A stretch of 64,000 bases of DNA, from NCBI RefSeq assembly GCF_003664995.1, contig NZ_JFHL01000007.1:1-64000 (forward strand). Direction: 5' to 3'. This document shows, in pieces, positions 1 to 64,000 of this stretch; positions within the stretch are counted from its first letter, which is position 1; each line of letters begins with the position of its first letter. Source of the DNA: Mesotoga sp. BH458_6_3_2_1. Its GTDB lineage: Bacteria > Thermotogota > Thermotogae > Petrotogales > Kosmotogaceae. Made by a program: the position numbers and the translations under genes. Under the pieces are notes generated by a model. That model ran no database searches. It was not told the DNA's origin and worked only from the letters and a program-made list of their open reading frames with translations.

Positions 1-128
1 GGTCAAATAAGCCTTGAGATTAAGCACACAGGAAAGCCGTATGCGGGAGATCCGCACGTACGGTTTGAGGTGGCAGGAGATGGAAACGGATGAGATGACC
101 CGCTTGAGGGGGACACTCTCCCGAAAGG
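1..128 (+). mobile_element. 3' end of a bacterial group II intron (domains V-VI)
   Basis: Positions 34-66 fold as the conserved 34-nt group II domain V. The outer stem AAGCCGTA pairs with TACGGTTT, the distal stem is GCGG/CCGC, and the AGCCGT...ACGGTT pattern is shared by bacterial introns. The following bases to about 128 could hold domain VI and the 3' splice site. Any intron-encoded reverse transcriptase would lie left of the window, so I cannot tell whether the intron is intact. The exact 3' boundary is uncertain; R5 repeat sequence begins by 194. Confidence 0.6.
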
Positions 129-193
129 GGAGTAAACAGCCTGGCCTCACAAGGTCTGTACTTACACCGCGCCATTTCTTGACCCTACGCACG

Positions 194-502
194 TCTGAAG
201 CACGCCTCAAACCATGCGACCTTTACGAAACTTGAATTGGTATTTACCTCAATTGAGAGAACGGTTTACCGTTGACGGTCAATGTGTTCCCATATGATGC
301 TGATAGCGAAACAAGTTCGTGACGGATCTTGACGCTTTCTACAACGACCTCGGACGACGTGGACCGTCGACGGTCAAGATTATCAATTCTCTTCTTCTCG
401 CGAGCAGAGCGAGAGTCTCATCGTGCTCTTTCTCGATACATTCTCTCTTGTGCCCTCAAAGCGGTACTGAAGGTGACTGGCCTGCGTCCGCAGACTGGCT
501 CC
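194..502. repeat. R5 repeat, copy A (309 bp)
   Basis: This block is repeated at 3273-3581; reading both copies side by side I see only one base difference (around 214). Shorter, more diverged copies cover 4196-4412 and 16751-16968. It contains GTTGACGG and GTCGACGG motifs and ends in the R3-type linker ACTGGCTC. Overlapping open frames inside it have no ribosome binding site and are conserved only because the DNA is duplicated. I treat it as non-coding. From 503 to 643 there is no gene. Confidence 0.8.
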
Positions 503-643
503 ATGAAGTGGTACTGGCGAAGGCGAAGCCTTCACTGGGGCGGAAGCTTCTCCACCAAAGTGACTGGCATTTAAGTATTGTCACATTGACTGAAAGTAAA
601 TAATGGTGTCGCATTTTACGTGGCAAGTATCTGCCCGTTCCTG

Positions 644-1048
644 CTATTCAGTTCTCTGCGCCGTCCAGTCATGAGGTCCCGACTTGTAACTGCTGTTAAT
701 ACAAACAGTCGCGGTGCCCGTCATACCATCTGAGTCGAATCGGCCTGTGAATTCAATCGTTTCTCCGCCCTCGTAGCTTGAATAGAGAAATGAGATGTTG
801 TCCTTCGAAGTCGTACCGGAAATTGTGCCATAATTTGCAGTGTAGATGTGGTTCCCCAGATAACCATCGAGCTTGCCCTTCTCGTGAGTGGTAATCTGCA
901 TGAAGGCCGTGAACGTTTCTGATTCACTTCTTATGACTGAAAGATTCCATGCACCGACAAGACTTCTTGTCTTGGCAACTGATGGACATCCAGTGAACAA
1001 AATCACAACTGCAACTGCAATAACGACAACAAAAGCTACGCGTTTCAC
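644..1048 (-). CDS. small predicted lipoprotein
   Basis: The 134-residue protein starts with a charged, then hydrophobic segment ending in the lipobox LFTGC, with Cys21 as the probable lipidation site. That predicts export and anchoring to the outside of the membrane. The mature part is rich in Thr, Ser and Gly with alternating hydrophobic residues, which suggests a small beta-sandwich or lipocalin-like fold, but I do not recognise the family. The start is GTG, preceded 9 nt upstream by AGGTG on the minus strand. It stands alone between repeat-rich stretches. The role is unknown. Confidence 0.7.
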   Translation of the reverse strand: MKRVAFVVVIAVAVVILFTGCPSVAKTRSLVGAWNLSVIRSESETFTAFMQITTHEKGKLDGYLGNHIYTANYGTISGTTSKDNISFLYSSYEGGETIEFTGRFDSDGMTGTATVCINSSYKSGPHDWTAQRTE

Positions 1049-1076
1049 AATCGATACACCTCGCTATAAGAGTGAT

Positions 1077-1950
1077 GACACAATTTTGGTAGCATCAAGA
1101 TTGACTCAATGCACTAGGAACTGAATTTCGAAACCAGCTTTCGGAGATCAAAAATCTCTATCCATTCACAAAAGCAGACACATCATAAAGAGAGAATCGA
1201 CAACTGCAATATTACTATAGCATTCTCGGCATCGGTTATGATTATCTAGGTACCGTATCTCACTTGCGGTGGACCGTCTTGTCCTCAAAAGAACTCCACC
1301 GCTACACATTCCTCCTTTCTCAAGGGAGGATTTAAGAACCAGATCAAGAGCAGTGAACAGTGAACAGTTCTGCAACACATAATCGACAACGGTTGCACCA
1401 TTCTCCTATATCTTCATCCCTTAGAGCATGCCCTCAAATCCACTCACTTTGTCATCCCGTTTAGCCTGCCCTGAAAAGGTCCTGTTCAGGGATCCTGTTT
1501 GGGGTCTCTGTTCAGGGTTCTGCACGGAATCTCGCATAAGAAAACGCTCTACACTTAAGACCAAGGACCCGCTGAGCGCTGAGCGAAAGAATTCGTCATT
1601 CTGAACTTGATTCAGAATCTCTTGTTTTTTTACTTTGACCAAGAACGAAGAACAGGTTTTTTCTCCTCAGTGGACGGAGAACCGATAACGGACAACCATT
1701 TTCTTATTCAACTTGCACCTTGGAACTTGCAGCTGTTCGCATTTTCGCGGCATTGACAGAGTGTTTGACCTGATAACGCAAGATTACTTCGAGAGGGCGA
1801 TGACATTTTCTATTCATGTATCTTCTGCCTCAGGTTATACCTTGACCCAAAGGAAGTGGCGCCGACAAAGGCCATTCTTCGTTTTCCTAAATCGAGAATT
1901 CGCTTTCAAAGCATGAATGCTTTTAGCTTCAGAAGAATCCTTTGGAAGCA
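1077..1950. repeat. non-coding stretch with R2-type repeats
   Basis: No convincing gene is seen. Positions 1451-1550 hold an R2 hairpin (GTCATCCCGT...) with nested secondary hairpins of the CCTG...CAGG kind. Around 1597-1622 there is a GTCATTCTGAACTTGATTCAGAATCTC-like palindrome. Positions 1310-1335 resemble the fragment seen near 3222 and 9611. The rest shows nothing recognisable. Confidence 0.55.
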
Positions 1951-1955
1951 GCGGA

Positions 1956-1964
1956 TGCTATAAT
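1956..1964 (+). promoter_or_regulatory. extended -10 promoter (TGCTATAAT) of the tumA-tumE pair
   Basis: TG-C-TATAAT is a consensus extended -10 element. There is no good -35, as is usual for this class. Transcription would start near 1971, leaving a leader of about 34 nt before the tumA start. The same TGCTATAAT string precedes two other toxin-antitoxin-like pairs in the window (24014 and 25790). Confidence 0.55.
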
Positions 1965-2004
1965 TTGGTAGATACTCTGATCAATTATGGAAGGGGGGAC
2001 AGAC

Positions 2005-2268
2005 ATGATTATAGTCTCCAAGGAAGAATTACTTGCTTTCAAGAAGCTGGATCTCTTGTATCAGATGAATCTTTTGCGGGAACAGTCAGCAAGGCTAGAG
2101 CGAAGGTACGATTGTTCACTAGAAGAGTTTAGAAGCCTTGTTAATGATTCTGACGAAAACTATGAAATGTGGGATGACTTAATTGAATGGGAAGCATGCC
2201 AGTCTGCTCTTTCAGAAGTAAGCTCGCTGATGGAGAGAATAAATGCAGAAGATATTGAAGTTCGTTGA
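2005..2268 (+). CDS. tumA: TumA-type antitoxin
   Basis: The acidic 87-residue protein is predicted helical (SREELL-like opening, a LEERYDCSLEEF region, then WDDLIEWEA). This composition is typical of the small partner of DUF6516 (TumE) toxins. The start at 2005 is preferred over the ATG at 1987, because AGGGGGG at 1991-1998 is a strong ribosome binding site just before it and lies inside the longer version. It overlaps the downstream toxin gene by 26 bp, the usual antitoxin-first arrangement. The role as neutralising antitoxin is inferred from the neighbour and from similarity in composition. Confidence 0.65.
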   Translation: MIIVSKEELLAFKKLDLLYQMNLLREQSARLERRYDCSLEEFRSLVNDSDENYEMWDDLIEWEACQSALSEVSSLMERINAEDIEVR

Positions 2269-2635
2269 AAAATCCTTACTCGTTCAGGACTTCAAGATTC
2301 ATGACTTCAAGACCGGTACGGAATTTGCATACATTAAACTCGAAATCCTTCTCAAGAACTCATCAAAGGTCTATATAAGGGAATTTGTGAACGCCAAACA
2401 GAGAAAATATTCTTTACATTGGATTATAGACACTCAGACTGAGATACGGTGGGATAACTCGCCCCATCACAAAAGCATTAGAACTCATCCGCATCATGTT
2501 CACTTTAACCAAAACGTTTTTCCTTCTGAATGCTCTGATCCTGTAACGATATTGGCATGGATCGAAAGCTTGCTGACAAACAGAGAAGAACTGGCACCGG
2601 AAATTATCATTCGCGAAATTCGGAAACTTCGCTAA
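2243..2635 (+). CDS. tumE: TumE-type toxin (DUF6516)
   Basis: The 130-residue protein carries the DUF6516 signature around residues 72-94: IRWDNSPHHKSIRTHPHHVH, with its Trp-Asp-Asn and the paired His-His motifs. In this family these are thought to form the active surface of a toxin. The length matches the family. TGGAGAG just upstream is a plausible ribosome binding site inside the tumA coding region, so translation is probably coupled. The frame is intact, so the module may be functional. The biochemical target cannot be read from sequence. Confidence 0.7.
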   Translation: MQKILKFVEKSLLVQDFKIHDFKTGTEFAYIKLEILLKNSSKVYIREFVNAKQRKYSLHWIIDTQTEIRWDNSPHHKSIRTHPHHVHFNQNVFPSECSDPVTILAWIESLLTNREELAPEIIIREIRKLR

Positions 2636-2639
2636 GAAA

Positions 2640-3270
2640 CCTTAGAATCGACTTATCGGAATAACTACTGTTGAAGCAAATTAATCATCAAATTACCCAA
2701 AGAGACGAACTTTCAAGCAGACTGATTAAACTCATACACTCGATCTCATCCTTGAGCCTACCCCAATGAGCCTGCCCCAAAATGTTGCTGTTGGGGGGGT
2801 CTGGACGGGATCTTTTCCTTTCTGTTCTTTTCTCTACCTTTAGAAGATCGAGATGCTGAAACAAGTTCAGCATGACGGATTGAGACGTTTTCGGAATTGT
2901 CAAACGTTGTCATCCCGTGATGCTTTTGCACGGGATCTCGCATCAAAGGGCCGCTCTTCGCTGATCGCTAAACGCTGTGAAGAGCCATCCTTTGGCAAGA
3001 CCCAAGCCCAGATCCTGGCCAGAAGCATGGCAGGATGACATGAAGCAAGAGCCTGCCCTGAAGCCTGCCTCAAAATGGTTCTGTTTGGGGTCCTGTTCAT
3101 GGATCTTGCACGGGATCTCATTCTTCTTGTCCCTCTCGCGATCTCTCTTATTCTCGCGTGTCCCTTAACCAGTAACCTGGACGCGTAGCGTTGAACTAAT
3201 AACCGTTCCTATGCTCTAGATCTTAAATCCCCGCTTGAGCGGGGGGGACCGCTTGCAGTGGGGAGTGTGC
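2640..3270. repeat. R2 repeat field
   Basis: No gene is seen. The stretch holds ATGCTGAAACAAGTTCAGCAT (around 2851), a CCCGTGATGCTTTTGCACGGG hairpin near 2915-2936, the mirror type ATCCTGGCC...CAGGATGAC near 3012-3039, and CTTAAATCCCCGCTTGAGCG at 3222, which recurs at 9611. Confidence 0.7.
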
Positions 3271-3272
3271 GC

Positions 3273-3581
3273 TCTGAAGCACGCCTCAAACCGTGCGACC
3301 TTTACGAAACTTGAATTGGTATTTACCTCAATTGAGAGAACGGTTTACCGTTGACGGTCAATGTGTTCCCATATGATGCTGATAGCGAAACAAGTTCGTG
3401 ACGGATCTTGACGCTTTCTACAACGACCTCGGACGACGTGGACCGTCGACGGTCAAGATTATCAATTCTCTTCTTCTCGCGAGCAGAGCGAGAGTCTCAT
3501 CGTGCTCTTTCTCGATACATTCTCTCTTGTGCCCTCAAAGCGGTACTGAAGGTGACTGGCCTGCGTCCGCAGACTGGCTCC
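3273..3581. repeat. R5 repeat, copy B (309 bp)
   Basis: Near-identical to 194-502 with one visible mismatch. The flanks differ on both sides, so the duplicated unit is well delimited. The 3' end lies in CAGACTGGCTCC. Confidence 0.8.
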
Positions 3582-3599
3582 CAAATGCTCCTACGGTCT

Positions 3600-4195
3600 G
3601 TCACATTTTTCCCGTAAAAGGCAGATATTCCAATCAGGACCTTTTTCGGGCGAACAGCCGTTCGCTCCTACAAAAGAATCGCATAATCGTCTGACATTAT
3701 CATCCCGTAGCATTTCGAATTCGGGACTGACGGGCTCCTGATTTCTGTCCCGGTCCGTTTCGCCTCGGGCGGGAGACATTTGCAGGTTCACTGTAAACGA
3801 TTCTCCAAACTCCGAGCGAGCGGAGCAAAAGATATGCTGCACAGGAAGAACGTGAAGAGCCGGTAGTCGATCCTCTTGATCAGTGATCCAATTAAGAATC
3901 ATGCACTTGTTATTGTTTTTCTGAGCGATTAGCCTACAGCGTTTCAAACAAGCGGTTCCACCAGCGATAAGGGTCTTCATCTTGATCGTGCAGCAGTATT
4001 ATAGAATAGTGTGTCGATTTCTTTCTGTAGGGGCGAACGGCTGTTCGCCCAAAAGAGTACTGATAAGGGAACCGAATAGGGGACTGACGAGCTCCTGACG
4101 TCTGTCCATGTCTATTCGAATAATAGAGTCCCTATTTTTAGAAGCGAGCCGGATGACCTGAAGTCAAAGTCCCCTGCCTCGAAAACACGTTCTAT
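3600..4195. repeat. R6 and R7 repeats
   Basis: 3706-3922 is one R6 unit (GCATTTCGAAT ... AATCATGCACTT) that recurs three times in tandem at 15.8-16.6 kb. R7 palindromes GGGCGAAC...GTTCGCCC lie at about 3648-3668 and 4025-4043. From about 4025 onward the sequence closely matches 16585 onward, so this is the start of a larger duplicated block. Confidence 0.7.
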
Positions 4196-4412
4196 TTTCC
4201 CATATGATCCTGATAGCGAAACAAGTTCGTGACGGATCTTGACGCTTTCTACAACGACCTCGGACGACGTGGACCGTCGACGGTCAAGATTATCAATTCT
4301 CTTTTTCTCGCGAGCGGATCGAGAGTCTCATCGTGCTCTTTCTCGATACATTCTATCTTGTGCCCGCAGAGCGGTACTGAAGGTGACTGGCCTGCGTCAG
4401 CAGACTGGCAGT
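4196..4412. repeat. R5 repeat, partial copy C
   Basis: Covers the 3' two thirds of R5 with scattered substitutions relative to copies A and B. It is closest to copy D at 16751-16968, with which it also shares upstream sequence. Confidence 0.75.
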
Positions 4413-4690
4413 GAGGATCTTTCCCCGCAAAGCGGTACTGAAGGTAACTGGCCTGCGTTAGCAGACTGGCACATTTTGCCTCCTGGCGCGTAAGCGCAAG
4501 CATCACTTCCCGACGAAGTCGGCCTCACTTCCCCTGATGATCCTCCGGGCATCACTTCCTCGCGCTAGCGAGCCTCACTTCTACAAAGGTTCTTCGCCAG
4601 CCTTGCGTCCACTGATGCTCCTCAGTGCATTGCGACCGCCGATGCTTTTCGGCGCCTTGCGTCTTATGTTCTATAGCAGCATCACTTCTG
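4413..4690. repeat. R3 chain of short hairpins
   Basis: A run of small inverted repeats with different stems (for example CGACGAAGTCGG, TCGCGCTAGCGA, ACTGATGCTCCTCAGT, GCCGATGCTTTTCGGC) is separated by constant linkers TCACTTCC and TTGCG(T/A)CC. Some stems carry substitutions, as in CCTGATGATCCTCCGG. Confidence 0.7.
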
Positions 4691-4764
4691 TTCTTGCCAG
4701 ACCCAAGACCCTAAACCCGCGATAAATCCCGAAGCTTCAACTGCCGGAGAATGTTCTTACCGTC

Positions 4765-4793
4765 TCGACACTTCGTGCTAATTGCTGTACAAT
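4765..4793 (+). promoter_or_regulatory. sigma70-type promoter of the marR-ABC operon
   Basis: The -35 is TCGACA (4765-4770) and the -10 is TACAAT (4788-4793), with a 17 bp spacer. The predicted start of transcription is near 4800, inside the first operator-like palindrome. Five of six bases match consensus in each box. Confidence 0.65.
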
Positions 4794-4797
4794 ATAG

Positions 4798-4839
4798 TTC
4801 GTATGCGAAATATTCGGAGTTTAAGTATTCGAGTGCGAA
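4798..4839 (+). promoter_or_regulatory. tandem TTCGNNNNCGAA operator candidates
   Basis: Two identical-arm palindromes, TTCG-TATG-CGAA (4798-4809) and TTCG-AGTG-CGAA (4828-4839), lie 30 bp apart centre to centre. That is close to three DNA turns, on the same face. They span the predicted transcription start and early leader of a marR gene, which is where an autorepressor would bind. Confidence 0.55.
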
Positions 4840-4871
4840 AGTGCCAAGAATTTTTGAAGAAGGTGGTTCTA

Positions 4872-5339
4872 TTGGAAGAGAGCTCTAGAATAGAAGAAAT
4901 GCTGACAGCGATCCGGAGGATCATGTCGCTTATGAAGCAGAGCTTCGAAAGGGATTTCAAGAAGATGGACGTGACGCAGTCACAGATCCTTGTAATGAGA
5001 GTACTGAACCAATATGGCGATATGAAGGTAAGCGATATAAGTAAAGAACTCGATCTTTCAAATAGCACGGTTTCTGGAATAATCGACAGACTAGTCGAGA
5101 AGAAGATCGTCCAAAGAAAACGAAGCGAAGAGGACAGGCGAATCGTGATGATTAGTCTTGCGGACGAGTATCGCCAACCTGTAAGGAAACACCTCAATGC
5201 CTTTGCGCAAAAGATGCGAAGAGCGTTGTCAACTATAACAGAGGAAGACCTAGATTCCATAATTCAAGGGCTCGAGAAGCTGGAGAAGATACTCCAAGCA
5301 TCGCAAGAACCCAAAGAAAGTGGACAAAGCAGATGCTAA
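4872..5339 (+). CDS. MarR-family transcriptional regulator
   Basis: This is a winged-helix regulator of the MarR family that probably represses the two downstream exporter genes and itself. After an N-terminal helix (SSRIEEMLTAIRRIMSLMKQSF), the recognition region reads LTQSQILVMRVL...MKVSDISKELDLSNSTVSGIIDRLVEKKIVQRKRSEEDRRIVMISL, which has the helix-turn-helix followed by the DRR wing typical of MarR. A TTG at 4872 is preferred as start because GAAGGTGG lies just upstream and family members begin close to SSRIEE. A 30-residue upstream extension is open but would overlap the operators. The gene overlaps the next by 7 bp. The effector ligand is unknown. Confidence 0.88.
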   Translation: MEESSRIEEMLTAIRRIMSLMKQSFERDFKKMDVTQSQILVMRVLNQYGDMKVSDISKELDLSNSTVSGIIDRLVEKKIVQRKRSEEDRRIVMISLADEYRQPVRKHLNAFAQKMRRALSTITEEDLDSIIQGLEKLEKILQASQEPKESGQSRC

Positions 5340-7558
5340 AACTAATCAGGTACCTTAAACCCTACACTGTCTTCATAGTTATCGCGGTGGCGCTGCTCTT
5401 CGTACAGGCCATGACGGAATTGGCCCTTCCAGACTACATGTCGAATATCGTAAACGTCGGCATTCAGCAGGGAGGTATCGAAGACGCTATTCCCGAGGCA
5501 ATAAGCAAAGAAGCTTTGGATAACGTCTCTCTTTTCATGAGTGGAGAAGAGAAGCAAGAAGTCCTGAGCTATTACGAACTGATCAACAAAGACTCGGCCA
5601 ATTACGAAGAAAACCTCGAGAAGTACCCTGCGCTGGAGAACAAAGATGTCTACGTCCTGAAATCCGGAGAGATTGAAGATCGCCCAAGTCTTAACTTAAT
5701 TCTTGGAAAGGCCCTAATGGCCTATTCTGGAGTCAAGAGCGGCACGGCAGGGACAAACGGTAACTTCACGCCTCCGGAGGGCTTCAACATCCCCGAGGGG
5801 GCAAACGTCTTCTTACTTATGAGACTAATGCCTGAAGCCCAGAGGCTCGAAATGCTAAATCAAGTCGACAGCATGGTCGAAGTCATGGGTGAGAACATAG
5901 TCAACCAGTCGGGCGCGCTTGCTGTAAAGGAAATCTACGGAGAACTTGGCATAGACACAGAAAAGCTGCAGAGCCGCTACGTGCTCAGCACCGGTCTCAT
6001 AATGGTTCTCGTGACCCTGCTTAGCGCGCTGTGTACCATCATGGTCGCCTTCATTGCCTCGAAGATAGCGGCCGCATCGGCCAGATCGATGAGAAGAGAT
6101 GTTTTCGAAAAGGTCGAGAATTTCTCGAACTCTGAATTTGCGAGATTCTCTACGGCTTCGCTCATAACAAGAACTTCAAACGATATAACCCAGATACAGC
6201 TCGTCATTGTTCTCATAATTAGAATGGTATTCTACGCTCCAATCATAGGAGTCGGAGGAGTGATCAGGGCTCTCGAGAAGAGCACCTCCATGTCATGGAT
6301 CATCGCCCTCGCTGTCATTATTATGCTAGGCCTTGTGGGGATCGTGTTCGCCATAGCCCTTCCGAAATTCAAGAAGATGCAGAAGCTTATCGACAGGCTC
6401 AATCTCGTTACAAGGGAACACCTCTCCGGTCTCATGGTCGTAAGGGCCTTCAACACCCAGAAGTTTGAAGAAGGGAGATTCGACTCAGCAAACAAGGACT
6501 TTACAAGAACGGACCTCTTCGTAAACCGGGTGATGGTAGTGATGATGCCGGCGATAATGTTTGTCATGAACGGAACAATGCTTCTCGTCGTCTGGGTTGG
6601 CGCCCACCAAATAGAGGCCTCGACCATGCAGGTCGGAGACATGATGGCCTACATCCAGTACGCCATGTTGATCATCTTCGCCTTTCTCATGTTGACAATG
6701 ACGTTCATCATGATTCCAAGGGCCTCCGTTTCTGGAGCGAGAGTCTCAGAAATCCTCGAGGTCGACCCACAGATAAAAGACCCCAAGAATCCGAAGAAGT
6801 TCGACAGTGATTTCAAAGGGAGTGTCGAATTTAGAAACGTCTGCTACCGCTTCCCCGGAGCCGAGAAAAACATTCTTGACAACATAAGTTTCACGGCCCT
6901 TCCAGGGCAGACGACTGCAATCATAGGCTCGACCGGCTCGGGTAAATCGACGCTGCTGAACATGATACCAAGGTTCTATGACGTCTGCGACGGCCAGGTG
7001 CTTGTTGACGGAATAGATATCCGCGAAGTGAATCAGCATGAACTGAGAGACAAGATTGGCTACGTCCCTCAGAAGGGCGTCCTCTTCAGCGGAACGATAG
7101 AATCAAATCTTAAGTACGCCGATGAGAAAGCCTCTCAGGAAGAAATCGAAAGGGCAGCCGAGATTGCGCAGGCCGTCGAATTCATAAACACGAAAGAAGA
7201 AGGGTATAACTCACCGATTTCACAGGGTGGGACAAACGTATCTGGAGGCCAGAAGCAGAGACTTGCAATAGCCAGAGCGCTTCTGAAAAAACCCAAGATA
7301 CTACTCTTCGACGACAGCTTCTCGGCCCTGGACTTCAAGACAGACGCGGCGCTGAGAAGAACACTTAAAAGAGAAACGGGAGACAGCACGATGATAATAG
7401 TTGGCCAGAGAATTGCGACGATAAAGAACGCCGATCAAATACTTGTCTTGGATGAGGGCAACCTCGTCGGAATCGGCAAGCACCGCGACCTGATGAAAAG
7501 CTGTCAGATATACAGAGAAATCGCACAATCACAGCTTTCAGAGGCGGAGTTAGCATGA
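5333..7558 (+). CDS. heterodimeric ABC exporter subunit, degenerate-site half (TM287-like)
   Basis: One half of a type IV (B-family) ABC exporter, with a six-helix membrane domain fused to an ATPase domain. The Walker A is GSTGSGKST (about residues 531-539) and the signature is VSGGQKQR. The Walker B ends LLFDD, with Asp in place of the catalytic Glu, and the switch histidine is Gln (IVGQRIATI). These are the hallmarks of the non-catalytic partner in TM287/288, BmrCD and LmrCD heterodimers. It is 741 residues long, against about 580 for TM287. The excess is a segment of about 170 residues (45-215) between the first two membrane helices, predicted to face outside. It lies between marR and the second subunit with overlapping ends. 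Confidence 0.9.
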   Translation: MLKLIRYLKPYTVFIVIAVALLFVQAMTELALPDYMSNIVNVGIQQGGIEDAIPEAISKEALDNVSLFMSGEEKQEVLSYYELINKDSANYEENLEKYPALENKDVYVLKSGEIEDRPSLNLILGKALMAYSGVKSGTAGTNGNFTPPEGFNIPEGANVFLLMRLMPEAQRLEMLNQVDSMVEVMGENIVNQSGALAVKEIYGELGIDTEKLQSRYVLSTGLIMVLVTLLSALCTIMVAFIASKIAAASARSMRRDVFEKVENFSNSEFARFSTASLITRTSNDITQIQLVIVLIIRMVFYAPIIGVGGVIRALEKSTSMSWIIALAVIIMLGLVGIVFAIALPKFKKMQKLIDRLNLVTREHLSGLMVVRAFNTQKFEEGRFDSANKDFTRTDLFVNRVMVVMMPAIMFVMNGTMLLVVWVGAHQIEASTMQVGDMMAYIQYAMLIIFAFLMLTMTFIMIPRASVSGARVSEILEVDPQIKDPKNPKKFDSDFKGSVEFRNVCYRFPGAEKNILDNISFTALPGQTTAIIGSTGSGKSTLLNMIPRFYDVCDGQVLVDGIDIREVNQHELRDKIGYVPQKGVLFSGTIESNLKYADEKASQEEIERAAEIAQAVEFINTKEEGYNSPISQGGTNVSGGQKQRLAIARALLKKPKILLFDDSFSALDFKTDAALRRTLKRETGDSTMIIVGQRIATIKNADQILVLDEGNLVGIGKHRDLMKSCQIYREIAQSQLSEAELA

Positions 7559-9429
7559 GCAGGGATACTAGAGAAAAGGCAAGAGGCCCTCAAGGTCGTG
7601 GCGGCGGTCCGATGGGCCCCGGCATGATGAGCGGGGCAGAGAAAGCCAAAGACTTCAGAGGAACACTGAAGAAACTCGTTCAGTACCTCAAGAAGTACCA
7701 GATCCTGATAATCATAGTCCTATGTTTCGCGGCAGCCGGCGCTCTCTTCTCCATCATAGGGCCGAAGATACTTGGAACGGTGACAACGGAAGTCTTCGAA
7801 GGAATAATGGCCAAAATTACGGGAACCGGCGAAGGAATAAACTTCGACTCGATCGCCAGAACCATGTTGATCCTTCTAGGGCTGTACGTACTCAGCGCAC
7901 TGTTCATGTATATCCAGGGATGGATAATGTCGGGCATATCTGCGAAGGTCACATACAAATTCAGAGAGGAAATCTCTCAGAAGATAAACAGGCTTCCCCT
8001 GAAATACTTTGACAAGAGCTCCCAGGGCGATGTCCTGTCAAGGGTAACCAACGATGTCGACACCATAAGCAGAACGCTGAACCAGAGTTTGAGCCAGATC
8101 ATAACGTCCATCACGACCGTCGTCGGCGTCATCATAATGATGTTCTCGATAAGCTGGCAGCTCACGCTTATAGCCTTGCTAATACTGCCTGTCTCTATGG
8201 GACTAATCGCCTTTGTGGTTAAAATGTCCCAGAGATACTTCAAGAAGCAGCAAGAGTATCTCGGCAAGGTAAACGGCCACATAGAAGAGATGTACGGCGG
8301 CCACGTCGTCGTCAAAGCCTTCAATGGCGAGAAAAAGAGCATAGAAACCTTCGACAAACTGAACGTCGAACTTTACGACTCGGCCTGGAAATCACAGTTT
8401 CTCTCCGGCATGATGATGCCTATCATGACCTTCGTCGGCAACCTTGGATACGTTCTCATAACAATAATGGGCGGCTGGTTCGCCGTAAGAAAGATGATAA
8501 CGGTTGGCGACATCCAGGCCTTTATACAGTACGTGAGGTCGTTCACTCAGCCTATCGCCCAGATCGCAAACATCATGAACGTCTTCCAGCAGACGGCAGC
8601 GGCAGCCGAGAGAGTCTTCGAATTCCTCGAAGAGGAAGAGGAGATAACCGAGACCACTACCCCCGTTACAGGAGTCGATCATCACGGCCACGTCGTATTT
8701 AAGAACGTCAGATTCGGCTACGACCCTGAGAAGATAATTATAAAAGACTTCTCATGCGAAGTTGACAAGGGCCATAACATTGCCATCGTCGGGCCCACGG
8801 GAGCTGGAAAGACAACGATAGTTAAACTCCTGATGCGCTTCTACGATGTCAACTCCGGAGAAATACTTCTGGACGGGCATAACATAAAAGACTACACCCG
8901 GCACGACCTGAGAGAAAACTTTGGGATGGTTCTCCAGGATACCTGGCTCTACAACGCAAGCATCTGGGACAACATAAGATACGGAAGACTCGATGCAACA
9001 GATGAAGAAGTACTGGCAGCGGCTAAGGCTGCTCACGTCGACTCCTTCATCCACACCCTTCCAGACGGCTACGACCTCGTGCTGAACGAAGAGCAGACCA
9101 ACATCTCCCAGGGCCAAAAGCAGCTGATAACTATCGCCCGCGCGATTCTGGCAGACCCGAAGGTCCTAATACTCGACGAAGCAACCAGTTCAGTCGACAC
9201 AAGAACGGAAGCCCTTATCCAGCAGGCCATGAAAAACCTCATGAAGAACAGAACCAGCTTCATCATTGCCCACAGGCTTTCGACAATAAGAGACGCCGAC
9301 CTTATACTCGTCATGAACGAAGGCGACATCGTCGAACAGGGAGGCCACGAAGAACTGCTCGCACGTGGAGGTTTCTACGCAGATCTTTACACCAGCCAGT
9401 TCGAAAGCGACTTCGTAGAGGCTGTATAA
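7555..9429 (+). CDS. heterodimeric ABC exporter subunit, catalytic half (TM288-like)
   Basis: The partner half-transporter, 624 residues. It has a Gly/Met-rich N-terminal tail, a six-helix membrane domain, Walker A GPTGAGKTT (about 412-420), Walker B ILDEATSS with the catalytic Glu, and switch His in IIAHRLST. The signature reads ISQGQKQ instead of LSGGQ, as in TM288. That completes one consensus and one degenerate ATP site in the heterodimer. The ATG overlaps the previous stop by 4 bp and a terminator follows directly, so marR and both subunits form one operon. Likely substrates are drugs or lipids; none can be assigned. Confidence 0.9.
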   Translation: MSRDTREKARGPQGRGGGPMGPGMMSGAEKAKDFRGTLKKLVQYLKKYQILIIIVLCFAAAGALFSIIGPKILGTVTTEVFEGIMAKITGTGEGINFDSIARTMLILLGLYVLSALFMYIQGWIMSGISAKVTYKFREEISQKINRLPLKYFDKSSQGDVLSRVTNDVDTISRTLNQSLSQIITSITTVVGVIIMMFSISWQLTLIALLILPVSMGLIAFVVKMSQRYFKKQQEYLGKVNGHIEEMYGGHVVVKAFNGEKKSIETFDKLNVELYDSAWKSQFLSGMMMPIMTFVGNLGYVLITIMGGWFAVRKMITVGDIQAFIQYVRSFTQPIAQIANIMNVFQQTAAAAERVFEFLEEEEEITETTTPVTGVDHHGHVVFKNVRFGYDPEKIIIKDFSCEVDKGHNIAIVGPTGAGKTTIVKLLMRFYDVNSGEILLDGHNIKDYTRHDLRENFGMVLQDTWLYNASIWDNIRYGRLDATDEEVLAAAKAAHVDSFIHTLPDGYDLVLNEEQTNISQGQKQLITIARAILADPKVLILDEATSSVDTRTEALIQQAMKNLMKNRTSFIIAHRLSTIRDADLILVMNEGDIVEQGGHEELLARGGFYADLYTSQFESDFVEAV

Positions 9430-9461
9430 GCAAGAAAGAAATCATAATATCGAACAAACCC

Positions 9462-9486
9462 GGCGGGCCGCAGCCCGCCTTTTTCT
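9462..9486 (+). terminator. Rho-independent terminator of the marR-ABC operon
   Basis: GGCGGGC (9462-9468), a 4-base loop, GCCCGCC (9473-9479), then TTTTTCT. It is a perfect 7 bp GC stem with a T run, 33 bp after the stop codon. Confidence 0.9.
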
Positions 9487-9489
9487 ATC

Positions 9490-10400
9490 TCTGCAGTGCT
9501 TCGCTCTTCTGAACCAAGAACAAAGTTCCTACCTATGGAAGAACCGCTTGAACTTTCTATCTCGGAGAACGTTTGACGGATCAAGGATAACAGCTCTTAA
9601 TGCTCTTGATCTTAAATCCCCGCTTGAGCGGGGGGGACCGCTTGCGGTGGGGAGTGTTCTCTTGAAAGCCGTTGTACGTTATGTCCTTTTTTTCGCGTAA
9701 AGGGCAGAGATTCCAACCACCTTTTTCGGGCGAACAGCCGTTCGCCCCTACAAAAGAGTCGCATAATCGTCTGAAATTGTCATCTCGTAGCGCCTGCCCT
9801 GAAAATCTCCTGTTCAGGGATCCTGTTTGGGGGGTCTGCACAGTATCTCGCATCTAGGAGCCGCTGTACGATAAAGAACGTGAACCCGCTGAACGCTGGG
9901 AAGAGCCTAAAAAGAGCATTAACGAGAATTCGCTTCGCTCACGAGAAGACGAGAGCGAAAATAGGGACTGACCGGTTCCTATGGTCTGTCCCATTTTTCG
10001 CGGAAAACCGAGATCCTGGCCAGAAACGTGCCAGGATGACCTTAAGCGATGTTGTCATCCCATAATTCCCCCATGCCGTCATCCCGTAGTGCTCCTGTAC
10101 GGGATCTCGATCTTGCGAGACCCTAGACCCCACAACCCCAGACCCGGAACGTTCGGCGGGGAACGGGGCACAGATGACGGAGAACCGCTCTTAACGCTCT
10201 TCCAAGGACAGGTCCTTGCTCTTGGACGAAGTACGAAGGACGGCTCTTTACCCTCCGCAACGAAGAACCACATTACTGGAATGCAAATAATGGAGTCGCC
10301 ATCTATCGATGCAAACGGATCTGAAGTGAGCGTTCAGAACTTGAAATTACGATAACACTCTCATAGCCTGTTGAGATGATAGACGCATACCCTCTTGATG
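9490..10400. repeat. repeat field (R1, R2, R7)
   Basis: No gene is seen. Contents: CTTAAATCCCCGCTTGAGCG at 9611, an R7 palindrome near 9729-9749, R2 at 9779-9850, R1 at 9953-10000, the mirror R2 form (GATCCTGGCC...GCCAGGATGAC) at 10010-10040, R2 at 10080-10113, and an R4-like fragment near 10230-10295. Confidence 0.7.
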
Positions 10401-10403
10401 CTT

Positions 10404-10802
10404 CTAATCTCTTTTGTGAATAGCGCCCACTAACATTGCGGGACTCATCACTTTCGCCAAATCCTCGGGAAAATGCTTTGCATTCCCGGTAACGATAGGA
10501 GCATCGGAGGCCCGCGCAACTTCGACAAAAGGTAAATCATATAAATCAGGAAGTTTTATAAAGACAGGCTCAGGGCTCACAAAAGAACCTTCCCTGAGAA
10601 AGAAGTCCAAGAGCGAGCGGATATCATCGTTCGAGAATTGAAACCTGGGTCTACGTAAAACTCTCTCATATTCATCGATTATTCTTGCATCATAACAGGG
10701 AACGACGGACCTAGAAAGGATTGTATTCAATACAGCAGCAGGCTTACCGTATGGATTGATAAGCGCAGAGACAAGCACATTCGTGTCAAGCACTATTCTC
10801 AT
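10404..10802 (-). CDS. PIN-domain toxin (PIN_3 family)
   Basis: The 132-residue protein starts MRIVLDTNVLVSALI, the first acidic motif of PIN nucleases. It continues with DEYERVLRRPRF and the C-terminal DAPIVTGNAKHFP block of the PIN_3 'putative toxin component' family. Asp6, Glu45 and an Asp before PFVEVA are the expected metal ligands. Enzymes of this fold cut RNA, often tRNA. It follows its antitoxin gene with an ATGA overlap (10799-10802). The frame is intact. Confidence 0.85.
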   Translation of the reverse strand: MRIVLDTNVLVSALINPYGKPAAVLNTILSRSVVPCYDARIIDEYERVLRRPRFQFSNDDIRSLLDFFLREGSFVSPEPVFIKLPDLYDLPFVEVARASDAPIVTGNAKHFPEDLAKVMSPAMLVGAIHKRD

Positions 10803-11080
10803 CGGTCTTCTTGTCTGCTCTCCGTTATCTCCCTATCAATTTCCTCTGCAGATAGGCTATTAAGACCTAGCTTCAAAGACTGAAGTCGCATCCGCTCAAC
10901 TGCGAGCTCCGCCTTTGCCCGCGAAATCGCCTTCATCAAGAAGTCCAGATCCTCGTCAGCTCTTATCATTATTGCTTTGGGCTTGCCATTAACTGTTACG
11001 ATAACCTCGGATCCCTCATCGAGCGTTTCCCACACTGCTGAGGGATTGCTTCTCAAATCTCGAGTTGCGATATATTTCAT
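10799..11080 (-). CDS. Phd/YefM-type antitoxin
   Basis: The 93-residue protein opens MKYIATRDLRSNPSAVWETLDEGSEVIVTVNGKPKAIMI, the DNA-binding beta-alpha fold of Phd/YefM antitoxins. A helical, charged tail follows that would wrap the toxin. The start at 11080 has AGGTGGT just upstream; the longer frame to 11113 runs through that site and is unlikely. Regulation is probably through the ATCATACA direct repeats upstream. Confidence 0.8.
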   Translation of the reverse strand: MKYIATRDLRSNPSAVWETLDEGSEVIVTVNGKPKAIMIRADEDLDFLMKAISRAKAELAVERMRLQSLKLGLNSLSAEEIDREITESRQEDR

Positions 11081-11104
11081 GATGACCACCTCGTGTACAA
11101 ATAT

Positions 11105-11130
11105 ATCATACAATTAATCATACATTATAA
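11105..11130 (-). promoter_or_regulatory. promoter and direct-repeat operator of the Phd/PIN pair
   Basis: On the minus strand TTATAATG provides a -10, followed by two direct copies of TGTATGAT (plus-strand ATCATACA at 11105-11112 and 11117-11124, 12 bp apart). Binding here by the antitoxin would block transcription. No clear -35 is seen. Confidence 0.45.
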
Positions 11131-11134
11131 CATT

Positions 11135-11935
11135 CGAACGCCACTGGTTCCTCTTCTTTCACTTACCTAATATCGTCAGATAGTCCTCCTAGAGCAACAA
11201 AGGCCTGCTCAACGTTCTGAACATCGAGAAAGAGAATTGACGAGACGCTCGCTGCGCTCACGAGAGGACATCAGCGAAAATAGACACTGACGATTCTCCT
11301 AGCGTCCCATTTTTCGCGTACAACTAAGACCTTTTTCGGGCGAACAGCCGTTCGCCCCTACAAGAGAACTGCACAATCATCTGAAATTGTCATCGCGTAA
11401 AGCCTGCCCTGAAGCCTCAGTTTGTCATCCCGTGATGCTTTTGCACGGGATCTAACATTCAGAAACCGGTATACTCTTAGAAACAGAAACCCGTTGACCA
11501 CTGTAAGCGAAAATAGGGACTGACGAGATCTAAGCGTCTGTCTCGTTTTTCGCGTAAAACCGAGATCCTGGCCAGAACCGTGCCAGGATGACGCGAAGGT
11601 AGTAAGACAGTCATCCCGTGATGGTTCTGCACGGGATCTCATCTGACCGCGCAGTCGGAACTGGCCTCGCCGTAGGCGAGACTGGCCACCGAAGGTGACT
11701 GGCTTGCGTTAGCAGACTGGCTAATTTTTGCCCTGAATCCACTCAGATAGTCATCCCGTAGTGCTCCTATACGGGATCTCATCTCTTCAGTCTCGTCCTC
11801 TCTTTCTCTCTCCTCTTCTCGCTCTTTCGTGAAAGTGGAGTCCTTGAAGGCGCGCATGACTCTGGCCTCTTACATCATTTCCTACGGATTCCAAACGACC
11901 TCCTTATCACGGAGGCTTGACCCACATAATAGGGA
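11135..11935. repeat. repeat field (R1, R2, R3, R7)
   Basis: R1 lies at 11274-11318 and 11507-11554, R7 near 11338-11358, R2 at 11422-11455, 11610-11643 and 11751-11783, mirror R2 at 11562-11593, and an R3 fragment with linker ACTGGCC at 11652-11722. No gene is seen. Confidence 0.7.
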
Positions 11936-11940
11936 TATTC

Positions 11941-11959
11941 TATGGATCGGTAATCCATA
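11941..11959. promoter_or_regulatory. palindrome TATGGAT...ATCCATA upstream of ATPase gene
   Basis: A perfect 7 bp inverted repeat with a 5 bp spacer, about 40 bp before the start of the downstream ATPase gene. It may be an operator; no regulator is assigned. Confidence 0.3.
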
Positions 11960-11998
11960 AAAAGCAATCAAAGTGGTATCATTTACCTGGTGATGAAA

Positions 11999-13363
11999 AT
12001 GGATTTTTCGACAGTTGCATTTTACAATCCATGGTGGGACGAAAAAAGCAAGAATACAGACTTCGCTTTCCATCTAGTTGGCAAGTACGAGAGTAGCTCA
12101 TTCAAGAGAGACTACAATGGTTTTTTTGATCTTAGTGGAAATAACCTGTACATCGTCAGGGGCCCGCGTCAGATTGGAAAGTCTACTCTGCTGAAGTTTA
12201 CTATTGCAAACCTCCTGAAATCAGGAGAAAGACGCTCAGTGCTCTATCTCCCGCTTGATACAATATCCAAAGCGGATGAGCTCAGAAGCCTTTTGATTCA
12301 ATATCTTCAATTCACTAGAAACGAGAAAAAACGATATATATTCATTGATGAAATCACGATGGTCGATCAGTGGCAACGCGCTATTAAAGAGGTCCGAGAC
12401 AATACAGAGATGGGCAATGACTTCTTTGCATTATCTGGCTCCTCTGCAATTGACTTAAAGAGATCATCTGAAAGGCTTCCAGGTAGAAAAGGCCAAAGCG
12501 GGGGAGATATTCTACTTCTTCCGTTGACTTTCAGAGAGTACCTGAGCTGCAAGAAAGTTGAGGGACTTCCGAAATGTCAACCCGAGGACATTCTAAAAAT
12601 GGTCCCGGCAGACGCCTTTGAACTGCTCATTAAGAACGAAATTCTTAAAACTGAATTCTTCAACTATATATCTTCTGGAGGATTTCCCTCGGCAGTTGAA
12701 GCTTATGCAAAAGGTGAAAGTCGCGAGCCCCTAATAAGCACTTTTTGGGAGATCCTGATAGGAAACATAGAGAGGTATGGTCTTTCAAGAGCGAAGCTCA
12801 TCCAGATACTTACCTATGTCTCGACCAGACTTTCATCAAGGTTCTCCTGGAACAGTGCGGCAACCGAGACGGAAATAGACACAAAGACATTTCAAAAATA
12901 CGTTGAAGTACTGCGAATCGACTACTTACTCCTTACCCTCAAGCACATGGATCAAAAAACACATCTACCTTCAGAAAAGAAACAGAAGAAGATATATTAC
13001 TGCGACAGACTGATCTCAGATGTAGTCTCGCAAAAGCTTGGTCTTCAGCTTGAGAGAAGCGCAATACTGGAGAACATAATGACGACAAACTGCGCATTCG
13101 CTTTTGGAAAGAACCTTGACAATGGACTTGATTCGATTACTGACGTCGGTTACTGGTACTCAAAGGAAGGGAAAGAAATCGACTTGCTAGTAAATCACGT
13201 TCCGATCGAGCTAAAGTATCAGAACACAATAACCTCGCAGGATCTCTCGACCATAAAAAGACACTTCAAGAAGGGAATCATCCTTTCCAAGCATACTCTT
13301 GATCTTTCGGGAGATATAAAAATACTGCCTCTTTACATCTTCCTCGCGATTACTGGACAGTAA
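11999..13363 (+). CDS. ATPase with DUF4143-type C-terminal domain
   Basis: The 454-residue protein has an N-terminal AAA domain with Walker A GPRQIGKST (about residues 55-63), Walker B YIFIDEI and the ALSGSSAIDL sensor-like motif. The DUF4143 region follows. Near the C-terminus, EIDLLVNHVPIELKYQ matches the PD-(D/E)XK nuclease pattern. Such solitary ATPases are common in Thermotogota and archaea in many copies, and their biological role is unsettled. GGTG followed 6 nt later by ATG supports the start at 11999; GTG 11990 and ATG 11993 are also possible. It stands alone between repeat fields. Confidence 0.8.
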   Translation: MDFSTVAFYNPWWDEKSKNTDFAFHLVGKYESSSFKRDYNGFFDLSGNNLYIVRGPRQIGKSTLLKFTIANLLKSGERRSVLYLPLDTISKADELRSLLIQYLQFTRNEKKRYIFIDEITMVDQWQRAIKEVRDNTEMGNDFFALSGSSAIDLKRSSERLPGRKGQSGGDILLLPLTFREYLSCKKVEGLPKCQPEDILKMVPADAFELLIKNEILKTEFFNYISSGGFPSAVEAYAKGESREPLISTFWEILIGNIERYGLSRAKLIQILTYVSTRLSSRFSWNSAATETEIDTKTFQKYVEVLRIDYLLLTLKHMDQKTHLPSEKKQKKIYYCDRLISDVVSQKLGLQLERSAILENIMTTNCAFAFGKNLDNGLDSITDVGYWYSKEGKEIDLLVNHVPIELKYQNTITSQDLSTIKRHFKKGIILSKHTLDLSGDIKILPLYIFLAITGQ

Positions 13364-13374
13364 GTCTTCCGGGA

Positions 13375-13842
13375 TTACCCTCGGAAAAAATGAGAACTGA
13401 CAAATTCTCTAATGTCTGTACCCAATCAAAGAGCCGCTCTTCGCTGGTCGCTTAACGCTTACAAGAGCCGAGAATGAGGATATCCGAGAATTCGCTGCGC
13501 TCACGAGAGGACATCAGCGAAAATAGACACTGACGATTCTCCTAGCGTCCCTTTTTCGCATACAACCAGAACCTTTTTCGGGCGAACGGCCGTTCGCCCC
13601 TACAAGAGAACTGCACAATCATCTAAAATTGTCATCTCGTGATGAACCTGCACGGGATCTCTCCCATTCTCATCCGTCTCTCCCTCTCTCTTTTCTCTCA
13701 TGCTTCTTGACCAACAACCTGTACACGAAGTGTCGGAACGAAGAACAGCTCTTTTGCTCTTGTTCTCCAAGGACGGGTCCATGCTCCGGGACGAAGTACG
13801 AAGGACGGCTCTTCGCTCTGCAACTAAATCACTGCAATTCAT
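13375..13842. repeat. repeat field (R1, R2, R7)
   Basis: A degenerate R1 lies at 13384-13426, R1 at 13517-13559, R7 near 13580-13600 and R2 at 13631-13663, then an R4-like fragment. No gene is seen. Confidence 0.65.
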
Positions 13843-13890
13843 GATACAATTTTAATGAACATCTGCATATACGTAATTATGCAGGTGTTC
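13843..13890 (+). promoter_or_regulatory. promoter and 34-bp palindromic operator of AbiE module 1
   Basis: An extended -10 TG-A-TACAAT lies at 13842-13850. Immediately downstream, 13857-13869 (GAACATCTGCATA) and 13878-13890 (TATGCAGGTGTTC) are inverted 13 bp arms with one mismatch around an 8 bp spacer. The site covers the predicted transcription start. AbiEi antitoxins are known to bind inverted repeats in their own promoter. Confidence 0.6.
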
Positions 13891-13920
13891 GTTGAAAGTG
13901 TTGATAAAGAGGTGAGATTA

Positions 13921-14508
13921 TTGGACTCAACAAGGCACCAACTACCTCATAAGAAGATTATTAGAATAGATGAACTCAAAGAAATGGGATATAGCTTCTA
14001 TCGTATCAAGAAGCTTATCGAGGAGAATATCCTCAAGAAACTGACGCGCAAAAGCTATGAAAATCTAATCTACGAGGGAGATGAATCGGACTTTTACTAT
14101 GTCAATGCTTATGTGCCAAGGGGTGTGATCTGCCTGATTAGCTCGGCAATCTACTGGCAGCTTACCACAGAGCGTTCCACAGCAATAGACGTGGCGATTT
14201 CCAGGAGCGACAAGATTTATACGATGCCAGAGTGGCCTCAGATTCAACTTTACTATTACAGCAAAATTCGATACAATACCGGAATCGTGACTATTCGCGA
14301 AGACTCGAATCAGTTCTCCATTTATGATCCGGAAAAGACAGTGATCGACATCCTGCAATATCGGGAAAGACTCGGAATTGAAGTCGCAAAGGAAGTGCTT
14401 GTTCAGTATCTCGCAAAAAAAGATAGAAACCTGAACGGACTATACAGATATGCCAAGGAACTCGGCAGTTCAAAGATACTAAGAACCTATCTGGAGGTGT
14501 TGCTATGA
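13921..14508 (+). CDS. abiEi: AbiEi-type antitoxin (type IV toxin-antitoxin)
   Basis: From a TTG at 13921 the protein is 195 residues. The N-terminal winged helix reads IRIDELKEMGYSFYRIKKLIEENILKKLTRKSYEN. The C-terminal AbiEi domain includes VISSAIYWQLTTERSTAIDVAI-like and SIYDPEKTVIDIL segments, the latter diagnostic of the family. The upstream ATG at 13855 lies inside the operator palindrome and has no ribosome binding site, whereas AAGAGGTGAG precedes the TTG at the right distance. Such antitoxins repress transcription and counter the nucleotidyltransferase toxin without a direct complex. The end overlaps the toxin gene by 4 bp. Confidence 0.8.
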   Translation: MDSTRHQLPHKKIIRIDELKEMGYSFYRIKKLIEENILKKLTRKSYENLIYEGDESDFYYVNAYVPRGVICLISSAIYWQLTTERSTAIDVAISRSDKIYTMPEWPQIQLYYYSKIRYNTGIVTIREDSNQFSIYDPEKTVIDILQYRERLGIEVAKEVLVQYLAKKDRNLNGLYRYAKELGSSKILRTYLEVLL

Positions 14509-15422
14509 ACAAGGCAGCATCTGTAAAAGCCAGACTGAGAAATCTGGCCCGGAAGCAAGGCCGGAGTTATCAGGATCTACTGCAAATCTATGCGCTTGAA
14601 CGAACCATCTACAGATTATCCCTCTCTCCCCACAAAGACAAATTCACATTGAAAGGCGGGATCTTTCTTTATGCGCTATTTGAAGGGCGGTTCCCGCGAT
14701 CAACAACCGATATAGATCTGTTGGGGCAGAGGATCAGCAACGAAAAGGAATCTCTCGAGAAGGTTTTCCATGATATCTTCTCGGTAGATACCGACGATGG
14801 GATGCGTTTCGATCTGGAAAGCATGAACCTACGCACCATTGCAGATGCAAAACAATACCCCGGTACTCGAATAACCATTACGGCCTACATAGAGCGAACA
14901 AGATTATCCGTAACCGTCGATGTCGGATTTGGCGACTGTATAACACCCGAGAGGGTTCAGATGGAGTTCCCGGTACTGCTGAATGATCCGGAGCCGGTGG
15001 TCTTCGCATACTCAAAAGAATCGGTTATCGCAGAAAAACTTGAAGCGATAGCCTCGCTGGGTTTCCTGACCAGTCGCTACAAAGACTTCTACGACATCTT
15101 TTTGCTGTCCAGATTCTTTCATTTCAATGGCACAACACTGCAAGCCGCAATTGGGGAGACATTTAGAAATCGTGGCACACCGATGGAAGAGATCGTCGCA
15201 TTCGAGAAGCAATTCATTTCCGATTCACTCCATAAGAGAAGATGGGCAGCCTTCGCTAAAAAGAAAAACATTACGTTCGATACATCTCTTGAGGAAGTTA
15301 TGAGCCAAATCAAGAGCTTCCTAATCCCTGTACTTGAAGCCTTACAGAGAGATGAGATCTTCGCCTCGTACTGGGAGCCTGATGACCTAAGCTGGAAGTT
15401 CCGACGAGTGGGACAGAGGTAA
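14505..15422 (+). CDS. abiEii: AbiEii-type nucleotidyltransferase toxin
   Basis: The 305-residue protein of the AbiEii/AbiGii family shows motif I KGG at residues 50-52, the paired aspartates in RSTTDIDLLG (Asp69, Asp71), and the later EKLEAIASL...RYKDFYDIFLL block. AbiEii enzymes transfer nucleotides to target RNA (tRNA in studied homologues) and cause growth arrest on phage infection. ATGA coupling to abiEi and intact motifs suggest a working module. It differs clearly from the second AbiE toxin at 29846. Confidence 0.85.
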   Translation: MNKAASVKARLRNLARKQGRSYQDLLQIYALERTIYRLSLSPHKDKFTLKGGIFLYALFEGRFPRSTTDIDLLGQRISNEKESLEKVFHDIFSVDTDDGMRFDLESMNLRTIADAKQYPGTRITITAYIERTRLSVTVDVGFGDCITPERVQMEFPVLLNDPEPVVFAYSKESVIAEKLEAIASLGFLTSRYKDFYDIFLLSRFFHFNGTTLQAAIGETFRNRGTPMEEIVAFEKQFISDSLHKRRWAAFAKKKNITFDTSLEEVMSQIKSFLIPVLEALQRDEIFASYWEPDDLSWKFRRVGQR

Positions 15423-15424
15423 GA

Positions 15425-16750
15425 GGTTAGAGTTTAGAGGTAAGAAAACCAAGATCTTTTCGCTCTTCACGTCTGTTTTTCGCGCCATGAATCGAGATCC
15501 TGGCCACAAGCATGCCAGGATGACTTGATATGCTTTCATTCCGTATTAAATGTGCCTAAATCCACCCTCTTCTGTCAATCCGTAGAGCCTGCCCTGAAAT
15601 GCCTCAGTTTGTCATCCCGTGATGGGTCTGCACGGGATCTGGTCTTGAAAACATGGCACGGATAGCGAGCCTGGCCAGGCGGAGCCTGACTGGCCTGCGT
15701 CAGCAGACTGGCTCCCAAATGCTCCTACGGTCTGTCACATTTTTCGCGTAAAAGGCAGAAATTCCAACCAGGACCTTTTTCGGGCGAACGGCCGTTCGCC
15801 CCTACAAGAGAACTGCACAATCATCTGAAATTGTCATCCCGTAGCATTTCGAATGGAAGACTAACGAACTCCTGACATCTGTCCCCGTCCGTTCCGCCTC
15901 CGGCGGGAGACATTTGCAGGTTCACCGTAAACGATTCTCCCCACTCCGCCCGAGCGAGAGGAGCAAAAGATATGCTGCACAGGAAGAACGTGAAGAGCCG
16001 GTAGTCGATCCTCTTGATCAGTGATCCAATTAAGAATCATGCACTTCTTGTAGGGGCGAACGGCTATCCGCCCCTACGAGAGAACTGCACAATCATCTGG
16101 CATTGTCATCTCGTAGCATTTCGAATAGGGTACTGACGGGCTCCTGACGTCTGTCCACGTTCGTCCCCGTCCGTTCCGCCTCCGGCGGGAGACATTTGCA
16201 GGTTCACTGTAAACGATTCTCCAAACTCCGAGCGAGCGAGAGGAGCAAAAGATATGCTGCACAGGAAGAACGTGAAGAGCCGGTAGTCGATCCTCTTGAT
16301 CAGTGATCCAATTCAGAATCATGCACTTCTTGTAGGGGCGAACGGCTGTTCGCCCAAAAGCGTACTGATAAGGGAACCGAATAGGGGACTGACGCGCTCC
16401 TGACGTCTGTCCACGTTCGTCCCCATCCGTTTCGCCTCTGGCGGGAGACATTTGCAGGTTCACCGTAAACGATTCTCCAAACTCCGAGCGAGCGCAGCAA
16501 AAGATATGCTGCACAGGAATAACGTGAAGAGCCGGTAGTCGATCCTCTTGATCAGTGATCCAATTCAGAATCATGCACTTCTTGTAGGGGCGAACGGCTG
16601 TTCGCCCAAAAGCGTACTGATAAGGGAACCGAATAGGGGACTGACGAGCTCCTGACGTCTGTCCACGTCTATTCGAATAATAGAGTCCCTATTTTTAGAA
16701 GCGAGCAGGATGACCTAAAGTCAAAGACCCCTGCCTCGAAAATACGTTCT
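15425..16750. repeat. repeat field with R6 triplicated in tandem
   Basis: Mirror R2 lies at 15495-15526, R2 at 15609-15642, an R3 fragment at 15655-15715 and R7 near 15781. Three R6 units follow at about 15840-16046, 16103-16331 and 16370-16579 (spacing 282 and 256 bp), each ending in an R7 palindrome. They match 3706-3922. Minus-strand frames through R6 encode a repeated peptide but have no ribosome binding site, so I treat them as chance frames. Confidence 0.75.
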
Positions 16751-17200
16751 ATTTTCCCATATGATCCAGATAGCGAAACAAGTTCGTGACGGATCTTGAC
16801 GCTTTCTACAACGTCCTCGGACGACGTGGACCGTCGACGGTCAAGATTATCAATTCTCTTCTTCTCGCGAGCGGAGCGAGAGTCTCATCGTGCTTTTTCT
16901 CGATACATTCTCTCTTGTGCCCGCAAAGCGGTACTGAAGGTGACTGGCTTGCGTCAGCAGACTGGCTCTATTTTGCCTCCTGGTGCGTAAGCGCCAGCAT
17001 CACTTCCCGACGCAGTCGGCCTCACTTCCCCGGATGATCCTGCGGGCATCACTTCCTCTCGTCAGCGAGCCTCACTTCTACAAAGGTTCTTCGCCAGCGC
17101 TGCGTCCCGGGATGTACTTCACGGCCTTGCGTCTAGCAATTCTTGTCGGAGGACGGAGAACTGATGACGGTTGACCTGAGAGGCTCCTTGCGAAGCAGCC
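16751..17200. repeat. R5 copy D followed by an R3 hairpin chain
   Basis: R5 copy D covers 16751-16968; R3 units with linkers TCACTTCC and TGCGTC run to about 17145. Together with the upstream part this forms a duplicate of 4025-4660, with local insertions and stem changes. Confidence 0.7.
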
Positions 17201-17312
17201 TCACTTCTTGAATTAACCCTCGCCGTTTCGGTGTTTCACGGACCTGCAAGAGTATGCAAATTCTTGAGCAAATGCTCAGTGACACTCACGTGTGTTAATT
17301 CGTCATAGTGAT

Positions 17313-17321
17313 TGATATAAT
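17313..17321 (+). promoter_or_regulatory. extended -10 promoter (TGATATAAT)
   Basis: TG-A-TATAAT lies 25 bp before the TTG start of the HipA-like gene, with AGAGGAGGT between. No good -35 is seen. Confidence 0.5.
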
Positions 17322-17345
17322 TTTTGTTGAGTAAGAGGAGGTATT

Positions 17346-18228
17346 TTGTTGAAAGAACATCGTGGCATTTTTGAACTCGTTGACCTGAATTCGTGGAGGG
17401 AATTAGGAGTGGCCGCGCCCGGAAGAAATGAGAAGTACTGGTTTGTCAATCATTTTGGCGAGGAGTGGCTCTTTAAGATACCGAAAGTGGGAACAACAGA
17501 ACATGTATCTGAGAAACTGGCTTATGAAATTGCTAAGCTTGTTGGAATTGAAGCTGCGTAGACTGAGTTTGCAACATATAAGGGGAGACTCGGTACAGTT
17601 AGTAAGAACTTCGTAGAAGTCGATAAGGGAGAGAACCTGATAGAGATGTTGGATCTGATTCAAAAGATGCAACCAGGATATGATCCCGAATTAATGAAAG
17701 ATACGTTGACAGGTAGAGAGTATTCTCTGGAGCTTGTAATAGACGTAATCCGGGCAACAAGGAAAGCACTTACTGCAGTATTTAATTTTTGATGCTTTGA
17801 TAGGCAACAGCGATAGACACCATGGGAACTGGGGAATAATATATAGTGGTCTCGGAGAAACAAGAATGGCACCTTCATATGATCACAGTGCATCGCTTTG
17901 TTCGAAGATAAGGGAAGAGGACATTGAGAATATTCTGAAGGACAGGAGACGCTTCATGGCAAATGTTGAAACGAAGGCAAAGTCACTATTGGTATTCTCT
18001 GGAAAAAGAAAAGTCACACACAAAGAATTGCTCACTCACATAAGAGACAATTTTGCTGACAGTGAGTTAGTTAGTACAATACTTGGCATGGCAAGCAAGA
18101 TTAACAGAACCAACGCGAATGCTATAATTGATCGAGTACCTTGCGAGATACTTAGCAGAACAACGAAAGACTTATTGCTGGAACTGATTATCGCAAAAAG
18201 GCAACTGGTAGAGGAAGTGTTTGGATGA
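17346..18228 (+). pseudogene. HipA-like kinase, broken by a nonsense codon and a frameshift
   Basis: Read through its lesions, this encodes a HipA-C-type protein kinase. The opening is LKEHRGIFELVDLNSWRELG and a nucleotide-binding region follows. The catalytic loop is LIGNSDRHHGNWG (Asp and Asn of the kinase) and the metal-binding motif is SYDHSASL, after which a helical C-terminal lobe completes the protein. Two lesions are visible. An in-frame TAG lies at 17559-17561 (after GIEAA), and a frame change falls at a run of five T near 17786-17790. Removing one T there restores VFNFDALIGNSDRHHGNWG. The gene has a strong ribosome binding site and its 3' end overlaps the HipA-N gene by 4 bp. It is either a decayed toxin or, less likely, two sequencing errors. 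Confidence 0.75.
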
Positions 18229-18569
18229 GAAAAGCAGTGCTGTATTATAGAGCAGAACCAGACAGGAAGATTCCCATTGGATTCTTGGTTTTTGATGGGA
18301 AACATTATTCATTCGAATATGATGAGACTGCTCTGAAGAACTCAGAGACTTCAAGCTTGATCGACATCCTACCGTTTAGTAGGCAGACTGTCACATATAG
18401 CAACAAGCTTTTTCCTTTCTTCTCGAGACGTTTACCAGATAAGAAGAGAAGGGACTACCATACCATTCTTGATAGATTTGGGATCAGGAACAATGCTGAG
18501 CTTGAGCTTCTATTTGTTAACAACGGCAGATTACCGACCGATAACTTCGAGATTACCGAGATCAGATAG
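18225..18569 (+). CDS. HipA N-terminal-domain-like protein (HipS/HipN-like)
   Basis: The 114-residue protein resembles the N-subdomain 1 of HipA: a short beta strand opening (RKAVLYYR), GFLVFDGKHYSFEYDETALKN, and a LFPFFSRRLPD segment like the LFPFF-LLPE motif of HipA N-domains. In HipBST-like systems this domain is a separate small protein that restrains the kinase; here it follows the kinase gene with an ATGA overlap. It is intact while the kinase is broken, as expected if the toxin decayed first. No HipB-like DNA-binding gene is adjacent. Confidence 0.6.
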   Translation: MRKAVLYYRAEPDRKIPIGFLVFDGKHYSFEYDETALKNSETSSLIDILPFSRQTVTYSNKLFPFFSRRLPDKKRRDYHTILDRFGIRNNAELELLFVNNGRLPTDNFEITEIR

Positions 18570-18574
18570 TCTTC

Positions 18575-19334
18575 AAAAGAACCTTCTGTTCTGACAATGT
18601 GCTGTTCCCTTAACCAAAATTCTCGACGCGCATCATCGGAACGAAAGATCCGCGCTAAGCTTAAGAATCACGAACCGCTGATCGTTTGGAAACAACCTTG
18701 TCCGTCAACGGTCCTCCGTCCTCCGAATTAGCCACACTCGTCTGAACTTGCTTCAGCATCTTGTTCTTTCTAACCCGATTTTCTTAACCCGTTCCTAGTA
18801 ACCCGCTCTTCTGTTTCACACCCGATCCTATTAACCCGATTCTCATAACCCGATTCTCATAACCCGGTTTTCTTAACCCGTTCTTAGTAACCCGATCCTA
18901 GAATCCACTCTTCTGCCCTCAAAGCGGAACTGGCCGCACGAAGTGCGACTGGCCACCGAAGGTGACTGGCCTGCGTTACCAGACTGGCTCCGAAAAGTTC
19001 TCTCTTCTCTCGTGAGCGCAGCGAACCTCTCCGCAATGCTCTTTCTCAAAGGTCTTTGTTTGCCCGCAAAGCGGTACTGAAGGTGACTGGCCTGTGTCAG
19101 CAGACTGGCTCATTTTGCCTCCTGGCGTGTAAGCGCCAGCATCACTTCCCGACGAAGTCGGCGTCACTTCCCCGGATGATCCTGCGGGCATCACTTCCTC
19201 GCGCCAGCGAGCCTCACTTCTACAAAGGTTCTTCGCCAGCCTTGCGTCCACTGATGCTCCTCAGTGCATTGCGTCCCGGCACGGTCTTTGCCGGCATTGC
19301 GTCTTTCAATTTATCTTCCTAATTCTTGTGTCCG
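18575..19334. repeat. repeat field with the longest R3 chain
   Basis: 18700-18730 is a GTCAACGGTCCTCCGTCCTCCG motif. 18760-18900 is a run of short AACCCGNTTCT-type repeats (CATAACCCGATTCT and variants). 18907-19305 is a long R3 chain with at least nine different hairpins and all three linker classes. No gene is seen. Confidence 0.7.
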
Positions 19335-19355
19335 TTTCGTATGGGAACGAATCTA

Positions 19356-19380
19356 TGCTAATATAGTTTCATAGTGAAAC
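19356..19380 (+). promoter_or_regulatory. extended -10 plus GTTTCA-TAG-TGAAAC palindrome
   Basis: TG-C-TAATAT (19356-19364) is followed at once by the perfect palindrome GTTTCATAGTGAAAC (19366-19380). That places a probable operator on the transcription start of the next gene. Confidence 0.45.
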
Positions 19381-19396
19381 GCAAGGAGATGGTCGT

Positions 19397-20560
19397 GTGG
19401 ATTCGGACGAGTTAGTTCAGTCACTTGAAGAGGTGCAGAAAAGGAAGGAAATGGAGCTCCCGTCGAGACTGAGGCCTTACTTCGACAAAATAGAGATGAA
19501 GAACAGGGCAGTCCTTGTCTTTGGGCCAAGAGGGGTTGGGAAAACCACTTTCCTTCTGAACAGATTTAGGGAGAGAAGAGTACTCTACGTTTCGGCCGAC
19601 AATCCTCTCGTTTCTACTAGTGACATATGGAGTATAGCAAAGACGGCCTTCGTAAGGGGTTATGAGGGGATAGTTGTGGATGAAGCTCACTACGCAAAAG
19701 ACTGGAGCATCCATCTTAAGGCCCTCTACGATTCCTATCCAGGAAAGCTTGTAATAGCTAGCGATAGCAGCAGCCTAGTATTAAGACAGGGGATCGCAGA
19801 TCTGTCAAGAAGATTCTCCAGGGTTCAAATCCCTCTAATGTCTTTGAGAGAATACATATTTCTTAGAGACGGAACACTTTTGCCACAACTAGAACCATTC
19901 TCTCCTGAGCCTTCGTCAGTTAAAGAGATAATGAACGGTACAAACGTACTTGCCACTTTTGAAGAGTATCTTGAGCGGGGATTCAGGCCGTCTTACATGG
20001 AATGGGACTTTCGAGAGCAAATAGAACACAGTATCGAAAAAACACTACATGGAGATGTCCCTTTCTTCGTTCCCCAAATCTCAGATATTCACTTCAGGCT
20101 AATGAATGCCGTTGTTGGGTTCTTGGCGATTTCAAAAGTACCAACATTGAACATTGAGAGAATGTGTAGAGACTGGGGTATAGGGAAGAGAAAGCTCTAT
20201 GAACTTCTTACTGTAATGAACGCGACAGGAGTAATCAGAATAGTATATAGAGAAAACGATAATCGAACCTTCTCCAAGGGTGAGAAAATATTCTTTGGCG
20301 ACCCTGCTTTCTACTCAATTGGTACAGGAAATATTGGAACAAGAAGAGAAGCCTTTGTGGCACAATCCTTCGAAGATGCTGGTAGAAAAGTCTTTGCATG
20401 TGCGGATGAGCGAAACGGAGATTTCTCTGTAGATGGAAAGATTATTGAAGTGGGAGGAAGGAGCAAAAAACCAAAGAAAGCGGAGTTCGTAATAAGAGAC
20501 GACACTGATTTGCCCTATTCAAACTCGATTCCTATGTGGACACTTGGCTTTCAATACTGA
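19397..20560 (+). CDS. ATPase, DUF4143-like (second solitary copy)
   Basis: The 387-residue protein has Walker A GPRGVGKTT (about 43-51), Walker B GIVVDEAHYAKDW and a VIASDSSSLVLRQGIADLSRR sensor region. Its C-terminal section IIEVGGRSKKPKKAEFVI is compatible with the nuclease-like fold of DUF4143 proteins. The start is GTG, with AAGGAGATGG upstream. It is shorter than and only distantly similar to the ATPase at 11999. It stands alone, with its own palindromic promoter. Function unknown; a defence or maintenance role is often suggested from context. Confidence 0.7.
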   Translation: MDSDELVQSLEEVQKRKEMELPSRLRPYFDKIEMKNRAVLVFGPRGVGKTTFLLNRFRERRVLYVSADNPLVSTSDIWSIAKTAFVRGYEGIVVDEAHYAKDWSIHLKALYDSYPGKLVIASDSSSLVLRQGIADLSRRFSRVQIPLMSLREYIFLRDGTLLPQLEPFSPEPSSVKEIMNGTNVLATFEEYLERGFRPSYMEWDFREQIEHSIEKTLHGDVPFFVPQISDIHFRLMNAVVGFLAISKVPTLNIERMCRDWGIGKRKLYELLTVMNATGVIRIVYRENDNRTFSKGEKIFFGDPAFYSIGTGNIGTRREAFVAQSFEDAGRKVFACADERNGDFSVDGKIIEVGGRSKKPKKAEFVIRDDTDLPYSNSIPMWTLGFQY

Positions 20561-20564
20561 CATT

Positions 20565-21574
20565 AACTCGTAGTTACCCTGCCGGCTCTCTCTAAGATCC
20601 GCTATACGCTTAAAAACAAGGACCCGCTAAGCGCTGCAACGAAAATAGGGACTGACGATTCTTCTAGCATCTAGACCATTTTTCGCGAAGGACCGTGATC
20701 CTGACCAGGAACATTGTCAGGATGACAGGCAGGACTGTCATCCCGTAGGGTCTGCCCCAATGAGCCGGCCCATATATGCTTCTGTTTGGATTATGTTAAT
20801 GGTCCTATTCCGTCATCCCGTGATGCTTTTGCACGGGATCTATCACCTGAGATCCGCTTTTCGCTGCACGCTGAACGCTATAAGCGAAAATAGGGACTGA
20901 CGATTCTCCTTACGTCCCACTTTTCGAGAGAATCGAGATCCTGGCCTGAAGCATGACAGGATGACTTGATGTGCTTTCACTCCGTATTAAATGTCCGTAA
21001 ATCCACCCTCTTCTGTCAATCCGTAGAGCCTGCCCTGAAATGCCTCAGTTTGTCATCCCGTGATGGGTCTGCACGGGATCTGGTCTTGAAAACGCGGTAC
21101 GGATAGCGATCCTGGCCAGGCGGAGCCTGACTGGCTCCCAAATGCTCCTACGGTCTGTCACATTTTTCCCGTAAAAGGCAGAAATTCCAACCAGGACCTT
21201 TTTCGGGCGAACAGCCGTTCGCCCCTACAAAAGAATCGCATAATCGTCTGACATTATCATCCCGTAGAGGCTGACTTGCTTAACGCCTCTTCTGTCATCC
21301 CGTGACGCTTTTGCACGGGATCTGGTCTTACGAGAGCCTAGACCCGACTCTTATGCTATTTTCGCTCTTCTCAGAGAACGGAGAACCATTGCTAGCAAGT
21401 TCCTCATATTGAATGAAGATCCCCGTTACGATAATGAAAATACGGAGTCTGAAAAACGTTGTCGGAGGAGGGGGAACCGTTCAAGCCAGACTCGTTTTAG
21501 CTGAATGAAGAACTATCTTATCGGAATGTAAATAATGGAGTCCCTAAAGGTCAGTCCCGAAATGGAACTAAGCT
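20565..21574. repeat. repeat field (R1, R2, R3, R4, R7)
   Basis: R1 lies at 20641-20687 and 20884-20926, mirror R2 at 20694-20727 and 20936-20967, R2 at 20811-20843, 21056-21085 and 21293-21326, an R3 fragment at 21105-21140, R7 near 21207 and R4 at 21465-21560. No gene is seen. Confidence 0.7.
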
Positions 21575-21576
21575 CT

Positions 21577-22173
21577 CTAATCTTCTATCCACTTGAGAAG
21601 CTCTTCGACTAACTTGTATACCGTCGTGCACGAACACGCGCTATCGGGATCATGCCCGAATGTAATATGCTGTTGATGGCCTTTCTTCGCATTCTCGATT
21701 GCATTTTCTATCATTGCAAAGGTTTTGTCAAAGAGATTGCGATCATTCTTTTCATATTTGCTTCCAAGATGTTTTTCAAGAATTTCACTATACTTGGCTC
21801 TATTTATCTCACGTGTGAAGAATTCGAAATGTAGAATGAACCATATTTCAAAGGCTTGATTTGACCATGCAACGCTTACTCCACTATCACGTGCTTCATC
21901 TATTGCTGGTCCCAGATCAAAGTTGTCCTTGTCAAATACTGCCCATACCGCTGCAATTGATGAATCGGAATCCTTTAGCGAAATAGCTTTCTTCACTAGC
22001 GCTATTGGCTCGGCTGTATTGCTACCTGTTCCGATCACTTCAACTCGAACCTTGCCCAGTCTACCGATTTTCAATCCGAAACTCTTGAAATAATTGACCT
22101 CTGTTTTGGTTCTTCCGCATACAATAACAATCGTATCTTTCGTCTTTCTAGAGCGCCGTTGCTTTCTTTTCAT
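21577..22173 (-). CDS. rloB: RloB-family protein (AbiLii-like)
   Basis: The 198-residue RloB-domain protein has an N-terminal basic stretch, then IVIVCGRTKTEVNYF (the family's TE-NYF motif, with the usual first Glu replaced), AVWAVFDKDNF (the D-x-D of a TOPRIM-like core) and WSNQAFEIWFILHFEF, strongly diagnostic of RloB. It lies 4 bp after the RloA-like ATPase. The pair has the layout of lactococcal AbiL and of RloA/RloB in restriction loci. It probably acts as the effector nuclease of an abortive-infection system. The replacement of the motif-I Glu by Gly is worth checking. Confidence 0.8.
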   Translation of the reverse strand: MKRKQRRSRKTKDTIVIVCGRTKTEVNYFKSFGLKIGRLGKVRVEVIGTGSNTAEPIALVKKAISLKDSDSSIAAVWAVFDKDNFDLGPAIDEARDSGVSVAWSNQAFEIWFILHFEFFTREINRAKYSEILEKHLGSKYEKNDRNLFDKTFAMIENAIENAKKGHQQHITFGHDPDSACSCTTVYKLVEELLKWIED

Positions 22174-22177
22174 ATTT

Positions 22178-23467
22178 CTAGAACCTCATCTTAGGGATAC
22201 CATCAAATTGACCCAGCAAATACGCCTTCTTAAGATTCAGATCCTTTCTTACATTTGTGAAATCAGTGAGTCTATAGAGCGAGCTCTCTCCAAGTTCATT
22301 TTTGTCAACAAACCAGAACTGGTCTCTACGAACTTTCTTGCTTTCGAGGATCAAAGGGTTGTGAGTGTTGCAGATCATTTGAGCGTTCTTAGAATTCTCG
22401 CTAATAGAGTTGAACTTGTCGATAAGCGCCTCTACCAAAAGCGGATGCAGCTTTGAGTCAATTTCGTCGATAAGGATTACCTTGCCGTGAGTCAATGCAT
22501 CAACAACCGGACCGAGGATCTTGAAGAACTTCTTCGTGCCCTCAGATTCAAACTCTCGTAGATCACAAAGGATTTTCGCCTTCTTAGACCTATCGTCGTT
22601 ATACATGTCGTGACTGGTGAACACATCATAACTAAGAAATTTGCTCGTACCATTTCTTCCATCATGCACCTGCGTAATATCGATTTCTAAGTCATTACGC
22701 CTTCCAGTTATATCTTTGAAATAGGTCTCCACATCTTCAAATTCCTCACGCCTAATCTCAAGTCCACTTATTCCCTGGTCGGCTTCACGCATGAAATTAA
22801 CAGTCTTTTCGTAGAGGGCCTTATCTTCGTAAAGCCTGGCTGCAGTGAGAGACGTAGGAAATCTTGACGCATCGATAATTATCAGAGAGCGGAGATAGTT
22901 GAAAACCGTATTCACAAGATCAACAGAGCCAATCTTGTTTATCACCGACAAGAATAAGACGTTAGGATTTGTGAATTCTACGAACTTCTTCAACTCTCCA
23001 TATTTCTTTGTAATCACGATATCTTTCTTCGAGGCGGATTCCCTCAAGAAGATCCTTGTTTCTCTTTCATGGGTAATGAAAAGCCACTCACTGTGAATGC
23101 TGTCCCCTTGAATTTCGAATCCGTATCTGAACTTGCGAGGACCTCCGCTAAACTCAGTAAGAAACTCAATCTCAAACTTGGTTGGTCTTTTCTCCGCGCC
23201 CTCTTTGAAAGCAAAACGATCTGTCTGAAGGCGATAGCTATCATCAAAGGAGTGAAGAAGTATGTCCCGCATCTTTGCTATTCCCTTGAGTAGATTGCTC
23301 TTGCCTCCGGCATTCTTTCCGTAAATGAACGAAGACTTCAGTAGACACCATTTACCTGAAACGAAAGTATTGAGTTCCTGCAATTCCGAGACAGACTCAC
23401 ACTCCATGGAGAAGACGGTTTCATCAAGAAAGGAACGGAAATTCTTAATCGCGAAAGAAACTAACAT
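22178..23467 (-). CDS. rloA: RloA-like AAA ATPase (AbiLi-like)
   Basis: A 429-residue SMC/OLD-type ATPase. The opening is MLVSFAIKNFRSFLDET, Walker A is GKNAGGKSN (residues 50-58), a long helical middle follows, Walker B is VILIDEIDSKLHP, and the H-loop motif is CNTHNP. The start at 23467 is preferred over 23488 because GGAGGTGAGGGG lies directly before it. The neighbour RloB supplies the nuclease-like partner. ATPases of this kind sense infection and release or activate the partner, as established for related two-gene defence systems; that is inference here. Confidence 0.8.
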   Translation of the reverse strand: MLVSFAIKNFRSFLDETVFSMECESVSELQELNTFVSGKWCLLKSSFIYGKNAGGKSNLLKGIAKMRDILLHSFDDSYRLQTDRFAFKEGAEKRPTKFEIEFLTEFSGGPRKFRYGFEIQGDSIHSEWLFITHERETRIFLRESASKKDIVITKKYGELKKFVEFTNPNVLFLSVINKIGSVDLVNTVFNYLRSLIIIDASRFPTSLTAARLYEDKALYEKTVNFMREADQGISGLEIRREEFEDVETYFKDITGRRNDLEIDITQVHDGRNGTSKFLSYDVFTSHDMYNDDRSKKAKILCDLREFESEGTKKFFKILGPVVDALTHGKVILIDEIDSKLHPLLVEALIDKFNSISENSKNAQMICNTHNPLILESKKVRRDQFWFVDKNELGESSLYRLTDFTNVRKDLNLKKAYLLGQFDGIPKMRF

Positions 23468-23538
23468 CCCCTCACCTCCCCGGTACAAAACAAATAGAGA
23501 CTAACGACCATTAATGATAACATCGAAAACTCACCTCT

Positions 23539-23567
23539 AATATATCATATTCGTGATACTTTTACAA
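23539..23567 (-). promoter_or_regulatory. promoter of the rloA-rloB pair
   Basis: On the minus strand: -35 TTGTAA, 17 bp spacer, -10 TATATT with TG one base upstream (extended). It predicts a leader of about 65 nt. Confidence 0.5.
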
Positions 23568-23569
23568 AT

Positions 23570-23990
23570 ACGCATATTAAGACTTAGTATTAGAGTTCTC
23601 ATTCTTTCTGTGAAACGTCTTGCACTGAAAGGAGTTTGGCTAAATGACTCTCTTTAAAGTAATCCTCGACAAAGGACTATGGACCCATCATTATCATTGC
23701 ATCCTAAATCAGCGCTTAATGGTGAAAGACACTCTCCTGAACGTCAAGCACATGGCGCGACCGTGCAAGGGTTGAACTTAAGCGGCGCAATCTCTTTACC
23801 ATACGCTCTTAAGAGTCGTTCCCGTTGGTCGCCCCAAAAACAATTCAATTCTGGCTTGAAATATTTGGATGCATGACAAGCAAGGCTTCCTTAAGTAATT
23901 TCTAGAATGGAGTCCCCAAGAAACAGGCAATCTTGAGAATGGAATAATAGAGTTTGTCTCTATTTTTGTCCTTTCGAATTCTATCAAGCG
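23570..23990. other. non-coding stretch, nothing certain
   Basis: It contains a 43-codon frame at 23644-23775 (+) with AAAGGAG upstream but no recognisable family. It may be a remnant or chance. No repeats of families R1-R8 were seen. Confidence 0.35.
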
Positions 23991-23993
23991 AGT

Positions 23994-24022
23994 CTGACTT
24001 CAAATGCATGCGGTGCTATAAT
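23994..24022 (+). promoter_or_regulatory. promoter of the DUF2442/DUF4160 pair
   Basis: -35 CTGACT, 17 bp spacer, -10 TATAAT with an upstream TG-C (extended -10). The start codon lies 23 bp downstream. Confidence 0.6.
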
Positions 24023-24044
24023 TCACGCAAAGGGAGAGGTGATT

Positions 24045-24323
24045 ATGATAAGAATAGCTCACGCAGTAATTACTGAGGGGTTGAAGTTGAAACTCACCTT
24101 TGGAAATGGAGTATCTGGAACTGTGGAGTTTTCTGAACTGGCTACATCTCCTCTTTTTAGTCCTCTCACGAATGATGAGTTTTTTGAAAACGTTACCATT
24201 GTCAGGGACGGCAGAGCTTTAGCATGGGGAGAAGAGCTTGAGATCTGCGCCGATTCGCTTTTTCTGAGAATAACGGGAAAGCACCCCGAAGATATCTTCC
24301 ATAAATCAAAGGCCGCATTGTGA
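24045..24323 (+). CDS. DUF2442 protein
   Basis: The 92-residue protein of the DUF2442 family shows the pattern KLKLTFGNGVSGTVEFSEL...PLFSPLTNDEFFENVTIVRDGRALAWGEELEICADSLF, in which the WG(E/D)..DICAD-like block is diagnostic. These proteins usually sit next to a DUF4160 gene, as here, and the pair is suspected to be a toxin-antitoxin module. The start ATG at 24045 follows GGGAGAGGTG. The frame is intact. No biochemical function is established. Confidence 0.8.
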   Translation: MIRIAHAVITEGLKLKLTFGNGVSGTVEFSELATSPLFSPLTNDEFFENVTIVRDGRALAWGEELEICADSLFLRITGKHPEDIFHKSKAAL

Positions 24324-24560
24324 ATGCCTGAAATCAGTCGCTTCTATGGAATAACAATCTACATGTACTAAGAAGATCATCTTCCCCCACACTTTCATGC
24401 TCACTATGGTGAACATGAAGCCATCATAGAAATAGAATCGCTGGCAGTCATCGCAGGATCCTTACCCCACAGAGCCCTGGGGCTGGTAATTGAATGGGCT
24501 TCAATGCACCAGAGAGAACTTTCGGCGGCTGGGAAGATGCAAAGGCGCTACAACCTTTGA
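24324..24560 (+). pseudogene. DUF4160 gene with an early in-frame stop
   Basis: The ATG follows the DUF2442 stop codon directly. The translation MPEISRFYGITIYMY, stop, EDHLPPHFHAHYGEHEAIIEIESL...SLPHRALGLVIEWASMHQREL is a full-length DUF4160 protein with the diagnostic PPHFHA-YGE motif. A TAA at 24369-24371 (codon 16) interrupts it; family members have Tyr or Phe there, so a single change from TAT or TAC is enough. It is either a dead toxin-like partner or, less likely, a sequencing error. Confidence 0.75.
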
Positions 24561-25785
24561 GAAAGATAGCACCGCTGAAATAGAAACTCCGTCGCTTTTT
24601 CCAGAGTACATATTTCGTGAATCACTCATACCTTTCTGGGCTTAACTATACGTTACTATTGACGCTCTTTAGAACTACGGATGGCTCCAGCGAAAATAGG
24701 GACTGACCGGTTCCTATGGTCTGTCCCGTTTTTCGCGCCTCTTCGGTCATCCCGTAGAGCCTGTCCTGAATCGTTCCTGTTCAGGACCTTTGCACGGGAT
24801 CTCCCTCTTCAAAACCCGGTTCTCATAACCAGCTCCTAGTTACCCGAATTCCTAACCCGCTCTTCTAACCCGATCCTAGAATCCGCTCTTCCGCCCGGCG
24901 TAGCCGGAACTGGCCTCGCCGTAGGCGAGCCTGGCCAGGCGGAGCCTGACTGGCCTGCGTCAGCAGACATGCATTGAAGATCTTTCCCCGCGAAGCGGGC
25001 ATTGCGTCCTGGGATGATCTTTGCCAGCCCTGCGTCCGCCGATGATCTTCGGCGCATAGCGACTTCTCCTACGGTCTGCCACATTTTTCGCGTAAAATGC
25101 AGACATTTCAACCAAGGCCTTTTCGGGCGAACAGCCGTTCGCCCCTACAAAAGAATCGCATAATCGTCTGACATCGTCATCGCGTAGCATTTCCAATAGG
25201 GTACTGACGGGCTCCTGACGTCTGTCCCCGTCTATTCCAACTCTTGAGAAAACCCTCTGATCGCTGGGAAGACGACGTTGTCCGTCAGCGGTCCACCGTT
25301 CTCCGAAAAGAGCAGACGTCAATGAGGAAAAACTTGCTCTTTCTTCCAGAGGAAGAATCTGTTCTAGGTTAGTCAAAGTGAGATGAAAGAGATGCATGTG
25401 ACGGTGAAAATTTCATCGCCAATCCTATTGGTTTCAACTCTCTCCTTTCTCTCGTGAGCGCAGCGAACCTCTCCGCAATGCTCTTTCTCAAAGGTCTTTG
25501 TTTGCCCTCGAAGCGGAACTGGCCTTTGCGAAGCAAAGACTGGCCACCGAAGGTGACTGGCCTGCGTTAGCAGACTGGCATTGAAGATCTTTCCCCGCGA
25601 AGCGGGCATTGCCTCCTGGCGTGTAAGCGCCAGCATCACTTCCCGACGAAGTCGGCCTCACTTCCCCGGATGATCCTCCGGGCATCACTTCCTCGCGCCA
25701 GCGAGCCTCACTTCTGTTCTTAGCAGATTCCAGACCCGGTTCTTAGCAAGGATTGCTGTCTCCAATTTGCCGAGCCTACAAGTCC
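24561..25785. repeat. repeat field (R1, R2, R3, R7)
   Basis: R1 lies at 24690-24737, R2 at 24749-24803, AACCCGNTNCT-type short repeats at 24815-24885, R3 chains at 24890-25070 and 25505-25725, R7 near 25125 and a GTCAGCGGTCCACCGTTCTCCG motif near 25285. 25440-25500 (CTCGTGAGCGCAGCGAACCTCTC) recurs near 19010 and 27155. No gene is seen. Confidence 0.7.
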
Positions 25786-25789
25786 AAGA

Positions 25790-25798
25790 TGCTATAAT
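25790..25798 (+). promoter_or_regulatory. extended -10 promoter (TGCTATAAT) of the DUF433/DUF5615 pair
   Basis: TG-C-TATAAT lies 18 bp before the start codon, identical to the element at 1956 and 24014. Confidence 0.5.
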
Positions 25799-25816
25799 AT
25801 TCGTGAGGTGTTGACG

Positions 25817-26053
25817 ATGGATTACAAGGACTTCATTCATTCAGATTCAAGAATAATGCTTGGCAAACCAGTAGTAAAGGGAACAAGGATAACTGTCGAG
25901 CACATACTTTCAGAACTTACGGCCGGAATGGAGATTTCTGAAATCGTTGAAGCACATCCTTCACTTGACAAAGAGAAGGTAAGGGCAGCAATCGCTTATG
26001 CTCTTGATGTATTACGCAATGAGGACGTGTACTCTCTTGCCGAAAAGAAGTGA
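25817..26053 (+). CDS. DUF433 antitoxin-like protein
   Basis: The 78-residue protein has the DUF433 pattern HSDSRIMLGKPVVKGTRITVEHILSELTAGMEISEIVEAHPSLDKEKVRAAIAYALD, a helix-turn-helix-like fold common as the partner of DUF5615 PIN-like toxins. The ATG at 25817 follows GAGGTG by 6 nt. The stop overlaps a GTG at 26050 in the arrangement GTGA, which would start the toxin. Likely role: DNA-binding antitoxin. Confidence 0.85.
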   Translation: MDYKDFIHSDSRIMLGKPVVKGTRITVEHILSELTAGMEISEIVEAHPSLDKEKVRAAIAYALDVLRNEDVYSLAEKK

Positions 26054-26423
26054 AACGCTTTCCTCTCTCGCTGATGAGAACATCGATCAAAGGTTAGTAT
26101 CTAGCTTAAGGCTAGCCGGTATCTCTGTGTACTCAGTAGCAGAATCGTCTCCAGGAATCACAGATGAGGAAGTTATGAGACTCTCAGAAAACTTAGGCGC
26201 GTTGATCTTGACAGATGACAAAGACTTTGGGGAGATAGTGTTCAGGAAGCAGAGGAGTTGTCCTGGCATTGTTCTCCTTAGACTCACTGGTGTAGATTAT
26301 TCGCGCAAAGCGGACCAGGTAATACAAGTTATAGACAAGTGTAGTAGTGAAATGATCGGCAAATTCGTTGTAATAACTGAAGAAAGAGTCAGGATGCGGA
26401 AGCTCTTCCCCGGAGCAAAATAA
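26050..26423 (+). pseudogene. DUF5615 PIN-like toxin, probable 5-bp frameshift near the start
   Basis: The family begins with a hydrophobic strand followed by LADEN(I/L). Here GTG AAA CGC TTT starts in the frame coupled to DUF433, but the body (LADENIDQRLVSSLRLAG...ALILTDDKDFGEIVF...PGIVLLRL) is in another frame. Dropping five bases (CCTCT, near 26062-26066) joins them as MKRFLADENIDQRLV, the expected sequence. The body has the conserved Asp in LADEN and LTDDKDFGE, where PIN-like toxins keep acidic ligands. Alternatively an unusual start such as the TTG near 26037 is used, but no ribosome binding site supports it. Confidence 0.65.
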
Positions 26424-26429
26424 GTCCGT

Positions 26430-27268
26430 CATAGTACTGTCCTTACTCTTGAGTGTTCTGCTCTCAACCTTCTGCTTTGAGCATTCGCGTACCGTAATCC
26501 GCCAGCTATTAACGAACAACATCTATATCACATCGAAGAACTACATTACTCAAATAGAAATGATGGGTTCTCACTTTTTTGCTACTTGCACGTTTAGCTC
26601 TGACCCCAGAACCAGTTCTGATATCAGAACAATTTTAGTACGCGCTAAGAAACCCTCGAAACCTCCAATACCCCTATTGAGTGGTGCGTTGCGCGTAATA
26701 GCTTGTGCGTAGCAGCGAGGAGATGCATTCGAAGTCGATTGTGAATAGTTAAAAAGAGGGACTGACAAATCTCTCATGTCCCATTTTTCCCGTAAAAGGC
26801 AGAGATTCCAACCAGGACCTTTTCGGGCGAACGGCCGTTCGCCCCTACAAAAGAATTGCATAATCGTCTGACATTGTCATCGCGTAGCATTTCGAATAGG
26901 GGACTGACGGGCTCCTGACGTCTGTCCCCGTCTATTCCAACTCTTGAGAAAACCCTCTGATCGCTGTGAAGACAACGTTGTCCGTCGGCGGTCCACCGTT
27001 CTCCGAGAAGAGCAGCCGTCAATCAGGAAAACATTGCTCTTTGTTCCAGCGGAAGGATCTGTTCTTCGTTGGTCACAAGGTGAGATGAAAGAGATGCATG
27101 TGACGGGTAAATTCCATCGCCAATCTTACTGGTTTCTTCTCTCTCTCCTTTCTCTGGTGAGCGCAGCGAACCTCTCCGCAATGCTCTTTCTCAAAGGTCT
27201 TTGTTTGCCCTCGAAGCGGAACTGGCCTGGCCGAAGGCGATCCTGGCCAGGCGGAGCCTGACTGGCTC
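26430..27268. repeat. repeat field (R1, R3, R7)
   Basis: A degenerate R1 lies near 26750-26792, R7 near 26824, TTTCGAATAGGGGACTGAC...GTCTGTCCCC-type palindromes at 26890-26940, a GGTCCACCGTTCTCCG motif near 26990 and an R3 fragment at 27208-27268. 26940-27200 closely resembles 25240-25500. No gene is seen. Confidence 0.65.
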
Positions 27269-27270
27269 CC

Positions 27271-27321
27271 GGTGAAAATGGGGACTGACGATTCACCTCA
27301 CGTCTGTACCCGATTTTCACC
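27271..27321. repeat. REP palindrome (R1) downstream of the RAYT gene
   Basis: GGTGAAAATGGGGACTGAC...CGTCTGTACCCGATTTTCACC is an imperfect hairpin that begins 18 bp past the RAYT stop codon. It has the same orientation as the copy upstream of the gene. Confidence 0.7.
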
Positions 27322-27338
27322 GCTACCGTTTTTCGCGT

Positions 27339-28169
27339 CTACTCCTTCTTCGGTCTTCCCCTCGGCTTACTGCCAAGTGGAACCCCGAGCTCCTTCTCAA
27401 GATCGGCTACAAGTTCTTCGGCAAACAACGGCTTTCCAGAAAACGTGTTTCCCCTGATTCTACTGAGAAAACCATCTTCGTCGGGAAAACCCAGAAATTC
27501 TCTCCAGCCTTCGGGAGTCCAGTTAACATCGAGTTCCTCCAGCGAAGAAAGCTTTATAGTCCTAAAAGATGATGTTGAGATCTGAGAAGTTAAAGTATCT
27601 CCCTCAGACACCTTTTCCACTTCAGAAATCGAATGACTTTGGGTAATAACTCGTGAAATAGCGGACTCCTGACTTCTTTGCTCAGATTCATTGCCCTCAT
27701 CTTCACTGGGAATTCCTGGCTCCTCAATAAATCCCACATGTTCTCTCGCACTCGACCATTCATACTCCCAGGGAAACTGAACCATCTTTGCACGAACGGG
27801 ATTTCTCTCAACATACCTCAACGCTTCAGGAGCGTGATCATGATGCAGCGGACAGGAATAGAACCTTCCCTGCCAGAGATGCCCCGATCTCCGGTTCTTC
27901 TTATTGAAGTAGCTGGAGTACCTCATATTGGCGTACTTAAAAGTCATTGCTAGGGAATCTCTTCTTAGGGGAGCCGCTAGAAAATGAACATGGTTGGTCA
28001 TTAGGCAGTAAGCGTAGATCTTCATGTGATACTTTCCAGAATATTCGCTGACGAACTCGATGTACTTCTTCCGGTCGGCAGAATCCTCAAATATGTTCTG
28101 TCTGTAATTACCTCTCTGAGTAATGTGATGAACAACACCTTCGAATACAACCCGAGCAGACCTCGGCAT
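27339..28169 (-). CDS. REP-associated tyrosine transposase (RAYT, Y1_Tnp)
   Basis: A 276-residue single-strand transposase related to IS200/IS605 TnpA. It has GVVHHITQRGNYRQNIFEDSADRKKYIEFV, the HUH motif in MTNHVHFLAAP (His60, His62) and the nucleophile Tyr119 in ALRYVERNPVRA. GHLWQGRFYS is another RAYT signature. A C-terminal tail of about 120 residues is specific to this subfamily. Of the three consecutive ATGs the last (28169) is best spaced from AGAGGTG. The gene lies between two R1 palindromes, 18 and 30 bp away, as RAYT genes do with their cognate REPs. It probably spread the R1 elements found throughout the window. Confidence 0.88.
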   Translation of the reverse strand: MPRSARVVFEGVVHHITQRGNYRQNIFEDSADRKKYIEFVSEYSGKYHMKIYAYCLMTNHVHFLAAPLRRDSLAMTFKYANMRYSSYFNKKNRRSGHLWQGRFYSCPLHHDHAPEALRYVERNPVRAKMVQFPWEYEWSSAREHVGFIEEPGIPSEDEGNESEQRSQESAISRVITQSHSISEVEKVSEGDTLTSQISTSSFRTIKLSSLEELDVNWTPEGWREFLGFPDEDGFLSRIRGNTFSGKPLFAEELVADLEKELGVPLGSKPRGRPKKE

Positions 28170-28198
28170 CATCATCACCTCTAACCGCGGAAATGTTA

Positions 28199-28246
28199 GC
28201 AAAAATGGGGACTGACAAGTCTTCTAATGTCTGTACCCATTTTTGC
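28199..28246. repeat. REP palindrome (R1) upstream of the RAYT gene
   Basis: GCAAAAATGGGGACTGAC...GTCTGTACCCATTTTTGC is a near-perfect outer stem. It and the copy at 27271 share GGGGACTGAC and GTCTGTACCC, while most other copies read AGGGACTGAC and GTCTGTCCCA. Confidence 0.7.
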
Positions 28247-28249
28247 ACA

Positions 28250-28965
28250 CTTCAGATTATAGCAAAAGACATTTCGCTGATTTTCTAACATCGCTTATTC
28301 TTCTTCGCTCGAAATGAATAATCTTCACAGAGGTTCAAATCTCCGCTCGACTCATGGATCGAGATCGTTAATGCGGCGCACCGTCATCCCGTTGAGCCCG
28401 CCCCTGAATCAACTCAGTTAGTCATCCCGTAGTGCTCGTGTACGGGATCTTGCTCTTGTTCTTTCTGAAGAAAGACCGAGATCCTGGCCGGAGCTCTCCA
28501 GAATGACGTGAAGCGATGTCATCCCACAGTCCCCCGTTATGTCACCCCGTTGAGCCCGCCCCTGAATCAACTCACTTAGTCATCCCGTAGTGGTCCTGTA
28601 CGGGATCTCGATCTTGCGACACGCTGGACCCAACAATCTCAGATTCGGTTCTTCCGCTCTTCCCACTCTTCTCAGATAATGGAGAACCGTTGACGGCAGA
28701 CCTCTCTGACTGACGAATGTCTATGTTACCGAACTGTAAATAATGGAGTCTGTCCCGAAAAACCAATGAATTGCCGCGAAGCGGGCATTGCGACCTGGCA
28801 TGATCTTCGCCAGCCTTGGGTCCACTGATGCTCCTCAGTGCATTGCGTCCCGGCACGGCCTTTGCCGGCAATGCGTCCAATGTTCTATAAGGCATCACTT
28901 CTGCTCTTGAGAGACCCTAGACTCCAGACCCCAGGCCCAGCTCGTACCACGATGACGTTATCATT
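28250..28965. repeat. repeat field (R2, R3, R4)
   Basis: R2 lies at 28422-28455 and 28580-28612, mirror R2 at 28477-28510, R4 at 28672-28762 and an R3 chain at 28768-28910. No gene is seen. Confidence 0.7.
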
Positions 28966-28969
28966 GTGC

Positions 28970-28998
28970 TTGACATGGATCACCTAAAAATATAAAAT
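28970..28998 (+). promoter_or_regulatory. consensus promoter of AbiE module 2
   Basis: -35 TTGACA (28970-28975), 17 bp spacer, -10 TAAAAT (28993-28998). The -10 lies in the AT palindrome TATAAA...TTTATA (28991-29005), a possible operator for the AbiEi protein. Confidence 0.7.
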
Positions 28999-29045
28999 AT
29001 TTATACTATATGCCACTAGATGTCAAGTCACGGAGAGGAGATCAA

Positions 29046-29849
29046 GTGAGGTTAGAACTTTTTTTTGAAGAATCACCGGTCTTCACGACTCGTGATCTAA
29101 AAGAATTTCTGAAGAAGAATGAAGCGAAGAGTCTTGAGAACTACAGCGTTCTTCTGAATTACCACGTTAAGAGAGGTCGTGTCCTCAAAATCTGTCGTGG
29201 CCTCTACGCAGTGGTACCCCTAAACCAGAAGGCAGAACAATTCGCCCCTGATTCATTTCTCATCGCAGGGAAGAGAACAGAGGATGCGATTCTTGCCTAT
29301 CATACGGCTCAGGAATTCAATGGGAATACCTACTCGCTTTTCAGTACCAGAACATTCTTGACTATGAAGAGTGTGCATCCTTTAGTATTCAGGGAAATCG
29401 AATACGTACCGACTCACCCCTCTCAGAACCTGCTTCGTTCAGACAACTACTTCCTACTCACGGAGCAAGTGGATATAAAAGGTATAAACGTTCTTATAAC
29501 CAGTAGAGAAAGAACATTTGCAGATATGCTCGATAGACCCAATCTATGTGGCGGAATTGAAGAGGTCTGGCGTTCCCTCAAAATGACCGAGTATCTAAAC
29601 ACCGAAAACCTGCTGAATTATCTGAGAGCGCTTGACAACTCTACCACTAGCGCCAAAGTCGGCTTCTTCTTACAAAGACATCCGAAAATCACAAACAATG
29701 ATCAGACTCTATTGAGAGAACTTAAAAAAATGATCCCAGTTTCGCCGCATTACTTTGATCGATCACGTGTTGACAGATCCAGGTTGGTGAAGGATTGGAA
29801 TCTCGTAATTCCTGAATACATATTGAATGAAAGGTGGGAAGAGCAATGA
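29046..29849 (+). CDS. abiEi: AbiEi-family antitoxin, longer type
   Basis: From GTG 29046 the protein is 267 residues. It has an N-terminal winged helix (LFFEESPVFTTRDLKEFL...NYHVKRGRVLKICRGLYAVVP) and a C-terminal AbiEi-like body with ISSRERTFADMLDRPNLCGGIEEVWRSL. The GTG follows GGAGAGGAG. The ATG at 29010 would be almost leaderless after the predicted promoter and has no ribosome binding site. It is not closely similar to the AbiEi at 13921, so this is an independently acquired module. The end overlaps the toxin gene in ATGA. Confidence 0.75.
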   Translation: MRLELFFEESPVFTTRDLKEFLKKNEAKSLENYSVLLNYHVKRGRVLKICRGLYAVVPLNQKAEQFAPDSFLIAGKRTEDAILAYHTAQEFNGNTYSLFSTRTFLTMKSVHPLVFREIEYVPTHPSQNLLRSDNYFLLTEQVDIKGINVLITSRERTFADMLDRPNLCGGIEEVWRSLKMTEYLNTENLLNYLRALDNSTTSAKVGFFLQRHPKITNNDQTLLRELKKMIPVSPHYFDRSRVDRSRLVKDWNLVIPEYILNERWEEQ

Positions 29850-30811
29850 GAATGTCCAGGGAGACTCTGTCCAGATTATCCGGTCAGACGGGTTATCGGC
29901 AGGAGATTATTGAGAAAGTCTCTCTACTGCTTTCATGGCTTGATCGCGCATCAAGTATCGATCGTCTCAAAGGAAGTTTCGCTCTAAAGGGGGGAACGGC
30001 AATTAATCTATTCTTCCTGGAAATTCCGAGATTGTCGGTAGATATAGATATCAACTATATTGGATCACCCACTCGAGAAGAACTCGACTGTGACAGAGAC
30101 GGTTTTGAGAACATCATAGAATCAGTTTGCCACGAAGAGAGCCTGTCCATAAGAAACAAAAGGGATTCAGAAGCAGCCACCTCTTATTCATTGAGGTACG
30201 TAAGCTCCCTATCTTCTGGAGGAAACCTGTCTATTGACATAAACTACATGATGAGGGTTCCACTGTTTGAAATAGAAACAATGGATTCAAGGCAGCTAGG
30301 TAGTCAAATAGCCGGCAGAGTTCCATTAGTAAACAAGCTGGAAGTTTTCGCCTCGAAAATCGCGGCCTGTTTTTCGCGAGAAACAAGCAGAGACCTTTAT
30401 GATGTATATTTGCTCCATAAGCAAATAGACACCCTTGATCTTGAAAAACTCCGGCTTGCCTTTACGGTTTTTGGGGGGTTGAATCGAAAGAACTGGCTCG
30501 AAATAGACGAAAAATCACTTCGAGTAAACAAGAATGATCTGAAAAAACGATTGTTGCCACTTCTAAGAGGTACACTTGACAAAGAAGAACTCGACACTCT
30601 CGCCAGTGATATCGAAAGATCATGCCAGAAAGTAACCTCCTATTTGTTGCCTCTGAAAGACAATGAAAGAGAATTCTTAAGAATACTAAACGAAAAAGGC
30701 GAAATCAGACCAGAAATCATTACCGATGACAAAGAATTGGTAGATAGAATCAAGAAGCAGCCTATGCTCAAATGGAAAGCACTGAATGTTAGGCAGACTC
30801 TTCAAGGCTGA
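29846..30811 (+). CDS. abiEii: AbiEii-family nucleotidyltransferase toxin, second type
   Basis: The 321-residue protein has KGG at 48-50 (FALKGGTAINL), the aspartate pair in PRLSVDIDINYIG (Asp66, Asp68), and LVNKLEVFASKIAA...RDLYDVYLL. The start at 29846 is preferred over GTG 29834 because AAGGTGGG (29831-29838) is its ribosome binding site and would be consumed by the longer version. Catalytic motifs are intact. The role is as for the first AbiEii: RNA nucleotidyl transfer leading to dormancy, inferred from the family. Confidence 0.82.
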   Translation: MRMSRETLSRLSGQTGYRQEIIEKVSLLLSWLDRASSIDRLKGSFALKGGTAINLFFLEIPRLSVDIDINYIGSPTREELDCDRDGFENIIESVCHEESLSIRNKRDSEAATSYSLRYVSSLSSGGNLSIDINYMMRVPLFEIETMDSRQLGSQIAGRVPLVNKLEVFASKIAACFSRETSRDLYDVYLLHKQIDTLDLEKLRLAFTVFGGLNRKNWLEIDEKSLRVNKNDLKKRLLPLLRGTLDKEELDTLASDIERSCQKVTSYLLPLKDNEREFLRILNEKGEIRPEIITDDKELVDRIKKQPMLKWKALNVRQTLQG

Positions 30812-30814
30812 TCA

Positions 30815-31436
30815 AAGAAGTCTCGTGAACTGTAACGCCCTTGTACTGTCATCCCGTAGTGCTCTATGTTCATAAAACATGGGAGAAAGAGCATCGAGAA
30901 TTCGCTTCGCTCACGAGAAGGGAAGAGCAAAAATAGTGACTGATCGGTTCCTAACGTCTGTTCCATTCCTCACTCCATGGATCGAGATCCTGGCCAGAAG
31001 CTCTCCATAATGACCCGAAACGGTATCGTGCAATAATTCACCATGCAGTCATCCCGTGATGCTTTTGCATGGGATCTCGCAGCTAAGAACCGCTGCACGC
31101 TTAAGAACGAAAACCCGCTGATCGCTGAACGCTTGGAAAAGCCTAGAAAGAATATGTTCGAGCGTTCGCTGCGCTCACGAGAAGACGAGGTACTAAATCT
31201 GGCTTTTTCGTTCTTGTCGGCGGACGGAGAACCGTTGACGGCAGACCTGCTCTGACTAACGAATGTCTACGTTACCAGAATGAAAATAATCGAGTCTGTA
31301 CGCAAAGGTCCGTTATCTTCTTTTCTCTTTGCATTGCTATCCTGAAAGAAGAACGATGTTACGGCAATGTAAATACTGGAGTCTGTCCCGAAAAGTGGGA
31401 GTCTGTCCCGAAAAGTGCTACTTGCGACAGCCGAAC
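30815..31436. repeat. repeat field (R1, R2, R4)
   Basis: R1-like sequence lies at 30927-30966, mirror R2 at 30986-31015, R2 at 31049-31081, R4 at 31213-31302 and a truncated R4 near 31358-31418, whose GAGTCTGTCCCGAAAAGT end is duplicated in tandem. No gene is seen. Confidence 0.65.
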
Positions 31437-31438
31437 TG

Positions 31439-32029
31439 CTACTCGAGAGATTCTAGCGCTCTAATTGCCTTTTGAAGGCTAGCCGAACACCCTGCGGCCC
31501 GCTGCGGATTCCAGAACTCTAAGACATACTTAGCCAATGACGAATTGTATGCTGGACCAACTGTCACATGCTTTCCAGCTGAGGGAAGTATGTCTTCTTT
31601 CAAAGATCTCTTTTTGCTTCTCTTAACGAGGCTCAAAAGCTTTTCCTTCGGATCCAGCAATATATCAGGATCTTTGGGCACAAGGCGCTCACTAATTCCC
31701 AAAAAATCTGAAAACGAGCCTCTGTCAGCCATCAGCATGCTCTCAGTTTCATGTACGGCTATTCTAAAAACAAAGCGACCTGTACAAGGAATGAACCCAA
31801 GCCAATTCAGGACTCTTGACGGAGCACATATCTCGTTATCGAGATCAGCCAATACAACGAATGGAATTTGTTGCGAAGCTTTCCAAAACCTTTTAACATT
31901 ACTCTTGATGTATCCAAACCCACCATTCTTGTATACTGTCTTTACAGTCAAATCAGGCCTTACCTCGGAAAGAATTTTTCTGACGGTATACTCACTCAAT
32001 ACATCTTCCACTACTAGACAAATATACAT
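31439..32029 (-). CDS. TOPRIM-like (DUF4276-type) partner of an AAA ATPase
   Basis: The 196-residue protein shows features of the DUF4276/TOPRIM-like group: an opening strand with acidic residues MYICLVVEDVLSEYTVRKIL, an acidic D-L-D motif in FVVLADLDNEICAP, and RIAVHETESMLMADRGSFSDFLGI, which resembles the E-x-WLLAD block of that family. These features suggest a metal-dependent nuclease fold. AGGAG lies before the start, inside the end of the upstream ATPase gene, so the pair is coupled. It is probably the effector of a two-gene ATPase-nuclease defence module. The family assignment is from motif memory only. Confidence 0.6.
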   Translation of the reverse strand: MYICLVVEDVLSEYTVRKILSEVRPDLTVKTVYKNGGFGYIKSNVKRFWKASQQIPFVVLADLDNEICAPSRVLNWLGFIPCTGRFVFRIAVHETESMLMADRGSFSDFLGISERLVPKDPDILLDPKEKLLSLVKRSKKRSLKEDILPSAGKHVTVGPAYNSSLAKYVLEFWNPQRAAGCSASLQKAIRALESLE

Positions 32030-32039
32030 ATCACTGCTC

Positions 32040-33185
32040 CTACAAGACTTCTAGTTCACGAATATCCTTTGGAATAGTGTGAGGCGCCACAATTTCACCA
32101 ACACTCATACCCGCTTCAAGAAGGGGAGCTGCTTCGTTGATTGAAGTTGCGACTCTTACTTCCGTTCCCTCTGGAGATGGTGCAAGAAGAAGAACCTCTT
32201 CGAGTGCAATACCTTTATTCATAAGCAAGTCCATGCTATGCGTACTCAATAAAACCTGACGACTCTTGCTCTTTTGAAGTTTATACATTAGCTCTGGAAG
32301 CAGCTGAATAAGTGCCTTATGAAGGGATAGTTCTGGTTCCTCAAGAAGGAGCAATGAATTGTCTTCAAGAATTACCCAGAGGAGTCCAATTAGGCGGAGC
32401 GTTCCATCGGAAAACTGATCTTCACGCTGTTTTGCACCGTGGCCTCTCCAATGTTCATACCTTGCTTCCAAATGGGGTTTCCCCATCTTATCAATCACAA
32501 ATGAAAGATCTTTGAGCTGAGGCACTGCCTTCTTAAGGAGCTCTTCAACTTTTTCTAGTCGAGAACTTCTCGTCTTCTCCGGAGTCTCGGCGAGTCTCTT
32601 TACGAAAGTCTGGCCAAAAGGGTCTCCAGGCAAAGCATAACCCGAAAATGTAGCGGCGAATCGTATGAACTGAGGGACGAGATGAAGATACTGAACTCGC
32701 TGAAGAAACTCAGACACCTCCCTGAAGTCCCTATTTGCACTAATCTGTTCAAGGTTGGTCTGTGTTAGTCTTTGAGGGTCTTCTTTATCTCCTTCATTGG
32801 GTCTGTCGAGAATGAGTATGTTATCTTTCCAAACTCTCTCATGAGTCAATACTTGTAGTCGCTTACCACCTGTCTCACGAGTAATGCCTAGCGAGTATCG
32901 CCACTTCTCTTCTTTTCTTTGATCATCTGAAAGAGTGATCGAAATTTGGACATCTGAGCTTCTGCGCGCTGACAGACATCTAACTTTCGAAATGCCTCCT
33001 CGATTGGTCAATGCCTCCTGCAGGCCTCCCCCAGACTTTGCTATGTCTCTCAGAAATCTAAGCACATCGAGGAAATTGGATTTTCCCGATGCGTTGGGCC
33101 CGACAAGAAAAACTCTTCTGGTAAGATCCACATCGATCTCCCGGAAATTTCTCCAGTTCCTGACGGATAGATGCGAAACAAGCAC
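32040..33185 (-). CDS. AAA_21-type ATPase
   Basis: A 381-residue SMC/OLD-like ATPase. The opening is MLVSHLSVRNWRNFREIDVDL, Walker A is GPNASGKSN (29-37), Walker B is LLLLEEPELSLH and the H-loop is LLSTHSMDLL. The middle is short, without a TOPRIM domain, so nuclease activity would have to come from the next gene. The gap between them is 10 bp. Layouts of ATPase plus a small TOPRIM protein occur in PARIS (AriA/AriB) and related systems; this pair is similar in layout only. Confidence 0.8.
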   Translation of the reverse strand: MLVSHLSVRNWRNFREIDVDLTRRVFLVGPNASGKSNFLDVLRFLRDIAKSGGGLQEALTNRGGISKVRCLSARRSSDVQISITLSDDQRKEEKWRYSLGITRETGGKRLQVLTHERVWKDNILILDRPNEGDKEDPQRLTQTNLEQISANRDFREVSEFLQRVQYLHLVPQFIRFAATFSGYALPGDPFGQTFVKRLAETPEKTRSSRLEKVEELLKKAVPQLKDLSFVIDKMGKPHLEARYEHWRGHGAKQREDQFSDGTLRLIGLLWVILEDNSLLLLEEPELSLHKALIQLLPELMYKLQKSKSRQVLLSTHSMDLLMNKGIALEEVLLLAPSPEGTEVRVATSINEAAPLLEAGMSVGEIVAPHTIPKDIRELEVL

Positions 33186-33189
33186 TGAA

Positions 33190-34015
33190 ATCCCTCCAAT
33201 TCAGAAAAAGCTCAAGAAAATTATATCATCGCATTACTTTGTCATATTGTAGCAAATGGAGACCTTACTTATTATAGGCTATCCAATTTGTGTCTAGCTC
33301 GGTGGCGGATTCATTCTCCTAAGAGCATTCAAGAACGGCCATCTTGCTCCAACATCCCTCTTATCTGCAAAGCCTATGCAATTTCCTACCTGTCCACAAG
33401 AACACCTTTGCTAATCGAACCGTGATACTTATATTCTGCAGTAAAAAGAATACAGCATCCAAGTGTTCACTCTTGGATGCTTCATCCTCACCACTTCATT
33501 TCTTCTTATTCTACTATTCCTCATTTGCTTGTCCAATTCCCCTCGGGGTGAAAAAGGCAAAGAGATACGTCTTCTTGTATCACTTTTGTCTTCATCTCTC
33601 TTTGCATTGCTCTCCTGAATGAAGAACTATATTAGGCACATGTAAACAAACGAGTCCCGAACAGACACGTCTCGCCCTCCTTGAGTAAGAAAGAAGAACA
33701 AGGATATAAAGTGTCGAAGAATCGTTTTCCCCAGCGTACAGCCTTCAGCGTTTATAATCCAAGCGGTTCTTTCCCCGCGAAGCGGGCATTGCGTCCTGGC
33801 ATGTTCTTCGCCAGCCTTGCGTCCACTGATGCACCTCAGTGCATTGCGACCGCCGATGCTTTTCGGCGCCTTGCGTCTTGCAACTTCTAGTCGGAGGACG
33901 GAGAACCGTTGACGGCAGACCTGCTCTAAATGAATGAAGAACTACGTTACTGGAATGCAAATAATGGAGTCTGTCCCGAAAATTACGAAGAAGCTAAATA
34001 CGAAGAAGCTTATAA
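33190..34015. repeat. non-coding stretch with R3 and R4
   Basis: 33190-33600 shows nothing recognisable. 33772-33885 is an R3 chain (TTGCGTCC and TTGCGACC linkers; stems ACTGA/TCAGT, GCCGA/CGGC) and 33890-33982 is an R4 copy ending GTCTGTCCCGAAAA. Confidence 0.6.
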
Positions 34016-34018
34016 TGA

Positions 34019-35758
34019 CTAAAAGGATTCACTTAGTTTTTTAAACTTTTCTTCGATTAAATTGCGAAGAGCCACAAATGATCGAGGATATGAACTCACA
34101 TTCTGAATTGAAGGAATCAAATTGTCAGTTTTCTTTATCTCTTTCTTTTTTTCTGTCATTAGATAGTTAGTTGTACAGTCGGATGACGAAATGGATAGAA
34201 TGCTACACATATTCTGGCGGATCTTCTTCACATTGAGTAAATCTTTTTCGAGCGCATAGTTCATGCATACAGTGGAGTATTTCGCTAGGATCTTCAAGGC
34301 TTGTGTATGATTCGAGATGAGCATATGTTCAATCTTCTTTCTTTCCGGTTCTTTTGTAATAATCTGCTGTATTAGATCGAGCCGTTCTTGCTTGAATTCC
34401 TTCTTGAATCGAGGCAGTCCATCACTTCCTAGGCTATTTTCAAGTTCATCATTAACGTATGGCAGGAAGAAATCCTTGTCAACAACCACTATATATTGTA
34501 GGTGGAGTGCTGCAAGTAGGTAAAGTACGTACTTCAGATTACCAACGCCACGAAGATCAACGAAGCTTATTCTGTTTAGGTACGTCCTAATGGTAGGTTG
34601 ATTTGATACAAAATCTTTCAGAACATCCGCATCGCTTTCACTCTCTGCAATGATAACAAGATCAGAAAAGAAGAACTCGCTATTTCGATACCTATGAAAC
34701 TTTTCATATTTTTCGGCTTTAATATCGTGATTAGCGTAGAATTCCTCTTCAAGCTTGCTGGTAACTGACTTGAAGCCACGTTTTTTGTCTGCCGCTTTCC
34801 TTACCAAAACCAAGTCTTCATGACGGAGTTCATCGATAATGGTTGGAGAATGTGATGTGAAGATAATCTGTGCTTCCGAATCATGATTTCTTATGTCTCG
34901 AAGTTGGGAAACAAATTCTCTTTGTGCTTGTGGATGCAGATTTGATTCAGGTTCTTCGATTCCCAGAATTACATTCTTTTTTTCGGTTGACGCCAAATAT
35001 CTGTACAGTGCAATCACTAACATACTTTTGATACCAGTACCGCAGTCAGAAACATTGAATGAGTTAGAGTGATCAACAATCTTCAAACCAAGATCAAACA
35101 GTAACATAGAATAATCTAAAGTCTTTACGTAGTCAAGAGTAAGTTCATATGAGTGCTCAAGACAATAATACCTTTCAAGCTTCTTTGTAATGCTCGGGAA
35201 GTGTTTCTCTGCAAGTTCTTTAGCAGAAGCACGAACGGATGGTGATACTCTGTCCCGATTCTTTGTCCTCTTCCTAAACTCCTTTTCAATAACTCTTCTA
35301 AGTAGGGAGTTCTCTTTGGCTTCCATTTTCTCAGCGTCCCTTGAAGCTGGAATGAGCACAAAGGATATATCAGAGAAAATCCTAGCTCGTAGGTCTTCCT
35401 GTAAAGCTGCTAATCTTGTTCCAGTTGTAGCCCACTTATATTCAGCTTTCTTGTTATTTGGATTATATCTAAAACGTACCTTAAAGGAATCGAGGATTGA
35501 ATAGTTTTTATAGATCTGCGAGTTTGGTATATCCGTAAAAACAACTTCAATTATCGAGTTACTAGTTGGAGTATATGAGTGATTGCCATTTATCAAATTA
35601 TCTTTCTCCTCTTCGAAATTGAAGAATACGTTGAGCGCCCTAAGAATGCTTGACTTTCCAGAGTTGTTTTTTCCGACAATTGCACAAACATCGCCAAGAG
35701 TGAATTCACTTTTCTCGAAAGAACGGAATCTACGAATATAAATCTTTGCAATTTTCAC
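34019..35758 (-). CDS. OLD-family ATPase-TOPRIM nuclease
   Basis: From GTG 35758 the protein is 579 residues, the usual length of OLD nucleases. The N-terminal ATPase half has Walker A GKNNSGKSS, Walker B VILGIEEPESNLHP and H-loop FTSHSP. The C-terminal TOPRIM half has LVIIAESESDADVL (catalytic Glu) and YIVVVDKDFF (D-x-D). The start is set by GGAGTGG upstream; the frame to 35821 lacks one. OLD nucleases restrict phage DNA; class 2 members (GajA) work with a UvrD-like GajB, which is absent on both sides, so this looks like a stand-alone OLD nuclease. Confidence 0.85.
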   Translation of the reverse strand: MKIAKIYIRRFRSFEKSEFTLGDVCAIVGKNNSGKSSILRALNVFFNFEEEKDNLINGNHSYTPTSNSIIEVVFTDIPNSQIYKNYSILDSFKVRFRYNPNNKKAEYKWATTGTRLAALQEDLRARIFSDISFVLIPASRDAEKMEAKENSLLRRVIEKEFRKRTKNRDRVSPSVRASAKELAEKHFPSITKKLERYYCLEHSYELTLDYVKTLDYSMLLFDLGLKIVDHSNSFNVSDCGTGIKSMLVIALYRYLASTEKKNVILGIEEPESNLHPQAQREFVSQLRDIRNHDSEAQIIFTSHSPTIIDELRHEDLVLVRKAADKKRGFKSVTSKLEEEFYANHDIKAEKYEKFHRYRNSEFFFSDLVIIAESESDADVLKDFVSNQPTIRTYLNRISFVDLRGVGNLKYVLYLLAALHLQYIVVVDKDFFLPYVNDELENSLGSDGLPRFKKEFKQERLDLIQQIITKEPERKKIEHMLISNHTQALKILAKYSTVCMNYALEKDLLNVKKIRQNMCSILSISSSDCTTNYLMTEKKKEIKKTDNLIPSIQNVSSYPRSFVALRNLIEEKFKKLSESF

Positions 35759-35821
35759 AAACGCCACTCCTTCAGCAGGCTTTCGTCTAATCGAATCTGA
35801 TGATCTCTCAAAATTGCACAA

Positions 35822-36126
35822 AAAGCCTCGAATTTCTCACGCTTATTCCCCATAAAACTGATCTATCAATCAGAATATACACATTGACTTAATTTTACTA
35901 CTTTATCAACATAAAACAAAACTCAGCTGATTGGAAATGTTTTATTGGTTACTCATTAACTATTGACTATCTCTCCAAGATAATGGTATTGGTGATTCTG
36001 TTTCGTTAACTACATGCACATTAGCGCTTTTCAATGCGAAGATACTGAATCTACAGTCAAGTCACAAAGGAAATGTTCTTCACAAATTTTGGTGGGTGCG
36101 GAGGAGTTTAGAATAATAGAGCTTCG
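35822..36126. other. AT-rich intergenic stretch, nothing recognised
   Basis: No open frame of note and no repeats of families R1-R8. It probably contains the promoter of the OLD gene on the minus strand. Confidence 0.4.
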
Positions 36127-37092
36127 TCAGTCAAGCGAATACTGCGCAGAGAGAAGAAACAAGAGGACCCGGTCCGGTGAGTAAGGACCTGTTGAGCTTG
36201 ATGCAAGCAACTTGTTGTTGATTCGCGCAGTAACAGTCATATCCTTTCCCTTACTCTTTGTATAGACTCTAACTGTCAGATTGAAGCAGGCCTTATCCCA
36301 AGTTTCATCCAGCTCGATAACATGTACATGCGGGATTGTTCCCCTGATCTCCTGTCTGATCTTCGTGTTTGGGTACGACCTCTGAATGTCAATATACCCA
36401 CTGTAAGCTGTATCAAAGTCTCCTGTAACTGTAATCGAAAGAGTTCTTTTGGAAGCCATCTTTTCACTTGTGTGGATTCTTGCCTCGAGAGAGGTTTCAG
36501 GATTCTCATCCTCGCTCCAAATTCCGATTCGGTTGATCTTCGCATAGTGCTTAGCCTGTTCCATGTATTCATGAAGCTTTCCTTTGAAGTTAGTTTCAGG
36601 AACATAGTCACAGAGTCCATTCATAACCAGAAGGAGATTAGCAGATATCATTACTTCCGTACCTTCAAGCTCGTAAGGAAACCACAGATAGGACAGATAA
36701 TTGGAATCAGAATCGTATCTGAAAGCATCGAATGATAGAAAGACATCGCTATCTAGAAGTGCATTTTCCATTAGTGTAGTTGCTCTCTCCAAATAGGGAA
36801 TGAAGGGCGATTCTTCTCTTGGAAGTCTTACTCCAATTAGCCTCACTCTGGGATAGAACATCCCTATTGCAACATCCATGTGGGCAGCGTCATCTATCCT
36901 CTCTACCTTTCCTTCTTCCATTTCCCGAAAGGAAGCCTTTAGACTGACGAATTCCCTTGCATAAACGACTTCTTCTCCCGAGATGTCAAGAACAATGGGA
37001 GTGAGAGAAATCGCAAGAGATGCAAGCATTGAAGCAAAAACTATCAGGAAAGCCCTTGCAAACCGGGGGTGAAAAGCGACCGTAGAACTCAC
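36127..37092 (-). CDS. membrane-anchored SNase-like protein, catalytic residues apparently lost
   Basis: The 321-residue protein has one hydrophobic segment (about 12-36, FARAFLIVFASMLASLAISLTPIVL) acting as anchor or signal. A staphylococcal-nuclease-like OB fold follows: PRVRLIGVRLPREESPFIPYLERATTLMENALLDSDVFLSFD...YLSYLWFPYELEGTEVMISANLLLVMNGL. The Arg equivalent to SNase Arg35 is present (VRLIGV). The Asp40 and Glu43 positions (VDTPE in SNase) read VRLPR, so nuclease activity is doubtful. A C-terminal domain of about 130 residues looks like a beta sandwich. The GTG start overlaps the stop of the NERD gene by 4 bp, so the two proteins are probably co-translated and both sit at the membrane. 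Confidence 0.65.
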   Translation of the reverse strand: MSSTVAFHPRFARAFLIVFASMLASLAISLTPIVLDISGEEVVYAREFVSLKASFREMEEGKVERIDDAAHMDVAIGMFYPRVRLIGVRLPREESPFIPYLERATTLMENALLDSDVFLSFDAFRYDSDSNYLSYLWFPYELEGTEVMISANLLLVMNGLCDYVPETNFKGKLHEYMEQAKHYAKINRIGIWSEDENPETSLEARIHTSEKMASKRTLSITVTGDFDTAYSGYIDIQRSYPNTKIRQEIRGTIPHVHVIELDETWDKACFNLTVRVYTKSKGKDMTVTARINNKLLASSSTGPYSPDRVLLFLLSAQYSLD

Positions 37093-37796
37093 GATATCTT
37101 CGACCTCACATTATCTATGTGAGCACTCTTCGTGTAACTGTCGGCGTGAGTGAATCCCATTAACTTCACGTAGATCCTGTCGACCTGTTCAGGCTCAAAT
37201 ACATTCGGAGAACTCATCATGTCAAGCTTCACGTTTCTCAGTAGGCTGTCTCTCTTCATAACAAATACATTTGGCAAATTGACACTAAGCTTCTTCAAGG
37301 TGCAACGCTCACTGAAAACTATATAAGACCTGTATAGTTCTGGATTTCCCAGCCCGGTCGCATGCTTCAGAGCCGTTATGTGACCATTGTTTTGCCACAC
37401 TGGATTATAGAAGTGATTCTTCTGCTTGTTCTCCAGGACCTGAGTCCAGTTTCTTCCCTTTTCATCGCCAAAGATCCAGCCGCTGTAGTTCTTCGATTCA
37501 AAAACGTATATTCCGGTCTCAGCTATCATCAGAATATCTATCTCCGTAGTCGATCCATCCGACTTTGGAAGATAGACGTTCGTCAGCAGCCGGTGATGTC
37601 TTTCCAGTTTCTCGAGCCTGGAAGAGATAAGAAACTCGCCGTAGTTCCGCTTATCGAAAAGAATCTGCAGAAAGGAGTTCCCGCTCGCATCCTTATACGA
37701 AGATTTCCTGTACTTAAGATAGATGCTCAAAAGATAAAGAACTACGAAGCCAATTGCCAAAAGTACGATTGCAGAAAGAAACGCACTTAAGGTCAT
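37089..37796 (-). CDS. membrane-anchored NERD-domain protein
   Basis: The 235-residue protein has an N-terminal membrane helix (FLSAIVLLAIGFVVLYLLSIYL) and then a NERD domain: RNYGEFLISSRLEKL (Glu), TTEIDILMIAETGIYVFESKNYSGWIFG (Asp, then E-x-K of the nuclease core), followed by NPVWQNNGHI. NERD is a nuclease-related fold and all its acidic positions are present here. The start is supported by GGAGGT. It is the first gene of a two-gene unit with the SNase-like protein. Confidence 0.8.
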   Translation of the reverse strand: MTLSAFLSAIVLLAIGFVVLYLLSIYLKYRKSSYKDASGNSFLQILFDKRNYGEFLISSRLEKLERHHRLLTNVYLPKSDGSTTEIDILMIAETGIYVFESKNYSGWIFGDEKGRNWTQVLENKQKNHFYNPVWQNNGHITALKHATGLGNPELYRSYIVFSERCTLKKLSVNLPNVFVMKRDSLLRNVKLDMMSSPNVFEPEQVDRIYVKLMGFTHADSYTKSAHIDNVRSKIS

Positions 37797-37799
37797 TCA

Positions 37800-39770
37800 T
37801 TACCTCCCATGGGATACCCACAAAGACAATCGATACTCCATTCATACGAAAAAAATCGATTCGCTTAGTCGAGCAGATTCCCCAGAAGAAAAAAGAAAGA
37901 AAACCAACAACTGAATTCTACCATTTGAACTCTTGCAAACAACAATCGTCGCGGAAATTACTGTGATGTGGCAAATGGAGGAAATCTTAAAGGTCCATAC
38001 GGGATTTTTCTCTTCACAGAGAACCGTTGACGGCAGACCTGCTATGACTAACGAAAGTCTACGTTACCAGAATGAAAATAATCGAGTCTGTACCCAAAGG
38101 TCCGTTATCTTCTTTTCTCTTTGCATTGCCATCCTGAAAGAAAAACGAGGTTACGGCCATGTAAATAATGGAGTCTGTCCCGAAAAACTTCACGATAATT
38201 TGTCATGCTGAACTTGTTTCAGCATCCCGTTCTAAGAACCGCTGCACGCTAAAGAACGTGAACCCGCTGAACGCTGGGAAGAGCCTAGAAAGAGCATTAA
38301 CGAGACTTTGATTCGCTCACGAGAAAGCGAGAGCGAAAATAGGGACTGACGAGCTCCTAGCGTCTGTCCCATTTTTCGCGTTACAAAGCGAGATCCTGGC
38401 CAGAAGCGAGCCAGGATGACCCGAAACGGTATCATCCAATAATCGACCTTACCGTCATCCCGTAGTGCTCCTGTACGGGATCTGGTCTTGAAAACACGGC
38501 AAAAACCGAGATCCTGACCAGGAGCATTGTCAGGATGACGTTTAGGGTGCCATCTCGTTGAGCTTGCCCTGATTAGCCTGCCCTGAAGTGCTCCTGTTCA
38601 GGGTTCCTGTTCAGGACCTTTGCACGGGATCTCGTTCTTCTCATACGTCTCGCCCTCTCTCCTCTTCTCGTAGTTCTTAACCAAAAACCTGGACACCAAG
38701 TAACGGAACGAAGACCCGCTGGCACTCTCTCACGGATCTAGCTCTCTTCTCGGAGGACGGAGAACCGCTACGGCAAATCTGTTCTAATTGAGCGAATAAC
38801 AATATTACGAGAATGTAAATAATAGAGTCTGTCCCGAAAAACTCTACCTGTTCTAATTGAACGAAGAATTATATTGCAATAATGTAAATAATGGAGTCTG
38901 TCCCCAAAGATCCAGTTTCCTAACGTCTGTTCCATTCCTCACTCCATAGATCGAGTTCCTGGCCAGAAGCGCGCCAGATGACGTGAAGCGATGTCATCCC
39001 ACAGTCCCCCATACTGTCATCCCGTAGAGCCCGCCCCTGAATCCACTCACTTAGTCATCCCGTGATGCAACTGCACGGGATCTGGTCTTGAAAACACGGC
39101 ACGGATAGAGATCCTTGCCAGAAGCGCGAGGATGACGTGAAGCGATGTCATCCCACAGTCCCCGTACTGTCATCCCGTAGAGCCTGCAATGATAAGCGCC
39201 TCCTCTGTCATCCCGCAGTGTTCCTGTGCTGGATCTCGATCTTGCGAGACGCTGGACCCAACAATCTCAGATTTGGTTCTTCCGCTCTTCTCAAATAATG
39301 GAGAACCGTTGACGGCAGACCTCTCTGACTGACGAATGTCTATGTTACCGAAATGTAAATAATGGAGTCTGTCCCGAAAAACCTGCTCTGACTAACGAAA
39401 GGGTCACGGGATCTCATTCTTCTCGTCCTTATCGCCCTCTCTCTTTTCTCTCCGGTTCATTAAGTAAGAAGAAAGATGCTAGGCGTGAAGTGTCGAAGAA
39501 TCGTTTTCCCCAGCGTACAGCCTTCAGCGTTTGTTGTCCAAGCGGCTCTTTCCCCGCGAAGCGGGCATTGCGACCTGGCATGATCTTTGCCAGCCCTGCG
39601 TCCCGGGATGAACTTCCCGGCCCTGCGTCCGCCGATGATTTTCGGCGCCTTGCGTCTTGCAACTTCTAGTCGGAGGACGGAGAACCGGTGACTGCTGACG
39701 GCAAATCTGTTCGAAATGAATCAAGAACTATATTACAGGAATGTAAATAATGGAGTCTGTCCCGAAAAAT
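37800..39770. repeat. long repeat field rich in R4
   Basis: R4 copies or parts lie at 38018-38098, 38150-38188, 38753-38842, 38848-38905, 39297-39382 and 39663-39770. R1 lies at 38333-38380. R2 lies at 38454-38485, 38555-38630, 39053-39086 and 39207-39239, with mirror R2 at 38391-38421, 38510-38540, 38950-38980 and 39108-39137. An R3 chain lies at 39545-39660. No gene is seen in almost 2 kb. Confidence 0.7.
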
Positions 39771-39847
39771 CCTGTTGACGGCAGACCTCTCTGACTGACG
39801 AATGTCTATGTTACCGAAATGTAAATAATGGAGTCTGTCCCGAAAAA
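39771..39847 (+). repeat. R4 element abutting a truncated gene
   Basis: An R4 copy (GTTGACGGCAGACC ... GTCTGTCCCGAAAAA) ends at about 39847, where the reading frame of the truncated secreted-type protein begins without a start codon. Confidence 0.65.
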
Positions 39848-40936
39848 CAGGACCAGAAAACCCCTACCTCCGGGTCGTACATAAAATTCAATCCGGGAAC
39901 CGGAGAGAAGATAAGAAATCTGAATATCGTCTTCTTCAGAGAGAACCAGTCGACGAGTACGGGAACAGACAACGGTTTCCTGGACATCTCGGGTCTCGAG
40001 ACAGGTACATGGGGATACATGGCGAAGGTGGAGACACTTTCTCTTGAAGGAGTCAAGTTGTATCTTCTTGAGGGAACCGTAAGCGTTCCCGGAGCAAACA
40101 TTATTGAATTCTCAACCTTCACAGATCATGCAGACATTACTCTTATTGATGAAAACGGGCTGGAGTTATCTGATTCCAGTATCGTTGCGGCTAGATTCTT
40201 CCTCTTAGATTTCTATGATACTCAATCTACGACCTCTTACTCCGAAGTAAAAAAGCTCTATGGAAACATACCGACAATAGCCATGATTCATTTCATTGAG
40301 CTAGGCCAGGGAAGACACTGGTTCACAGAGAATCTACCTATGTCATCTGCATGCACATTGTCGCTTGAGAATTGTGCAACACTTAACTTCATTAGCAGCA
40401 TTGACCTATACGAAGCGATAGATCTCGGTATAAGTTTCAATTTCAGAAGCAAAGTATCGACGGAGTATCATACATCAGACTTCACAATACGGCTAATGCC
40501 CTGCGATACGGTTGGCTATCATTACGGGGTTTGCAGAAACGGAACATGCTACTATTCAAATCTCGAAGGCTTGCAGCTCACGTCAGGGCAAACAACGGAT
40601 ATGCATGTTCTTGAAGGACTACATATCGAAATTGACGGGATACCCGATGACGCAACCGCGGTAACCATGAACTCGGGAAACCAATGGCTCGGGGCTAGAC
40701 TTAAGGACGCATCAGGATGTCTTGAATGTCAGATTCCAGTAACCATCACACTGTACGATGCGTACGGAAGCATTATTCATCAAGTAGAAATCTGGAACTG
40801 GGATTTCGGTCATGAATTCAGCTTACCCTCGACAGGAAACTATGAACTTCTGATTTCCGCCCACCTTATAGAATTTCCGGATTCTGTGCTTGAAAACACC
40901 TATCTAGTACGGACTCTTCAAATCACTGCGGAATAG
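39848..40936 (+). pseudogene. 5'-truncated secreted or surface protein
   Basis: The frame is open from the end of the R4 element (TPTSGSYIKFNPGTGEKIRNLNIVFFRENQ...) through MAKVETLSLEGVKLYLLEGTVSV to ISAHLIEFPDSVLENTYLVRTLQITAE. No start codon with a ribosome binding site is visible before codon 58 (ATG 40019, itself poorly placed). The sequence is rich in beta strands with several Cys (GVCRNGTCYY, SGCLECQIP), typical of extracellular Ig-like or carbohydrate-binding modules. The N-terminal part, including any signal peptide, seems to have been lost at the repeat junction. A strong terminator follows. Function unknown. Confidence 0.6.
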
Positions 40937-40956
40937 AGCAATAAAAACTAACTCAA

Positions 40957-40981
40957 GGGGCGCGTGTAGGCGCCCCTTTTG
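40957..40981 (+). terminator. Rho-independent terminator
   Basis: GGGGCGC (40957-40963), a 6-base loop, GCGCCCC (40970-40976), then TTTTG. It lies 20 bp after the stop of the truncated surface-protein gene. Confidence 0.9.
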
Positions 40982-41010
40982 TTCAGAATATCTTCGTAAC
41001 AAAAATTATC

Positions 41011-41106
41011 TTGTCGGAGGACGGAGAACCGTTGACGGCAGACCTCTCTGACTGACGAATGTCTATGTTTCCGAAATGTAAATAATGGAGTCTGTCCCGA
41101 AAAACA
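41011..41106 (+). repeat. R4 element
   Basis: A complete copy in the same orientation as the one ending at 39847, so the truncated gene and its terminator lie between two direct R4 copies. From 41107 to 41238 nothing is seen. Confidence 0.7.
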
Positions 41107-41238
41107 TGAGCAAGTGTCCACGAAAAATATCGCTTTGCACATACAGCAACCTCCTAATAGTACTCCCTTGCTTGAATACTTTGCTCTTTTAGACTAGTAC
41201 TGATTCGCAAGCAGAAGCTTTTAGATAATCTAGCAAAT

Positions 41239-41925
41239 CTAGCACTTTTCGCAAATGTTCATCAATTTAACGGCTCCAGCGGTCTTCCAACCGCTTCTCA
41301 GAGCAAGTGCTTTAACTTGCTTACAATCAAACGGAATGCTTCGTTCTTTGAGTTCTTGGAGCTTCCTTTTTGCGAATTCTACATCTGATTTATTCGATAG
41401 ATTGTCACCTACGTTTACTATTTTCGTAATTTTACATATCGTATCAATTAGAACCTGATTAGCATTTATTGAGTTGCTCACAAGCTGTTCAGTTCCGTCA
41501 ACGCATATTGATTTGTAGTCCCAAGTGTATTTCCAGAAACTGACATCGCTGATCGTCCAAGGAACAACAACAACTGAAGATATGTATTCGCGTTTGTCAT
41601 CGAGTACAGCCAAGCTTTCCTCGCTAGTAAAAGCGGCAAGCACCGAATTGTTGATGGTCGTTAGCGAAAAGGTCCTTTGAGTAAGTAATCGTATTACAAA
41701 ATCAGTCTCGTCTATATAACAATAGCCCACTTTTCTGAGCTTATTGACAGCAAAAGCTCCAAGAAGCTTTTCAATCTCTCCGAAAAGATTGTCTTTCGTA
41801 TCCACATACAGAATCATTTCTTTCAATTCCTTGTCAGACGCGTTTTTCGCTGCAACTATGAATCCTAGTTTCAACCCTTCCGCGTGATCATTTATCAAGG
41901 TATCGTCTATGATACATCTGTCCAT
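41239..41925 (-). CDS. unknown protein encoded after dGTPase
   Basis: I do not recognise the family of this 228-residue protein. It is soluble, without membrane segments, has an alternating alpha/beta pattern, and ends in Cys-rich NICEKC. Notable stretches are MDRCIIDDTLINDH at the start and ISSVVVVPWTISDVSFWKYTWDYKSICVDG in the middle, where acidic and aromatic residues cluster. GGAGGAG lies immediately before the ATG. It follows the dGTPase gene by 33 bp on the same strand, so a functional link to nucleotide metabolism or phage defence is possible but unproven. Confidence 0.65.
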   Translation of the reverse strand: MDRCIIDDTLINDHAEGLKLGFIVAAKNASDKELKEMILYVDTKDNLFGEIEKLLGAFAVNKLRKVGYCYIDETDFVIRLLTQRTFSLTTINNSVLAAFTSEESLAVLDDKREYISSVVVVPWTISDVSFWKYTWDYKSICVDGTEQLVSNSINANQVLIDTICKITKIVNVGDNLSNKSDVEFAKRKLQELKERSIPFDCKQVKALALRSGWKTAGAVKLMNICEKC

Positions 41926-41958
41926 CTCCTCCTCCTTTGGTTTCTTGCTAATGAGTCC

Positions 41959-43068
41959 TCATCTCACGAACTCTATCGGCTTGGGCAATGTGATTTCTTC
42001 AAATGCTTTGAGAGCATAATCATCTGTCATACCCGCTATGTAATCAATAACAACTCTCAACGGACTGAATTGCCCTAATGGATATGCATTTTGCCTTCTT
42101 TCAATGTAGTCACCAATACGATTGATGAGCTTTCCATGGTCACCTCTATACAGTTCGAAAGCCATCTGATACTCGCCAACATGATGTACAAGATACTCGA
42201 AGAGCGTCTCAATTATTCTCTCTACGTATTCAATATACTTTGCTAACACTTCATGCTTATAGATCTTGTCATAGTTGAATCTCTTCAGTTTCGTTATCAA
42301 ATCAAACTTTTGATCAGAGAAACCGATTAGTTGATTTCTCAATGACCAATGGACCAAATCGTTCACGAGAGTATCAATTATTTCTCCGTTTTTGCCGCCA
42401 AGAGCGTCACGTATTGTCTCTGGGACATCCTCAATCTTGACTATATTGGCAGTAATTGCGTCCTCAATGTCGCGCCCTAGGTATGCTATCTTGTCGGCAA
42501 ATCTTACAGCACAACCTTCATAGGTCGTTGGAATTGTCCCCTTCTTCTGAATAGTATCAAGATCTTTCGGGGTTTCACATGGAGCAAGGCTACGGTCATC
42601 TTCTTCCCCGCAATGAGACACTATCCCGTCTCTGACAGCATAAGTTAGATTGAGGCCCTTGCCATCGTTTTCAATCCGATCCAATACTCTAAGGCTTTGG
42701 ACCTCATGAAAGAAACCCCCAGAACTGGACGCTAGTTCATTGAGTTTCTTCTCTCCCGCATGCCCAAATGGAGCATGGCCAATGTCATGGCCAAGCGCGA
42801 TCGCCTGCGCCATCTCTACGTCAAGTCCCAAAGCTTTGCATATTACTGAAGCTATAGTCGATACATGCAGCGAATGCTCAATTCGAGTGCACACATGATC
42901 GTTTTGAGGAGAGAAGAAAACCTGAGTCTTCTTTTTCATTCTTCTGAAGGCCATACAGTGGATAATCGCAGTTTGATCCCGGAAATACGGACCTCTAATG
43001 TCTTCTTCGCGCTTCTGAATCCTTGTCTTGTAGAAATCATCAGTCAAAGGATTTCGAAAACCAGCCAT
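41959..43068 (-). CDS. dgt: dGTP triphosphohydrolase (HD domain)
   Basis: The 369-residue dGTPase hydrolyses dGTP to deoxyguanosine and triphosphate. It opens MAGFRNPLTDDFYKTRIQKREEDIRGPYFRDQTAIIHCMAFRRMKKKTQVF. The HD metal site is formed by TRIEHSLHVSTI, IALGHDIGHAPFGHAGE (the HD pair) and a later Asp in VRFADKIAYLGRDIEDA. The start at 43068 has AGGGGG in the right place, unlike 43098. dGTPases serve housekeeping roles, and some deplete dNTPs during phage infection. Its position beside a defence island and with an unknown partner leaves both open. Confidence 0.88.
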   Translation of the reverse strand: MAGFRNPLTDDFYKTRIQKREEDIRGPYFRDQTAIIHCMAFRRMKKKTQVFFSPQNDHVCTRIEHSLHVSTIASVICKALGLDVEMAQAIALGHDIGHAPFGHAGEKKLNELASSSGGFFHEVQSLRVLDRIENDGKGLNLTYAVRDGIVSHCGEEDDRSLAPCETPKDLDTIQKKGTIPTTYEGCAVRFADKIAYLGRDIEDAITANIVKIEDVPETIRDALGGKNGEIIDTLVNDLVHWSLRNQLIGFSDQKFDLITKLKRFNYDKIYKHEVLAKYIEYVERIIETLFEYLVHHVGEYQMAFELYRGDHGKLINRIGDYIERRQNAYPLGQFSPLRVVIDYIAGMTDDYALKAFEEITLPKPIEFVR

Positions 43069-43069
43069 A

Positions 43070-43515
43070 CTTATCCCCCTTTTGTGCTGTGTTTTCAACT
43101 CCTCTATGTAGATTCAGAAATGATTCCCCAATCAAAACTCAAACAATTAACGAGAAAAAGTCCTGTTCTCAGCAGAACAACTACGTACAACTTGCCGCAC
43201 CGATGCATGACCTCTGTTTCCTCAACGGCCTTAAAACAGAAAATGCTCAAAACAAGAAAGAATATTGCAAAGCAATTCTATCACTATCACGCTTTGTTCA
43301 GAAAACAAGCTCAGAATTGAGATGATTATGAAAGCTTGGCTTTGGATTCAACTATGTACTCAGCGTTGGGAAACGCTTTTAGAACTATGTCTTCAAGCCT
43401 AGAACCAGTGCCCAAAGAACACCAAGAAGCTCTCATACACATCTAACTGTCAACCAAATATGTTCGAAAGAGCGTAAGGCTTGTCAGCATCCAACAGAAG
43501 ATTTCGAAGAGGCTT
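43070..43515. other. intergenic stretch, nothing recognised
   Basis: No conserved frame, repeat family member or clear terminator was seen between the dgt start and the flippase stop codon. Confidence 0.35.
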
Positions 43516-44982
43516 TTAGTACTTCGTTTTCTTCAGGAAAGACAATAGAAGTTCTCTTACTATTCCAAGTTCTCCTATTTTGAATAGCTTGCTCAGGCCT
43601 ACATACGTAAGAAATCCAACAAAGACTTGAACAATCAACTTGACTAGGTCTCCACCTGGCATTAGCAAACCCACAATCAATACAAGCGCTCCCATGACAA
43701 ATGAAAGAATGTACGATGGAAGAATGTCCTTAACCTGGTCTTTGATTGAGTAAGAAATCAGCTTCTTTGAGTAAACTGCATTTATGTAATAAGATATATA
43801 GGAACTTAGTACTGATCCCCACAGCAGCCCGATTATTCCTAGTCTCAGGAGGAGGACAATCACTATTATGGCAGTTGTACTTGCTTTCTTGATTATCTCA
43901 AGTTTAAGAAACAGGTCGGATCTGCCCTTCACTTGGAGTATGTTGAGATTGATAGCGTGAAGAGGGAAGAGCATCCCCGCAAAGCAAAGAATCTGGAAGT
44001 ACGGAATTGAAAGAAGCCACTTTTCTCCAAAAATGAGACTAATCAAAGGATCAGCGATCGCTGCCAGAAATACCATTAATGGAAAGTTAATGAAAGTGGA
44101 TGTTCTTATTATCTTTGAGAAACCGTTTCGAAGACGATGCTCGTCCTTTTGGATGCTACTTAACACGGGATAGCTAACGCGTTGAAGTGATGTACTCACT
44201 GCGTGTGAAGCGACTTCCTCGAGCTTCTTTCCGTTTGTGAAATAACCTAGTTCTGTTGCGGAAAAGAATCTCCCGATAATCACATAGTATATATTCACAT
44301 ATATTGTGTTCAGCAATCCGGACGCCAACAAGCGAGACCCAAATCTGAATAGCTTCTTGAATGATGTCATGCTGAAGACAAGTGAAGGCTTCCATTTGTT
44401 TGAAATAGAAAGAAGCAGGGCAACAAGAAATTGCATTGTCAATGTCCTGATTACTAAGCTCCAAACTCCCAAACCAAAATATGCAAGTGCAACGGCAACT
44501 GCACCCGACACAACTGAAGCAACGATACTAATCTTTGTCTGAGTCTTGAAATCGATTCTTCTAACCAGCATAACTCGCTGAATAATCCCAAAAGAGTTAA
44601 TGATCAGCACAAGAGACAAAACTCTGAGTATTTGAATGAGCTTAGGTTCTCTGAAAAAATCACTGATAACAGGTGCTGATAAGAAAAGTACTAAATAAAG
44701 AGCAGATGCCATTGCGAGGTTGAAATAGAAGACGGTTGAGAAATCCTCTTGCTTAGCGTCTTGCTCGCGAATCAACGCCTGACTAAAGCCGCTATCTATG
44801 AAAGTTGTTGATAGTGATATGAATATCGTAATCATCCCTATGAGCCCGAAATCTTCTGGAAGGAGCATCCTAGCAAGTATTACTTGTATAATGAATTGTA
44901 TTCCTTGATTTGCTATGAGATCAGAGAAGCTCCAGAAGAGCCCTGATGCAGCCTTTTGTCTTAGGTTAGATGACTCATTCAT
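43516..44982 (-). CDS. polysaccharide flippase (Wzx/MOP superfamily)
   Basis: The 488-residue, 12- to 14-helix membrane protein begins NLRQKAASGLFWSFSDLIANQGIQFIIQVILARMLLPEDFGLIGMITIF, the opening of the lipopolysaccharide/teuronic-acid exporter subgroup of the MOP superfamily. It would flip lipid-linked oligosaccharide units across the membrane before polymerisation. GGAG precedes the ATG. It lies about 10 kb from the sugar-nucleotide genes at 55.7 kb, separated by the replication cassette. Confidence 0.88.
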   Translation of the reverse strand: MNESSNLRQKAASGLFWSFSDLIANQGIQFIIQVILARMLLPEDFGLIGMITIFISLSTTFIDSGFSQALIREQDAKQEDFSTVFYFNLAMASALYLVLFLSAPVISDFFREPKLIQILRVLSLVLIINSFGIIQRVMLVRRIDFKTQTKISIVASVVSGAVAVALAYFGLGVWSLVIRTLTMQFLVALLLSISNKWKPSLVFSMTSFKKLFRFGSRLLASGLLNTIYVNIYYVIIGRFFSATELGYFTNGKKLEEVASHAVSTSLQRVSYPVLSSIQKDEHRLRNGFSKIIRTSTFINFPLMVFLAAIADPLISLIFGEKWLLSIPYFQILCFAGMLFPLHAINLNILQVKGRSDLFLKLEIIKKASTTAIIVIVLLLRLGIIGLLWGSVLSSYISYYINAVYSKKLISYSIKDQVKDILPSYILSFVMGALVLIVGLLMPGGDLVKLIVQVFVGFLTYVGLSKLFKIGELGIVRELLLSFLKKTKY

Positions 44983-44989
44983 TCAATTC

Positions 44990-45485
44990 TCCGTTTCACT
45001 GGATAGTAAGTTTTTTGCTTTAAGCACTGAATATAGGTTCACTATTGAGCTATACCTAACACAACAAATCATACATCCTGACTTGAACATAATTGTTACG
45101 ACATTAGCCGGTCAGTTCCAACTATTGAGGTAAGGGAGCTCCGAGAAGATCTTTTCAGAGTGATTAAACGATGTAATATTCGTCAGATGGCAGAATCCAC
45201 AATAATATCTGTTAGTGCATGAAGAGAATTACCGGTTCAGACAGCTTACCGTAGCTTCAGAAGAAAGATGGCAGGAAGATGAATTTTTCTCCCTGCCGTT
45301 AGGGTGTGTGAGTAGTGCAGTTCCAAGTTGCATCAAAAGCATAGTTGACCGTCAAAGGTCCACCGTCCGCCGAAAAGAGAGAGAAAATGGCTCATCAATG
45401 ATTCACTTTGGAAGAAGATATCATGATGCAGTTGATTGCCGTTTTCCCGGAAAGACCGATAATCGCTGAAGAGGCCGTTACCTAG
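44990..45485. other. intergenic stretch with one GTTGACCGTC motif
   Basis: The only recognisable element is GTTGACCGTCAAAGGTCCACCGTCCGCCG near 45347-45375, related to the GGACGG-ACCGTTGACGG motif in R4 and around the four-helix-bundle genes. No gene is seen. Confidence 0.4.
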
Positions 45486-45488
45486 GTA

Positions 45489-46238
45489 CTATTCTTGCTC
45501 TTCTTCCGTCAGCATCGCCCTTTCCCAGTCGAAATGAAGGACTGTTTCTCGGTTTAGGGGTTTTCCTCTGTCTCTAGAGACTATGACCCTCAGCTCTTCT
45601 TTCGGAGCATTGTCGTCATAGGAACGCTCGTGATGAAGCATGATTATCGTGTCCGCGCAGGCTGTTATCTCTTCACCGTCGTGAAAGTCCTTCTCTTGAG
45701 GAAGATTTCTTGGATTGTTCATTACCGTTCTCTTTAGCTGGCTTGCAATAACGATCGGCATTTGGAGAAACGTGGCCAACTCCTTGAACCACTTGAGTTC
45801 GCCTTCTCTCTCACGAATGAGCTGAAGGTAGTCGACAAAGCAGATATTGTATCTGAAAAAGCATTTCAGATCGTCGATAGCATATGCGACCTTGTCAATA
45901 GTCTCGCCCCACTCTCTAAGGTCTATGAAGAAGAGGGGTATGCTTCTTAACTTCTCTCTGTATCGGGAGCGCATTGCAAAATATTCGTCTTCTCCGTCCT
46001 TCATTGAATCCTTTGAATAACGATGCCTTTGAAGAAGCCTTTCTTCTAGATTGTCCCTACTTCTGTCTACGGTTGCATAGGCAGTCCTCATTCCTTTTCT
46101 CGTGAATTCATATGCCATGTTCAGCATTAGCGTAGTCTTTCCCTGAGAGGGCCTCGAACCTATTACGATAAGGTCCGTTTCTCTCATAGGTTGAAGAATA
46201 TCGTTCAGTTTCTCTATCGGCCACCTGTATTCAGACAT
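45489..46238 (-). CDS. DnaB-like helicase, C-terminal (RecA-like) domain only
   Basis: The 249-residue protein has Walker A GSRPSQGKTTL, the DnaB motif AYATVDRSRDNLEERLL, Walker B ICFVDYLQLI, a VIASQLKR motif III and ADTIIMLHHE motif IV. The N-terminal primase-binding domain of full DnaB (about 450 residues) is missing, as in some phage and plasmid helicases. GGAGGTG precedes the start. It is the last gene of the leftward replication cassette, and the loader-like and initiator-like genes lie upstream on the same strand. Confidence 0.8.
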   Translation of the reverse strand: MSEYRWPIEKLNDILQPMRETDLIVIGSRPSQGKTTLMLNMAYEFTRKGMRTAYATVDRSRDNLEERLLQRHRYSKDSMKDGEDEYFAMRSRYREKLRSIPLFFIDLREWGETIDKVAYAIDDLKCFFRYNICFVDYLQLIREREGELKWFKELATFLQMPIVIASQLKRTVMNNPRNLPQEKDFHDGEEITACADTIIMLHHERSYDDNAPKEELRVIVSRDRGKPLNRETVLHFDWERAMLTEEEQE

Positions 46239-46244
46239 TTAATT

Positions 46245-46460
46245 CACCTCCATTAGAAATAGTTGTTGGTCAACGGTTCGCCGTTCTCCGAAAGAGCGAT
46301 CAATGGCCCGACCGCTCTTATCCCCTCTCGGTGAACCGTTAACTCTCTTGGGGTAGGTCAAGATCATACGAACCTGCAGCCTCGCACCCCCAGCGATAAA
46401 CGGATCTTTGCTCTATCCAGCTTTTCTTAGAAAAGCGTGTTTTCTTTCCCTAAAGCCCTT
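46245..46460. repeat. repeat motifs in the replication cassette
   Basis: GTTGGTCAACGGTTCGCCGTTCTCCG at 46264-46289 and an R8-type stretch GGGGTAGGTCAAGATCATACGAACCTGC at 46348-46375, which recurs near 51017-51043. Confidence 0.55.
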
Positions 46461-46462
46461 AA

Positions 46463-47215
46463 TCATTCACCCGATCTCCTGGCATTTTGCTGTTCCCTCG
46501 CTCCTTTCCTGCTGTGGAAATACTTCATCGATTTCTTCGTCCATTCCATGATTTCTTCATTCACTTCGTAGATATCGTTCAGCTCCTCGGCATCTCCTAT
46601 CTCTTCCTCGTAAGCCTTTGTTATCGTTCCTCTCAGAGTCGCTTCATAGCGCCGCACATCCAGAAGAGCCGCAGCGCGAAACATCTTAATACTCTCTTCG
46701 AGCTTGTCTATCTTCTTCAGCGCTTTCGCGACGAGAAGATAATTCCCCGCCTCGAAAGGATCGAGAAGCAGCGCTCTCTGAAGCCACGCAAGGGCGTCAA
46801 GCGGTCTGTTCAGTTCGAGGTAAAGCTCACTCATTTCCCTTAAGGCATTGCGGTCATCGTTATCGTATGAGAGAGCGAGCCTGTACATCATCTCGCTCTT
46901 GTTCGGAAGGTTCAGCTTCCTGTACACTCTTGCGAGATCCTTCACGCTTCTCATATCGTCGGGCCATCTCCTGTAGCACTCCTCGAAGAGCCTTTTCGCT
47001 ATATGGAGATCACCGAAATCTTCGGCTATCCTGCCGAGCACCAGGTATTCGCTGTCATACTTGAACTCGTCCAGTGGCTCTTCTTCGAGTTCCCAGTTCG
47101 GATCTTCTTTCAATCCTATTTCCGTAATCGTCTTGAGATAAAGCTCCTTCGCCTTTTCCGTTTCTTCTAGAAACTGGTGCCTTCTTATTTCATTCAGTCT
47201 CATAATCATCATCAT
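46463..47215 (-). CDS. TPR-repeat protein
   Basis: The 250-residue, largely helical protein has tandem tetratricopeptide repeats: residues about 60-95 (YLVLGRIAEDFGDLHIAKRLFEECYRRWPDD), then AREVYRKLNLPNKSEMMYRLALSYDND-like, then YLELNRPLDALAWLQRALLLDPFEAG and LKKIDKLEESIKMFRAAALLD. TPRs bind partner proteins. The start at 47215 is preferred because the GTG at 47224 lies within the ribosome binding site AGAGGTG. It follows the XRE-TPR gene by 45 bp. The role in the cassette is unknown. Confidence 0.75.
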   Translation of the reverse strand: MMMIMRLNEIRRHQFLEETEKAKELYLKTITEIGLKEDPNWELEEEPLDEFKYDSEYLVLGRIAEDFGDLHIAKRLFEECYRRWPDDMRSVKDLARVYRKLNLPNKSEMMYRLALSYDNDDRNALREMSELYLELNRPLDALAWLQRALLLDPFEAGNYLLVAKALKKIDKLEESIKMFRAAALLDVRRYEATLRGTITKAYEEEIGDAEELNDIYEVNEEIMEWTKKSMKYFHSRKGAREQQNARRSGE

Positions 47216-47260
47216 GTTTTTCACCTCTCTTATTCCTTCTAGTCTTGAATATCACTTAGA

Positions 47261-48304
47261 TCAGATCCGAGCCTCGGTGCTCTCTTCTTCGAATTCATCA
47301 TTTAATGAGTCTTCATCCGTAAGATTATTTGAAGACGAGAGAGATTCTCTATGCCTATGGAGAATCTCTCCAAAGGAGATTCCTTCGTGGTGTCCATTCT
47401 TCCTTTCGGCTTCTAGCCTGTCGGCGTTCTTTCGTATTAACTCGACGGCTTCGATCAGATCCTCTGTCTTGGAGGAATCCCCAAGGTTGCCATATATCAC
47501 CTTCGTCGTTACGTCGGCTACTTTAGGCATCTCCATGGAGAAGTTCAGCATGATTCCGGCGAGGAAGTTCTGCCTGCTTGCAGAAGGCCTCTCCATCTTT
47601 GAGAGGACCTTGCTCAACTGGAAGTATCCAGTCGGGTCTAGAGGATGATCCCTAGTGAGTTTGTCGTACCAGAAGTAGGCCTCGGTTAGCTTTTCTTCGT
47701 TGAAGGCCATCTCTCCCAACCAGAGAGTGGCCCAGAAATGCTTCGGATCAATTTTCAGAACCCATTTGTAATCTCCCGAGGCTTCTTGGAGTCTTCCCAT
47801 AGATCTCTCTATGTCGGCCATGGAGCAAAAGCCGCAGGTTTCATCCGGGTTTTTCTCGCAGAATTTTTTCAGCATCTCCAATGCCTTTTCCCTTTCTCCG
47901 AAAAAGGCCGTCAGTCTTGCCGAGTCATACAAGGCATATCCCGAGAGCTTGTTTTCGCCTTTCATGAGTTCCAAATAGAAGGCTCTAGCCTCTTTGAATT
48001 TCATATTTCCTATGTACTTGTTTGTGATCCTTATGAGGTCTTCTTCTCTTGACTTCTTTTTTGCGGAAGAGCCTTTATCGACAACGGGATGGAGCTCGGG
48101 GTCGTCCCTCAAACCGAGAAGAAAATCGATAGAGACGTCCAGCGCCTCCGCTATCCTTAGCAGGGTGTAGTACCCCGGGAACCTTTCTCCCCTCAGGTAC
48201 GAAGTGAGTATCGAAGACCAGAGCTCAACCTTCTGAGCCAGCTCGGCTTCAGTCATATTCTTGTCTATCATTCTTTCCTTCAATCTTCTTGCGAATTCTT
48301 CCAT
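47261..48304 (-). CDS. XRE-family regulator fused to TPR repeats
   Basis: The 347-residue protein has an N-terminal helix-turn-helix (residues 1-62, MEEFARRLKERMIDKNMTEAELAQKVELWSSILTSYLRGERFPGYYTLLRIAEALDVSIDFLLGL). Three or more TPRs follow (for example KEARAFYLELMKGE, EKALEMLKKFCEKNPDE, LQEASGDYKWVLKIDPKHFWATLWLGEMAFNEEKLTEAYFWYDKL). The layout resembles peptide-sensing RRNPP-type regulators, but this is an analogy. AGGAGG precedes the ATG. It may control the cassette together with the second XRE gene at 52631. Confidence 0.78.
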   Translation of the reverse strand: MEEFARRLKERMIDKNMTEAELAQKVELWSSILTSYLRGERFPGYYTLLRIAEALDVSIDFLLGLRDDPELHPVVDKGSSAKKKSREEDLIRITNKYIGNMKFKEARAFYLELMKGENKLSGYALYDSARLTAFFGEREKALEMLKKFCEKNPDETCGFCSMADIERSMGRLQEASGDYKWVLKIDPKHFWATLWLGEMAFNEEKLTEAYFWYDKLTRDHPLDPTGYFQLSKVLSKMERPSASRQNFLAGIMLNFSMEMPKVADVTTKVIYGNLGDSSKTEDLIEAVELIRKNADRLEAERKNGHHEGISFGEILHRHRESLSSSNNLTDEDSLNDEFEEESTEARI

Positions 48305-48389
48305 GTTTTCCTCCTTTGAAATCAGTTGTAAGCATAAGAACCGCTGCAGGCTTGAAGTTTTGAAGAAAGTCGTCCTCCGTCAGCTGTCA

Positions 48390-48755
48390 TCAGTCCTCCG
48401 TTTTTTCAAGAGACTTGGAGAGTTTCCAGAGCATTCTATTAATGCTTTCAGCCTTCCTCTCGATTAGATAAAGCTGATCTCGATTCATATAGCCAAACTC
48501 AAAAGAAATCTCCATCTGAGCCACTGTCTCGTTCAACGAACCGCGCGCAAGATAGAGAAAATGATCAAACTCCTTCTTGTGTTTCCTCCCTGCTCCTTCA
48601 GCGATGTTCGACATAACTGAAATCGCAGCCCGCCTTAACTGAGCGACAAGACCAAACTTCTCATCTGAAGGAAAGGATGAAGTCAATTCATACACATCCT
48701 TCGCGAATGACTTGCTTACTTTCCAAACTTCCAGATTCTTGAAACCAAACGACAT
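48390..48755 (-). CDS. four-helix-bundle protein, copy 1
   Basis: The 121-residue member of the 'S23 ribosomal intervening sequence / four helix bundle' family shows FKNLEVWKVSKSFAKDVYELTSSFPSDEKFGLVAQLRRAAISVMSNIAEGAGRKHKKEFDHFLYLARGSLNETVAQMEISFEFGY. The IAEG-GR motif and RGSL-E are diagnostic. The start at 48755 is set by GGAGGT; the longer frame has none. The gene is bracketed by GTCCTCCG / GGACGG-ACCGTTGACGG motifs (48360-48400 and 48793-48820). Related proteins include the Avd accessory factor of diversity-generating retroelements, but no reverse transcriptase is present here. Confidence 0.85.
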   Translation of the reverse strand: MSFGFKNLEVWKVSKSFAKDVYELTSSFPSDEKFGLVAQLRRAAISVMSNIAEGAGRKHKKEFDHFLYLARGSLNETVAQMEISFEFGYMNRDQLYLIERKAESINRMLWKLSKSLEKTED

Positions 48756-48838
48756 TTCATACCTCCACAAATCTCAGTATTTTTGAAATTTGTTTTACTC
48801 CGAGGACGGTGGACCGTTGACGGATAAGGTGGTTTTCA

Positions 48839-49375
48839 TCAGCGCTCAACAGCTCCTTCGGCAGCTCTTTCGCCAGGCAAGACACCACCGAAGAGTTTCG
48901 AGAGAAGCTCATTGTTCACTTCCTCTTTCTTCCCGTTAAGCGCCTTGTCATCCTCCTTGAAATCGTATGATTCATATGCCCTTATGAACTGAGCCCTCAC
49001 TACCCTTCTTGATTCACCCGTCATGTCGCATAACTCCTGCCATCCTATTGTCCTTTTTGCGTTTTCGAGCCTTGGATCGTCGTAGAATTGCTCATCGTAG
49101 ATTCCGTATTTGTGCACGTCCTCAATGACTATCTGCCAGGCGTCTTCAGCGCTCAACGAATTCTTTGTCTCATCGAGAGCGGCCTTTCTTATCGCAGCAA
49201 TCGTCGGGGCTCTATGGGTCGTCATTACCAATCTGTGTACAGCTGCCGAGAAGGCCGTATCGGAGATGTCGGAGAGCATCTTGTACCAGAGCTCTGCCGC
49301 CGGTCTGTCGAGAGTGAATCCGGGGAAGGCCATCATCAGCACTGCCAATCCCTCAGCGAATGTGTTTCTGTCCAT
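48839..49375 (-). CDS. helicase loader-like protein (G39P-like)
   Basis: The 178-residue protein opens MDRNTFAEGLAVLMMAFPGFTLDRPAAELWYKMLSDISDTAFSAAVHRLVMTTHRAPTIAAIR. This pattern resembles phage SPP1 G39P-type helicase loader/inhibitors: a short helical N-domain recognising 'Y/W..L.D.....F..A......' and ending 'P....I'. It overlaps the initiator gene upstream by 23 bp and is followed on the same strand by the DnaB-like gene. That is the initiator-loader-helicase order of phage replication modules. The assignment rests on pattern and context. Confidence 0.6.
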   Translation of the reverse strand: MDRNTFAEGLAVLMMAFPGFTLDRPAAELWYKMLSDISDTAFSAAVHRLVMTTHRAPTIAAIRKAALDETKNSLSAEDAWQIVIEDVHKYGIYDEQFYDDPRLENAKRTIGWQELCDMTGESRRVVRAQFIRAYESYDFKEDDKALNGKKEEVNNELLSKLFGGVLPGERAAEGAVER

Positions 49376-50456
49376 CTAATCCAACTCCCACGAAGTCCCT
49401 CAGGACATCTGCCATCCTGTCGCCCCTGTTTGAGTACTTCCCCTCGAGAACCTTCTCGAAATTAGAGGGCTTCATGAGCCAGTCGAAGTCTGCCCTCCAT
49501 CTCGTGACTCTCCCCGAGAGGAACTCAGATTCCTCCACACTGTTGAAGTAGTCTTCCCAGAACTCGATCGAGGGATACTCCTTCCAGCGGGCGCGGACGT
49601 TCCTCTTTCTCGAACCCGACCATTTTGCCGATTCCTTCGGAGCAGGAAGGGAGGGACAGAGATCGATGAAAGCCTGGCGGATCTTCTCGTAAGGTACGCA
49701 GAAGTCGGCCGATCTCCTCTCCGGCGGAAATTCATCCGAAGTGGAAGATGGAGAATCGACTTCAATTTGGGCTTCGCAAGAAGAGAAAACTCTGCTTCCA
49801 TCGTCCGACTCATCTTTCGCATAAAATGTCGTCTGTTCTTCTCGACCCATTTCTTCTTCTGATTCCTCTTCAACACCAGAAAAAGTCGACAATTCACCGG
49901 AAATCGGACTCTCTCCCGTCAGTCTCACTGACGAATTACCGTTAGGTAATTGTGTACTTTTTTCTTTTGTTTTCTTTAGTTTAGTTTTGTTTATATTATT
50001 GGGATCAGTCGAGAACGTATCGGGAACGCATCGGGGATGCGTCGGGCTCTCATCGCGATCATCCGTACTTACGTCGACTGTATTCATTTCCTCTTCAGCT
50101 GAGGCTTTAGGAATATGATCCTCGGCACGCGTCGGGGTTTCCGTCGGGGACGCATCCGGTACGTGTCGGGTATCCATCGGGAACGCACAAATCGAGTATT
50201 TTCCAGGGTTGAATCTGTCGCCCGATTCATAAGTTATCAGTCCTGCCTTGCACAGTCTTCTTCTCGCTCTTGAGAGCTGTCCCTTTGTGCATCCATATAT
50301 GCTCTGAACTATCCCGTTTGGAAGAACGAAACTCTCGGGCCATCTCGCGTTGTTCGCGTAGTCAAGAACGAAGAAGTAAAGGGACGTCTCTAGAGAGTTG
50401 AACTTGTGTATCTTATTTGCTATCCAGAAGTTGTTTATTAGTTCTATGTAATTCAT
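49353..50456 (-). CDS. replication initiator-like protein (phage O / DnaD-like)
   Basis: The 367-residue protein opens MNYIELINNFWIANKIHKFNSLETSLYFFVLDYANNARWPESFVLPNGIVQSIYGCTKGQLSRARRRLCKAGLITYESGDRFNPGKYSI, a winged-helix typical of phage replication-initiation and DnaD-type proteins. A low-complexity linker (about 100-260, rich in Ser, Thr, Glu and Asp) leads to a C-terminal helical domain with KWSGSRKRNVRARWKEYPSIEFWEDYFNSVEESEFLSGR, another signature of phage replication proteins. The start at 50456 has GGAGGT. The linker DNA could hold the origin, as in lambda O, but I see no iterons I would trust. Confidence 0.78.
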   Translation of the reverse strand: MNYIELINNFWIANKIHKFNSLETSLYFFVLDYANNARWPESFVLPNGIVQSIYGCTKGQLSRARRRLCKAGLITYESGDRFNPGKYSICAFPMDTRHVPDASPTETPTRAEDHIPKASAEEEMNTVDVSTDDRDESPTHPRCVPDTFSTDPNNINKTKLKKTKEKSTQLPNGNSSVRLTGESPISGELSTFSGVEEESEEEMGREEQTTFYAKDESDDGSRVFSSCEAQIEVDSPSSTSDEFPPERRSADFCVPYEKIRQAFIDLCPSLPAPKESAKWSGSRKRNVRARWKEYPSIEFWEDYFNSVEESEFLSGRVTRWRADFDWLMKPSNFEKVLEGKYSNRGDRMADVLRDFVGVGLDGQKHIR

Positions 50457-50614
50457 ACTAAAACCTCCATTGAAATAGTTGTTCGTTGAGCGTTCACCGT
50501 TCTCCGGAAGAGCTAGATCCATTCATAGCGGCTGCTTTCACGTCTTCTCAGCAAATGGCCAAGTTTTGCCGGTGAACCTTCTCTTTGCTATCATCATCAT
50601 CGGGAGGTGTGATG

Positions 50615-50995
50615 ATGGCTTTTAGATTCAAAGATCTCGAGGTATGGAAGCTGAGCAAGGATTTAGCAAAGGATATCTACTCTGCTACCTCAACTTTTCC
50701 TGAGGAAGAGAAATTCGCATTGGTTTCTCAGCTTCGCAGAGCGGCAGTTTCCGTAATGTCCAATATTGCCGAGGGAGCCGGTCGCCAGTACAGGAAGGAA
50801 TTCATTCATTTCCTCTACATGGCCCGAGGCTCTCTCAATGAAACAGTCTCCCAGCTGGAACTCTCGTTCGAATTTGGCTATATAGACAAGGAAACTCTTG
50901 AGACTATCGAAGTGAGTGCCGAACGAATTAACCGCATGCTCTGGAAACTTTCAAAATCACTTGCTCCTTCCACCTCGGAGAACGGTCAACGGTGA
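50615..50995 (+). CDS. four-helix-bundle protein, copy 2
   Basis: The 126-residue protein shows FKDLEVWKLSKDLAKDIYSATSTFPEEEKFALVSQLRRAAVSVMSNIAEGAGRQYRKEFIHFLYMARGSLNETVSQLELSFEFGY, about 60-70 percent identical by eye to copy 1. It is on the plus strand, against the surrounding leftward operon, so it is an insertion with its own start. GGAGGT lies 6 nt before the ATG at 50615 (50612 is possible). Its 3' end runs directly into a GGAGAACGGTCAACGG repeat. Confidence 0.85.
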   Translation: MAFRFKDLEVWKLSKDLAKDIYSATSTFPEEEKFALVSQLRRAAVSVMSNIAEGAGRQYRKEFIHFLYMARGSLNETVSQLELSFEFGYIDKETLETIEVSAERINRMLWKLSKSLAPSTSENGQR

Positions 50996-50999
50996 ACCG

Positions 51000-51132
51000 C
51001 TTGCCTTTTCCTGGATCGGGGTACGTCAAGATCTTACGAACCTGCTACCAGGCAATAAACTTCGTTGCCAGCTGCTGAATCAGAAGGTAGGAAGAGACCT
51101 TACGTACCTGCTACCCCCTACCTGCAACCACG
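51000..51132. repeat. R8 repeats
   Basis: Variants of AAGATCTTACGAACCTGCTACC and CTTACGTACCTGCTACCCCCTACC occur twice here and relate to 46358 and to the GGTAGCGG elements at 53.6-54.9 kb. Confidence 0.6.
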
Positions 51133-51135
51133 CCG

Positions 51136-52566
51136 TCAGGCCTTTCTAAATCTCCTCACCGGCTTCAGTTTTTCTTTCTTCTCATATGCTTCTTCGGGAA
51201 GATAGTCGATCAGTTCGGAGAGGTTTCTGAATGTGATGAATTTGAATGGATCTGGGAGGCCTACGACGGTATCCAACGCCGCCTCTCTATCCAGAAGCCT
51301 TATCTGAGTCGGAGCCTCGTCGCTCGCGTACTCGTAGCCCTGAAGCTCGACCTTTCCTATACCTTCTCTGTCTATGAACTCATCTGCGAGCTTCTTCATC
51401 TTCTTCGCCCCTTCCTGAAAGGCGACTGTCTTCTGAAGGGTGTTCTTTAGAGAATCACTGTCGGTAATCATGAGATCCTCTCCAAGCTTCTCCATTAAGG
51501 GACAGAAGGAATGATAAAGGCAGTAAGAACAATGGTCTCCCGCTTCGGGTGAAAAATCGCTCTGAAGGATCTGGCTTATCCAGGCGTAGAGATTGATTCC
51601 GGCCTCTTCGAGGTTTTCCTTTGTAACCTCTTTAGAAATCGCGGCTCCGGCAGAAAGAGATACCCACTCTATCCTTCCTATCTCATAACCCTGTCTTGAG
51701 AGAGCCCAGGCGTAGATAAAGAGCCTCTCCCAATCGGGATCACCAAATCCTGCCTTGAAGTGGCACAAAACGAGGGGCTGGTTAACCGTCCCCGGTCCTC
51801 CGTCCTCCGAGAGACCAAGAAAAGCAGATTCAAGACTCTTTACAGCTTCTTCGGCGAACGGACGGACATCGGAAGACGCTGACTTATCATCATATTCTCC
51901 ATTTGAATTTGATTTTGATTTTACGAACCCGCTACCACTTATCCCCGACCCCGGCGCAGTGTAAAGACACTGCGCTCTTCCCCTAAAAACCACTTCCGGT
52001 TCGTCGAAGGGAATTGGATTCGAGAATCTATCCAATGCGAAAGGAATATTGAGAGCTATAACATCTTTGCTCTTGAGGAATTGAACTCCAAACTCTATCT
52101 GGATGAGATCCCTCTTAAGATTCTCTCCAAAGAGGAGAGGAGTAGGAGAATTACCTAGATAGGAATTGAACAAGGCCCTCAAGATAAGGCCGTTGTGTTT
52201 TCTTCCCTCTCCCTGCGCTTCGGGCAGTCCTTCGAAATATCGTAGATAGAACCTGTGAGGACATTCGACGAAGGACTTGAGTCTTGAATACGATAGTGGG
52301 AACGGTTGGCGGTTCTCCGTCAGTCGTTCTCCGCTTTGCAATTTGGAAGCCGATTCCGCACAGAATGCAGAGCCGGTTCTTCTCGATCCGCACTCTGTTG
52401 AAACTGATTTTCCTTCCGAAGTAATATCACTTTTACACAAAGAGTAAGCGGGATTACCAACCAACTTTCTGGAAGTGATAATATTTAGATGTTCCACGTT
52501 TGCTTTTTGTGTTGAGAGCGGGTCTCTGGCAGGGGATCCGTTCTCGTTTTTTACTGCCGGATTCAT
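51136..52566 (-). CDS. RecB/Cas4-like PD-(D/E)XK nuclease with repeat-derived insertions
   Basis: The 476-residue protein has a RecB-family core (LSYSRLKSFVECPHRFYLRYFEG near residue 90) and a C-terminal iron-sulfur cysteine set (CSYCLYHSFC, with the first Cys in ECPHRF). The core also has VLCHFKAGFGDPDWERLFIYAWAL, which aligns with the 'D-x-K...Q..iYa.al' block but shows His in place of the usual Asp. The G-x-x-D site reads GRAQ. Catalysis may be impaired. The first 85 residues or so and a segment near 210-265 are encoded by repeat-like DNA (GGTTGGCGGTTCTCCGTC near 52305; GTCCCCGGTCCTCCGTCCTCCG near 51790). GGAGGTGATC precedes the ATG at 52566. Confidence 0.72.
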   Translation of the reverse strand: MNPAVKNENGSPARDPLSTQKANVEHLNIITSRKLVGNPAYSLCKSDITSEGKSVSTECGSRRTGSAFCAESASKLQSGERLTENRQPFPLSYSRLKSFVECPHRFYLRYFEGLPEAQGEGRKHNGLILRALFNSYLGNSPTPLLFGENLKRDLIQIEFGVQFLKSKDVIALNIPFALDRFSNPIPFDEPEVVFRGRAQCLYTAPGSGISGSGFVKSKSNSNGEYDDKSASSDVRPFAEEAVKSLESAFLGLSEDGGPGTVNQPLVLCHFKAGFGDPDWERLFIYAWALSRQGYEIGRIEWVSLSAGAAISKEVTKENLEEAGINLYAWISQILQSDFSPEAGDHCSYCLYHSFCPLMEKLGEDLMITDSDSLKNTLQKTVAFQEGAKKMKKLADEFIDREGIGKVELQGYEYASDEAPTQIRLLDREAALDTVVGLPDPFKFITFRNLSELIDYLPEEAYEKKEKLKPVRRFRKA

Positions 52567-52572
52567 GGCAGA

Positions 52573-52641
52573 TCACCTCCCGGTTTCCTTGTTTGTCTTT
52601 CTCTGCGGTTGCCTCTTGATAACCCTGTTTTCATCCATCAT
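52573..52641 (-). CDS. 22-residue basic small ORF
   Basis: MMDENRVIKRQPQRKTNKETGR, starting 6 nt after AGGAGG and overlapping the end of the XRE gene. Its last codons contain the ribosome binding site of the nuclease gene, so it could act as a translational coupler. It is too short to place in a family. Confidence 0.4.
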   Translation of the reverse strand: MMDENRVIKRQPQRKTNKETGR

Positions 52642-52942
52642 TTTGCGCCTCCTTTGTTGTTAGTTCTCTTATAGCGCCTTCATATACACCTATGTCATAT
52701 CCGAGACTGTAGAGATACATGAGATCCTTGTAGCCGGGAAATCTGGAAGTCCTTGTGAAACAGGGAAAGATCCTCTCCACCGGAACCTCCAGAAAACGGG
52801 CAAGAGTATCGGCGTTTCTGAAACCGGGAATTATCCTTCCCAGCTCTACCTCGGAGATATACTTCTGGTCCTTGCCTATCACCTCTCCGAGCTCCCTCTG
52901 GCTAAGTTCTCTCATGATTCTCTCATCGCGCAGGTTGCCCAT
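52631..52942 (-). CDS. XRE-family repressor
   Basis: The 103-residue protein is a helix-turn-helix domain (residues 3-63, LRDERIMRELSQRELGEVIGKDQKYISEVELGRIIPGFRNADTLARFLEVPVERIFP) with a short C-terminal tail. AGGAGGTG precedes the ATG. It is the first substantial gene of the leftward operon after the promoter at 53287-53314. It is likely the repressor of that operon, as in prophage-like elements. Confidence 0.85.
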   Translation of the reverse strand: MGNLRDERIMRELSQRELGEVIGKDQKYISEVELGRIIPGFRNADTLARFLEVPVERIFPCFTRTSRFPGYKDLMYLYSLGYDIGVYEGAIRELTTKEAQNDG

Positions 52943-53139
52943 AAATCACCTCCTTTCTCCATGGATTTAGTTTATCCAGAACTCAATTGTCTGAATGCAG
53001 CGGCTTTGAAGCCCTGGATATACTCCAAATCATCACTTCATATTCTTGTGAACAAAACCGGGCTGTTCGAACGCTGTGTAGATTTAACTAAACTTGTGCG
53101 GGATGTTTCCCGTTCAGTCGGAAAATAATCATGCCTTTA

Positions 53140-53232
53140 TTAAGGCGACAGACCTGAAGATGAGTTCTTGAAGAAAGAAACCCTTAAACAGATAGAACAA
53201 AAGATATAAGCAGTTTTTCCGAAAACTTCCAT
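53140..53232 (-). CDS. possible 30-residue small ORF in the leader
   Basis: MEVFGKTAYIFCSICLRVSFFKNSSSGLSP, with GGAGG 9 nt upstream on the minus strand. It would be the first frame of the leftward transcript, 40-50 nt after its predicted start. There is no family match; it may be a leader peptide or chance. Confidence 0.25.
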   Translation of the reverse strand: MEVFGKTAYIFCSICLRVSFFKNSSSGLSP

Positions 53233-53286
53233 ATTTTGAAAAACCTCCATCGGCTCCGTAAGTAAATCAAAACTGGCTGTATATAT

Positions 53287-53314
53287 TCTATATCACCCTC
53301 ATAAACGCTGTCAA
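53287..53314 (-). promoter_or_regulatory. leftward promoter of the replication cassette
   Basis: On the minus strand: -35 TTGACA (53309-53314), 16 bp spacer, -10 TATAGA (53287-53292). It predicts a leader of about 340 nt before the XRE gene. Confidence 0.6.
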
Positions 53315-53554
53315 GAAGTGTTCATGAGCTTTTCAGTTTTGAGAAACCGGGAGCGACTATTTTTCATTATCTGCAACTATCGGCAAATAGATTTGATTAT
53401 TCAAATAATTCTTTTTATCCGGTTCTCTTTCTTTTCAAATCGTCTTTTTCTTTTGCTTTTTCATAATGCTCACATATGAATGCGATAGCTTTCAATCGGA
53501 ATAAAAGAGCCTTTGCTTCTCTATTTTGATTATACATAGCCGTTATTCCAGAGC

Positions 53555-53590
53555 CAAACTCAGGTGTTTTTCACCTGAGCTTGGTGTTTT
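53555..53590 (+). terminator. strong hairpin with T run, possible terminator of an unseen transcript
   Basis: CCAA-A-CTCAGGTG, loop TTTTT, CACCTGAG-C-TTGG, then TGTTTTTTG. This is a 12 bp stem with one mismatch. No gene on the plus strand precedes it within the 790 bp gap 52943-53733, so it could end a small RNA or act as an attenuator for the DUF1659 gene. The rest of the gap is AT-rich with no gene seen. Confidence 0.55.
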
Positions 53591-53733
53591 TTGACCCGGT
53601 GATATATATTCATTTCACGTGGCCACGAAGAAGAAAACGGAGGTTGCGGGTACGTGGTAGCGGGTGGGTAAGATCTTTCAAACCCCCAACCCCTTACCTA
53701 TGATCCCGGCCTCCAGGAAAAGGAGGAATTTTT

Positions 53734-53970
53734 ATGGGACTTGGCACAACTGTGATGGTAGTTGGTACTGAGAAGTCACTCTCGATCACCTGGGATACCG
53801 GTGTCATTGAGGACGACAAGCCAGTCCTCTCTAGACAGACTCTCAGCGTCGATTCGGCAATGACCGAACAGGAGGCATACGATGCTGCCTATAACATCGC
53901 AAGCCTCACCAATTACATCATCGCCGACATTAGACTGATCGAAACCCAGACCCTCGGACCGATTGACTGA
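53734..53970 (+). CDS. DUF1659 protein
   Basis: The 78-residue protein has the DUF1659 pattern: LSITWDTGVIEDDKPVLSRQTLSVDSAMTEQEAYDAAYNIASLTNYIIADIRLIETQTL. AAAAGGAGG lies before the ATG. It is followed by a DUF2922 gene, the usual pairing of these two small families in Firmicutes and Thermotogota. Function unknown. Confidence 0.85.
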   Translation: MGLGTTVMVVGTEKSLSITWDTGVIEDDKPVLSRQTLSVDSAMTEQEAYDAAYNIASLTNYIIADIRLIETQTLGPID

Positions 53971-54098
53971 CAACCGTGGTAGCGGATGGCAGGTAGCAGG
54001 TCCGTAAGAGCAGATAGTCCGGGGTAGCGGTTAAACAGTGAGGTTCGGGTTGAAATGGTTTACCTACCCGCAACCCCCAACCCGCAGCCCCGCACAAT
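53971..54098. repeat. R8 repeat pair between DUF1659 and DUF2922
   Basis: GTGGTAGCGGATGGCAGGTA at the left and CCTACCCGCAACCCCCAACC at the right are inverted relative to each other. The left unit recurs at 54329-54352 and the right type at 53683-53700 and 54851-54882. Confidence 0.65.
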
Positions 54099-54116
54099 TC
54101 GAAAGGAGGAACTCGA

Positions 54117-54326
54117 ATGAGAAACCTGAGCGTTAGATGGTACGATTCAACCGCGAAGAAGTCTAAGGGCTTCTACATAAAGGAGCCCAAGGAGACTCTG
54201 ACTCAGGCTGAGGTCGAGACTGTAATGGGAAACCTCGTAACTCTGAAGGTGATCCCTTCAAGCTATGCGGTAGACTACGCAGCAGTAATCGACACCCAGA
54301 AGAACGAGTTGTTTAACCTCATCTGA
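54117..54326 (+). CDS. DUF2922 protein
   Basis: The 69-residue protein has the DUF2922 pattern LSVRWYDSTAKKSKGFYIKEPKETLTQAEVETVMGNLVTLKVI. GAAAGGAGG lies before the ATG. It forms the common pair with DUF1659; no function is known. Confidence 0.85.
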   Translation: MRNLSVRWYDSTAKKSKGFYIKEPKETLTQAEVETVMGNLVTLKVIPSSYAVDYAAVIDTQKNELFNLI

Positions 54327-54363
54327 CCCCCGTGGTAGCGGATGGCAGGTAGCAGGTTGGTAA

Positions 54364-54394
54364 GAACAGGATCGGGGAGAAATCCCCGTCCTGT
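54364..54394. terminator. bidirectional terminator between DUF2922 and four-helix copy 3
   Basis: AACAGGATCGGGG, loop AGAAAT, CCCCGTCCTGTTT, with one bulge. It lies between two genes that converge. The T run is weak on both strands. Confidence 0.55.
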
Positions 54395-54760
54395 TTACTT
54401 AACGGTCTTCTTCAAAGAGAAGATAAGTCCATTCAAGAGCTTGTGGACTCTGTTCGACAGGGATTCGAACTGTTTGAGATCACTTTCAGACAGGTAACCA
54501 AGTTTCACGCTTATCTCCATCTGAGTGGAAAGTTCCATGAGGGAACCGCGGGAAACGTAAAGAAACTTGATCAACTCTTTAGTGTGTTCTCTGCCATATC
54601 CCTCTGCAATGTTTGATGGTACTGAAACAGCAGCCCTCTGCATCTGTGAAACAAGACCGAATCTCTCGTGTTCTGGGAGCTTTCTAGTCAGCGTATAGAC
54701 TTCAACTACAAGTTCCATAGAACACTTCCACAAATCGAGTTCTCTGAATCTGCCGAACAA
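54395..54760 (-). CDS. four-helix-bundle protein, copy 3
   Basis: The 121-residue protein shows FRELDLWKCSMELVVEVYTLTRKLPEHERFGLVSQMQRAAVSVPSNIAEGYGREHTKELIKFLYVSRGSLMELSTQMEISVKLGY. It is more distant from copies 1 and 2 than they are from each other. A TTG at 54760 is preferred to the ATG at 54766, because AGGAGGT abuts that ATG directly and the TTG aligns with the start of copy 1. It is on the minus strand inside a plus-strand run of small genes. Confidence 0.8.
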   Translation of the reverse strand: MFGRFRELDLWKCSMELVVEVYTLTRKLPEHERFGLVSQMQRAAVSVPSNIAEGYGREHTKELIKFLYVSRGSLMELSTQMEISVKLGYLSESDLKQFESLSNRVHKLLNGLIFSLKKTVK

Positions 54761-54902
54761 GTTCATACCTCCTTGAATAAAAGATCAGAAGAAATTCTAT
54801 CAGATTTCCTGTGTTCAGCCAACCAGGGTTGTATGGTCAAAAAAGATCTGCCCAACCCGCAACCCCTTACCCCCTACCACGATCGTACAAAGGAGTGATA
54901 AT

Positions 54903-55145
54903 ATGTCGTGGATAAAAGAGTTACTATCTCTAATCACAATCTTCGCAAGTTACGTAGAATCTCCCGGCAACGGACCGGAGAAGAAAGAAAAAGTAAAACA
55001 GATGATAAAGGATGCGCTTCCTGATGAACAATGGAAGATCGATCCTGAATTCTTCGACTTCATCCTGGATGTCCTTATAGACCTCGTCGTCATGTTTCTC
55101 AACAGGGGACTCTGGAAGACGGCGATGAAGGTGCTTGTGAAATGA
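54903..55145 (+). CDS. small protein with hydrophobic ends
   Basis: The 80-residue protein has a hydrophobic N-terminus (MSWIKELLSLITIFASYV), a charged middle (EKKEKVKQMIKDALPDEQWKI) and a hydrophobic C-terminal helix (FFDFILDVLIDLVVMFLN). AAAGGAG precedes the ATG. The size and placement at the end of a phage-like segment resemble a holin-associated or membrane protein, but I do not recognise a family. Confidence 0.6.
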   Translation: MSWIKELLSLITIFASYVESPGNGPEKKEKVKQMIKDALPDEQWKIDPEFFDFILDVLIDLVVMFLNRGLWKTAMKVLVK

Positions 55146-55228
55146 CAGAAGTCAACAGCAGCGAACCAGAAATATCATCAGGAGAGAGTCTATAGCACCG
55201 CTTCGTTCATGAGTAAGAAGTATGTATG

Positions 55229-55267
55229 ACACGACCCCTGGTTTATGAATCGGGGCCGTGTTTTTTT
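55229..55267 (+). terminator. Rho-independent terminator
   Basis: ACACGACCCC, a 13-base loop, GGGGCCGTGT with one mismatch, then TTTTTT. It lies 84 bp after the small membrane-protein gene and marks a natural right edge of the cassette. Confidence 0.85.
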
Positions 55268-55269
55268 AC

Positions 55270-55679
55270 ACGATGTATTGTCGCTGCTTCATTGGACTGT
55301 TGAGGGTCGCAGAGTTCATGGATTGAAAAAAGAGAGCGATGAAGTTTGTTTTTGAAAGCAGTTAGCAATCATTTTATCTCTATCATCCGAGATGAATCGG
55401 CTGAAGCATTTTGCATTGCTCAAAAACGAATTGCTTTCTCTCTTCTTTGTTGTTCGGATAGGTCAGTCTTTGCTGCACGTTTTCACCCAATAGACCTGTC
55501 ATATAACGCATAAGCAAAATCATACTGAACTACATAGAATAGTATTCTAGAAAGTGAGATAAACAAAAACATAGTATAATTCAAATGATTAAACCAATGC
55601 TTATTAACAAGATTTGTACTATTATGTTCTATAATATGTTTGTCATACTGGGTTCTGAAATCATCTCGGAGGGTAATCA
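55270..55679. other. intergenic region upstream of the sugar operon
   Basis: A TATAAT at 55576-55581 could be the -10 of the rfb operon, but no matching -35 is visible. No repeats of families R1-R8 were seen. Confidence 0.35.
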
Positions 55680-56804
55680 ATGAATATTCTTGTCACTGGT
55701 TGTGCGGGCTTCATTGGAAGCAACTTCGTATATTACTATCTTCGCAAACACTCTGAGAGAAAGATTATCGGTCTGGACAATCTGACTTATGCTGGAAATA
55801 TAGACAATCTATCCGGATTGACTGAAGAAGAGAGAAAGAGATTTACCTTCGTAAAAGGTGATATCTGCGATCCCGAACTTGTGGAGCGTATCTTCAACGA
55901 ACAAGACATAGATGGAGTAATAAACTTCGCGGCCGAGTCTCACGTTGATAGATCGATTCACGATCCGCAGATCTTCTTGAAGACCAACGTTCTTGGAACG
56001 CAAGTTCTTCTCGATGCGGCAAAAAAACACTGGAGAAGCGGAAATGATTGGAAATGCATAGATGTTACTAAAGATGAGTCAGAAAAAAGCCGATCAAATT
56101 CAGATAATCTGCCAAGCCGCAAACCCGCCGAGTTCCTCCAAATTTCCACCGACGAAGTCTATGGAGCTCTCGGACCCACAGGATACTTCACGGAGAAGAT
56201 GCCGCTTGATCCACACAGTCCATATTCAGCATCCAAAGCTTCGGCCGATCTGATAGTCAAAGCCTACTATGATACTTACGGACTGCCCGTCAATATAACT
56301 AGATGCTCGAACAACTACGGTCCTTACCAGTTTCCAGAAAAGCTCATACCCCTCATGATAAATAATGCGCTCAATCACAAACCTCTCCCGGTCTATGGTG
56401 ACGGCAGACAAATAAGAGATTGGCTGTATGTAGAAGACCACTGCAGGGCAATTGATTTGGTGTTTGAAGATGGAAAAAGTGGAGAGATTTACAATATTGG
56501 CGGCCATAACGAGAGGGAGAATATCTATATTGTGGAAAGAATAATCGAGATACTTAGAAAAAAGACTGGCGATTCCGAGATAAACGAATCGCTCATAAAA
56601 CACGTGACCGACAGGCTCGGCCACGACAAAAGATACGGCATAGATCCTACTAAGATAACTCAAGAACTTGGATGGAAACCAAAGTTCATGTTCGACGAAG
56701 GAATAGAGATTACCATAGATTGGTATTTGAGTAATAAAGAATGGATGCAGAGTGTTATATCTGGAGAGTATTTGGATTTCTATAACAAGAACTACAAAAT
56801 ATAA
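55680..56804 (+). CDS. rfbB: dTDP-glucose 4,6-dehydratase
   Basis: Converts dTDP-glucose to dTDP-4-keto-6-deoxyglucose. This is a 374-residue extended SDR enzyme with the NAD motif TGCAGFIGSNFV (residues 6-17), AAESHVDRSI, STDEVYGALG and the catalytic YSASKAS, all as in RmlB. An insert of about 20 residues (RSGNDWKCIDVTKDESEKSRSNSDNL) lies before LQISTDEVYG. GGAGGG precedes the ATG. It is the first gene of a five-gene plus-strand run with short spacers. Confidence 0.93.
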   Translation: MNILVTGCAGFIGSNFVYYYLRKHSERKIIGLDNLTYAGNIDNLSGLTEEERKRFTFVKGDICDPELVERIFNEQDIDGVINFAAESHVDRSIHDPQIFLKTNVLGTQVLLDAAKKHWRSGNDWKCIDVTKDESEKSRSNSDNLPSRKPAEFLQISTDEVYGALGPTGYFTEKMPLDPHSPYSASKASADLIVKAYYDTYGLPVNITRCSNNYGPYQFPEKLIPLMINNALNHKPLPVYGDGRQIRDWLYVEDHCRAIDLVFEDGKSGEIYNIGGHNERENIYIVERIIEILRKKTGDSEINESLIKHVTDRLGHDKRYGIDPTKITQELGWKPKFMFDEGIEITIDWYLSNKEWMQSVISGEYLDFYNKNYKI

Positions 56805-56828
56805 CGATATAAGAACGGAGGGGATAAC

Positions 56829-57701
56829 TTGAAGGGAATAATACTGGCCGGTGGCGTAGGAACAAGACTTCATCCGATAACAAAAGTAGTATCTAAGCAA
56901 CTGTTGCCTATATACGATAAACCCATGATCTACTATCCCCTTTCCGTCTTGATGCTTGCTGGGATAAGAGAGATACTCATTATCTCGACATCGACCGATC
57001 TGCCTCTTTACGAAAAACTTCTTGGCAGCGGCGAGCAGATAGGCTTGAGCTTCTCATATGCAGTTCAAAAACAACCCAGGGGACTCTCTGAAGCCTTCAT
57101 AATTGGAGAGGAGTTCATAAACAAAGACAAATGCTGCCTTATTCTGGGAGATAATGTCTTTTTCGGTCAGGGCCTATCTGGAATACTAAAAAGTGCAGCC
57201 GATTTCGATGAAGGAGCAACTGTCTTCGGCTATTATGTCAAGAATCCCAGTTCTTTTGGCGTAGTTGAGGTTAATGGCGAAGGCAAAGCGATCAGCCTTG
57301 AAGAGAAACCGGAAAAGCCAAAATCAAACCTCGCAGTCCCAGGACTTTATTTCTACGATAGCAAAGTCTGCGGGCTTGCGAAGAGTCTTAAGCCTTCAGC
57401 AAGAGGTGAACTCGAAATAACTGACCTTAACAAAGAATATATGAAGTTGGGCCAGCTTAAGGTACAATTCATGGGAAGAGGAATGGCTTGGCTCGATACG
57501 GGAACTCAAGATGGCCTTCTCGAAGCGAGCAACTTCGTAGCGGCCGTTCAGAAACGTCAGGGATTCTATATATCCTGTATTGAAGAGATAGCTTACAGGA
57601 AGGGGTATATCACTGAAGGGAAATTGAAAGAAATCAGTGAGTCTATGGGAAAAACCGAGTACGCCCATTACTTGAAAAGTCTTGGTGAGGACAATGGATA
57701 G
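56829..57701 (+). CDS. rfbA: glucose-1-phosphate thymidylyltransferase
   Basis: Makes dTDP-glucose from dTTP and glucose 1-phosphate. The 290-residue RmlA has the nucleotide-binding opening [62 protein letters not shown] and [11 protein letters not shown]. The start is TTG with GGAGGGG upstream. It follows rfbB by 24 bp and overlaps the next gene by 8 bp. Confidence 0.93.
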
Positions 57702-58434
57702 AGTACTAGTTCTAACTGACAATGAGTATTTATACGACGAGTTTACAAAGATTGTTGAAAACAAGCACTTGCAGCAATACAGATTTGACTTTCGATACTC
57801 ACACAAGAATAGGAAATTCCTCGATAAGTACAGAGATAGTACTGAATTTAGCGGAATTAGTGTTATTGAATCCCTGGAAGAGATCATCATAGAATACAAA
57901 CTATTGATTTCGCTTCATTGCAAACAAATCTTCCCAAGTAAGCTAGTAACTGCTGTTCGTTGCATAAACATCCATCCGGGTTTTAATCCATATAATAGAG
58001 GTTTTTTCCCTCAGGTATTCAGTATAATAAACAAGAAAAAAGTTGGAGTTACAGTCCATGAAATGGATGAAGAGCTCGATCACGGTCCAATAATCGTGAG
58101 AGAAGAGGTACCTATTGAAAGCTGGGAAACATCTGGCGATGTTTACAGAAGAATCCTTAGAACAGAAATTCAATTGATAGAAGAAAACCTTGAAGATATT
58201 CTAAATGGAACTTACGAGCTGACATATCCTGAGGAAGAAGGCAATATTAACTCTTTTAAAGACTTCAAAAGACTTTGTAAGATAAATCCTTCAGAGGTTG
58301 CATCATATAGTGAGGTAATTGATAGGCTAAGAGCCTTAACTCATGACGATTATAGAAATGCATATTTTTATGATGAAAGTGGAACGAAAATATTCGTTAG
58401 AATACTTATTGAGCCTTGTCTTGGAGATGATTGA
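57694..58434 (+). CDS. dTDP-4-amino-4,6-dideoxyglucose N-formyltransferase (VioF/QdtF-like)
   Basis: The 246-residue formyltransferase is predicted to place a formyl group from N10-formyl-THF on the 4-amino sugar. The catalytic triad of the fold is visible as Asn92 and His94 in [13 protein letters not shown] and Asp129 in [11 protein letters not shown]. The C-terminal part is a short domain of unknown fold. The ATG at 57694 overlaps the rfbA stop; GGTGAGG precedes it. The neighbours rfbB, rfbA and a DegT aminotransferase supply the substrate, which supports the assignment over other sugar formyltransferases. Confidence 0.8.
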
Positions 58435-59572
58435 CTTGAAAGAGATTAGCACGTTTCCTGAACCAATATTTGTAACCCGTCCCCTTCTTCCACCACTGGA
58501 AGAGCTTTGCAAGTCTCTGCGAGATGTTTGGGATGCTCAGTGGCTTGCAAACAATGGGGCTAAACACAAAGAGCTTGAAAATAAGTTGAGAGACTATCTT
58601 AAAGTGCCTCACCTTTCTCTCTTCAACAATGGCACAATAGCTCTTCTGGTGGCTATAAAAGCTCTGAAATTGACAGGAGAGGTTATAACAACTCCTTTTA
58701 CTTTTGCGGCTACCGCTCATTCGATATCCTGGATGGGGCTGGAGCCTGTGTTTGTAGACATAGACCCAGTTACCATGTGTATCGATCCAAACAGAATTGA
58801 AGAAGCAATCACCCCTAGAACAAGTGCGATAATGCCAGTACATGTCTTTGGAACTCCATGTAATGTTGAAGCTATTGGAGAAATTGCGAATAGATATAAT
58901 CTTAAGATCATATATGATGCAGCTCATGCCTTTGGAACTGAGATAAACGGAACAGGAACAGGCAACTTTGGCGACATAACTATGTATAGCTTTCACGCCA
59001 CTAAACTCTTTAACTCGGCCGAGGGTGGGGCTCTAGCTTGCAAGAATGAAGAAATGAAGAAGAAAATAGACCTCCTCAAGAACTTCGGAATCAAGAATGA
59101 AGAAGAAGTGATTGAAGTCGGAATAAACGGAAAGATGAACGAACTTCAGGCGGCTATGGGATTGGCCGTTCTAGAACATATAGAAGAGGAAAGACAGAAG
59201 AGAGCTATTATAAAACAGACTTATATCGAAAACCTGAAAGATATCCCTGGCATCAAACTCATGCCAGATCTACCGGGTGTGAGGAGCAGTTATCAGTATT
59301 TTGCCATCAGAATAGATGAAGAGGAATTCGGCCGATCCCGAGACTACGTTTACGAAGAACTCAAGAAATACAACGTTTATGTCAGGAAATATTTCCATCC
59401 CCTCTGCAGCAATTTCGAATGCTACAAGCATCTGCCTTCGGCAGACCGAAATAATTTGCCCGTAGCAAACAAAATTGGCAACGGAGTGCTATCTATGCCC
59501 TTTTATGGGGGATTAGCAAAAGAAGACGTTAAGACTATTTGCGAGATGTTGAGGTGCATTAATGAACAGTGA
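58427..59572 (+). CDS. DegT-family aminotransferase, dTDP-4-keto-6-deoxyglucose 4-aminotransferase (VioA-like)
   Basis: A 381-residue PLP enzyme with Asp164 in YDAAHAFG and Lys193 in YSFHATKLFNSAEGG. The N-terminal TRPLLPPLEEL...WDAQWLANNGAKHKELENKLRDYLKVPHLSLFNNGTIAL is typical of VioA/QdtB-type sugar aminotransferases. It would convert the 4-keto sugar made by RfbB to dTDP-Qui4N for the formyltransferase. The start is uncertain: ATG 58427 (overlapping the previous gene) or TTG 58436, which is better spaced from GGAG. Confidence 0.82.
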   Translation: MIDLKEISTFPEPIFVTRPLLPPLEELCKSLRDVWDAQWLANNGAKHKELENKLRDYLKVPHLSLFNNGTIALLVAIKALKLTGEVITTPFTFAATAHSISWMGLEPVFVDIDPVTMCIDPNRIEEAITPRTSAIMPVHVFGTPCNVEAIGEIANRYNLKIIYDAAHAFGTEINGTGTGNFGDITMYSFHATKLFNSAEGGALACKNEEMKKKIDLLKNFGIKNEEEVIEVGINGKMNELQAAMGLAVLEHIEEERQKRAIIKQTYIENLKDIPGIKLMPDLPGVRSSYQYFAIRIDEEEFGRSRDYVYEELKKYNVYVRKYFHPLCSNFECYKHLPSADRNNLPVANKIGNGVLSMPFYGGLAKEDVKTICEMLRCINEQ

Positions 59573-60542
59573 TAAACCTCTGGTAAGTGTCTTTATGATC
59601 ACCTATAACCACGAGAAATACATTGCTCAAGCTATAGAAAGCGCATTGATGCAAAAAACAGATTTCAACTACGAAATCGTTATTGGCGAAGACTGTTCAA
59701 CTGATAGAACCCGCGAGATTGTTGTTGACTATGCAAATAGGTATCCAGAAATAATAAAACCAATACTTCATGAGAATAACGTAGGTGCCAAGGCAAACTC
59801 AGAATCAGTTAGGAAGGCTTGCATTGGCAAATATGTAGCAATATTAGAAGGGGACGACTATTGGATCGATCCACTTAAACTCCAAAAACAGGTTGATTTC
59901 ATGGAAAGCCACCCTGATTTTAGTATGTGTTGCCATGCAGTGTCACGAGTCAACGTCGAAGGAAGAGACCTCAAGAAACCAATAATGCCCTACCCTGAAG
60001 ATTGCATCGTGCCAACAGAGGACGTAGTTGCTGCTGGAGGGGGCTTTGTGGGAACGAATTCGATACTCTACAGGAAAGAGTTCATGGATAATCCTCCTGA
60101 GTTTTACAGGATATCTCCTGTTGGGGACGCAGCATTGCTTCTAAATCTAGCTATTCAGGGAAACGTGTATTATTCTCCTGATATCATGTCGGCTTACAGA
60201 ACAGGAGCCACAGGCTCTTGGACATTCAGTATCAACAGTTCCAGAAAAAAAAGGGCAGATCTCAACCTTGCAATGATCAAAATGCTTAAGTTATTTGACA
60301 ATTACACTTGCTACAAATATACACGCAGCGTTGATACGATAAAACTGAAGCATGAATTTGATCTCTATTTGACTATGAGGCAATTCCATATTCTCCGTGA
60401 AGATAGATATAGAGACTATGTAGGAACTTTGGGCAAGTTTTTCATATGGAAATCAAGGCTGAAACTTAAGTTTCCCCTAATGGTAAGATGCGTAAGAAAA
60501 CTGAAAAGCCAGTGGGCAAGATTACTGAGAGGTTTTAGTTGA
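59562..60542 (+). CDS. family 2 glycosyltransferase
   Basis: The 326-residue protein has the GT-A opening LVSVFMITYNHEKYIAQAIESALMQKTDFNYEIVIGEDCSTDRTREIV and the metal-binding EGDDYW at about residue 105. GAGGTG precedes the ATG, which overlaps the aminotransferase by 11 bp. It likely transfers the sugar made by the operon. It converges with the polymerase gene, overlapping it by 8 bp at the 3' end. Confidence 0.85.
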   Translation: MNSDKPLVSVFMITYNHEKYIAQAIESALMQKTDFNYEIVIGEDCSTDRTREIVVDYANRYPEIIKPILHENNVGAKANSESVRKACIGKYVAILEGDDYWIDPLKLQKQVDFMESHPDFSMCCHAVSRVNVEGRDLKKPIMPYPEDCIVPTEDVVAAGGGFVGTNSILYRKEFMDNPPEFYRISPVGDAALLLNLAIQGNVYYSPDIMSAYRTGATGSWTFSINSSRKKRADLNLAMIKMLKLFDNYTCYKYTRSVDTIKLKHEFDLYLTMRQFHILREDRYRDYVGTLGKFFIWKSRLKLKFPLMVRCVRKLKSQWARLLRGFS

Positions 60543-61995
60543 TTTGATCTTCTCTGCCAGCAAACTGTAAGGGGTGTGTGTCTTTCGCCAAGTGGTTTCT
60601 TGCACCACCTTGTAGTTGTTGTATTATCAGCTTTAGTAAGAACACTATCATCGCTCCCCAAACCCATGGTCGCAAGATCGACTGAAAAGAATCTCGCGGC
60701 CACCATAGAATGTACATCGACAAGGACGAGTAATAACCAACAGCAAGGAAATTCCCGCTACTAATAAGAGAATCTAGTTTGTTGGATACAGCGCCGACAA
60801 ATAAACCTACAAGCAATGCAAAGGGAATCCCAAAAAAAGAGAAATTATAATAAAGCTCACCAATGTATGATCCTCCTAAAGCATTCCCAACAATATTCTT
60901 GGCAAAGCTTGCAGACATATTGATCTCGGAGAACAAATCCCCTACATTAGGAATTACCGAAATTGAACTCAAAAAGTACGTTGATCCATATCCATATCCC
61001 CTATAACTAGGTATCTGTTGAATCACAAGTGTCGGAGTTTTGATTGTTCCTCCCATCTCTGCTATAAGCTCACTTATAGGATCAAGTTGGATTTGCTGAA
61101 ATAGCAACGGAAGGAATTGAAATACATTTTTTTCGTCTAGCTGTCTAAAATAGAACATGGCATTCACGATAGAAACAAGGGAAAACCCAACTAACGCAAG
61201 CAGAAATAGCCTCTTCCAGGATAACTTCAAAGTCGATTTACTAATTAACAAAAACAGGAATATTATTACTGTAAGCTGATGACCTCTATGACCAGAGATC
61301 ATCGTGAACAAGAGGTAAGTCGTAACAAAAGCAAATATCAGAAGAGATGTCTTCTTCTTTGCACTGTAACTCAGTATTAATAGTGCCCAACCTGTATACG
61401 ATAAGAACCCTAGATCTCCCACTATCCCAGGTAAACCAGTCTTAAATGTTGCGAGATACCCAAATTCTAATCCTAATGAGGCTTTCAAAATATCCAGATA
61501 AACCTGCACTGGGAACGTGGTAATCACCATGACCCATCCAACCGATTTGCAGAGCTCAGTATTGTAAGAGCCTTTAGATGTTGAAAGATGTCTTACAGGA
61601 GATCTGTCAACTAGAACAAGACCAGCTACAACAAGACTAATAACCAACAAAGAAAATGTAGATGCTAGCTTTAAGTATTCTTGATCGAGGCGTAAAACAA
61701 TATTGAAAGCTTGAAAGTCATATTCAGGCAGAAGGCCGACGAAAACAATCTGACCAAAATGAAAAACATAGCTCAAGACTACGAAAGCAAAACTCAAACT
61801 TATTAGTCGCATGCCTCTTAACTTCATCACAATTATTTGGAATGCCAGCATACCTAGTGTCAAAATCGAAAATGCCTTCAACCAACTGTCTAGAGACATT
61901 TGCAGTATTGACAGTAAAAAGAGGCCACACAATAAACCACTAAACATGCACAGCACAAAAGACAGATTCTTGTTTATTCTAATAGAAGGCAGCAT
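60535..61995 (-). CDS. O-antigen/oligosaccharide polymerase (Wzy-like)
   Basis: The 486-residue membrane protein has about 11-12 hydrophobic segments and a larger loop before the last third, the usual layout of Wzy-type polymerases. The sequence of the family is poorly conserved, so the call rests on topology and context beside a flippase, glycosyltransferases and sugar genes. The start at 61995 is preferred because the GTG at 62004 lies in its ribosome binding site AGAGGTG. Confidence 0.72.
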   Translation of the reverse strand: MLPSIRINKNLSFVLCMFSGLLCGLFLLSILQMSLDSWLKAFSILTLGMLAFQIIVMKLRGMRLISLSFAFVVLSYVFHFGQIVFVGLLPEYDFQAFNIVLRLDQEYLKLASTFSLLVISLVVAGLVLVDRSPVRHLSTSKGSYNTELCKSVGWVMVITTFPVQVYLDILKASLGLEFGYLATFKTGLPGIVGDLGFLSYTGWALLILSYSAKKKTSLLIFAFVTTYLLFTMISGHRGHQLTVIIFLFLLISKSTLKLSWKRLFLLALVGFSLVSIVNAMFYFRQLDEKNVFQFLPLLFQQIQLDPISELIAEMGGTIKTPTLVIQQIPSYRGYGYGSTYFLSSISVIPNVGDLFSEINMSASFAKNIVGNALGGSYIGELYYNFSFFGIPFALLVGLFVGAVSNKLDSLISSGNFLAVGYYSSLSMYILWWPRDSFQSILRPWVWGAMIVFLLKLIIQQLQGGARNHLAKDTHPLQFAGREDQIN

Positions 61996-62016
61996 AATGT
62001 TCACCTCTTCACCAGT

Positions 62017-63126
62017 CTATGATTCGTGCAAATAGAATTCTTCCAACCACTTAGACGTATGCTGAACGTCAAATCCTGCCTCCTTTACAAATCGAGCATA
62101 GGCACTTCTCCTTTCTATAACTGATGAAACCTTCTCTATTAGGTCACACCACACTTGAGTAGGACTATCTAGACTAAGATAATAGACGTTCTCAGTAATT
62201 CTGGCTTCCGAAGTAACTTCGTTTGATACTACACAAGGGAGACCTGATGCCTGGGCCTCAATCATACTTATAGGAAACCCTTCGTAATGTGAAGGAAAAA
62301 CAAATACGTCCATTGATGACAGGTAAGGAGCAGGATCTGGAACGCTTCCAGCAAATATAACATTACGCTTGAGTCCAAGTTCTACAACTCTTCGCTCGAT
62401 TTCCTTACGCAATTCACCATCTCCAATTAATAGGAGAACAGCATCTTCGCGTCTTTTATGAATCAACTGGAAAACTTCGATTAGGTACAAATGGTTCTTT
62501 GGATAAGTGAATCGACCAAGATGACCAATCACGAGATTTTTTTCAATGCCCAAAGACTTGCGGATATTGTAACGAGCTTCTGAACTAAACGTAAATTTGC
62601 TGGTTTCTATCCCATATCTTAGAACTTTGTAAGCGGCTTCAAGAACTCTCTGTTCTCCGAAGACCCATCTTGCCGCATCGTGAGAGCAAGTAAAAGTGTG
62701 TGTTACATATTTCAGAAATACCTCTTTGTTATGACTATGCAAATATCTGTGCACAAAAGAACCTCCTTGCATAGTACTATGACAATGCAAAATCCTTGTT
62801 TTTACTTGGTTTTTTTCTGCAAGTTTAAGTGGTTCTATGTAAGAAAGCGAACTTACATGTTGATGGACCACTCCATACTCCCTATGCTCAAAGAAAAAAT
62901 TATGCAGATTCTTCTTGTTCTTTAGAACGCCTTCTCTTCGGCCAGGCACTCTAAAAATCTTTCCACCAAGCAAAACTATCTCTTCATCAAAAACGCCTTT
63001 CTCGACTTGATGAACTAGGAAGTCAAACTGAACCGCATTTCTATCAATTGAACGATATACATTCATAAGGAAGTTCTCTATACCGCCCCGATTCATCCCC
63101 TTCAAAACATGAAGAACTCTAATCAA
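62017..63126 (-). CDS. family 1 (GT4-like) glycosyltransferase
   Basis: The 369-residue GT-B enzyme has an N-terminal IRVLHVLKGMNRGGIENFLMNVYR, the mid-domain VIGHLGRFTYPKNHLYLIEVF and the nucleotide-sugar site FPSHYEGFPISMIEAQASGLPCV, with the E-x7-E motif. The start is TTG with GGGAGGTG. It lies 21 bp upstream of the polymerase gene on the same strand, so the two form one unit. Confidence 0.88.
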   Translation of the reverse strand: MIRVLHVLKGMNRGGIENFLMNVYRSIDRNAVQFDFLVHQVEKGVFDEEIVLLGGKIFRVPGRREGVLKNKKNLHNFFFEHREYGVVHQHVSSLSYIEPLKLAEKNQVKTRILHCHSTMQGGSFVHRYLHSHNKEVFLKYVTHTFTCSHDAARWVFGEQRVLEAAYKVLRYGIETSKFTFSSEARYNIRKSLGIEKNLVIGHLGRFTYPKNHLYLIEVFQLIHKRREDAVLLLIGDGELRKEIERRVVELGLKRNVIFAGSVPDPAPYLSSMDVFVFPSHYEGFPISMIEAQASGLPCVVSNEVTSEARITENVYYLSLDSPTQVWCDLIEKVSSVIERRSAYARFVKEAGFDVQHTSKWLEEFYLHES

Positions 63127-63302
63127 AGTGGCACCTCCCTAAGCAATAATTCGTAGGTTAAGAAATCACACGTTAGCAGGGAAACTTCTCTTTCCAGCTG
63201 GAGCTTTCCAATACATACGTGACTAGAAAGATGGTCAGTACCCTACACAACCATTGCATACAACATACAAAAGCTTCGTGAGACATCACTAACACCAAAT
63301 CG

Positions 63303-64000
63303 TCAGAAAGAGTCAAACCATTCAGAGAAAAACGAAACCCCTTTGTGTATTTTCGTTCTTGGTCTGTAAGATAAAAGAGCGTTTCCCTTCCCAATATCTG
63401 CAATCGTTATTTCAACATCCCCAAGTTGCGTTGGTTTTCTGTCGACTATGGCTTCCTTTCTGACAGCCTTTTCTATGATTCTTATGAGCTCAGAAAGCTT
63501 TACTGTCTTGCTGTTGCCGAGATTGAAGATTTCGAAGCTTGTTTTGTCATAGAGCATTGCTTTATAGACCCCTTCAATGATGTCATCTATGTACGTATAG
63601 TCTCTTGCCGTCGACCCATCTCCGAATACAGGAATCGGTTTTCCTTCCATTATCAGTCTGGTAAATAGATGGATGGCCATTTCCGGTCTTTGCCTCGGGC
63701 CATATACTGTGAAGAACCTCAGTGCAACTATTGGGATGTTATATATCTCGCTGTATGTTTGACAGTATAATTCTCCTGCTCTTTTGGCTGTCGCATAGGG
63801 CGATACCTGGCCTTCGAGGGGATCATCTTCGGAGAACGGGACTTTTGAGTTCTTGCCATATACTGAAGATGAACTGGCAAAGACGAACTTCTCAACTTCA
63901 TTTCTTCTGGCAAATTCAAGCATATTGACTGTCCCGCCTATGTCAACACTCACATACTCGACCGGGTCTTTGAGCGAGTTTCTGACTCCAGCCATGGCAG
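63303..64000 (-). CDS. NAD-dependent sugar-nucleotide epimerase, 5' end outside the window
   Basis: This is the C-terminal 230 residues or so of an extended SDR epimerase. MAGVRNSLKDPVEYVSVDIGGTVNMLEFARR continues the HLAA-AGVR segment, followed by SSSSVYG, the catalytic YATAKRAGE (Tyr-x3-Lys) and RFFTVYGPRQRPEMAIHLFTRLIMEGKPIPVFGDGSTARDYTYIDDIIEG. The pattern fits the UDP-glucuronate or UDP-glucose 4-epimerase group. The frame is open to the window edge. It is separated from the glycosyltransferase gene by 176 bp with nothing recognised. Confidence 0.85.
   Translation of the reverse strand, partial: AMAGVRNSLKDPVEYVSVDIGGTVNMLEFARRNEVEKFVFASSSSVYGKNSKVPFSEDDPLEGQVSPYATAKRAGELYCQTYSEIYNIPIVALRFFTVYGPRQRPEMAIHLFTRLIMEGKPIPVFGDGSTARDYTYIDDIIEGVYKAMLYDKTSFEIFNLGNSKTVKLSELIRIIEKAVRKEAIVDRKPTQLGDVEITIADIGKGNALLSYRPRTKIHKGVSFFSEWFDSF

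Follow-up and report, generated by a model that had tools for sequence, protein, structure and literature searches.

Several described systems build repeated hairpins into genomes. REP, BIME and REPIN elements are short, palindromic, non-coding repeats that reach high copy number and assemble into mosaics, and the REP hairpin carries a fixed unpaired motif beside it (PMC3733652, PMC3116915). Each REP family repeats a single stem, of 8-9 bp in the CGTC REPs, and is mostly arranged as inverted dimers, head-to-tail dimers being rare (PMC3733652, PMC3116915). The CGTC REPs as a class have no dedicated transposase, and M. prima has known CGTC-3 REPs (PMC3733652). Mitochondrial hairpin elements or GC clusters are tandem intergenic hairpins with complementary substitutions between families and are proposed recombination sites; a given genome has one or two types of stem, and neither constant linkers nor a fixed order are reported for them (PMC2800124). 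The vRNAP promoters of phage N4 are short-stemmed hairpins with a C-G closing pair and G and A at the loop ends, in which one strand is favoured and a dedicated polymerase reads single sites of the phage genome (PMC4496689). Extrusion of these short hairpins at physiological supercoiling, which occurs in vivo, needs the C-G closing pair together with the G and A of the loop, while the non-conserved bases are free provided that the hairpin is kept (PMC4496689). CRISPR arrays alternate short constant units with variable ones, head to tail.

We analyzed chains of mini-hairpins in Mesotoga sp. BH458_6_3_2_1 that resemble each of these systems in part. The window (the first 64,000 nucleotides of contig NZ_JFHL01000007.1) belongs to contig C7 of a genome of 3.23 Mb with 45% G+C. 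An initial annotation had reported strings of small inverted repeats at about a dozen places. We found them at all eight of the main coordinates, and chain pieces were also present at the four places listed as fragments (11652, 15655, 21105 and 27208). The chains consist of head-to-tail hairpins of 11-19 nt each, in eight regions of the window and in 154 clusters in DNA of four Mesotoga-group genomes, whose chain loci were the DNA retrieved around pattern matches. They are intergenic, clustered and present in high copy number, with neighbouring genes taken from simple ORF calls.

Three linkers join the hairpins: ACTGGC(C) in class A, TCACTTC(C) in class B and TTGCG[TA]C(C) in class C. With the preceding bases, B reads C[A/C]TCACTTC and C reads C[A/C]TTGCG[T/A]C. 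The three classes agree with the initial annotation, but the linker length of 8-11 nt given there does not: the linker proper is 6-7 nt, and the adjoining C-G foot pair is constant and belongs to the hairpin. Cassettes come in two kinds, both of which have C as their first and G as their last base, followed by the linker. In short-loop cassettes a loop of 3-4 nt is enclosed by C plus 3-6 paired bases. Long-loop cassettes, which make up about half of classes B and C, are built of six pairs with a loop that approximates TGNTCT. Composite chains unite the classes, often as A-C-B or A-B-C, and reach a maximum of 17 hairpins. The stems are variable, as had been claimed, but they do not differ unit by unit; they form a limited recurrent set of 44 perfect types in the four genomes and about 25 repeated families, and the stem CGAC occurs with all three linkers.

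The best composite chain (18907-19305, + strand, as for all chains of the window) runs from class A through a second A block and a B block into class C. Its class A cassettes include CGCAC-GAA-GTGCG (18935-18947; linkers ACTGGC at 18929 and 18948), whose C-GAA-G loop fits the loop rule described below, CACC-GAA-GGTG (18954-18964) and CTGC-GTTA-CCAG (18971-18982), which is decayed and departs from the family stem CTGC/GCAG by one mismatch. The class B block starts with CTGGCG-TGTAAG-CGCCAG (19122-19139) and contains CCGAC-GAA-GTCGG (19149-19161; linkers TCACTTC at 19142 and 19164), the long-loop cassette CCCGGA-TGATCC-TGCGGG (19171-19188), with one C to G mismatch against its family stem, and CTCGC-GCCA-GCGAG (19198-19211; linkers at 19191 and 19214). 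The class C long-loop cassettes CACTGA-TGCTCC-TCAGTG (19249-19266; linkers TTGCGTC at 19242 and 19269) and CCGGCA-CGGTCTT-TGCCGG (19276-19294) follow, and the final linker lies at 19297. Directly upstream of this chain, at 18767-18896, is a degenerate array of a 14-nt TAACCCG-type repeat; arrays of this type likewise precede the chains at loci L283 and L232.

The other composite chains are A-A-B-C at 4361-4690, A-B at 16918-17145 (partly decayed), A-C at 24884-25075 and A-B at 25493-25725. Class C forms the chains at 28762-28910, which has a class B end, 33764-33885 and 39545-39660. Short class A chains lie at 11635-11740, 15645-15715 and 27196-27266, the last ending at a RAYT-like element. 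The window also holds tandem repeats of 252-282 bp at 15782-16668, each with a GGGCGAACGGC...GCCCC palindrome, and many defence or toxin-antitoxin-like genes between 11990 and 26423 (AAA_14/DUF4143, AbiEii, RloB with an AAA_21 partner, DUF5615).

Both linkers and hairpins exceeded chance. The three linker strings occurred at four to six times their frequency in dinucleotide shuffles (TCACTTCC, 15 in the window against 2.9; TTGCGTCC, 8 against 1.3; ACTGGCC, 18 against 4.1), and no shuffle reached the observed count of any of them. Perfect hairpins, defined by an arm of at least 5 and a loop of 3-8 and compared with 500 shuffles, numbered 7 in 18907-19305 against 2.15 in shuffled sequence, and a single shuffle of the 500 was as high. 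The excess was clear in five of the eight regions and marginal at 4413-4690 (22 of 500 shuffles); at 16969-17145 and 28768-28910 it was not significant when each region was taken singly.

Arm agreement was assessed on units picked by linkers and length alone. Watson-Crick pairing amounted to 91.2%, against 66.4% with the right arms re-dealt and a maximum of 71.5% in 1000 shuffles. A second, independent tool gave 94.6% standard pairs for 80 distinct 18-nt units, against 71.2% after shuffling. For the same units covariation was 0.549 against 0.125, and two-sided changed cells numbered 91 against 24. None of 500 shuffles matched the pairing, the two-sided changes or the covariation, and when the partner was slid along the unit pairing reached 57% at most. 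The proposal that the arms mostly agree and that stem changes are compensated therefore holds above chance, though at the level of families: the excess arises because a limited number of stem families differ from each other. CCCGGA, CGCCGA, CACTGA, CTGGGA and other families each have many perfect copies, and departures inside one family are mostly one-sided decay, so that the compensation sits between families.

This distribution of changes bears on a mechanism that had been suggested for the chains, in which one arm serves as the template for the other by template switching at quasipalindromes, and stems would drift yet stay perfect without selection. Homogenization of arms is a known process (PMC8604942), as are the creation and repair of stems by template switching (PMC8794818), and families do differ by several pairs at once, including exchanges of G-C for C-G without a G-U intermediate. 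Against such copying, one-sided changes dominate and persist within families, with one mismatch in 68 of the 267 distinct units, and compensated variants inside a family, such as CCCAGA, are rare. Moreover, stem families are common to different species, and the loop sets listed give no hint of the inverted loops that spacer inversion should produce. We regard this as an unlikely account of the chains, and copying of one arm into the other is not seen at present; arm copying in the past could have created the stem families.

The strong covariation between arms would also suit a structured RNA under selection, made from transcribed chains, with a protein or an RNase recognizing the hairpins. Selection on an RNA fold is expected to favour G·U mismatches. 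Among the single-mismatch units, however, 13 had G·T and 14 had A·C. Chain orientation relative to the two flanking genes showed no bias (20/19/17/17, with simple ORF gene calls). One-sided decay, A·C mismatches as common as G·T and gene-independent orientation together argue against selection on RNA structure, and equally against rapid copying from arm to arm. In addition, the whole best chain folded no better as RNA than its shuffles (z +0.43), an Rfam scan of the window gave no match, the tetraloops are GNYA instead of GNRA, and orthologous sites can carry different chains. The structure-selected RNA put forward in the initial annotation is therefore very improbable.

Locally, orientation is constant. 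Units inside each chain share one orientation, and neighbouring chains of a region are co-oriented: all are + in the window, and all are - in C7 at 77-91 kb, in C8 and in C12. In the genome of a second species (G001), 10 clusters were on the + and 23 on the - strand before 1.35 Mb, as against 23 and 11 after it (p = 0.003, with clusters that are not independent of each other); with a terminus placed from patchy skew, these counts weakly suggest a moderate replication-strand bias.

We then considered the loops. Among 331 short-loop units, 231 loops were GNA, 55 GNYA, 15 GNRA and 30 of other sequence, so that 301 (91%) followed GNA or GNNA, and almost all of these had C-G as the closing pair; 19 of the 22 distinct short-loop stems had the C-G closing pair. 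Single changes from the commonest triloop numbered 14 at the middle base and 7 at the outer positions (p = 0.0018, tested against one third). Tetraloop changes showed a like trend that was not significant (8 against 3, p = 0.11). GNA and GNNA loops with G-C pairs form extraordinarily stable DNA mini-hairpins (PMC4686876). The hairpins of phage N4 promoters share the C-G closing pair, the G and A at the loop ends, the short stem with other bases largely free if paired and the favouring of one strand (PMC4496689); they are single sites, whereas the Mesotoga hairpins form chromosomal arrays. We consider the loop rule the best clue to what the short-loop cassettes conserve. Long-loop cassettes do not fit the GNA rule and are not covered by it, and part of the loop conservation may reflect shared descent. 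Selection for a DNA structure, the other form of the structural proposal, is compatible with these loops and with the preference of triloop changes for the middle base, which is free. The whole best chain folded no better than shuffles as DNA of either strand (z -0.76 and -1.0), nor did it as RNA, and hence we claim no global fold.

How are the cassettes arranged from site to site? Adjacent cassettes were in canonical order in 104 of 107 cases in class A (97%), 123 of 151 in class B (82%) and 180 of 192 in class C (94%), compared with 62-68% after shuffling within runs. At the same time, the 154 clusters contained 138 distinct unit strings, which differ mainly by cassettes that are missing or swapped. 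The claim that units occur in different orders from site to site needs correction, since order is mostly canonical. One slot can hold different complete stems, for example TCGCC, TTTGC or GCAC before an identical neighbour. Tandem copies at L210 differ by exactly one 27-nt cassette, located between TTGCGTCC repeats. When copies of one B chain were aligned, the chain was common and the flanks were different, some copies having only one flank in common.

Comparison of this genome (G000) with the second species G001 gave both outcomes. The orthologous site pairs L192/L283, L199/L231 and L208/L235 were identical or near-identical in unit content, L192/L283 with 99.2% identity. The orthologous sites L200 and L232 carried different chains, one truncated directly after a hairpin and the other replaced up to a shared hairpin. 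The 99.2% identity of L192 and L283 extends over 3.5 kb, other loci of the two species being 75-98% identical; this could reflect either recent transfer or patchy divergence. The patterns of indels, breakpoints and flanks look like traces of events at the hairpins and linkers, either recombination or template switching. We sought a clean empty site for a whole chain and found neither such a site nor a simple insertion with target duplication, the intergenic regions being mosaics of several repeat kinds.

These comparisons also bear on plain decay, in which copies of a single ancestral chain for each linker class were dispersed and lost units at random. The canonical order within each linker class and the uncompensated decay inside families are what such a history would leave. 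It is at odds with slots that hold unrelated complete stems, with a stem that is found with more than one linker, with the count of 138 distinct strings among 154 clusters and with orthologous sites whose chains differ. Because whole stems were swapped at slots and chains were recombined, simple decay of a single ancestral chain is too simple, and we consider it unlikely, with a slightly smaller chance than copying between arms.

The chains were largely confined to the genus. A paired TTGCG linker pattern had 96 matches in this genome. Of nine other members of the genus, six had 1-109 matches and three (G003, G007 and G008) had none. One match was found in a genome of the same family, on a small contig that is possibly mis-binned, and 44 genomes from beyond the family had none; a control with the pattern reversed had no match in any genome. 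The same chains are present in contigs of Mesotoga WOFB36. Pattern-scan matches in genome contigs outside Mesotoga proved to be ordinary tandem or coding repeats, apart from the mis-binned-looking L054. This locus (JALHHH010000130.1, from a Bacteroidales MAG) bears chains and has 93-98% identity to the genome studied here. Taken with L020 (contig C104 of the same-family genome G010), which also bears chains, the two are 91-98% identical to this genome and are likely mis-binned Mesotoga DNA. Literature searches restricted to open-access sources returned no account of such chains in Mesotoga, and absence there is not proof. Our best reading is that the chains are a Mesotoga-specific, non-coding, REP/BIME-like system borne by several Mesotoga species.

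The likeness to REP raises the question of mobility. The cassettes might be non-autonomous single-stranded DNA mobile elements of the REP type, whose linker plus hairpin shape is read by an IS200/RAYT-like (Y1, HUH) transposase, which would leave the stems free to vary. The hairpin with its fixed unpaired flank, the head-to-tail copies and their locally constant orientation suit this possibility. The class C linker TTGCGTC even has CGTC next to the foot, which the class A and B linkers lack, and a RAYT-like Y1 transposase gene (27339-28202, - strand) adjoins a chain end. This gene, however, is framed by inverted ends of its own, GGTACAGAC...GTCAGTCCCC, at about 27270-27320 and 28209-28255, and no symmetric pair of chain hairpins frames it. 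Similar ends lie beside Y1 genes at L253 and L255. The chain-rich genomes G001 (99% complete), G002 and G009 lack Y1_Tnp, as does G006 with its single chain match; the chain-less G007 and G008 have it. This distribution led us to reject the link to an IS200/RAYT transposase that we had considered, and together with the gene's own ends it kept us from classing the chains as RAYT-driven REPs. We found no mobilizing enzyme for the chains, and IS200/RAYT transposases do not track them. Transposase-driven mobility of the REP type is rather unlikely overall, though a little less so than arm copying, and it is possible that the chains act like REP.

In structure the chains depart from classical REP and BIME elements, as the initial annotation had noted for stem and linker: they use about 25 stems rather than one and three linkers, their units are not inverted dimers but run strictly head to tail in canonical order, and their loops are GNA or GNNA. 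Their hairpins also lack the AT foot pairs that are typical of CGTC REPs (PMC3733652). A separate hairpin repeat, CGTCATCCCG...CGGGATCT, is present at 11600-11640, 15610-15640, 21050-21085 and other places in the window; judged by the published description, it appears to be the CGTC-3 REP of M. prima (PMC3733652). The resemblance to CRISPR is limited to the layout: in the chains the variable position is taken by a palindrome that belongs to a limited, shared repertoire, the constant unit measures only 6-8 nt and copies are dispersed over many sites per genome, and we claim no kinship.

Our preferred reading, held tentatively and at slightly less than even probability, is a Mesotoga-specific, non-coding, REP/BIME-like mosaic of DNA mini-hairpin cassettes that is reshuffled by recombination or template switching. 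The working form would be single-stranded or supercoil-extruded DNA of one strand. Hairpins together with the direct repeats of the linkers would promote slippage, template switching and recombination, and through these events cassettes would be lost or exchanged and chains united into mosaics. The chains may have spread for the most part as passengers when repeat-rich intergenic regions were duplicated or recombined with each other. The stem families are probably older; either the ability to form hairpins was once required, or template switching generated it.

A more specific and unlikely proposal is that the hundreds of ordered, exchangeable cassettes serve a candidate host or mobile-element protein that reads extruded single-strand hairpins by shape, as a chromosomal counterpart of N4-type sites. 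If this were true, the stem bases would be free, the loop, foot pair and linker fixed, and the assembly combinatorial. If the reshuffled mosaic is right, palindromic repeats need not copy one stem, since the linker, foot pair and loop would be kept while whole stems are exchanged, and strong covariation in stems would be no proof, by itself, of an RNA gene. Mesotoga would then offer a natural set, within one genome, of short hairpins that meet the published extrusion rule, and the formation and relevance of short cruciforms in bacterial chromosomes would become directly testable.

Follow-up and report, generated by a model that had tools for sequence, protein, structure and literature searches.

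The window analysed here is a 64,000-nucleotide stretch from a Mesotoga genome of 3.2 Mb in 36 contigs (G000). Two adjacent genes lie on its minus strand, the first encoding a NERD protein and the second an SNase-like protein. The features concerned are the following.

37089-37796, minus strand: NERD protein of 235 aa, with a single N-terminal transmembrane (TM) helix and with E54, D87, E100 and K102 intact.
37728-37784, minus strand: NERD TM segment, residues 5-23, with no K/R before it and four after, predicting an N-out protein with a cytoplasmic domain.
37089-37092, minus strand: GTGA stop/start overlap of the NERD and SNase-like genes, read in the sequence.
36127-37092, minus strand: SNase-like protein of 321 aa, predicted to be exported or membrane-anchored and apparently catalytically degenerate.
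37012-37068, minus strand: hydrophobic helix at the N-terminus of the SNase-like protein, residues 9-27; its charges predict N-in/C-out, and it may be either a signal peptide or an anchor.
36508-36930, minus strand: SNase OB-fold domain, residues 55-195, from Pfam and the AlphaFold model.
36817-36843, minus strand: degenerate active-site strand R84-L-I-G-V-R89-L90-P-R92, replacing RLIGxDTPE, from alignment.
36145-36450, minus strand: C-terminal all-beta region of the SNase-like protein, residues 215-316, from the model and a genome search.
41959-43098, minus strand: dGTPase-type HD protein, near the pair in both pair-bearing genomes; a possible associate, not an operon member.

The preliminary description placed the pair beside a defence island, and the surroundings are indeed defence-rich, with HEC-01A/B, OLD/GajA-like ATPase-Toprim, AbiE and AbiL/RloB-like genes. 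A HEC-01A/HEC-01B-like pair lies at 31439-33185 (PADLOC E 1e-156 and 3e-57), and an OLD/GajA-like AAA + Toprim ATPase (34019-35821) follows directly downstream of the NERD/SNase-like pair. An AbiEi/AbiEii pair occupies 29010-30811, a further AbiEii gene lies at 14505-15422, and an RloB-like protein adjoins an AbiL-like ATPase at 21577-23488. Intergenic repeats of 60-300 bases, belonging to 16 families, are scattered in large numbers between 20000 and 43500, and the same region holds an IS200-like Y1 transposase (27339-28202); we take the repeats and transposase to be, possibly, REP elements with their RAYT. No Rfam families were found in the window, and promoter and terminator scans yielded no more than they did in shuffled sequence. 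The dGTPase-type gene lies about 4 kb upstream of the pair in the window and about 2 kb upstream in the related genome G005. Among 17 genomes searched, it had a strong match in G000 and G005 only, the remaining six matches being partial (E about 5e-4). Its place beside the pair in both genomes may simply reflect a common island.

Pfam assigned the first protein to NERD (PF08378, E=3e-28; 99 bits, cut-off 22.1) and found nothing else in it at E up to 1. Its acidic residues had been described as intact, and E54, D87, E100 and K102, residues of the PD-(D/E)XK type, were invariant in 7/7 aligned relatives. A structure model built from a four-row alignment (mean pLDDT 72.7) resembled PD-(D/E)XK nucleases, with Can2 matched at Z 10.1 and rmsd 2.8 over 118 aligned positions and with Cdn1 and McrBC also matched; the best Foldseek E for this model was only 1.1e-3. 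A search for PDB sequence relatives of the NERD alignment found none. NERD domains are common, and to our knowledge their biochemistry is nearly unstudied; the window protein is a putative nuclease.

The second protein matched PF00565 (E=1.9e-8; 35.1 bits, cut-off 21). Residues 53-194 of its AlphaFold model (mean pLDDT 78.8) superimposed on staphylococcal nuclease with Z 18.3 and rmsd 2.2 over 130 aligned positions, so that the SNase fold proposed earlier is unambiguous in the model. Where RLIGxDTPE is expected, the protein reads RLIGVRLPRE. Aligned to staphylococcal numbering, D40 is replaced by R89, T41 by L90, E43 by R92, D21 by A70 and R87 by N131, leaving R35, present as R84, as the sole retained active-site residue. 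We take D21, D40, T41, E43, R35 and R87 to be the Ca2+ and catalytic residues of staphylococcal nuclease. The earlier account had the arginine kept and the Asp and Glu lost (VRLPR for VDTPE), and the loss proves larger, extending to D21, T41 and R87. The same losses were seen in G005, and the NCBIfam thermonuclease profile NucI scored 28.8 bits against a cut-off of 250. Judged from its residues, the SNase-like protein is catalytically dead. The former acid positions are now arginines, R89 and R92, beside R84. Two glutamates stand right after R92 in both genomes, and cleavage through a site rebuilt from, for example, E93/E94 and R84/R89/R92 can be envisaged; we consider this highly improbable, since by alignment the D21, D40, T41 and E43 positions are all lost and R87 corresponds to N131, identically in both genomes.

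Most Thermotogota SNase paralogues retain DTPE and YGR-type motifs. The SNase-like protein is, from its sequence features, a Thermotogota exported SNase paralogue: it shares with the exported thermonuclease/SNase family (PF00565) an N-terminal export segment, the SNase fold and an N-terminal LTPIxLxxG...YxxE element. It differs from the Thermotogota paralogues, which have LTD or zinc-ribbon-like C-termini, in its lost catalytic and metal residues and in a different C-terminal beta region. The PADLOC profile C3a212 (SNc+LTD) matched residues 22-204 (E=9.7e-11); Pfam found no LTD (lamin tail domain) in the protein, and does find one in paralogue L037. Two more degenerate SNases have also lost the site (L005 in G014 and L018 in G012), neither with a Pfam SNase match at E 0.01. 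The SNase tree groups long branches, and one loss of the site is indistinguishable in it from several. Net charge was -11 for the SNase-like domain, -13 for L005 and -10 to +4 for intact paralogues. Such acidity would not favour DNA binding, yet it is not decisive because intact paralogues are often as acidic (-2 to -10).

Of 101 genomes, only G000 and G005 yielded sequences related to the C-terminal beta region. Pattern scans from a two-row alignment, which reach close relatives only, gave 132 stretches in genome contigs with 0 confirmed as relatives of the SNase-like protein; a viral pattern scan of the same reach gave 9 stretches with 0 confirmed, and plasmids gave no tblastn match. At the 3' end of the SNase-like gene, across its final 58 codons, DNA identity between G000 and G005 was 60%, compared with 95% just before, which suggests recombination. 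The drop maps to window positions 36127-36300 and L029:10351-10524.

Each protein has a hydrophobic helix near its N-terminus, as had been described (residues 5-23 of the NERD protein, residues 9-27 of the SNase-like protein). Because no K/R precedes the NERD TM segment and four follow it, and because the same bias occurs in 73/89 NERD relatives (C-in by charge; 1 was N-in, 5 were ties and no TM was called in 10), the NERD domain is predicted to be the cytoplasmic part of a single-pass inner-membrane protein. The SNase-like N-terminus has a positively charged segment and then a hydrophobic helix, as in exported paralogues, and its domain is therefore predicted to lie outside the membrane; the helix could be a cleaved signal peptide instead of an anchor. 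The suggestion that both proteins are anchored at the membrane is not supported in its original form: each has a helix, yet the NERD and SNase-like domains are predicted to face opposite sides of the membrane instead of lying side by side, and the SNase-like helix may be cleaved.

Comparison of G000 with G005 revealed strong constraint on both proteins. The dN/dS was 0.107 across residues 41-235 of the NERD protein and 0.125 across the SNase domain; for the 30 codons of the SNase-like N-terminal helix alone it was 1.3, with few changes. The dS between the two genomes was 0.29-0.43, and the overlap and both reading frames were kept. The GTGA overlap, from which translational coupling had been proposed, is identical in G005. 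Because both genes are under purifying selection (domain dN/dS 0.11-0.13), the dead SNase is maintained as a protein and is not decaying. Chance or a pseudogene, considered as explanations, were rejected by the low dN/dS. In genome G004 nothing is left of the pair beyond 40 codons at the NERD start, along with the upstream region, on a short contig; this might be taken as a sign that the Mesotoga pair too is a decaying remnant; open frames and low dN/dS in G000 and G005 largely refute that reading, to which we give very little credence. The G004 start fragment (L033:1299-3460) lies beside RelA_SpoT and GmrSD_N genes, and the site suggests turnover of defence genes.

The two genes differ in origin. 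The closest NERD relatives came from Bacillota, with identity in the best segment reaching 58% among the 80 of 142 confirmed matches that were kept. A quick tree of modest support nested the Mesotoga-like NERD pair among Bacillota, apart from other Thermotogota NERDs, and lateral acquisition of the NERD gene is therefore the natural reading of that tree. When NERD and SNase positions were compared by eye in 103 Thermotogota genomes, NERD matches of at least 47 bits occurred in 7, with an SNase nearby in 2 of these 7. This count leaves out PF08378 matches scoring no more than 38.4 bits, mostly short frames that are presumably UPF0102/YraN-like. The NERD and SNase-like pair was found in 2/103 genomes, G000 and G005, which are two species of the same genus with the pair at one locus. 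Co-occurrence across genomes, which the preliminary description had proposed as a check, thus extends to two species, not beyond one genus and one locus; this goes halfway towards refuting that description, and wide conservation of the pair was rejected.

Outside Thermotogota, an SNase occurred in the flanks of 3/152 NERD loci, compared with 0.50 expected (Poisson 0.014). The expectation derives from an SNase density of 0.44 per Mb (about 95 match rows counted by eye, 2.05 Mb assumed per genome), and the 152 loci include near-duplicates, overlapping records and hand-picked plasmid stretches. The SNase of a Clostridiales contig (L129) is on the same strand as NERD, about 250 bases downstream, and has an intact motif. 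On a viral contig (L221) the SNase is divergent from NERD and its frame contains one stop. Plasmid p123 of Vibrio tubiashii (L213:3270-4615), chosen before its SNase neighbour was known, encodes an exported intact thermonuclease whose gene has an ATGA overlap with that of a tethered zinc-ribbon NERD. It resembles the window pair in this 4-base overlap of an exported SNase gene and a tethered-NERD gene, and differs from it in its reversed gene order, intact SNase site, zinc ribbon and distant sequence. This plasmid pair adjoins an integrase. All three SNases have, by reading, an N-terminal export-type segment. One narrow literature query found no published account of NERD and thermonuclease pairing on plasmids. 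The recurrence of the adjacency is a weak hint, compatible with a functional pairing and equally with none.

A mobile NERD gene may instead have landed upstream of a resident exported SNase that was already degenerate, so that the two share transcription and have no joint function. We regard this as a serious possibility, if still rather doubtful. It accords with the differing origins of the genes (NERD nested in Bacillota, the SNase-like protein in the Thermotogota exported family), with a pair known from one locus and with the 149/152 other NERD loci that had no SNase in the flanks examined. Against it stand the overlap and the purifying selection on both frames across the dS observed, as well as an SNase neighbour that is somewhat commoner than expected and once has a similar overlap.

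Gene contexts of the NERD relatives were mixed. Across 90 NERD loci (89 loci plus L029) the most frequently shared neighbour, an ABC-type ATPase family, occurred at 9, and most of the 80 Bacillota loci had no common neighbour. Four of 29 viral loci (L091-L094) carried a tethered NERD flanked by the major head protein on one side and head-tail adaptor Ad1 on the other, the families being profile-checked in L093 and L094 and read from matching ORFs in L091 and L092; this capsid/connector placement was not found in the other 25. Matches occurred in 1916 plasmid records, of which 1811 are typed conjugative, most of the matches being weak and partial (218 covered at least 80% of the query). We opened 21 hand-picked plasmid stretches (5 hits and 16 of 60 listed). 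NERD followed traD, DUF4400 and an S49 peptidase in three of these, on IncHI1, IncFIB/HI1B and IncHI2 plasmids, and followed TraU in one; the remaining stretches were mixed, with recombinases, restriction-modification genes, replication genes or unannotated surroundings. The NERDs of G087 and G043 lie beside ordinary genes, as read from ORF starts. The tethered NERD family is mobile and repeatedly, though not always, near DNA-transfer genes.

A membrane-bound nuclease that cuts phage DNA during injection is known in SNIPE, a DUF4041/GIY-YIG protein which is reported to be N-out with a single N-terminal TM and a cytoplasmic nuclease (PMC13190303). The window NERD, by a prediction from charge alone, would likewise be N-out with a single N-terminal TM and a cytoplasmic nuclease domain by the membrane, and the target proposed for it is also entering DNA. 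It is unlike SNIPE in having a putative nuclease of the NERD/PD-(D/E)XK type instead of GIY-YIG, no DUF4041 by Pfam, an exported partner and a defence role that is only proposed. Given the analogy with SNIPE and the location of its relatives, at phage capsid/connector junctions and in tra operons of plasmids, a DNA-entry barrier is our best guess for the NERD half. The original observation is confirmed and sharpened, and its interpretation as an entry barrier or non-cutting sensor partly supported.

SmdA of Staphylococcaceae, the best-studied membrane NERD, speaks against the entry model, as do the single known locus of the pair, the lack of a common neighbour at most Bacillota loci, the 25 viral loci where the capsid/connector placement was not found and the ordinary neighbours of the G087 and G043 NERDs. 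SmdA is described as a single-TM protein with a cytoplasmic NERD-like domain, a cell-division factor needed for staphylococcal morphology, which its authors report to be without several of the most conserved NERD residues (PMC9040797). The NERD family therefore need not be defensive. By comparison of descriptions, the window NERD shares the single TM and the predicted cytoplasmic domain of SmdA, and differs in retaining the conserved residues and in its patchy distribution. It could accordingly link the membrane to the nucleoid or division machinery, with the SNase-like protein as an envelope adaptor, and polysaccharide genes do lie near the pair in both the window and G005 (from reading ORFs). 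We consider such an envelope or division role unlikely: conserved residues reported absent from SmdA are present here, and a patchy mobile distribution with a truncated relic in G004 misfits an essential division factor.

We tentatively prefer, at a confidence short of even, a SNIPE-like reading in which the membrane NERD nuclease cuts entering DNA and the exported SNase without its site is coupled to it as an outside, non-catalytic partner. Besides the placement of relatives and the SNIPE analogy, the invariant NERD residues, the PD-(D/E)XK fold matches, the charge bias common to most relatives, the defence-rich surroundings and the low dN/dS speak for it. The NERD protein would be a nuclease that crosses the inner membrane once and belongs to a mobile family found mostly in Bacillota, its PD-(D/E)XK domain facing the cytoplasm, and would cut foreign DNA emerging through the membrane during phage or plasmid entry; the membrane tie would let it reach incoming DNA and spare the chromosome. 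Within the Mesotoga-like lineage translation of its gene would have become coupled to that of a resident exported SNase paralogue of Thermotogota type, which would have lost its metal site and might now serve outside the membrane in binding, docking or sensing. The role of the SNase-like protein is something we can only infer: its domain might attach to components of a phage or pilus, bind DNA itself, or have no part in what NERD does, and the two proteins may interact physically. More ambitiously, tethered NERD and exported SNase could form a recurrent two-sided DNA-entry system, the outside SNase meeting DNA or the entry machinery and the cytoplasmic NERD cutting, with the Mesotoga-like outside arm now a non-catalytic receptor; we think this improbable.

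The pair couples two known kinds of protein in a way specific to its lineage, and its NERD member may be a second type of nuclease that is bound to the membrane and acts on entering DNA. Should tethered NERDs cut DNA there, entry defence of the SNIPE type would include another nuclease fold, unrelated to the first and carried by prophages and conjugative plasmids themselves. The exported SNase, dead yet kept by selection, would give a bacterial example of the SNase fold reused for binding.
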